From positions 1-26,881 of IMG/VR virus record IMGVR_UViG_3300024519_000010: DNA of 26,881 nucleotides, one strand, 5' to 3'. This DNA is from a virus. Under the pieces are notes generated by a model. It did not search any database. It saw only the letters and a program-made list of their open reading frames with translations, and was not told where the DNA came from. Position numbers and translations under genes: made by a program. Position 1 is the first letter of the stretch. Each line of letters opens with the position of its first letter. Shown here piece after piece: positions 1-26,881 of this stretch.

Positions 1-950
1 TTAAATCTATAGCTAAATTTTACAAATTTATCTTGAAGAAAAACTGGATCACCAGCGTAGTCATTTATAAAATATGGATTTTCAGAAAAAACAATAACGT
101 CGTTAGCATCTAAAGGTGTTGTAACACCAACAGGTACACTCGTGTTTAAACTAGTAGATGTACTACCAATATCTACAGTTGTATTAGCTGGTATTTTATC
201 TACATTTGGAGGTTGTAATGTTATCACATCTCCAGTGGTAAACGTACCATAAGTTGTATTTATAGGTATTACAGTTGCATTGCTAACTACAGAAGTTGCG
301 TAAGCAGCGGCACCACCTATACTAGAAGGCGATACTACATCTTTCATTGTACCTGTGTAAACACCTGCATTTTCAGTAACTAATTCTATAGATTGATATG
401 GAGCATACCTAGCTACTGAGATAGAATCTTCTGTAGCGTAATAAGAGCTACTATTTATTGCTTTATTTATATTTATTTTTCTTGGTTGATTTCTATTATC
501 AGTCCAAAATAATAAACCTTCTAAAACATTAACACCATAAATAGGATGTGTAGTTGATAAATTTAAAAATCTCCCAGTAACAAGAGTTTGAAAAGCATTA
601 GCATTATTTTGAACATCTAAACAAACAATAGAAGATACGCCTTGATTAACAGCAGCTTGGTTATTAGTTAAATTAGTAGGTGAAGTATCTGTATAATCTG
701 TAATAAATAAAAATATTTTTTCATTTATTTCATCTATACCATAACCTATTACAGTTGGATTGGTGCCAAAACCTGTAGCTGTAGCTATAAGACTATTACC
801 TAAAATATTTTCAAGCGCACCTACGTCGCTGTCTTCTGATTCTGAAACAGCTATATTAAAAGCGTTTCTGTACTGATTATTTGGAACTAGTCTAGAATCT
901 AAATCTTTATTCATTTTAGATGCTAGAAAACTATTCTTAACTTCAGCCAT
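1..950 (-). CDS. Partial tail stabilization-like structural protein (5' part, runs off left edge)
   Basis: The reading frame opens with ATG at 950 and stays open for 316 codons to the window edge, so the C-terminus is missing. It starts five bases after the stop of the tail accessory gene. The N-terminus reads MAEVKNSFLASKMNKDLDSR and is followed by LVPNNQYRNAFNIAVSESE, SDVGALENILGN and then repeated short beta-strand segments. I recognise this opening from proteins labelled stabilization or structural protein in many uncultured marine and crAss-like phage genomes. A role in the tail or neck complex is therefore inferred from family resemblance and from its place at the end of the head-neck gene series. 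I see no catalytic motif, and the beta-rich composition suits a virion component. The start is secure because no other in-frame ATG fits the conserved opening. Confidence 0.75.
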   Translation of the reverse strand, partial: MAEVKNSFLASKMNKDLDSRLVPNNQYRNAFNIAVSESEDSDVGALENILGNSLIATATGFGTNPTVIGYGIDEINEKIFLFITDYTDTSPTNLTNNQAAVNQGVSSIVCLDVQNNANAFQTLVTGRFLNLSTTHPIYGVNVLEGLLFWTDNRNQPRKININKAINSSSYYATEDSISVARYAPYQSIELVTENAGVYTGTMKDVVSPSSIGGAAAYATSVVSNATVIPINTTYGTFTTGDVITLQPPNVDKIPANTTVDIGSTSTSLNTSVPVGVTTPLDANDVIVFSENPYFINDYAGDPVFLQDKFVKFSYRF

Positions 951-955
951 TTATT

Positions 956-2437
956 TTAATGTTTTATCCATTTAGATTTACCACGCATAACTTGAACTAT
1001 TTCGTTAGATTTAATATTTGATAATCTAATCTTTGCGTTGCGTAATTTAGCACTAGCTTCTTTTTTAAATCTTTGTATTACATATTCTGGCTGATTAATC
1101 CTACTAGAAAGTATAGCATGCTTTAAATAAGCGTACATAGCTTCTTCAGCCATTTTAGGTACTTTGGTATCTAAATCATTAGATAAACCATCAGATATAT
1201 ATTCTAATAAAATAATTTTATCTACTAAGTTTGCTGAAAAAGAAAACTTACCTTCTCTTTCGTTTATAGTAAACGATCCATTGACATTAGCAAGTTCTGG
1301 TTCTAATCCATACAACTGACCGTAGCCATACATGTTACCTCCATTAGCATAGTAGTAATCATAAGATATTAAACTGTTTTGTTCTATTTGATTAAGCTCT
1401 GAAAGCGAGTTGTTCTTCCATCTTTTTTCTATAATAGAACTTACCTCTACGTTTTCATTAAATGCATCTTGAATTGGAACACCTTGATTATCTTGCAAAG
1501 GCATTTCAGATGGATTACTAGTAAGTCTAGTAGGGTATATAATATGTTTAACTCCTTGAGTATCTGACCAAGAAACTTCTACATAATTAACATAGTCTTG
1601 CGGTAGCACTACGCTTAAATTTTTAGGAACTGTAAGCTCTTGAGCATTTACACTTCTAAGAGTATCATAACTAAATTCTTGTATTGCTCTTTTAGCGTGA
1701 AATATAACATCTGTTCTTTTAACGCTAGGTATAAGTTTTCCTACACCAACGTAAGCAATTAAAAAATTGTTAACAATATCACCTAGTCTAGCATAAGCAT
1801 AAGAGCCATAATTTTCTTCTACTATATTACCAAATGCTTTTTCACCTATAGTATTACCGTAATTACCACCGTCTAGTTTTTTAAGTTGTACAACTATTTG
1901 AGTTCCACTTGTTAAAGGGTTTATAAAAACCTGTACTCCAGGTCCATAAGTAGCATTGCCATATATTGCAGGATTCCAAAACAATTGCAACTGAGTGCCG
2001 GTGTCTGTTATACTTGTTATCACGGCTGAGGTTGTAGCTCCAATGCTACCAGTGCCATCCCAAGTAGCTGATGGCATTGAAAGAGTATCACCCGCGATTA
2101 TAGTGCTTGTTAATGTGTTTTTAGTTATTATTACATTGTTTATACTATTTGGAGCTGCAAGATTGAGCGTTTGTGATTGTATACCACTTATAGTTATAGT
2201 ATTACCAGAAACAGTGTAAGGACCTGTGTATTCTGTATATGTGCTTGCTGCTCCTGTAGGGCTAGTATATAGTTTAAAATTATTTAAAGCATAACTTGGC
2301 GTCGCAGAAGACACCGCGTTAAATATTAGATCTGTATCAAACGTAGTTGTAAAAGATTCAGCACTCCCAGTTCCTGTTGCCGTGAAACCTTGAGCTCCTT
2401 CGTAATATTGCCTATTATTTTCTTGCATCATTGACAT
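956..2437 (-). CDS. Tail accessory / ring protein (P22 gp4-like) with N-terminal beta-rich extension
   Basis: This 493-residue protein has two parts. Residues 1-210 are Ser/Thr/Gly-rich and beta-strand-like. Residues from about 210 hold a conserved core beginning NYGSYAYARLGDIVNNF and continuing with VKRTDVIFHAKRAIQEFSYD, a YGYGQLYGLEPE segment, FTINEREGKFSF and a basic C-terminus ending MRGKSKWIKH. I recognise the core as the tail accessory family that crAss-like and marine phage annotations compare with P22 gp4, which binds below the portal and closes the head. The gene starts four bases after the stop of the neck-like gene and is followed closely by the stabilization-like gene, a typical head-tail connector cluster. 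The gp4 link comes from family recognition and position, not a computed alignment. MSMMQ offers alternative starts at residues 3 or 4. Confidence 0.75.
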   Translation of the reverse strand: MSMMQENNRQYYEGAQGFTATGTGSAESFTTTFDTDLIFNAVSSATPSYALNNFKLYTSPTGAASTYTEYTGPYTVSGNTITISGIQSQTLNLAAPNSINNVIITKNTLTSTIIAGDTLSMPSATWDGTGSIGATTSAVITSITDTGTQLQLFWNPAIYGNATYGPGVQVFINPLTSGTQIVVQLKKLDGGNYGNTIGEKAFGNIVEENYGSYAYARLGDIVNNFLIAYVGVGKLIPSVKRTDVIFHAKRAIQEFSYDTLRSVNAQELTVPKNLSVVLPQDYVNYVEVSWSDTQGVKHIIYPTRLTSNPSEMPLQDNQGVPIQDAFNENVEVSSIIEKRWKNNSLSELNQIEQNSLISYDYYYANGGNMYGYGQLYGLEPELANVNGSFTINEREGKFSFSANLVDKIILLEYISDGLSNDLDTKVPKMAEEAMYAYLKHAILSSRINQPEYVIQRFKKEASAKLRNAKIRLSNIKSNEIVQVMRGKSKWIKH

Positions 2438-2440
2438 ATC

Positions 2441-3118
2441 TTAACTTTTTGAGTTTACTTCTTCAGCTTGAACAGCTTGACTAGCTGCTTGAACTATCTG
2501 TGGATCTCTAATAACTAAACCAGCATAAGCTAAAATTCTAAGTATAACTTCAGTTTGCTCAGTTTGATCTAACTGAAAATCAGTGCTACCATTAGAATTA
2601 TATATTAATATTTGAGTATTTTGATCTTTAGTAAAATTCCAAACAACATCGTTAGGTCTAGTAACAAAATCTAAACTTAATGGATTAGCTGTTTCTGGCT
2701 GTGAAAGTATTTGATTGTTTTGAAAAAGATATATAGGAAATTGAGTTGTAGGTTTTGTAAGTGGAGATTTTATTATGTTGTAATAATCGTTTCGTTGAAC
2801 TCTTTGTAATTCTTTTTCTTGAAATGTGACAGTGCCAACCCTATACACGTCTGAGCCTATATCAACAGCTCTGTTTACAGTTTTACTTCTTCTAAATAAA
2901 GATATTTTTTCATCTATACCAAGAACTCTATCGGCATAATCCATATCATTCTGTGGCACTCTAGACGCTTGGTTTAAATCTTCAAAATAATTTTTGAATA
3001 TTTGAAGCTGAACCTGTGTTGCTGTTTTGTTAAACTCGTCAGGTGTTATATAACCACGCTGTTCTTTGTTGAGTATAAGCAAAACTGTTTGATATACAGT
3101 ATTTACGTTTATTGCCAT
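2441..3118 (-). CDS. Neck/ring connector protein
   Basis: This 225-residue protein begins MAINVNTVYQTVLLILNKEQ, then RGYITPDEFN and a helical segment containing FKNYFEDLNQ. That opening is common to a small structural family found beside tail accessory genes in crAss-like and uncultured marine phages. The middle of the protein alternates beta segments (DVYRVGTVTF, FPIYLFQNN), and the C-terminus is helical (QTEVILRILAYAGLVIRDP) with a Gln/Ala-rich end. Its place between the post-capsid protein and the tail accessory gene suggests a ring protein that joins portal to tail. It has no enzyme motif. The structural role is inferred from neighbours and from recognising the N-terminal pattern. A hairpin lies in the leader just upstream of its start. 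Confidence 0.65.
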   Translation of the reverse strand: MAINVNTVYQTVLLILNKEQRGYITPDEFNKTATQVQLQIFKNYFEDLNQASRVPQNDMDYADRVLGIDEKISLFRRSKTVNRAVDIGSDVYRVGTVTFQEKELQRVQRNDYYNIIKSPLTKPTTQFPIYLFQNNQILSQPETANPLSLDFVTRPNDVVWNFTKDQNTQILIYNSNGSTDFQLDQTEQTEVILRILAYAGLVIRDPQIVQAASQAVQAEEVNSKS

Positions 3119-3130
3119 TGATATTTTTAT

Positions 3131-3165
3131 TTATATATAGGGCGCATTACACGCCCTTATATATT
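3131..3165 (-). terminator. Intergenic hairpin, possible weak terminator or processing site
   Basis: On the coding strand a GGGCG/CGCCC stem extends into a UAUAUA/UAUAUA stem with one bulged A, giving about 11 pairs around a 7-nt loop (UGUAAUG). It sits between the stop of the 275-aa gene and the start of the neck-like gene. No clear U-run follows (UAAAUAAAAAU), so a complete Rho-independent terminator is doubtful. It could instead stabilise the upstream transcript end or mark a processing site. Confidence 0.5.
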
Positions 3166-3173
3166 ATTACACG

Positions 3174-4001
3174 TTAGAGAAGTTTTTTCTCTATTGATTT
3201 ATAAACTTCTACGCCTTCGTCTGTTTTAAACCATGCAGCCATTGCTGAGTAAGGGTTTTCATCAAACGGTACGTTCATTAGTTTTCTTCCATTGCTACCC
3301 CAAGTAAATGTTCTTTGGTCTTGTGAAAGTATAATCACTCCATTTTCAGTTGCTACAATTGCCACGTTACGTAGTTGTACGTTTTCATCATTAGCAAGTT
3401 CTACAAATAAAGAAGGATTCTTTTTAGCAAACAATAGCAAGTCGCGTTTAAGTTCTTTAGAACTCATCTGAGATACTCTAGAACCAACCTCTACACGCAT
3501 GATAGCTTCTACTTGATCTATATCCATAGATGTAGCTGCGTTTAACGCGTCGATTTGTAGTTCTAATTCATCGAGCTCATCAGTAGCTTGTTCAATAGCG
3601 CTATATTCTTGATATAATCTATTTTTCAAAGGGTGATATAATGAAAGTAATTTTTGTAGGTTTTGTTGTTGCTTAGGAACAGTTAGTGTACCGTCTCTAA
3701 ACATAATATGACCTAAAGTTACTTCACCTTTTTGCTCATCAACAAGTGGTGAATCTTGATTTGTTGCATACCTAATTTCTCGTTGCTTACCATTGGTCTC
3801 GTCAAAGTATAATAATGCATGCTTTCTTGTATGTCTTCCTGGGATTTTAAGTGTTAAAGGAGATTTATTTCCTGTTAAAAAATATACACGATCTTTAATT
3901 TCCCATTCAGGTTTACTCGGCTTTTGTTCTACAGTGTTAGCCTTAACTGTTTCTTGAGTTGCAACCTCATTTGTTTCTACTGCTTTAGCTTCTTTAGCCA
4001 T
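3174..4001 (-). CDS. Conserved virion-associated protein of unknown function
   Basis: This 275-residue protein is the first gene after the capsid terminator. Its first 30 residues are charged and probably disordered (rich in Lys, Glu, Thr). Next come a beta-rich part (KDRVYFLTGNKSPLTLKIPG), a long helical region at about 110-160 (QQQNLQKLLSLYHPLKNRLY, then EQATDELDELELQIDAL) and a conserved C-terminal part with DQRTFTWGSNGRKLMNVPFD, ENPYSAMAAWFKTDEG and an ending EKKLL. I recognise this domain order from marine phage genomes, where it regularly lies between the capsid and neck genes but has no assigned function. A head-associated or head-completion role is inferred from position only. The coiled-coil segment suggests it oligomerises. 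Confidence 0.6.
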   Translation of the reverse strand: MAKEAKAVETNEVATQETVKANTVEQKPSKPEWEIKDRVYFLTGNKSPLTLKIPGRHTRKHALLYFDETNGKQREIRYATNQDSPLVDEQKGEVTLGHIMFRDGTLTVPKQQQNLQKLLSLYHPLKNRLYQEYSAIEQATDELDELELQIDALNAATSMDIDQVEAIMRVEVGSRVSQMSSKELKRDLLLFAKKNPSLFVELANDENVQLRNVAIVATENGVIILSQDQRTFTWGSNGRKLMNVPFDENPYSAMAAWFKTDEGVEVYKSIEKKLL

Positions 4002-4023
4002 AATATAATAAAATTAAATAGTT

Positions 4024-4063
4024 AAAAAATAATATCCCCCGCCCGAAGACAGGGGTTATTATT
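4024..4063 (-). terminator. Strong Rho-independent terminator after the major capsid gene
   Basis: The coding strand reads AATAATAA, then CCCCUGUC-UUCG-GGCGGGGG, then ATATTATT and a run of T. The inner stem has 8 pairs closed by a stable UUCG tetraloop. The outer stem adds about 7 A-U pairs after one mismatch, and a six-base T-run (plus-strand A at 4024-4029) overlaps and follows the 3' arm. It lies 13 bases past the stop of the capsid gene and before the next start at 4001. This is the clearest terminator in the window. Confidence 0.85.
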
Positions 4064-4075
4064 AAAATTGAATCA

Positions 4076-5572
4076 TTAGATTCCTTTGAATAGTACAAAG
4101 TTGTTAGCACCTTGAGTTACTAAACATCTTTCAGATAGGAAGTTTACTTCCATTGCATCAAGAGTTGAAGTAAAAGCACCACCAGCTGAACCAGTCAACC
4201 AAGACTTCATACGACGATCATCGCTTTCAGAAGCTCTATATCGTACGTGTAAAAACGGACGACGGATGTTAGATCCTAGAATTTGATCGTAGACTGTAGA
4301 AGTTCCAGCAGGAACTAATACACCTTCGATTGAACTAATTCCAGCAACACCACCACGAGTAGAAGCATCGTTTAGATATTTCCAATCAGTCTTATAGAAA
4401 TCGTAAGAACCACGACGGAATCCAGAGAATCCTAAGTTCAATGCCATTTCTTCAGAATTTTCGAAAAGACCAAATGCAGTACCTCCAGCTGAACCAGCAG
4501 AGATTGCAGATAGCATATCGTCAAAGTCTAGTGAAGTCTGACGCTGTAAAAACAACATGTTTTCTTCAATAGCTCCTTGAGTATCTAGGTTTTTAAGAAT
4601 GTTATCAAACTCATCTAGTCCGTTAGCAGCAGTAAATCCTACTTCTACGTTACCACGAGATTGAATAGCAGCAAATAAACCTTCAGTACCAGGCAAAGTA
4701 GCCGCAGCACCTGCAGCACCACCTTGATTATACTCACCTTCTACTAATGCCATTTCTAGGTAATCTTCAAAACGCAAGCGAGTTTCAGATTCAGCCTTTA
4801 AATACCATAAGAATCCAGAAGTACCATCTTCAGTAGCAACTTCTACCCAACCAATCTGTGCCATATCAGAACCACTAATAGTGTATTGATCTCTTATGAT
4901 AATTGGAGAGTTAGAAAATTGAGTTAACTGAGGAGTTACAGATACTCTTGTGTTAGCAGCTTGTACGCCTGTTCCAGCAGCAGCACCACCAAGGTTACTA
5001 CCTTTTGCATATGCAGAACCATATACAAACACTTTAAGACTAGCTTGAGCGCCAACGGCAACAGCACCTGCTACAAATCCAGCAGCAACAAGACCAGTTC
5101 CAACAAAAGGAGCTACAGTAAATGTACCACCGTTTCCAGGAGCACCACCAGCAGCTACAGTTGTAGAAGCAGTTACAATACATTTTTGCTCAGCACCAGT
5201 CGCAGGGTTTAATAGAACTACAGTATCATTGATAGAAACAACGTTTCTCACAGTGTTAGGTACTGTAATAAGGTTAGCGTTTGCAGCATCTGCTCCAATA
5301 CCAAATCCAGTATAACTGATATGTAATCTATTTTGTTCAGACCAAATTACTTGATCAGATGTCATTGGCATCTCAGCGCCAACCATACGTAAGAATCCAG
5401 ATAGTGTACGGTTTCCGTAACGCTCTACTTCTTGTTCGTAAATCTCAGGTAGATACTGTTGTGCAAAAGTTGCACCACCAGCTCCAGCTGCGTTAAATTG
5501 TAGGTAGTTAGTCGCCAACAGTTGTTGAGTTGCCGAAGGTATTAAACTACCAAATTGTGGAGTTAAAGCCAT
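4076..5572 (-). CDS. Major capsid protein
   Basis: This 498-residue protein lies directly after the scaffold gene and before a strong terminator, the usual place and length for a major capsid protein. It begins MALTPQFGSLIPSATQQLLA, then has a conserved stretch (TFAQQYLPEIYEQEVERYGN, then TSDQVIWSEQNRLHISYTG). The segment from about 110 to 205 is Gly/Ala/Val/Thr-rich and looks like an inserted beta domain. After it come conserved segments such as SNSPIIIRDQYTISGSDMAQ, KAESETRLRFEDYLEMALVE, a P-domain-like middle and a basic C-terminal part. I recognise the opening from uncultured marine phage capsid genes. The HK97 fold is assumed from the scaffold-capsid order, not shown by sequence. The start at 5572 has an A/T-rich leader without a Shine-Dalgarno motif. 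Confidence 0.85.
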   Translation of the reverse strand: MALTPQFGSLIPSATQQLLATNYLQFNAAGAGGATFAQQYLPEIYEQEVERYGNRTLSGFLRMVGAEMPMTSDQVIWSEQNRLHISYTGFGIGADAANANLITVPNTVRNVVSINDTVVLLNPATGAEQKCIVTASTTVAAGGAPGNGGTFTVAPFVGTGLVAAGFVAGAVAVGAQASLKVFVYGSAYAKGSNLGGAAAGTGVQAANTRVSVTPQLTQFSNSPIIIRDQYTISGSDMAQIGWVEVATEDGTSGFLWYLKAESETRLRFEDYLEMALVEGEYNQGGAAGAAATLPGTEGLFAAIQSRGNVEVGFTAANGLDEFDNILKNLDTQGAIEENMLFLQRQTSLDFDDMLSAISAGSAGGTAFGLFENSEEMALNLGFSGFRRGSYDFYKTDWKYLNDASTRGGVAGISSIEGVLVPAGTSTVYDQILGSNIRRPFLHVRYRASESDDRRMKSWLTGSAGGAFTSTLDAMEVNFLSERCLVTQGANNFVLFKGI

Positions 5573-5586
5573 AATTTTTGTTTTAG

Positions 5587-6789
5587 TTAGTTAAATTTTT
5601 TAGTTTTGATTTTTAATTTTGAAGAATCAGCGCCGCTTATTGCTTTTACTTTTAATCCACCAATATAAACTTCACCTGAGTTTGTTTGTCTAGGCTCATT
5701 GCTTATGTTTTTAGATTTAGCCATAACATCTTTAACAGCATCAGCTTTGCCTTGCTCATAAAAATGTTGTGCTATTGTATCAGCGTTACGAGCTGCGTAT
5801 ATAGCTTTGTGGTAACCTTTAGTATCTGTTATTTCACCTTTGTCATTTAAGAACGTCTTAATGAAGTTTGTAATATCAGATTGATTTTCAGCTACCTGTG
5901 CTGGATTTTTAATACCGTATCTAAATTTTTTATCACTAACTTTAAAATCGAAACCTTCGAAATCATTATTTAATAATTTTTTAGTGCGGTCAATAAAATC
6001 TCCATGCTTAGCTTTTACAGCTTGCTGCTCTTCGTTGTATCGGTTGAAAAACTCTGTTGCTTTCTTTTGTTCTTGGGTTACGCCCGGTCTCAACTTGATC
6101 TCGTCGTAATACTTTCCCTTAAGATCTTCAAGAAATCCTTTAGCTTTGGCAACCTCCTCTTTAAACGCAATTTTTCTTTTGCGTATGTCTTTTGGTTCGT
6201 CGATATCTTCATCATAATCAAAATCTTCTAATAGAAGACTTACATCTTCAGAATCTAAATGTGGTTTTGTTTGTTTATAATACTCTCGTATTAAAGTTTG
6301 GTTATCAACATTAGTATAATCTGCGTTAAGCCTAACATAGTCTTGTACAGTTCCGCCAGTTTCCTCCATGAAGGTAACTAGCTTTTCAATATTTTCAGGT
6401 AAAACTCTTTGCTCTTTTACAGTTTGTTCTAATTCTTTTACAATTTCTTCTTGTACTTCTTCTTCTGTATTATCTACTAATTTTATAGGAGATTCTACTT
6501 CATCTTCGGAGGTCCGTACTTCTTCAACCACTTCTTTGCTGTCGCTACTGTCTTTGGACTCTTCGACAATAGCATCGCTATCATTTGTCTCTTGTGTTTG
6601 AACGGCATCTTCTTCTTTTATTTCTTCGTTTGGTATTACAACTTTTGTAACGCTAGGTTCTAATTTTACTAAAGGTTCTTTCATGTTAACTTTAGTAATT
6701 TCATTTTCACCTTGATTATCACCTAAATTCTTAGGCTTAGAATGAGATTTTATTTTAAATTCTCCTTCTTGTTTTATTTCTTCTGACAT
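5587..6789 (-). CDS. Scaffolding protein
   Basis: This 400-residue protein sits between portal and capsid genes, the usual scaffold position. Residues 1-130 are very rich in Glu, Asp, Lys, Ser and Val with no likely fold. Residues 130-260 are helical and charged (NIEKLVTFMEETGGTVQDYV, then RLNADYTNVDNQTLIREYY, and AFKEEVAKAKGFLEDLKGKY). The C-terminus is basic and ends KIKTKKFN, which suits capsid-protein binding as in P22-type scaffolds. I recognise the helical core from scaffold genes of marine phages. It has no protease motif, so any maturation protease must be elsewhere or absent. The scaffold function rests on position, composition and that core. Confidence 0.8.
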   Translation of the reverse strand: MSEEIKQEGEFKIKSHSKPKNLGDNQGENEITKVNMKEPLVKLEPSVTKVVIPNEEIKEEDAVQTQETNDSDAIVEESKDSSDSKEVVEEVRTSEDEVESPIKLVDNTEEEVQEEIVKELEQTVKEQRVLPENIEKLVTFMEETGGTVQDYVRLNADYTNVDNQTLIREYYKQTKPHLDSEDVSLLLEDFDYDEDIDEPKDIRKRKIAFKEEVAKAKGFLEDLKGKYYDEIKLRPGVTQEQKKATEFFNRYNEEQQAVKAKHGDFIDRTKKLLNNDFEGFDFKVSDKKFRYGIKNPAQVAENQSDITNFIKTFLNDKGEITDTKGYHKAIYAARNADTIAQHFYEQGKADAVKDVMAKSKNISNEPRQTNSGEVYIGGLKVKAISGADSSKLKIKTKKFN

Positions 6790-6822
6790 AATATAATAAT
6801 ATAAAATTAATGGGGTTTATTT

Positions 6823-9243
6823 TCAACGAGGCTCAAACTGTTCAAGTCCAAATCCTCCTAGTGAGTCAAACCCAGCTGACTCAAAATTCTTAGGTAGTTC
6901 ATCGTTTTGACGCTGTGAAATCATTTCTGATTGCTGTGTACCTATAATTCTAGCACGTTCGTCTTTACGATCTTCTATATCTTGTTCTTTTGCTTTTTCT
7001 GCTTCTACATCAATTCTAGCTAATTGCATATCATATTGAAACTTTTCCGCCATAAGCTGTTTTTTAATTTCAGCTTCTGTTTGCATGCGTTGTATTTCAA
7101 ACTGAGATTTACCTTGCTCTAATTGTAATTTAGTTTCAGTAAGAGCTTGTTGTTTTTGCAGTTCAGCTAATGTTGACTGTTCAGCAGATTGAGCATTAGC
7201 TTGTGCTTGTGCTTGTATATTTTCAAGCTGAGCTTTTCTAGTTGCTTCTTGCTTTTGCTTACGTTTTATTTTAAGCATTTGATTAGCTAATTTAATATTA
7301 GATATCTGTCTAATATCTATAGCATCTTCTAAATCAATACCTCCGTTTTGTAAAGCAATTTGTATATTTCTTTCTAAACCTGCTTTATCTTCTTCTTCAG
7401 GTTCTAATTCTAAGAATATACCAAACTCATGTAGGTTTAGTTTTTCTATTTGCTCTAAAGTATCTACATTAAAAGTGCTAATACTATTCATTAAAGCTTG
7501 TTTCAATAATGGAAATTCTAACATATCAGCAACGCGTAAACTAATATTTTCAGCAGTTCTTACAGTTAGATACATAAGTGATTGTAATATATGTTTTGTA
7601 GCTGTATTAGAAGCTGCTGCTGCTAATTTTTGTAAACCTACTAATGAATCTTTATCTGGCTTACTACCATCTCTAGCTTCATTAAGACCAGTTACATCTC
7701 GTATCATTTGTAAATAATATTGATATGTTTGCGTTAATGATTGTATTTTAGCCATACCAGATGAAGTCTGAAGTTCTTGTATTGGTACTTTACCTCTATT
7801 AGGATCACCATCTTGAGTTAAACTTCTACCAACTATACTACCAGTTTGGAAGTACATGTTTAAAGCCTCAGCTGGATTATAGTTTGTACCATTACCAAGA
7901 TCAACTTCAGCTAAACCATCTACATCTACATAAACGCCGTCTGGCACCATACGTGATAAAACTTGCTGTAGTTTAAGATGCGTCAGCTGTATCATGTCAG
8001 CAAAGCCTACGCATTTACTTACTAAAGATTCTATACGACCTTTGTACATTCTAGGTGCAGAGATACTGTAATTCATCTCTACTTTAGTTTGATCGCTATA
8101 AGGTCTAGTCATGTTTTTAGCTAGCTCCCATTTAAGCATTTTCTTATGACCTAGAATTTTAGCACCACTATATAAAACTTCTATAGCTCTATGAACTTTA
8201 TTAAAGTTATCAGTTTCTGGCGGGTCAAATGTATCGTCTTTTTCAAGAGCTTTTTCAAGACCTTGATCTGTTTGTTTTATTTTAAATACTTGATTTTGAT
8301 AAGTCTTATATTCAAAATATAAAACCTGTATAGTGTCATTATCGTTATTCTGATTATAATAATTTCTAGTATAACTTATATCACCAGGATATTTTTCTAT
8401 TTGTTCTAATTCATCTTGTGTTAAGTAAGGAAATTGTTTTTTAATTTCTTCTAAGCTAACGCTTTTTACTTCACCAACATAATATATGTCTTCAAAATTA
8501 GGATCATCAGTATACGAGTATACTAAATTAGCAGGGTCTACGTAGTCTACAGTAACTCCATTTGCTAAATTAAAATTAGTTTTAACAGCTGCGATACCAA
8601 GCACTGTTAAGTCATAAGCTAAACGCTTTTTAGTTTCATCGTATTTATTATAATTTAAAACATTGCTAATAGCTTCTTCTTCTGCAATTTCAATAGCTTG
8701 CTTATAAGATAGCTGCATGTGTAATTCTAGCTCTTCCTTGCTTTTTGGTAATTGCTCTTCAGATACATTAGTTCTTTTTAAATCAATACCAAAAGATTGT
8801 TCTGCACTAGATATTATATCAGCAGCAAAAGCATCTTCAGACAAAGCAGTCGCGTGATCAGTTCTTTGTGATATTGAAAATGGATCTGTTGCAAAAGATT
8901 TTATTTCATAACCTCTATCTGTCATGCCATTTACTACAATATCTACAAATTTAGATAATACAGCTACTGGCTTCCAGTCTAAATTAAGGTAAGATAAATC
9001 ACCGTTTATAGATAATTCATCTTTATATTTTTGAACACTTTGTTCTCCACGAGCGTATAGCTTTAGATTGTTAAAATACCTCCAGTTGTTTCCAAACCTT
9101 CCGCCATCTCCAAGACCTCTATCGCCTCTGAACCATTCGTTTTCCACAGCTCTTCCTACAGCTAAGCCATATTCTAAAGTACTTTTCTCTGCGTCTGGTA
9201 CTACCTGACTTGGGAAAGAACTATTAACGTTAGTATAAATCAT
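6823..9243 (-). CDS. Portal protein (long, P22-like size)
   Basis: This 806-residue protein starts directly after the terminase stop (TAG then ATG), and the scaffold gene follows. The N-terminal half has portal-like features: a clip/wing beginning (NNWRYFNNLKLYARGEQSVQ, WKPVAVLSKFVDIVVNGMTD) and a conserved stretch GVTVDYVDPANLVYSYTDDP followed by EDIYYVGEVKSV. Residues from about 650 to 770 form a long Gln/Ala/Lys/Glu-rich helix, comparable with the C-terminal barrel of P22 portal, and the protein ends in a Gly/Phe-rich tail. Its length is close to P22 portal (725) and to crAss-like portals. In the virion it would form the dodecameric DNA channel at one vertex. I am confident of the function from sequence pattern and gene order together. 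Confidence 0.9.
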   Translation of the reverse strand: MIYTNVNSSFPSQVVPDAEKSTLEYGLAVGRAVENEWFRGDRGLGDGGRFGNNWRYFNNLKLYARGEQSVQKYKDELSINGDLSYLNLDWKPVAVLSKFVDIVVNGMTDRGYEIKSFATDPFSISQRTDHATALSEDAFAADIISSAEQSFGIDLKRTNVSEEQLPKSKEELELHMQLSYKQAIEIAEEEAISNVLNYNKYDETKKRLAYDLTVLGIAAVKTNFNLANGVTVDYVDPANLVYSYTDDPNFEDIYYVGEVKSVSLEEIKKQFPYLTQDELEQIEKYPGDISYTRNYYNQNNDNDTIQVLYFEYKTYQNQVFKIKQTDQGLEKALEKDDTFDPPETDNFNKVHRAIEVLYSGAKILGHKKMLKWELAKNMTRPYSDQTKVEMNYSISAPRMYKGRIESLVSKCVGFADMIQLTHLKLQQVLSRMVPDGVYVDVDGLAEVDLGNGTNYNPAEALNMYFQTGSIVGRSLTQDGDPNRGKVPIQELQTSSGMAKIQSLTQTYQYYLQMIRDVTGLNEARDGSKPDKDSLVGLQKLAAAASNTATKHILQSLMYLTVRTAENISLRVADMLEFPLLKQALMNSISTFNVDTLEQIEKLNLHEFGIFLELEPEEEDKAGLERNIQIALQNGGIDLEDAIDIRQISNIKLANQMLKIKRKQKQEATRKAQLENIQAQAQANAQSAEQSTLAELQKQQALTETKLQLEQGKSQFEIQRMQTEAEIKKQLMAEKFQYDMQLARIDVEAEKAKEQDIEDRKDERARIIGTQQSEMISQRQNDELPKNFESAGFDSLGGFGLEQFEPR

Positions 9244-11454
9244 CTATTTTATTATTTTTGAAATACCACCTTTATTATCATATTTCTTGAAACCTAAAGG
9301 TACAACATTTTTTTCAACTTTGAAAACTGGTGTGTATCTATTTTTATTACAAGCCATAAGCGCTAGGCCAGAACTAATTGTTGCATCAAACTTAGTTCTA
9401 TTGTTTATATTAAATTTTGCCCAGTCTTCTAGCGTGCGCTGAAAATACATATCACCATATGTAGTTTCTTTTAATCCGATAAAATCTTCTATATAAGATT
9501 CAATAGCAGCAGCATGCGCTTGCTTAATGTCTTCAGAGGAGTTTGGTATACCTCCGATTTCTTTCTCAGTTATAGATAATTTATTATATGTTTTATCTGG
9601 GCGATTCATACTAAATCCTCTATAACCTCTACGTTTAAAATGGTATAGTAATCTTGGTTTATTGTTTTCACAAAGTATAGGCATGCCGTAAAAAACGCAA
9701 GCCATAAGTACTTCTTCAAAGAATATCTCAGCAGTCTGTGGTCGAGCTACATATTCTAAGAAAAATTTATTAGGTGGTACATCTTCCATACTAAATTTAG
9801 TAAGACCATGCAAGGCACCTTTAGAACCTTTGTTATCTACTGTTCCTGATATATCATAAGAGTCACAACCAAAAGCACCACAATGTTCATTACCAGGGTA
9901 TTTAACTCCATTTTTAATTATCAAACGGTTTTGCAAATTAACAGGTGGTACCCATGAAACTAAAAATCTACCATCTTTGTGTGGTACAAATTCTACAAAT
10001 GTATCTTTATGACCTTTAGCCCATTGAAAAGAACCTTTAGTTACAAGTCCCCCAGTTTTTATATCTTCATTATAATCTATCTGCTCATATATTTTAGTTA
10101 GATTAAATAAAGATTCTTTTGTTTCATCTCTAAAAGCATGTTGCTCAGTACGAGGAAACTGTCGGTAGTATTCGTTTAAACTATCTTGATCACCTTTTAA
10201 ACCATCAACTTCATTTTCCCAGTGGTTTATAACACCTACTTCAATTTGTGAACCGTCTGAGCCTTCAACTGGTTTTGTTGGCGTATCAAAGACAGGGTGT
10301 CCATAAGTATCAATGAATCCTTCGTAGTTCCACTCCATAGGTATAAACAAAGAATATAATCCTGAGCTAGTCTGTCCATTGCGGTTTCTCTGTGTAACAT
10401 CTGATGCATAGTATAATTTTTTAAAATTCTCACCGCCTTTATCTAAAGCGTTTGATGTTGAACCCATCATACATTTACCTACAACTCTACTACCTAATCT
10501 AAGAGTAGTTTTTGTAACTCTCCAGTTGTTTAATATGTTATCAGGTCTTTCCCATTTACCTGATTCATCGTGCACTAACAGTTTTAGTTTTTCACCATCA
10601 TAACTGTTATCACCTGTATTTTTCCAGTCAATAGTTGTATCAAGACCTACTACTTCGTCAGGTGTTTCACCTTGATCTAGTTTTCTACGAGTTAGCTTTG
10701 ATGCTGGTACTCTGTATGCTAGCTCTGTTTTAGGACGGTCCATACCGTCTTGTATTGGTTTAAAAAAGAAAGGATAGTTAATTGATATTGGTACTACCTT
10801 GTCGGTAAACATTTTTTTAGCATCAGCCCCTGATTTTGATAAGATACCGAATCTTGCATCGCTTGATATCGTGGCAAGGTTAACAGTTTCGCCTGATGCC
10901 ATGAAGCTAAAACCAGAACGTCTGTTTTTGAGGTAGCACATACCGTAACATCTTTGGTCTGCTTTACAAGCTTCCCAGAATATAAAGAATAATCTGTTTG
11001 ACTCCCGAAAGTCTGCTGCCCCAACATCAATCTTACTCCACTGCAGGTACATGTAGTGAGTGCCAGTAATATAAGTGGCAACACCTTTATTATTGAACCA
11101 ATAGCCTTCGTCACGGCGTTTAAACTCTTCGTCAATATACTCATACCATCTTTCTTTAAAGTGCTCTGGGTATTTACCCCATTCAAATACACTTTTTATT
11201 TTATTTAATTCTTTAGGATATTCTTCTTTAGACCATTTGTCTTTATCCTTGTTTAGTTTACCTTTAAAAGGTGGTAAAGCTATTTTAAGATTTTGTATTT
11301 CACATACATCACCTATTTGACCGGTTTTACTTATAACAATTATATCGTGTTCTTTGTTATAACCGTACTCCCACTTTTTGCTTTTGTTATTTCTTTTAAG
11401 CACATGAGGTTTTATGTGATCTGTAAGTACAGTAAGTAAATTTTGCTTATACAT
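9244..11454 (-). CDS. Terminase large subunit
   Basis: This 736-residue protein is the DNA-packaging motor. A divergent Walker A-like segment, LKNRRSGFSFMAS, lies near residues 175-187. The Walker B acidic segment KLLVHDE is at about 291-297, and the coupling motif KCMMGSTSNA at about 327-336. The C-terminal nuclease half shows CGAFGCDSYDISGT at about 525-538, whose Asp residues fit the first metal ligands, and later GIPNSSEDIKQAHAAAIESY, which fits the last acidic cluster. The gene starts on a one-base stop-start overlap (TAATG) with the small upstream gene and ends next to the portal start. At over 700 residues it is longer than most terminases and is of the size seen in crAss-like phages. 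It would act with the portal to fill the prohead. Confidence 0.92.
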   Translation of the reverse strand: MYKQNLLTVLTDHIKPHVLKRNNKSKKWEYGYNKEHDIIVISKTGQIGDVCEIQNLKIALPPFKGKLNKDKDKWSKEEYPKELNKIKSVFEWGKYPEHFKERWYEYIDEEFKRRDEGYWFNNKGVATYITGTHYMYLQWSKIDVGAADFRESNRLFFIFWEACKADQRCYGMCYLKNRRSGFSFMASGETVNLATISSDARFGILSKSGADAKKMFTDKVVPISINYPFFFKPIQDGMDRPKTELAYRVPASKLTRRKLDQGETPDEVVGLDTTIDWKNTGDNSYDGEKLKLLVHDESGKWERPDNILNNWRVTKTTLRLGSRVVGKCMMGSTSNALDKGGENFKKLYYASDVTQRNRNGQTSSGLYSLFIPMEWNYEGFIDTYGHPVFDTPTKPVEGSDGSQIEVGVINHWENEVDGLKGDQDSLNEYYRQFPRTEQHAFRDETKESLFNLTKIYEQIDYNEDIKTGGLVTKGSFQWAKGHKDTFVEFVPHKDGRFLVSWVPPVNLQNRLIIKNGVKYPGNEHCGAFGCDSYDISGTVDNKGSKGALHGLTKFSMEDVPPNKFFLEYVARPQTAEIFFEEVLMACVFYGMPILCENNKPRLLYHFKRRGYRGFSMNRPDKTYNKLSITEKEIGGIPNSSEDIKQAHAAAIESYIEDFIGLKETTYGDMYFQRTLEDWAKFNINNRTKFDATISSGLALMACNKNRYTPVFKVEKNVVPLGFKKYDNKGGISKIIK

Positions 11455-11726
11455 TACTTAGATCTGCCTTCTGCAAAACCTTGAAAAGATTTTTGTTTGC
11501 TATTACCTGATTTATCTTCAAGCATACTTCTTTCTTCTTCAATGCGATTAAGTATTTCAAACGCATCGAATATAGCTAACTTTTTTGTTGCAGCTGCGTT
11601 TTTTAAACGATCAGCTGAGATGTCATCATCTGAATCTACAATAGGTTCTTTAGCTACCTTAATTAATTCCTCAACTGCTTTTTGCCCAGCTTGGATTATA
11701 TTCAACTTGGTTTTCTTGGTGCTCAT
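11454..11726 (-). CDS. Small protein upstream of TerL, possible small terminase subunit
   Basis: This 90-residue protein ends on a TAATG overlap with the TerL start and begins inside the 3' end of the tandem GroES-like gene (56-nt overlap). It is mostly helical: an N-terminal Lys-rich helix (AGQKAVEELIKVAKEP), an acidic linker (VDSDDDIS) and a second conserved helix (ADRLKNAAATKKLAIFDAFE, then ILNRIEEER). The C-terminus is Ser/Gly/Lys-rich. I recognise the second helix from small proteins that often precede TerL in marine phages. Small terminase subunits usually have this position, a helical core and a length of 100-200 residues. At 90 residues without a visible helix-turn-helix, the call is positional. 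It could instead be a packaging accessory. Confidence 0.5.
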   Translation of the reverse strand: MSTKKTKLNIIQAGQKAVEELIKVAKEPIVDSDDDISADRLKNAAATKKLAIFDAFEILNRIEEERSMLEDKSGNSKQKSFQGFAEGRSK

Positions 11727-12276
11727 ATTTAATTACAATATCATTTGATTTCATACAATAAAGCCTTTGGTCATTTACAATAAATTCAAACTCACTGTTA
11801 GGTGTAAACCCAATAGTATCACCCTCGCTTATTCCCTTAGCTTCTAAGGACTTATTACCATATTTTAGTATACCAATAAGCTTTTGCTCTTTATCTAGTT
11901 CTAGATCATTATTATTTTTAAGTGGCATAGCAAAGCATCTGTCTGCAAACGCGTACCATTTATATATTTTTTTATATAAATATATTTGATCTATTTGACA
12001 AAAGTAAAGATCGTCTTTAAAAAACTTACTACTATTAACTTCTTTACCTTTCATATTATAATATCTTCTAAAGACATTGTGATGAACTATAATTTCATCT
12101 CCTTCTTCTATAGATGTATTAAAAGCAAGAGGTGTAGAAACAACAATAGCTTTATTATTTACAAATCTATATTTTTCAATACTAGTATTTAATAAAAGCT
12201 CTTCGCCGTCTACATCTATAGAATTATCATAAACATTACCTACAGGCTTTATGATAAAATCATATACACTTTTCAT
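11671..12276 (-). CDS. Tandem-domain GroES-like co-chaperonin
   Basis: This 201-residue protein reads as two consecutive chaperonin-10-like barrels. Domain 1 (about 1-103) has a possible mobile loop (VDGEELLLNT), then IEEGDEIIVHHNVFRR and an ending DLYFCQIDQIYLYK. Domain 2 (about 108-187) has FADRCFAMPL, KLIGILKYGN, ISEGDTIGFTPNSEFEF and the GroES-like ending LYCMKSNDIVIKYE. In ordinary GroES the matching pieces are the GD-x-hydrophobic turn and a DDIL ending. A conserved tail NPSWAKSS follows. It is stop-start coupled (TAATG) to the gene before it and overlaps the next gene by 56 nt, directly upstream of the terminase-portal-capsid genes. Known phage lids such as T4 gp31 adapt GroEL for capsid folding. 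A similar role here is inferred. It is separate from the single-domain GroES at 20568-20828. Confidence 0.75.
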   Translation of the reverse strand: MKSVYDFIIKPVGNVYDNSIDVDGEELLLNTSIEKYRFVNNKAIVVSTPLAFNTSIEEGDEIIVHHNVFRRYYNMKGKEVNSSKFFKDDLYFCQIDQIYLYKKIYKWYAFADRCFAMPLKNNNDLELDKEQKLIGILKYGNKSLEAKGISEGDTIGFTPNSEFEFIVNDQRLYCMKSNDIVIKYEHQENQVEYNPSWAKSS

Positions 12277-12503
12277 TAATATTCTAAATCATACTCAACA
12301 GATACCGCCATGTTAGAATTAAATTTCTTCCATGGCAATACCTCGTTGTTTTTCTTTATATGAATATTATAAGAACGATCTGTATCTTCAAATAAAATAT
12401 ATGCGATCTCATGGCCGCCATAAACTTGTTGACCTACGGAATAATGCATTGCATCGTTTTTATAATCAGAACCAATACTGATCTTTCTTATAACAGAATT
12501 CAT
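12276..12503 (-). CDS. Small conserved phage protein, function unknown
   Basis: This 75-residue protein precedes the tandem GroES-like gene and shares a TAATG stop-start with it. It begins MNSVIRKISIGSDYKNDAMH, then YSVGQQVYGGHEIAYILFED and an ending of beta-like strands with WKKF and VEYDLEY. It has no signal peptide, membrane segment or known motif. Tight coupling to the co-chaperonin suggests shared expression and perhaps a shared role, but nothing in the sequence fixes a function. I recall similar small proteins in this position in marine phages. Confidence 0.6.
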   Translation of the reverse strand: MNSVIRKISIGSDYKNDAMHYSVGQQVYGGHEIAYILFEDTDRSYNIHIKKNNEVLPWKKFNSNMAVSVEYDLEY

Positions 12504-12504
12504 T

Positions 12505-12771
12505 TTAGTCTTCTGCTTTTACCACAGCTAGTTCACCTTCATCTTCTTTTTCGATTTCAGTATACTCGCCTGTAGTCATATCAATATTAATACTTCCGTA
12601 TTCTTTTTCTAGTTCTGATTTAAACTCTTCTAAATCTTTATTAACACCAGCTATTTCGTGCAAAAGCGCATGCTTGTTTGATTCTAACAAACCTATTCTA
12701 GTAACAGTTTCGTTTAGTTTAGAGTTTAAGTCTTTTACTTTTTCTAATTGATCTTCAGTAATTTTTGCCAT
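12505..12771 (-). CDS. Small coiled-coil protein, function unknown
   Basis: This 88-residue protein is almost entirely charged helix in its first 60 residues (MAKITEDQLEKVKDLNSKLN, then heptad-like EEFKSELEKEYG), followed by an acidic tail ending VVKAED. The sequence INIDMTTGEYTE breaks the helix near residue 65. It starts after a 63-base A/T-rich spacer and leads a run of tightly packed genes down to TerL. The coiled coil suggests it oligomerises. No enzymatic or DNA-binding motif is visible. Similar short coiled-coil proteins occur near packaging genes in marine phages without known function. Confidence 0.6.
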   Translation of the reverse strand: MAKITEDQLEKVKDLNSKLNETVTRIGLLESNKHALLHEIAGVNKDLEEFKSELEKEYGSINIDMTTGEYTEIEKEDEGELAVVKAED

Positions 12772-12834
12772 TTGATTTAATTTAATTAATTAATTTATAA
12801 TAATATAGTTACACTATAATTTTTTAATCTACTT
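12772..12834 (-). promoter_or_regulatory. A/T-rich spacer with inverted repeat, possible promoter or operator
   Basis: This 63-base spacer is nearly all A and T and contains a perfect inverted repeat, TATAGT-GTA-ACTATA, on the coding strand. It separates the 108-aa gene from the run leading to TerL, so it could hold a promoter or operator for the packaging and capsid genes. It lacks the TTTG/TAAGTATA pair seen elsewhere, so this is only a candidate. Confidence 0.3.
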
Positions 12835-13161
12835 TTAACTTTGCCAAGGAATTCCACCTATTGTGTTTAATGTATTTTCAGTTATTTCTTTTAGCTTTTC
12901 ATATCCTTGTAAGGTTTCAGCTTCTATAGTTTCTTTTTCGCCAGGTTGCATATTTTGAAAACACCAGTCCATAACCTCTTGTTCAGTTAAATCTTCATAA
13001 GGAATAAAGCCAGGCTCAATACCGTTGTAAGGTATGTTAAGAGTATAAGCGTTAAAATCTCTACATATTTCACTTTCAACAGTATAAAGTAAACTTACAA
13101 GGTTAACAAAACCGTTGTCAACAATATGTTTCATATTTGATACTTTCCAAAAACTTTCCAT
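12835..13161 (-). CDS. Small conserved phage protein, possible fibre-associated
   Basis: This 108-residue protein starts on a TAATG overlap with the end of the S74 fibre gene. It has an N-terminal beta pattern (FWKVSNMKHI, NLVSLLYTVE), then the segment FIPYEDLTEQEVMDWCFQNM, a charged helix and an ending GGIPWQS. The PYEDLTE-x-x-V-x-x-W segment and the short Pro-Trp ending resemble a widespread family of small phage proteins of unknown function (my recollection is DUF7936; unverified). It often lies near fibre genes. Its coupling to the fibre gene fits a fibre assembly or accessory role, which is inferred. Confidence 0.55.
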   Translation of the reverse strand: MESFWKVSNMKHIVDNGFVNLVSLLYTVESEICRDFNAYTLNIPYNGIEPGFIPYEDLTEQEVMDWCFQNMQPGEKETIEAETLQGYEKLKEITENTLNTIGGIPWQS

Positions 13162-15881
13162 TATTTATTTTTTAAATTTTTTATTTCCTCTTGTAATTCT
13201 TGTATAGCTTTAACCATTACAGGTATTAATCTACCATAACTTGCTTGTAATCTTTCAGGATCGTTATTATCTACTAATTTTAAATATTCATCATCTGATT
13301 GCTGTAGCTCTTGAGCAATAAAACCTAAATCTTTTAACCCTTTCTTGCCACCATCTCTTTGATCCCATTCAAACGTAACAGGGTTTAGTTTTTCAATTAT
13401 ATCTAAACCATAAGAAGATTTTTGTATATTTGTTTTATCTCTTGAATCAGATAAAGAGCTTATTGTTTGTGTAGCGCAATAGAAATTCGAGATACTACTA
13501 TTTCCAAGCGTTATACTGTTACTAGCGTAAGACGTGGCTTGATATCCAATTACAATCGTGTTTGCAGCAGAACCAGACCCAACCGATGCTTCAGCACCTA
13601 GAATAGTATTGTTACTTCCAGTAGTTAAACTTTCATAACCACTGAGGAGGCTATAGTAGCCAGCTTGATAGCCAATAAGCGTGTTTTTAAACCCGGTGGA
13701 GCTGCGCCCTGCCTGATGACCAATAAACGTTGCATATCCGCTATCGCCAGTATAGCCAGTTTGATATCCAATAGCCTGCGAAAATGCACCTAAACCATTG
13801 TAACCAGCTTGCGCACCTATACTAACTGTATAATTAGTACTACCTGAGTAACCTGCTCTAGAGCCTATAACAACCATATCATCGTCAACTATAGTATAAC
13901 AAGCTTCTTTGCCAATAACAACTGCATTATCACCGCCTGAGGTGTTAGCAAATGCAGCTCTTTCTCCAATTATAACATTATCGCGAAAACCTGAACCACT
14001 AGAACTGAACGCAGCTTCAGATCCAACTACGGTGTTTTGATTTGCTGTAACTAATCTACCCGCACCAGTACCTATAAGAGTATTGTTATCATTAGTCGTA
14101 ATTGAAGAACCTGCATTAATACCTAATATAGTATTGTTAACTCCTGTTAAAGTTCCACTTGGAACATATCCTGAATATAAAGAATATATTCCATCTGTTG
14201 AAAATGGATAAGTTCCTCCACCCCCACCGGCAGCTTGCCAAGACGGCGCAGCGCTAGCTCCATTAGATGTAAGTACATCACCTGATGTTCCATAATTAGT
14301 ACCTCCAATACCTATTTGACCAGCACTTGCTATGCGTAATCTTTCAGAACCACTTGTCTCTATAGTAAAAGTATCATCGGCTGGAAAACCAAATTTAGTG
14401 TTAGTGTCACCTATGTGCTGTATAACAGTTCCTAGGTTTATGGAGGTGCTCGAAGTAATAGCATCAGCAGAAACAAGTATAGCGGCTAAGTTACCGTTAC
14501 CCGAAAAACCACCTAAGGCAAGTGTACTACCATTCCAAGCAAAATCATCACTACCAGCAATAGTATTTGTACCATTACCAAAAGCAACTTGGTCATCAGC
14601 TAAACTACCCGAAATACCACCACTTCCAGAAGTCCAAGGTACGTTTACAACAAGATTATCTGAAGAATCTACTTGAACTTTATACGTTCTAGCAGCGGTT
14701 GTTGTAGATGTATTTGCAGCAACTGATTGCGTGCCATCTACATTTGTATTAAATACTGTACCTGATAAAGTAAGACCTGTACCAGCTGTATATTGTGTAT
14801 TTGTATCTGTAGCTGTTATTGTAAGTGTATCACCTACTACGGCAGTGCTAACATTAGCACCACCAGCTATTGTTAATGTATCATTGTTATTATCTGCAAC
14901 TGCAGTACCTGAATCAGACGCTACGTTTTTAAATATATTTTGACTTGAACCTGTATCAGTGTTTGTAATTGTTACAGTATCAGTAGCTCCAGCTACAGTT
15001 GATATACCTGTACCTTCTGCTAATGTAATAGTGTTACCGTCAGTTATTGTTTGTGCTGAACCAGAACCTCCTGTAATATCAAAAGAAGTAAAACCTCCAG
15101 ATATAGCAGCCCAAGTGTTATCGCCTCTAAGATAACTTGAAGAGTTAGGCGTGCCTGTAGCTGAAAGATCAGCTGTTACAGTTACAGCTCCGTCTGTCGC
15201 CACGTTAGGGGTTAAATCTATAAATGTACCGTCTGTAGTTGTTACTGTTTCTACAATATTTGCAGGTACTGTTGGTATGGTAGGGAACGTTTGTAGCGCT
15301 CCTGTTCCGTCAACATATTGAGATATAGTACCAGCACCTGTTACAGTTAAAGTTCCTGATGTTGTTACAGGAGAGTTAGTAACTGAAAAAGCAGCAGGCA
15401 TACTAAGCCCTACACTTTCAACAGTGCCGGTTGTTATTGTTGGAAAAGTTGTTAAGTTACCAGCACCATCTATGTATTGTGAAGATGAGCCATTTAATGT
15501 AATATCAACTGAAGGATTTACTGTAGATACATTACCTATAGTAGCTGTAAAAGCGTTTCCAGCATGGGTTGTCGCAACGCTAGTAACTGTACCTGTGTTT
15601 GAAGTGTAATTTTGTGCTATAACAAAATCATAAATTTGATCTCCTGTAGCTAAGTTTAAACTTCCATTTGTTACAGCAGCAGTATTAGCAGCTACAGTTG
15701 GAGCAGTGCCTGTTCCACCTATAGTTATTGTATTTGAATCTCCAGTTGTAACAGACGTTACAGTACCACCAATATTTCCTGGTGCTATACGTACATTAGT
15801 TGATCCATTGTAACCTACTAGAAACTGAACATTAGCAGTATCAGTTTGTTCTGTAAATTGTGAAAATTTTAAATTTGCCAT
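13161..15881 (-). CDS. Tail fibre/spike with C-terminal S74 intramolecular chaperone domain
   Basis: This 906-residue fibre begins MANLKFSQFTEQTDTANVQF, a virion-anchor type of opening. Residues 40-560 are low-complexity Thr/Gly/Val strands that suggest a long trimeric shaft. Residues about 583-795 carry repeated NTxxG-x-x-AG units (NTILGINAG, NTLIGYQAG, NTIVIGYQA), as in YadA-like head repeats. The last 98 residues are the peptidase S74 domain: SDSRDKTNI with the likely Ser-811/Lys-816 dyad, then PVTFEWDQRDGG, LGFIAQEL and a final coiled coil. In this family the domain helps trimerise the fibre and then cleaves itself off just before the Ser. The gene is stop-start coupled to the 108-aa gene downstream. 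It is one of three separate receptor-binding candidates here, and its ligand is unknown. Confidence 0.85.
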   Translation of the reverse strand: MANLKFSQFTEQTDTANVQFLVGYNGSTNVRIAPGNIGGTVTSVTTGDSNTITIGGTGTAPTVAANTAAVTNGSLNLATGDQIYDFVIAQNYTSNTGTVTSVATTHAGNAFTATIGNVSTVNPSVDITLNGSSSQYIDGAGNLTTFPTITTGTVESVGLSMPAAFSVTNSPVTTSGTLTVTGAGTISQYVDGTGALQTFPTIPTVPANIVETVTTTDGTFIDLTPNVATDGAVTVTADLSATGTPNSSSYLRGDNTWAAISGGFTSFDITGGSGSAQTITDGNTITLAEGTGISTVAGATDTVTITNTDTGSSQNIFKNVASDSGTAVADNNNDTLTIAGGANVSTAVVGDTLTITATDTNTQYTAGTGLTLSGTVFNTNVDGTQSVAANTSTTTAARTYKVQVDSSDNLVVNVPWTSGSGGISGSLADDQVAFGNGTNTIAGSDDFAWNGSTLALGGFSGNGNLAAILVSADAITSSTSINLGTVIQHIGDTNTKFGFPADDTFTIETSGSERLRIASAGQIGIGGTNYGTSGDVLTSNGASAAPSWQAAGGGGGTYPFSTDGIYSLYSGYVPSGTLTGVNNTILGINAGSSITTNDNNTLIGTGAGRLVTANQNTVVGSEAAFSSSGSGFRDNVIIGERAAFANTSGGDNAVVIGKEACYTIVDDDMVVIGSRAGYSGSTNYTVSIGAQAGYNGLGAFSQAIGYQTGYTGDSGYATFIGHQAGRSSTGFKNTLIGYQAGYYSLLSGYESLTTGSNNTILGAEASVGSGSAANTIVIGYQATSYASNSITLGNSSISNFYCATQTISSLSDSRDKTNIQKSSYGLDIIEKLNPVTFEWDQRDGGKKGLKDLGFIAQELQQSDDEYLKLVDNNDPERLQASYGRLIPVMVKAIQELQEEIKNLKNK

Positions 15882-15887
15882 AATGTA

Positions 15888-16034
15888 TTATTCTACTATC
15901 ATAAATTTATTATCTATCTCAGATATAAGAAAATCTCCGTTTTCAGCCAAGATTCTAAAAACTGGAGGAGGCGCCGCGTTGTTGCCTAAAAGATTTCCGG
16001 GTATGTCGTTACCTACACCTAAGCCTATTGCCAT
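15888..16034 (-). CDS. Small protein (48 aa), function unknown
   Basis: A short frame starts with ATG at 16034, two bases after the stop of the upstream gene, and ends with TAA six bases before the S74 fibre start. It encodes 48 residues: MAIGLGVGNDIPGNLLGNNA, a Pro-rich linker (APPPVFRILA), then ENGDFLISEIDNKFMIVE. It fills what would otherwise be a 150-base gap. The tight spacing on both sides and the ordered strand-like C-terminus support it being real. No function can be assigned. Position suggests it is made together with structural or fibre proteins. Confidence 0.6.
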   Translation of the reverse strand: MAIGLGVGNDIPGNLLGNNAAPPPVFRILAENGDFLISEIDNKFMIVE

Positions 16035-16035
16035 G

Positions 16036-16587
16036 TTACTGAGCCGCTATAAGTTGTTCTACTGTTGTTCCTGTTGCAAGTACATAATCTACAGTTACAG
16101 GTAAAAATCCACCTGTTTGTAAGCCTCTAAACAAAACTGCATTAGCAGCTGTTGGAGGTAGAGCAGATAAAGCTGTTACTGTAAATGTACCGCTGGCACC
16201 ACCACCTTGTGTCACTGTTACAGTGTCACCAGCTTCGTAGCCAACACCAGCCGCTATAATTTTAATATCAGTTATAGCACCTGCTACAGCAGTTATACTT
16301 ACAGTGCAGTTAGTACCTGAGCCGTTTGTTGTTGTAGCTAAAGGTCCAGCATTAGTAGTATACCCAGTACCTACAGCTTGATTAGGTGGTACTGTGGCTA
16401 AAGTTTGCACACCAAAACCACCACTCGTGCCAGCTACTATAACGTTCATATTACTACCAGTTGTAGTGTTATCACCTATATATATAAGTGATCCACCTAA
16501 GTTATTTGCTAAACTAATGGTATCACTAGGTGTTATTGCCTTAACATTGTTTGTAGCGAAATCAGGTTGATTACCGAATTGTCCCAT
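16036..16587 (-). CDS. Small virion structural or decoration protein
   Basis: This 183-residue protein begins MGQFGNQPDFATNNVKAITP, then IYIGDNTTTGSNMNVIVAG, and ends GGFLPVTVDYVLATGTTVEQ LIAAQ. I recognise this opening and ending as a small beta-rich structural family in marine phages. The middle carries a Gly/Thr/Ala-rich stretch with the unit GVGYEAGDTVTV. The protein has no charged catalytic residues and is mostly beta. A virion surface (decoration or fibre-base) role is inferred from family resemblance. It lies between the holin-like gene and the S74 fibre with 1-2 base gaps, so it is expressed in the same unit. Confidence 0.6.
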   Translation of the reverse strand: MGQFGNQPDFATNNVKAITPSDTISLANNLGGSLIYIGDNTTTGSNMNVIVAGTSGGFGVQTLATVPPNQAVGTGYTTNAGPLATTTNGSGTNCTVSITAVAGAITDIKIIAAGVGYEAGDTVTVTQGGGASGTFTVTALSALPPTAANAVLFRGLQTGGFLPVTVDYVLATGTTVEQLIAAQ

Positions 16588-16589
16588 AA

Positions 16590-16985
16590 TTATTTATTAT
16601 TTATTTTTTTTGATTTTTCCCACGTACGACCTACAAAATAAGCACCATACACAGTTATTAGTAATGATTGGAATATTGGTATATATTCTTCTGATACTTT
16701 AAACCCACCTACATTACCATCAAAAAAAGATAGTACAGTAAATATAAAAGTAAGATATATAAGAACCATAGGCCTTATATTCTTAGATAAAAAAGAATCA
16801 GAGTTCATATCTGACTCCCATCTTTTGGTTACTTCATCTTGAGCATCTTTATCTGCTTGCTCTAGCAGCTCTTCAACTTTTTGCTTAGCTGCAAGTCTTT
16901 CTTCATCGGTAGTTACTAGATCATCTATTATTTGACCTATATCTTTAATGAGACCTCCAGTTATAAATTGAAGAATTTTTTTCAT
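16590..16985 (-). CDS. Holin-like membrane protein
   Basis: This 131-residue protein has a hydrophobic N-terminus (ILQFITGGLIKDIGQIID), a charged helix (EERLAAKQKVEELLEQADKD), a conserved stretch RWESDMNSDSFLSKNIRP and two membrane segments at about 72-88 (MVLIYLTFIFTVLSFF) and 101-119 (YIPIFQSLLITVYGAYFVG), then a basic tail. This layout matches a holin family with three membrane-associated segments (known from gene-transfer-agent release and many phages). It would permeabilise the inner membrane at lysis. It starts on an ATGA overlap with the HExxH gene. Because the M15 peptidase and another one-TM protein lie 2 kb upstream, which of the two is the true holin is open. Confidence 0.75.
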   Translation of the reverse strand: MKKILQFITGGLIKDIGQIIDDLVTTDEERLAAKQKVEELLEQADKDAQDEVTKRWESDMNSDSFLSKNIRPMVLIYLTFIFTVLSFFDGNVGGFKVSEEYIPIFQSLLITVYGAYFVGRTWEKSKKINNK

Positions 16986-17290
16986 GCTTTATCGTATGCT
17001 TCTTTTTCCCAAGGCAAATTCTTTGCCCCTTCGTTCATACTAGATCTAGGTATTTTTTTACCTTTCCAGTATACATATTTATCATCATAATCAAGATCTC
17101 CACATCGCATTTGCTCTATGTGAACCATCTCGTGTTTTATAATTTCATCTTCTTGTTCAGGCGTCATGCCTTGTCTTAAGATTATAGTTCCATTGTTATT
17201 GGCTTTACCAAGAACTCCATCTTCCATATTAACTCGGTAGATAGGTGTATTATCACCTGTATAAGGTGGTTTGTCCAGTTTAAACGCCAT
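16982..17290 (-). CDS. Small HExxH metallopeptidase-like protein
   Basis: This 102-residue protein has a complete zinc-binding HExxH motif, IIKHEMVHIEQM, with His-53, Glu-54 and His-57, and a downstream acidic segment PWEKEAYDKA whose Glu could be the third ligand. The first 45 residues are beta-rich (TPIYRVNMEDG, TIILRQGMTPEQ). Small proteins of this type are known in phages, usually labelled zinc protease or peptidase; their targets are not established. It lies in a run of tightly packed genes, one-base coupled (TAATG) to the 51-aa gene before it and ATGA-overlapped with the holin-like gene after it. A lysis or maturation role is possible but not shown. Confidence 0.65.
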   Translation of the reverse strand: MAFKLDKPPYTGDNTPIYRVNMEDGVLGKANNNGTIILRQGMTPEQEDEIIKHEMVHIEQMRCGDLDYDDKYVYWKGKKIPRSSMNEGAKNLPWEKEAYDKA

Positions 17291-17445
17291 TAGTTTTTAT
17301 AAGGGAACTTTTTATTAAACCATTCTTTACGAGCAGAACAGCCGCAGGGGATATTTAAACCCTCTGCGACTTTATCTACTACGGTTTTTACTCCAGTAGC
17401 TTTAGTAAACTTTTCTATATCGTCTCCTAAACCTCTAGATTTCAT
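17290..17445 (-). CDS. Small CGC-motif protein (51 aa), function unknown
   Basis: ATG at 17445 lies one base after the stop of the upstream gene, and the TAA at 17290-17292 overlaps the start of the HExxH gene (TAATG). The 51 residues read MKSRGLGDDIEKFTKATGVK, a Val-rich helix (TVVDKVAEG), then LNIPCGCSARKEWFNKKFPY. The Cys-Gly-Cys followed by a basic Arg-Lys-x-x-x-Asn and FPY ending is a pattern I recall in small conserved phage proteins next to lysis or structural genes. Two Cys are too few for a full zinc site alone. Coupling on both sides supports it as a real gene. Function unknown. Confidence 0.65.
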   Translation of the reverse strand: MKSRGLGDDIEKFTKATGVKTVVDKVAEGLNIPCGCSARKEWFNKKFPYKN

Positions 17446-17446
17446 A

Positions 17447-17836
17447 TTATGCAGTATATGCAGCTGATGTAAATGTTACATTAACTTGCGGTTGCGTAAT
17501 AAGTAATTGACCATTTGGACCTTTACCGTCAGAACCACCAGCTCCTTGCGCAGCAGGTACTTGTGCGGTGTTTACTGGTCCTACTACTGTAGATCTTACG
17601 CCACCTGGGTTTGCAGTCATTGCGCTTTGAATAGCATCTAACACAGCATTAGCAACTAAAGGTGCTGTATGTGTTATAGTCCATTTTTTTGTAGCAGTTA
17701 CAACGTTGTCAAAAAAGATATCAGTTGTAGTTGTCGAGGCGGTTACAAGTCTTGTGATTTGATCAATATTAATCAATAGTTCAGAACCGGTAGTACCACC
17801 TGGAGTTGTTAAGTTAAATTTAATATACTTTGCCAT
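17447..17836 (-). CDS. Small structural-like protein with repeat in leader
   Basis: This 129-residue protein is beta-rich and begins MAKYIKFNLTTPGGTTGSEL, then LINIDQITRLVTAST, a WTITHT segment and a Gly/Ala/Pro-rich C-terminus. I recall similar MAKYIKF proteins in marine phages as small virion components. It has no catalytic motif or membrane segment. The leader between the previous gene and the ATG carries 6.7 copies of a hexanucleotide repeat ending four bases before the start, which is unusual. Function is unknown; a structural role is inferred from composition and neighbours. Confidence 0.55.
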   Translation of the reverse strand: MAKYIKFNLTTPGGTTGSELLINIDQITRLVTASTTTTDIFFDNVVTATKKWTITHTAPLVANAVLDAIQSAMTANPGGVRSTVVGPVNTAQVPAAQGAGGSDGKGPNGQLLITQPQVNVTFTSAAYTA

Positions 17837-17840
17837 TTTT

Positions 17841-17880
17841 TGTTAGTGTTAGTGTTAGTGTTAGTGTTAGTGTTAGTGTT
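17841..17880. repeat. Hexanucleotide tandem repeat (TGTTAG), about 6.7 copies
   Basis: The plus strand reads TGTTAG repeated six times followed by TGTT, with no mismatches across 40 bases. On the coding strand this is AACACT-type repeats directly in front of the AAAA-ATG start at 17836. A change in copy number would alter leader length in steps of six. It is the only perfect microsatellite I see in the window. Confidence 0.95.
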
Positions 17881-17909
17881 TGGCTAAGGTTTATACAGTC
17901 CTTTCTGTT

Positions 17910-18236
17910 TTATTTCATAAAGTCTTTTTTACCTGGCTTGGTTTTTGACTTATCTCCTTTGTTCCCACCTAATACAACTCTGTCGTATTTTTTCATAGGA
18001 CTATGACCCATTTGCATGGCAGAACCTTTATGGCCCATTTGCACCATTGATCCTTTTCTACCACCAGTCATATCTTTAGTAAGTGGCATGTCTTTTGTGT
18101 CCGCATCCATAACACCATCTTTTTTCATAAATGCACTATTACTCATGTGCTTGTGTATAGCATGACCACCTGGCATACCTGATTTTCCTGATTTACTTGA
18201 AGCGGACGCACCGCCATATCCATATCCTTTTGGCAT
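17910..18236 (-). CDS. Gly/Met/Lys/His-rich protein, function unknown
   Basis: This 108-residue protein begins MPKGYGYGGASASSKSGKSG and is dominated by Gly, Lys, Met, Ser and His. It has a repeated unit, GSMVQMGH-KGSAMQMGH, near residues 62-79, then a basic ending GDKSKTKPGKKDFMK. Such low-complexity, highly basic proteins usually lack a stable fold. It could bind nucleic acid or metal, or be packaged in the virion, but no motif proves any of these. It lies between the 83-86-aa His-rich gene and the repeat-leader gene. Confidence 0.5.
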   Translation of the reverse strand: MPKGYGYGGASASSKSGKSGMPGGHAIHKHMSNSAFMKKDGVMDADTKDMPLTKDMTGGRKGSMVQMGHKGSAMQMGHSPMKKYDRVVLGGNKGDKSKTKPGKKDFMK

Positions 18237-18240
18237 AATA

Positions 18241-18492
18241 TTATTTTTTAAACTTTTTGTTATCGTATTTTAAATCGCCAGCTAACTTCGAAATATGTTT
18301 CTCATCATCTGTCATTTGCTTGTCGCTACCTCCGTGACGTGAATCATATATGACATCTTCTTTAAGATATTGCATATGTGCTTCATCATCTTTCTTAGCA
18401 TCATCGTAGTTTCCTTTAGTTACTTTAGTGTGTGCGTGATCTCTCGACCACTTGGCGTTGCCTGTGTACTGTCCGTAATGTCCTTTATGCAT
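18241..18492 (-). CDS. Small His-rich protein, function unknown
   Basis: I choose the ATG at 18492 (MHKGHYGQY), two bases after the upstream stop; the frame also opens at 18501 (MVIMHKG), which would overlap the upstream gene. The product of 83 (or 86) residues is polar and rich in His, Lys, Asp and Tyr (KWSRDHAHTKVTKGNYDDAK, HMQYLKED, DSRHGGSDKQMTDDEKHISK). It has no membrane segment. It resembles the two neighbouring basic small proteins in composition. Function unknown. Confidence 0.5.
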   Translation of the reverse strand: MHKGHYGQYTGNAKWSRDHAHTKVTKGNYDDAKKDDEAHMQYLKEDVIYDSRHGGSDKQMTDDEKHISKLAGDLKYDNKKFKK

Positions 18493-18494
18493 AA

Positions 18495-18764
18495 TTACCA
18501 TTTTACTTTGTCAGCCCAATAGGCGGCAGACATTTTACCTTTTTTAATATTCTTTGCGTGGCGAGCTTTAAAACTAGCTCTACGTGCTTTTTGTTTTGCA
18601 GACTCACCACTCTTTGGCTTACCTGCTGTTGTTACACCTTGCTGACCAAAGCGTATAATCTTTTCTTTACCTGCAGAGCAAGCTCTAACTACGTGCGATT
18701 TAGTTTTGTGATCTGGCGTACGCCGAGGTTTGTTACACTTAAGTGTTTTCTTATCAGTTGCCAT
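18495..18764 (-). CDS. Small basic conserved phage protein
   Basis: This 89-residue, strongly basic protein begins with MATDKKTLKCNKPRRTPDHK and continues with SHVVRACSAGKEKIIRFGQQ, GVTTAGKPKSGES, then KARRASFKARHAKNIKKG and an ending MSAAYWADKVKW. This is a pattern I recognise as very widely conserved in phage genomes (I recall DUF5872 for the ending), usually without known function. Its start overlaps the last 11 bases of the M15 peptidase gene. The charge suggests nucleic-acid contact, which is inferred. Confidence 0.7.
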   Translation of the reverse strand: MATDKKTLKCNKPRRTPDHKTKSHVVRACSAGKEKIIRFGQQGVTTAGKPKSGESAKQKARRASFKARHAKNIKKGKMSAAYWADKVKW

Positions 18765-19116
18765 ATGTCCAGATTACATCAGGTGATTTACTTTCATCAA
18801 TATCTATATGAATAAAAGTATTACCAATACCTATACGGTCTATACCGTGTTCCATTAATTCTCTTACAAGTTCAAACCTGTATCTACTGTCTTTGCAAGC
18901 TATATCAGCTGCTAGACCTTTTAAATGAGATGAGTTAGGTTTCCCACCTACTTTTTCGTTATGTGCTGGAGTGCGATAACCTGATGTTATAACAACAGGT
19001 TTGCCTAGCTCAGCTCTAACGCTTTCAAGTATAAGTATAATATCTTTACTCATCATTTGCCCGCTACCTTGTATGTCAGGCGAATCGAACTCTTCGTAAG
19101 TAAAGTATTTAAACAC
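18754..19116 (-). CDS. M15-family peptidase, probable endolysin (GTG start)
   Basis: This 120-residue protein carries the M15 (D-Ala-D-Ala carboxypeptidase / L-alanyl-D-glutamate type) zinc site: SSHLKGLAADIA with His-64 and Asp-71, and FIHIDID with His-103. VITSGYRTPAHN just before the first motif is typical of the family. It would cut peptide cross-links in peptidoglycan at lysis. It has no signal peptide, so it needs a holin or similar to reach the wall. The start is GTG at 19116, overlapping the TAG stop of the one-TM protein (TAGTG), which implies coupled translation of membrane protein and lysin. Small size (about 120) is normal for this type of phage lysin. Confidence 0.85.
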   Translation of the reverse strand: MFKYFTYEEFDSPDIQGSGQMMSKDIILILESVRAELGKPVVITSGYRTPAHNEKVGGKPNSSHLKGLAADIACKDSRYRFELVRELMEHGIDRIGIGNTFIHIDIDESKSPDVIWTYGN

Positions 19117-19271
19117 TACTTATTGTTTTTAAGTTTTATCCATTTATTTACTGTGTAACCAATAGTTACTAATAAAAGCAATACCTTTAAACTCATTTCT
19201 ATTTCTGCAAATGTTGTTATACCTAGCGTAGTTGTATTTATAACATAAAGTTTAAAATCTCCTAAAGTCAT
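19116..19271 (-). CDS. One-TM small membrane protein (51 aa), possible holin or lysis regulator
   Basis: ATG at 19271 lies one base after the stop of the 67-aa gene. The frame ends with TAG overlapping the GTG start of the M15 peptidase. The 51 residues are MTLGDFKLYVINTTTLGITT, then FAEIEMSLKVLLLLVTIGYT and a short basic tail VNKWIKLKNNK. The one hydrophobic segment at about 28-42, followed by positive charge, predicts a single-pass inner-membrane protein. Direct stop-start coupling to the lysin suggests a holin, antiholin or pinholin-like role, but the length and single segment are not decisive. A larger holin-like protein lies at 16590-16985. Confidence 0.6.
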   Translation of the reverse strand: MTLGDFKLYVINTTTLGITTFAEIEMSLKVLLLLVTIGYTVNKWIKLKNNK

Positions 19272-19272
19272 C

Positions 19273-19476
19273 TTAAAATCCTTTGGCTATCTGCGTAATA
19301 GGTCCAGCTTGGTATTTGCAAGGGTATTTTTTCACTTGCATACCTGTAATACCTGAACTACTTCCACTACCCATTGGGAAACCAGTAGTATCTAATGGCC
19401 CGTCCCAAACGTGAGACTCACCCACTTGCCCTTCTAAAGAAGGTTTACCTAGTAATTTACTTATTGTGTGATTCAT
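19273..19476 (-). CDS. Small protein of unknown function
   Basis: This 67-residue protein begins MNHTISKLLGKPSLEGQVGE, then a Gly/Ser-rich part (GFPMGSGSSSGITGMQVKKY) and ends ITQIAKGF. It starts two bases after the upstream stop and runs up to the one-TM gene with a one-base gap. It has no membrane segment or motif. Position suggests co-expression with the lysis module. I do not recognise it. Confidence 0.5.
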   Translation of the reverse strand: MNHTISKLLGKPSLEGQVGESHVWDGPLDTTGFPMGSGSSSGITGMQVKKYPCKYQAGPITQIAKGF

Positions 19477-19478
19477 AA

Positions 19479-20120
19479 TTATCTTTGTTTAAAATCTTTA
19501 AAAGGAATTTCCTCTACTCCAATACGTTCTCCAGTATTAATGTTAGTAACATAACCTGGATTCACTCTTGGCACACGTTTTTTAGGCATGTTTGTTTTTT
19601 CTTTTGTAAAAGTTTTTGGTGGATTGTTTTTACTTAATAGATTTTTAGCAATGTTATAACCTCCGCCCATAAGTATATTAGCTCCAACTTCTAAAGCTTT
19701 TTTAAGACCAGTAGTTTCTTTAGGTTTTTTAGTGAGTGTTTTAGTTATATTAGCATTTCCACCTGGGTTTCTAAAATAAGGATCAATTTCAGGCGCTTTA
19801 TATTTGTAATGCATACCCAATGGCGATACCATTTTAGTAGCTGAGTCATAACCCATTTGCTCTACAACACTATCGTCTAAAGATCTAAGCCCCGCGCCTT
19901 TATTACCTTCTGGAATATCTTTCATAAATATAGGTGCTTGCTGTCCCATAGACATTTGTCTTTGATCTAAACCTCCGTATACTTGTTGTGCTACGTTTTG
20001 AGTTGTTTGATTAAACATAGGTTTAGCCGCACCCATTTGATTCGCTGGCATAGGTGGTTGCATTGTCATCTCCATACCAGTTAATGGGTCAATAATTTTT
20101 AAAGGATTTTTAGAGTCCAT
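19479..20120 (-). CDS. Conserved hypothetical, possible internal virion protein
   Basis: This 213-residue protein is rich in Met, Gln, Pro, Lys and Asn. It begins MDSKNPLKIIDPLTGMEMTM and has a conserved segment NKGAGLRSLDDSVVEQMGYD followed by TKMVSPLGMHYKYKAPEID, then a basic and likely disordered region (NITKTLTKKPKE, KTNMPKKRVPRVNP). I recall this conserved segment from marine phage genomes, without assigned function. It lacks enzymatic motifs. Composition suggests a packaged or structural accessory protein, which is inferred. Confidence 0.5.
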   Translation of the reverse strand: MDSKNPLKIIDPLTGMEMTMQPPMPANQMGAAKPMFNQTTQNVAQQVYGGLDQRQMSMGQQAPIFMKDIPEGNKGAGLRSLDDSVVEQMGYDSATKMVSPLGMHYKYKAPEIDPYFRNPGGNANITKTLTKKPKETTGLKKALEVGANILMGGGYNIAKNLLSKNNPPKTFTKEKTNMPKKRVPRVNPGYVTNINTGERIGVEEIPFKDFKQR

Positions 20121-20121
20121 A

Positions 20122-20571
20122 TTATCTATTTTTATCTTTGTTTACGTTATACACAGATGTAATTAATACCTTATCAGTATACGTCTGTCCGCGCATTATC
20201 TTGTTTCGTCTTTCACTAATTGGAATATCTTCTTCGCCAACCATAATCTTGTACATAGTATTGATTAGCCTTTTACATTTAAACGAAACCTTATATATGT
20301 TATACTTCTGCGTTGTCCTGTTTCTTTCACGCCATACTACTATCCAACCTTCTTTCAGAAGCCTGTTCCATCTTCTGTTGTCCCAGCTAAATGAGTAACA
20401 ACCCATCTCAAAATCTTTTTTAGTAAAATGGTCCATGCAGTCTAAGTAAATTAACAACTCTAGTTCTGCATCGTTTAAACCGTTATTTCTACAAGCCCAT
20501 TTGCGAATTATCCGATAGTGTTTTAAGATGTTTAAATCTTTAATATCACTAGCTTCTAGTCTTCGCTTCAT
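20122..20571 (-). CDS. Winged-helix-like protein, possible regulator
   Basis: This 149-residue basic protein starts on an ATGA overlap with groES. Residues 15-110 read like a winged-helix domain of MarR/PadR type: YRIIRKWACRNNGLNDAELE, LLIYLDCMDHFTKKDFEMG, SWDNRRWNRLLKEGWIVVWR, ERNRTTQKYNIYKVSFKCKR, with a helix-turn-helix and a beta-wing of alternating hydrophobic and basic residues. The C-terminus is helical and basic. I recall closely similar proteins in marine phage genomes. DNA binding and a regulatory role are inferred. Coupling to the chaperonin genes may simply reflect the operon. Confidence 0.6.
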   Translation of the reverse strand: MKRRLEASDIKDLNILKHYRIIRKWACRNNGLNDAELELLIYLDCMDHFTKKDFEMGCYSFSWDNRRWNRLLKEGWIVVWRERNRTTQKYNIYKVSFKCKRLINTMYKIMVGEEDIPISERRNKIMRGQTYTDKVLITSVYNVNKDKNR

Positions 20572-20828
20572 AGTATTACAACAACGTCTTGTAGTTTTAT
20601 AACGTGAAACTTTTCTTTATCTATTTCTATGCCATGCCCAGCGTGACGATCAAAGTATATCTGATCACCGTCTTTAACACCTACAACTTCGCTTCCAGTA
20701 TTTAATACTTCAGCTTTTCTGTAACGTATATCTTCTCTGTGCATATCAGCTAAAATAAGTCCACCTTTTGTTTTAGTAGACGCTTCTTTTTGTATCTTTA
20801 TAATTAAGTTCTTACCTATCGCTTTCAT
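20568..20828 (-). CDS. groES: GroES co-chaperonin (single-domain)
   Basis: This 86-residue protein is a compact GroES. KNLIIKIQKEAS opens the barrel, KTKGGLILAD gives the mobile loop with the hydrophobic LIL tripeptide that docks on GroEL, KAEVLNTG follows, then KDGDQIYFDRHAG and an ending KLQDVVVIL comparable to the DDILAIVE end of ordinary GroES. The roof-loop region is short. Its start overlaps the last 17 bases of groEL and it ends in an ATGA overlap with the next gene. It would form the seven-membered lid for the GroEL encoded just before it. It is unlike the two-domain protein at 11671-12276, so the phage has two GroES-type genes. Confidence 0.88.
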   Translation of the reverse strand: MKAIGKNLIIKIQKEASTKTKGGLILADMHREDIRYRKAEVLNTGSEVVGVKDGDQIYFDRHAGHGIEIDKEKFHVIKLQDVVVIL

Positions 20829-22368
20829 CTATCCTTAGATTATTGATTACACAATCGGTTGAAAGAATAGTAGTAGCTACTGAAGCTGCGTTTCTAAGTG
20901 CAGACTTGGTAACTAGCAAAGGATCGACAATACCTGACTTAATCATATTTACCATATTTCCTGTAACCACATCTAATCCTTTGCCTTTTACCTTAGGCAT
21001 CTCGTATTCGTTAATGCCAGCATTTTTCAATATAGTTTTAAACGGAGCTTGTATGGCTTTCAAAAGAACTTGTTCGCTTTCGTTTTTAGGTTTTATTGCT
21101 AGTGACGCATTTAATAATGCTATACCACCACCAGATACTATACCTTCTTTTATCGCGGCTTTAGTTGCGCAAATAGCATCTTCGACTCTATCAGCTTTTT
21201 CACTGAGTTCAATCTCTGAGTTTGCACCAACTTTTACAACAGCAACTTTTGCAGATAATCTAGACAATCTTTTTTCTAGTTTGATTTTATCAAATGCATT
21301 TTTTGCTGTAGCTAATTCTTTTTTAATTTCTTCAACAAGACTATCAACTTCTTCGTTATCGCGATTAACTTGGAATATAGTGTCCATTTCGCTTGTTATA
21401 ACTTTTTTGCAAGTGCCTAACATATCAGGCGTGATTAAATCTACATCATCACCAAGATCTTCGTTTATAACAGTAGCACCAGTTAACAAAGCTAAATCAG
21501 ATAGCATGTCTTTTTTATTGATACCGTACGTAGGTGCGTTGATTATATTTACTTTTATATTGCCTTTGTTTTTATTCATAGCAAGAGCTGATACAACAGC
21601 CGGCTCACAGTCAGCGACAATAAGTAACGCTTTGTTATTTTTTATAACGTACTCAAGTACGCTTTGTATTTTTCTTATACTTTCAACTGGTGACTCTACA
21701 AGAAGTATTAGCGGATTATCAAGCTCAGCAGTTTTAGAAGTTTTGCTAGTAACAAAAGCCATATTTGTAAGGCCTTTATCATATTCAACACCATCTACTA
21801 TTTCTACTTTAGTATTACTTTCAGCTGTTCTCTCCATTGTAACAATACCAGTTTCATCTACACCTCTGAATGCATCAGCAATTATCTTACCTAGCTTAAC
21901 ATCATTGTTTGTAGATATCGTTGCTACTTGATCTATTATATTCCCAGAAACTTTAACAGAGTTTTTGTCTAGGTATTTTACAACCTTATCGACAGCAGAT
22001 GTTATACCATCTTTCATTTTTCTAGAACCTTGAATGTCTAGTATTTCGTAAGCCTCTGTTAAGATTGAGTGCGCTAGTACCGTAGCCGTTGTTGTTCCAT
22101 CGCCAGCTTCTTGAACGGTTTTTCTAGCAGCTTCCTTTAAAAGCGTAGCACCCATGTTTTCTACTGGGTCTCTAAGTATAATAGAGTTTGCAACTGTTAC
22201 ACCATCTTTTGTAATTACTGGATTTCCGGTGTTATCTTCCAGTATAACACATTTGCCGCTAGCCCCGAGTGTGGAGCTAACAGCTTGTGTTAATTTATCA
22301 ATACCTTTAAATACATTGGAGCGAGCTTCGCTACCAAAGTTAAGGTTTTTAACTATAGCGTCTGACAT
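20812..22368 (-). CDS. groEL: GroEL chaperonin (group I), C-terminal tail absent
   Basis: This 518-residue chaperonin keeps the ATP-site residues of bacterial GroEL: ITKDGVTVA (Asp-55, equivalent to E. coli Asp-52), AGDGTTTATVLA (Asp-90, for Asp-87) and RVEDA (Asp-397, for Asp-398), followed by VSGGGIAL. Changes from typical GroEL are TLGASG where most have TLGPKG, an apical domain that reads NAPTYGINKK at the place of the usual APGFGDRRK, and an ending NNLRIDESDR with no Gly-Gly-Met tail. Length is about 30 residues short of E. coli GroEL, from the missing tail and a shortened segment near residue 455. The apical surface keeps hydrophobic positions (SVLEYV, VVSALAM). Gene order is groEL then groES, the reverse of most bacteria. 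An active folding chamber is expected but unproven. Confidence 0.92.
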   Translation of the reverse strand: MSDAIVKNLNFGSEARSNVFKGIDKLTQAVSSTLGASGKCVILEDNTGNPVITKDGVTVANSIILRDPVENMGATLLKEAARKTVQEAGDGTTTATVLAHSILTEAYEILDIQGSRKMKDGITSAVDKVVKYLDKNSVKVSGNIIDQVATISTNNDVKLGKIIADAFRGVDETGIVTMERTAESNTKVEIVDGVEYDKGLTNMAFVTSKTSKTAELDNPLILLVESPVESIRKIQSVLEYVIKNNKALLIVADCEPAVVSALAMNKNKGNIKVNIINAPTYGINKKDMLSDLALLTGATVINEDLGDDVDLITPDMLGTCKKVITSEMDTIFQVNRDNEEVDSLVEEIKKELATAKNAFDKIKLEKRLSRLSAKVAVVKVGANSEIELSEKADRVEDAICATKAAIKEGIVSGGGIALLNASLAIKPKNESEQVLLKAIQAPFKTILKNAGINEYEMPKVKGKGLDVVTGNMVNMIKSGIVDPLLVTKSALRNAASVATTILSTDCVINNLRIDESDR

Positions 22369-22400
22369 TTATTTGATTTAATTAGATTATATTGTTTTAT

Positions 22401-22691
22401 TTATTCAAACGTCTTAACGACTTGTGGTCCGCGTAAGTAACCAAGCTTTTTTTCATAGTGCGATATCGATGCATCTATTGCTTGCTCGGCTCCTTCCATG
22501 GTTTCGCGTCTCGTTACGTCGATCCAAGAATCTTCTTTATTAGGATCTAGGTATTCTGTTTGGTAGAAACCGTTTGGTAGCTGGACAATACGCCAGTGTT
22601 TCTTTTCAGATAAATGCTTCCAAAGGTTAATGGTTTCTTCAGTTATTTGTGGTTGACTACTCCACGATTGAGTCTGGTAAAATAGTGTCAT
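22401..22691 (-). CDS. Small conserved phage protein ahead of groEL
   Basis: This 96-residue protein is the first gene after the promoter-like element. It begins MTLFYQTQSWSSQPQITEET and has a conserved core HWRIVQLPNGFYQTEYLDP, WIDVTRRETMEGAEQAIDAS and an ending GPQVVKTFE. I recognise this core from small conserved proteins in marine phage genomes without a known function. It has no membrane or DNA-binding motif. Position at the head of the chaperonin unit hints at early or middle expression but does not give a role. Confidence 0.6.
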   Translation of the reverse strand: MTLFYQTQSWSSQPQITEETINLWKHLSEKKHWRIVQLPNGFYQTEYLDPNKEDSWIDVTRRETMEGAEQAIDASISHYEKKLGYLRGPQVVKTFE

Positions 22692-22745
22692 TGGTTTTGG
22701 TTTTAAATTACTATTTGGTTTGCCATTTACCTGGCCGGTTATATT

Positions 22746-22784
22746 CTATATACTTACTTGGTTTTAGTGATTTTTACAAATTAG
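22746..22784 (-). promoter_or_regulatory. Promoter-like element before the chaperonin unit
   Basis: On the coding strand, TTTG (22780-22777) is followed after exactly 20 bases by TAAGTATA (starting 22756), within a longer shared motif TTTGTAAA...ATCACT...GTAAGTATATA. This spacing matches the Bacteroidota -33/-7 layout (TTTG, 19-21 nt, TAnnTTTG), though the -7 box is a partial match. The same arrangement recurs at 26687-26718. It lies in the 97-base gap after the propeller gene and about 60 bases before the next ATG at 22691. Confidence 0.6.
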
Positions 22785-22788
22785 CTAA

Positions 22789-24915
22789 CTATACATCTAC
22801 AATTACACCGTCTGGCATAGAACCAGCTACTGCTGAAAAGCTACTTAAATAGTTGGTAGATATAGATTGACTACCACCGGCGATAGTATTAATAAACATA
22901 GCAAATTCACCTGAAGTACTAATAGAAGATCGTAATTGGCTAATGCCTATATTTGACGTACTTGTTGTTACGCCAAAGTCATCAGTGTATAAAGCTGTAG
23001 TTGTATTCCTTGGAAACAACACGTATTGACCAGATTCGCTAGCAGCGGATGATTCTCTAAAATCAGAAGAACCATAATTTTTATTTGTCCAAGAAACTCC
23101 ATAATTACTTGAATATTTACTTTCATTAGTATTTTGAATAAGTAAATATTGATATTTACCTTCGCCAGAAACAACAACTTGGTCATACCCTGTCGTTGAA
23201 ACAGGTGAAGGTAGAGAACTTGTAATATTTGTAAACGTTGATCCATAGTCTTGACTTACAAACACACCTGTACTAGAACTACCTATAGCTGGACTAAAAG
23301 CAGTTGAAACTATTATATATTTGCCACCAGAAGAAACAGATACCATTCGTTTACTAAATATAGTAGAGCCAGCAGGAACAGGTAATGTTACTTGAGTAAA
23401 TGAACTACCATAATCATTAGAAAGAAAAATATAATTATTAGTACCTCCAGGTTCTAAAATCATAACTTGACCAGATTTAGACATAGTTGTATCTTCAGCC
23501 TTATAAGTTCCGCTAACAGGTGAAGGAAGTGAAGTCCACGTTACCCCAGAGTCAGTACTCATCCTTGGGCTTAAATTTTGCTGGTTTTTACCTGAAGCTA
23601 AAATATAAGTATAACTATCGCTAGCAGCTCCAACAGTGTAACTACTATTTGGTAAAGCGCCAAAAGAAGGTTGAGGTGAAACTAGCGCTAGGCTGCTATC
23701 AAATAAACCTATAAAAGGTGAAACACCTAGCGATCCTAAAGCTCTAAAACTAGAACCTACTATAGGTACATATGGATCTGCGCTAGGACTTAAATTAGCT
23801 ACGCAGGTAACAGCTCTTAAACCTGATGGCCAAGAAGTAAGTGATGGTTGAGTGGCAAAAAAGTCAGTATTTATAAAAACATCAATGCTTGTACTACCAT
23901 TACCAGAATTGCTCCAAAATGAATATTTACCGCTATTGCTAATACTGTTAAAAGCAAAAGTGGAAGAAATGGCTACAATTAATTTATTTACACCAAAATC
24001 TTTAGAATACCAATCTCCACCTAAAGCTGTTTGACTACCAGAAACTATATATTGACCTGTTTCATTTTGTTTAAATGTCGTTCTGGCTGTGTTTGTGAAT
24101 GTTCTTGATGAGAAAGTAGAACCAAAATCTGAAGAATAGAAATCTCCAGTATTCGATTGACCTACAACAAAAACTCTTTCTCCGTTGCCTGAAACACTAA
24201 CTTCAATAAAAGATCGCTGGGAAGGCGAGGACGGGTAACCAGCATTGGAAAGTAAGTTTGTTATATCTGTAAATGTTTGACCGTAATCATTGCTTCTATA
24301 TAATACGGTATCATTAGAGCTGCCAGCTACTGTACCGCCGGTTATGTAAATATATTTACCACCGCTGCTTACAGTAATACCAGCATCTCGTAGGGTTGCT
24401 ATATTAACAGATGATAAACTAAAGCTAACGCCAGAATCAGTAGAAATCCAAATATCACCACTTGTTGTTCCACCAGAAATGTTTAATACAATTACCTCAC
24501 CATTGCTAGAAATATTAACATATTGCCACGATTTAGATGGAACATTTGGAATAGCCCCCCAACTTTGCCCTTTGTCATAACTAATTAAAGAAGCGTTTGC
24601 AGGAATACTAGTAGCTATCATAATATTTAAATTATCTGAAGCTTCTCTTATTATATAATTACTATTAGGTAAATTACCAAATGTTACAGGTGGTGTCACC
24701 GTGTTTAAGTTTTCATCAACTAATGAAAAATAAGGGGCTGTGGTAATTGAAGTTATGAATCTAGGATTACCCTCTACAGGTACATACGGATCTTCGCTTG
24801 ATATAGGCCAAACAAGTGTAGAGCCGCTATATATTTTAGAAATATCAGTACTACCTAGTTTTAAAGTACCTGCTGCCGGAGCGGATGTCGCCGTACCTAT
24901 TCTTAAGTCTGCCAT
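22789..24915 (-). CDS. Receptor-binding protein with two tandem Asp-box (BNR) beta-propellers
   Basis: This 708-residue protein has a short anchor (MADLRIGTATSAPAAGTLKL, then DISKIYSGSTLVWP) like that of other marine phage tail proteins. Next come two related halves, residues about 40-377 and 378-708, each opening with S-x-DPYVP and then F-G-x-LPNS-x-Y. Both halves carry Asp-box motifs (S-x-D-x-G-x-x-F/W): SYDKGQSW, STDSGVSF, SNDYGQTF, SSDFGSTF in the first and STDSGVTW, SNDYGSSF, SQDYGSTF, SSNYGVSW in the second. Asp-boxes mark sialidase/sortilin-type beta-propellers. Two tandem propellers are inferred. I see no clear sialidase catalytic Arg triad, so binding rather than cleavage of a glycan is likelier. 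It is stop-start coupled (TAATG) to the fibre before it. Confidence 0.78.
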   Translation of the reverse strand: MADLRIGTATSAPAAGTLKLGSTDISKIYSGSTLVWPISSEDPYVPVEGNPRFITSITTAPYFSLVDENLNTVTPPVTFGNLPNSNYIIREASDNLNIMIATSIPANASLISYDKGQSWGAIPNVPSKSWQYVNISSNGEVIVLNISGGTTSGDIWISTDSGVSFSLSSVNIATLRDAGITVSSGGKYIYITGGTVAGSSNDTVLYRSNDYGQTFTDITNLLSNAGYPSSPSQRSFIEVSVSGNGERVFVVGQSNTGDFYSSDFGSTFSSRTFTNTARTTFKQNETGQYIVSGSQTALGGDWYSKDFGVNKLIVAISSTFAFNSISNSGKYSFWSNSGNGSTSIDVFINTDFFATQPSLTSWPSGLRAVTCVANLSPSADPYVPIVGSSFRALGSLGVSPFIGLFDSSLALVSPQPSFGALPNSSYTVGAASDSYTYILASGKNQQNLSPRMSTDSGVTWTSLPSPVSGTYKAEDTTMSKSGQVMILEPGGTNNYIFLSNDYGSSFTQVTLPVPAGSTIFSKRMVSVSSGGKYIIVSTAFSPAIGSSSTGVFVSQDYGSTFTNITSSLPSPVSTTGYDQVVVSGEGKYQYLLIQNTNESKYSSNYGVSWTNKNYGSSDFRESSAASESGQYVLFPRNTTTALYTDDFGVTTSTSNIGISQLRSSISTSGEFAMFINTIAGGSQSISTNYLSSFSAVAGSMPDGVIVDV

Positions 24916-26267
24916 TATACTATTATATATATTGTACTTGCTACTGGTGTTAACCCGTTATATTCTGCTTGAGTTAAAGTTTGTATAATTGTAGGCGCGG
25001 TCTGGGTTGTAGTGTTTCCAACTATAGCAATATCTAATTTAGCTTTTGAAGTTGCGCTTATAACTCCAGCTGTATTACCACCGGCAGATGCTTCTGCTAT
25101 CGTTGTATTAGTACCAGTTGAAGATGTTATAAGAACATCCGTAGCGCTAGGCGTATTATTTAAATCAGTCGCGCCACCGCCTCCACCAGAAGGAGTAGGT
25201 ATATTTAAAATTCTAGTTGTTGTGTTAAGAGTTGCAGCGGTACCGGGTGTACCATTAGTAGTAAGCGTAAGATTAGGGATCCAATCAGTACCTGTAACTG
25301 TAGAGCTTAACACCTGGCCGCTTGTTCCAGTTTGACTGTTTGAATCTAAAAAAGCACCTATAACTAGTAAGTTGCCGTTTACATAAAGTTTTTGACTTGG
25401 ACTTGTAGTACCAATACCAACGTTTCCATTAGTTACATGTAATACACTAGTTCCAGTATTATCTAAGAGTTGCAACGGAAAGCCTACGCCTGATATATCA
25501 CCTATTTGCATAGGATCAGCTGTAGTGCTTGTAGTACTAGCAAATGCTTTACCATTTAAACCGTAGTATTTACCAGCGCCTGTAACGTCAATAGCTTGTG
25601 AAGGTGCTACAGTACCAATACCTAATCTATCATTAGTTGAATCCCATAAAAAAGTATTATCACTAGAAACAGTTGAAGCACCAGTCCAAAATGTAACTTG
25701 ACCATCTACACCTGAACCTGTTATACCGCTACCGCCACCGGCATTTGCCACCCAAGATAATTGCGCTGGATCGTTTCCATCTGTTTGTAGCACGTCGCTT
25801 GGGTTTCCAATAGTTGTAGGTAGTTTTAAAGTATATGTAGCACCAGCAGAGTGCGCTGGACTTTGCAGAGAAACACCGTGAGAGTTTTGCTCACAGTTTA
25901 ATTGTATAGTACCAGGAGTTGTAGCATCAGCGCTTCTTACTTCTAGCTTACCATTTCCGTTACCTTGAACCTGAAGATTCGCGTTTGTGGTCGATGCTTC
26001 TATTCTATCTGTTACTTTTATACCGTTTGTTGTTGTTTCAAACTTTATATTGTTGTTATAACGTAAAGAAACCGCGCCATTATCGTTAAACACAGCGTAT
26101 GTGTCACCTAAAAGACCAGCTTTAAAAGTTATTGTAGAACCTCCAGCTATTGTAAAACCTCCAGTGCCTGTTTCGAGTATTTCAGTTTCACCAGTAACGC
26201 TGCTGTATTTTATAGACAAATCATTATTGCTTCCAAAAGTTAAATTTGTATTATCTGATATATTCAT
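24915..26267 (-). CDS. Tail fibre, C-terminal part of a frameshifted gene
   Basis: The first ATG in this frame is at 26267, giving 450 residues, but the frame is open to 26462 and the upstream 60 codons read as fibre (ACA-ATT-GGT at 26438 gives TIGITGAPAAGTYLD, then a Gly-rich stretch). The product has repeated shaft motifs such as RLGIGTVAPSQAIDV and NVGIGTTSPSQKLYV, low-complexity Thr/Gly strands and an ending LTQAEYNGLTPVASTIYIIV. It lacks an S74 domain. The GIGT-x-x-PSQ units are typical of trimeric fibres. The N-terminal virion anchor is in the separate frame at 26396-26662. A true protein of 582 residues is expected if one base were restored or a -1 slip occurs. Confidence 0.75.
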   Translation of the reverse strand: MNISDNTNLTFGSNNDLSIKYSSVTGETEILETGTGGFTIAGGSTITFKAGLLGDTYAVFNDNGAVSLRYNNNIKFETTTNGIKVTDRIEASTTNANLQVQGNGNGKLEVRSADATTPGTIQLNCEQNSHGVSLQSPAHSAGATYTLKLPTTIGNPSDVLQTDGNDPAQLSWVANAGGGSGITGSGVDGQVTFWTGASTVSSDNTFLWDSTNDRLGIGTVAPSQAIDVTGAGKYYGLNGKAFASTTSTTADPMQIGDISGVGFPLQLLDNTGTSVLHVTNGNVGIGTTSPSQKLYVNGNLLVIGAFLDSNSQTGTSGQVLSSTVTGTDWIPNLTLTTNGTPGTAATLNTTTRILNIPTPSGGGGGATDLNNTPSATDVLITSSTGTNTTIAEASAGGNTAGVISATSKAKLDIAIVGNTTTQTAPTIIQTLTQAEYNGLTPVASTIYIIV

Positions 26268-26395
26268 ACCGCCAGAAGCTCCGCCTTGTACAAAGATTTT
26301 ATTATTACCCGTTGTGTTACCAGCTTGTAGTACTTGCTGTAGTGTACCACCTCCGCCACCACCCCCTGCTGGGGTTGTAAAATTACCTGTATTAT

Positions 26396-26662
26396 CTAGA
26401 TATGTCCCAGCTGCGGGCGCACCTGTGATACCAATTGTAAAGAAGGAGTTGTTGTTGCTGTACTAACCGTAGTAGTTATACCAGTAATAGTAGATGTAGC
26501 GCTAAAACTTGTCACTGTACCTGTCCCAGACAGTAAACCAGCTAAGTCTTCTAGCGAAATACTATAATTTGCAGTCTCGTTTGGATTAGACGGAGTCCTT
26601 GAGATTATCATCAAGTCACTAAGCAGAGGTGTCGATGATGGGTAAGAGTATATTATTGCCAT
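26396..26662 (-). CDS. Tail fibre, N-terminal part (frameshifted)
   Basis: The frame starts at 26662 with MAIIYSYPSSTPLLSDLMII, then SRTPSNPNETANYSISLEDL, a short anchor like that of other phage fibres, and runs through TVTSFSATSTITG and TPSL. The last 13 residues (QLVSQVRPQLGHI) look unlike a fibre and end at a TAG. The -1 frame from 26438 continues naturally as TIGITGAP, the expected continuation after TPSL. The missing base or slip therefore lies near 26438. If functional, it is the anchor half of the 582-residue fibre. Confidence 0.7.
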   Translation of the reverse strand: MAIIYSYPSSTPLLSDLMIISRTPSNPNETANYSISLEDLAGLLSGTGTVTSFSATSTITGITTTVSTATTTPSLQLVSQVRPQLGHI

Positions 26663-26881
26663 TGTTCAAATTCTTTTTATATATTATATACTTACAGGTA
26701 AAAGTGATTGTTTACAAACAAGCTATATAGTGACAATAGCCCCTTACTCTATATACTTATAACCCTAATGTCACAGTACTTGAAAAAATTACGTTAGATA
26801 TTTTGGGGTGTGGTGTTACCCCCTATCCCCCTGATTATCAACGATTTACAAAAACGATTTTTATTTCAATGGGCCCCCCAA
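26663..26881. other. Intergenic leader at right edge with promoter-like elements
   Basis: This 219-base stretch has no convincing gene on either strand; short frames at the edge on the minus strand close within 14 codons. It holds the promoter-like element at 26687-26718 and a second TAAGTATA at 26752-26759 without a proper TTTG partner. Near 26805-26825 a GGGGU/ACCCC hairpin of 5 pairs lacks an immediate U-run. It could be the start of the fibre transcription unit and the end of an earlier one. Confidence 0.5.
26687..26718 (-). promoter_or_regulatory. Promoter-like element before the fibre unit
   Basis: On the coding strand, TTTG (26718-26715) is followed after exactly 20 bases by TAAGTATA (starting 26694). 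The wider match to the element at 22746-22784 is TTTGTAAA, ATCACT and GTAAGTATATA. It stands 25 bases before the fibre ATG at 26662. The repeated sequence and spacing in two separate leaders support a real promoter. Confidence 0.6.

Follow-up and report, generated by a model that had tools for sequence, protein, structure and literature searches.

The 708-aa ORF at 22789-24915 (minus strand) of a 26,881-base virus record, whose whole length is called the window here, quite probably encodes an exchangeable receptor-binding tip of a short-tailed (marine) phage with relatives infecting Bacteroidota; an N-terminal adapter would dock on the tip of a fibre and two propellers would form the head. The adapter and the type of fibre ending encoded just upstream of it recur together in other phages, and this recurring pair is a more interesting result than the tandem propeller.

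An adapter and two homologous halves

The ORF is made of an N-terminal adapter and two homologous halves, as follows.

24805..24915, minus strand: N-terminal adapter, residues 1-37, with LGST-type repeats that end in VWP; resembles N-termini of tail-region proteins in unrelated phages
23785..24792, minus strand: predicted propeller A, residues 42-377, starting at DPYVP; end-to-end homology to B and a profile match, own model weak
22792..23778, minus strand: predicted seven-bladed Asp-box propeller B, residues 380-708; AF2 model and structural matches

The initial annotation of this DNA had described a receptor-binding protein with two S-x-DPYVP openings and a string of Asp-boxes. Both features are present: the openings are at residues 40 and 378, and seven strict Asp-boxes (pattern S-x-D-x-G-x-[TS]-[WF]; mean of 0.008 in shuffles of the same protein) are at residues 112, 158, 208, 261, 453, 499 and 554, with degenerate boxes near 304 and 602. 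The halves can indeed be aligned, with a Smith-Waterman score of 368 over about 326 residues against 60±11 (maximum 103) for shuffled sequence. The reported DNA similarity of the two openings is real, though short (83% over 30 nt, 24769-24798 versus 23755-23784); this DNA codes for the best-conserved peptide of the family.

The BNR model (PF02012) scores the ORF at 14.3 bits, under its curated cut-off of 27, and its match is below or near the cut-off in all seven members of the propeller family. A PHROGs search with the propeller ORF assigned no family, no propeller homologue was found in the isolate-phage collection, and an exact search of viral contigs with the opening DNA gave no match.

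Three large muzzle-type proteins (L011/L022, L028 and L078) each have a single propeller of the same family at the C-terminus, whereas the majority of muzzle homologues whose end is complete carry none. The muzzle of PhicrAss001 forms the end of the tail (PMC10172136). No match to the muzzle body was found in the 708-aa ORF, and the window phage has a separate muzzle gene. Muzzle-type genes were seen split into two ORFs in L009 (11349-17327) and into four in L097 (7998-13519). A propeller of the same family also ends a repeat-rich protein in L020 (1-2847), a contig binned as a Cytophagales genome, with amidase, holin-like and fibre-like genes nearby; L020 is probably phage or prophage DNA. The L020 propeller domain gave no match in a PDB sequence search.

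Fold of the two halves

That the halves are two tandem propellers was borne out in structure prediction by a confident model of half B, and for half A by homology only. The AF2 model of half B, built on an alignment of seven sequences, has pLDDT 85 and pTM 0.87, and the best structural matches to it are propellers; they include 3b7f, an Asp-box protein (Z 19.5), and 7bid, which is seven-bladed (Z 20.4, rmsd 3.8, 280 aligned). The fold comparison singles out no family, as many seven-bladed propellers score within 1-2 Z of each other. Turns are spaced by ∼47 residues, which fits seven blades. In our own assignment of the blades of half B, blades 2-4 have strict Asp-boxes, blades 5 and 6 have looser ones, and blade 1 is closed by the C-terminal strand; the Asp-box positions fit the C-D hairpins of the model. 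The model of half B is thus an Asp-box propeller with seven blades. Over the full length of the ORF the model is poor (pLDDT 64), and half A is weak in it, so that the propeller fold predicted for half A rests on its homology to B.

Sortilin/Vps10 proteins have a ten-bladed propeller followed by cysteine-rich 10CC domains. This family was rejected given seven blades and one cysteine in 708 residues, though half B alone passes PF15902 (34.4 versus 33 bits).

Age and origin of the tandem

From the similar DNA of the openings a fairly recent duplication had been proposed; this we reject. The halves share 30.5% of amino acids and are no closer to each other than to propellers of other phages: identity with the three muzzle propellers is 31.7-35.7% for B and 29.9-31.4% for A. 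Aligned codons of the halves are 48.5% identical in nucleotides, and the same codon is used at 53 of the residues shared by A and B, where 46±4.5 would be expected at saturation; synonymous sites are thus near saturation and a recent date is unsupported. In the DNA for DPYVPxxG, the best-conserved peptide of the family, A and B match at 20 of 24 bases, and distant members still match at 15-18 of the 24. In the trees the deciding forks are unsupported or unresolved, with A, L269 and L020 on long branches. By these sequence comparisons the tandem would be either an old duplication or a fusion of two diverged propeller copies.

The start of the 52-kb sister contig L001 (1-975) coincides exactly with the second DPY[VT]P, as though the assembly had broken at the repeat or where strains vary.

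The propeller gene in an exchangeable slot

The terminase of the window phage shares 64% identity with that of an unclassified Manatee Spring podovirus and 45% with those of Flavobacterium 'elemo' phages; portal and GroEL genes are present as well. On this kinship, the host is probably a member of Bacteroidota. The genes and boundary that matter here are the following.

20812..22368, minus strand: phage GroEL (PF00118, E 4.8e-55; phrog_5725), downstream of the cassette, used as conserved reference
22401..22691, minus strand: conserved 96-aa gene bordering the cassette, found in the window, L110-L113, L109 and L114
22777..22789, no strand: cassette boundary; blastn similarity starts at 22777 for L110, L112 and L113 and at 22786 for L111, and runs downstream
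24915..26267, minus strand: upstream fibre gene; residues 428-450 (about 24918-24986) match PF24243 Phage_tail_C, E 1.9e-5
3..950, minus strand: muzzle-type tail protein, N-terminal part, cut by the contig end (phmmer E 9.4e-22; phrog_14478)

Relatives of the cassette region were retrieved via GroEL. Past the boundary, which is 12 bp from the stop of the propeller gene, identity to the window is 88-91% in L110, L112 and L113 (from 22777) and 86-91% in L111 (from 22786). In the slot itself none of these four contigs has a propeller, the adapter or the PF24243 motif: L110 and L112 carry fibres with an S74 chaperone domain there, and L111 and L113 carry other genes. These relatives show that the stretch preceding the conserved 96-aa gene is a cassette that has been swapped.

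Some further observations were made around the cassette. The sequence TAAGTATATAR occurs three times on the minus strand (22746-22756, 26684-26694 and 26749-26759; 0.26 expected in the window), flanking the fibre and propeller cassette; possibly these copies are phage promoters or exchange sites. The fibre gene is apparently split by a frameshift near 26430 into an 88-aa ORF (26396-26662), which has a typical fibre N-terminus, and the 450-aa ORF, whose open frame reaches upstream to 26462; the frameshift could be real or an assembly error. After the phage GroEL gene there is an 86-aa ORF (20568-20828) whose counterpart in L002 reads like GroES.

The adapter and its constant neighbor

A tblastn search of the phage collection with the first 49 residues of the ORF gave weak matches (E 0.2-9). 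Nine phage records were inspected, and in 9 of 9 the match is at the start of a reading frame in the tail region: crAssphage gp64 (BACON), Gordonia phages CaiB and NHagos, three mycobacteriophages, Rhodococcus phage NiceHouse, Tsukamurella phage TPA2 (where the frame is unannotated) and Synechococcus phage S-CBS2. Among viral contigs, the adapter is followed by one propeller in L269, by DUF285 in L270 and by another head in L271; in L270 it occupies the same slot, in the cassette region that precedes the 96-aa gene and GroEL. The heads found behind the adapter in unrelated phages include a single propeller, DUF285, a BACON protein and glycine-rich heads.

In the window the adapter gene directly follows a fibre whose end scores 24.3 bits against PF24243 (cut-off 23.7), and the stop of the fibre gene overlaps the start of the adapter gene. 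The same arrangement was observed throughout the discovery set of 13 loci, the window included, which had been picked solely for their similarity to the adapter: in 13 of 13, the PF24243 motif forms the end of the gene immediately upstream, with matches in L270, CaiB, NHagos and L269 that are below the Pfam cut-off and partly rest on the visible motif. HMMs made from these loci were frozen and then run on twelve new records. In the new records with an N-terminal adapter the upstream gene ends in the motif in 10 of 10 cases (22-52 bits), including Phelemich, whose adapter itself scores only 14 bits. In Sadboi and Luker the adapter-like match is C-terminal in its gene, and the upstream endings score 9.9 and 5.7 bits; both were left out of the count. 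A further new case, L127, came from loci already in the comparison set. In total, the motif ends the upstream gene for all 24 adapter-led genes (13 discovery, and 11 test genes examined once the hypothesis had been fixed), many of the actinophage cases being related, so that independent lineages are fewer than 24. As background, the motif ends 20 of 3,859 ORFs of at least 100 residues in the loci compared up to that point, a number that includes the training loci and three apparently spurious matches.

In Mycobacterium phage phiGD24-3 (L105, 2181-3099) a second PF24243-like motif is found at the end of gp7, and gp8, the gene after it, opens with what seems to be a diverged adapter; it is possible that this genome holds two adapter/PF24243 pairs.

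A search of open-licence papers for PF24243 found no match. The co-occurrence in sequence suggests that the adapter and the PF24243 fibre end may be a reusable docking pair. We give even chances to a more specific proposal, in which the ∼37-residue LGST adapter and the ∼26-residue PF24243 end would be a dedicated plug and socket for mounting interchangeable receptor-binding heads in phages of Bacteroidota, Actinomycetota and cyanobacteria, the window phage having used it to carry two propellers. Should the docking pair be real, a signature of two genes (a PF24243-ended fibre, then an adapter-led gene) would flag candidate receptor-binding heads across many phages; it would cover many hypothetical proteins of actinophages as well as crAssphage gp64, and the role could be tested by a simple binding assay.

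Fast evolution of half B

The window was compared with the sister contig L001 over domain B, the part of the ORF that follows the second DPY[VT]P, where the contig starts. With similar dS, dN/dS is 0.75 in domain B versus 0.047 in GroEL; a value below 1 also fits relaxed constraint. In the B-C loops 18 of 43 positions have changed, against 8-13% of positions in every other class, the D-A loops among them. Family-wide identity is 0.24 in the B-C and D-A loops versus 0.58 in the A-B and C-D turns, faces being assigned by general propeller topology rather than coordinates; the conserved turns include the Asp-boxes themselves.

The probable role and its alternatives

Most likely, the tandem Asp-box propeller sits on the fibre as a module of its distal tip. 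The fibre encoded just upstream would offer its C-terminal PF24243 tip as the docking site for the N-terminal adapter, and the two seven-bladed Asp-box propellers would be the distal head in contact with the cell surface. In each propeller the face with the Asp-boxes would be the structural back and the opposite face, with the most variable B-C loops, would make the contact; two diverged propellers might provide two different contacts or extra reach.

We infer the receptor-binding role from context, namely the cassette slot, the propellers at muzzle ends and the fast evolution of B, and to this extent the initial annotation stands. Its argument from Asp-boxes to glycan binding does not: in a survey of Asp-box propellers the boxes lie opposite the active-site face with the aromatic residue buried, and a role in carbohydrate binding was argued against (PMC2716378), so that the step from boxes to glycans fails. 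A glycan ligand is possible for other reasons. A search of open-licence papers for Asp-box phage tails found no match.

An alternative that we consider unlikely is a polysaccharide-degrading tail enzyme of GH74-like layout, which would cut host or algal polysaccharide during adsorption. GH74 xyloglucanases share the tandem layout, two seven-bladed Asp-box propellers in succession (PMC2716378), and the ORF has this layout too, half A by homology. GH74 enzymes are also the best PDB matches in Foldseek (E 1e-10), and a glycosylhydrolase NCBIfam model matches weakly (28.6 bits versus a cut-off of 175). However, many unrelated seven-bladed propellers score as well as GH74. For the catalytic aspartate pair we looked for TD-x-GG, which we take to be the GH74 motif; it is absent from the ORF, and the two-domain model is without confidence. 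Also absent is the [FY]RIP sialidase motif, and GH33 sialidase was rejected on that ground. Furthermore, muzzle proteins can end in a lone propeller of the same family, which means that no cleft between two propellers is needed.

Improbable too, in our estimate, is a structural tail or fibre-assembly protein whose propellers contact only virion proteins and never the host. Propellers are common scaffolds, and those inside muzzle and nozzle proteins have a structural role (PMC10172136). Against this reading, the cassette is replaced between close relatives, domain B evolves fast and heads are exchanged behind the same adapter; an exposed, host-selected part fits these observations better than an internal one.

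Comparison with known systems

The receptor-binding tip proposed here can be set beside several known systems. The propeller-bearing receptor-binding proteins phi11 gp45, PRD1 P2 and phiKZ gp131C resemble the ORF in that the domain putatively in contact with the receptor, in a tail or vertex protein, is a propeller; the paper that describes them (PMC4901313) confirmed ligand binding by the propeller for none of them. Unlike the ORF, they have one propeller per chain, five-bladed in phi11 and PRD1 and seven-bladed in phiKZ, and an LGST adapter is unreported. GH74 xyloglucanases, with type 3 Asp-box propellers (PMC2716378), are like the ORF in having two successive seven-bladed propellers; they are catalytic, whereas the ORF is known from sequence, lies in a phage tail context with an adapter in front, and has single-propeller relatives. 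The crAss-type muzzles with a C-terminal propeller (L011/L022, L028 and L078) are tail-end proteins whose propeller is homologous from DPY-x-P, but they have one propeller fused to a body, whereas the ORF has two on a separate adapter gene. A parallel in arrangement is given by crAssphage gp64 (BACON), CaiB gp37, mycobacteriophage Trixie gp8, S-CBS2 gp033, L269 and L270, all with an N-terminal LGST adapter directly after a PF24243-ended gene; their hosts differ and their heads are unrelated to that of the ORF, except for the one propeller of L269. The tandem propeller is a new layout for a phage tip, made from a known fold.
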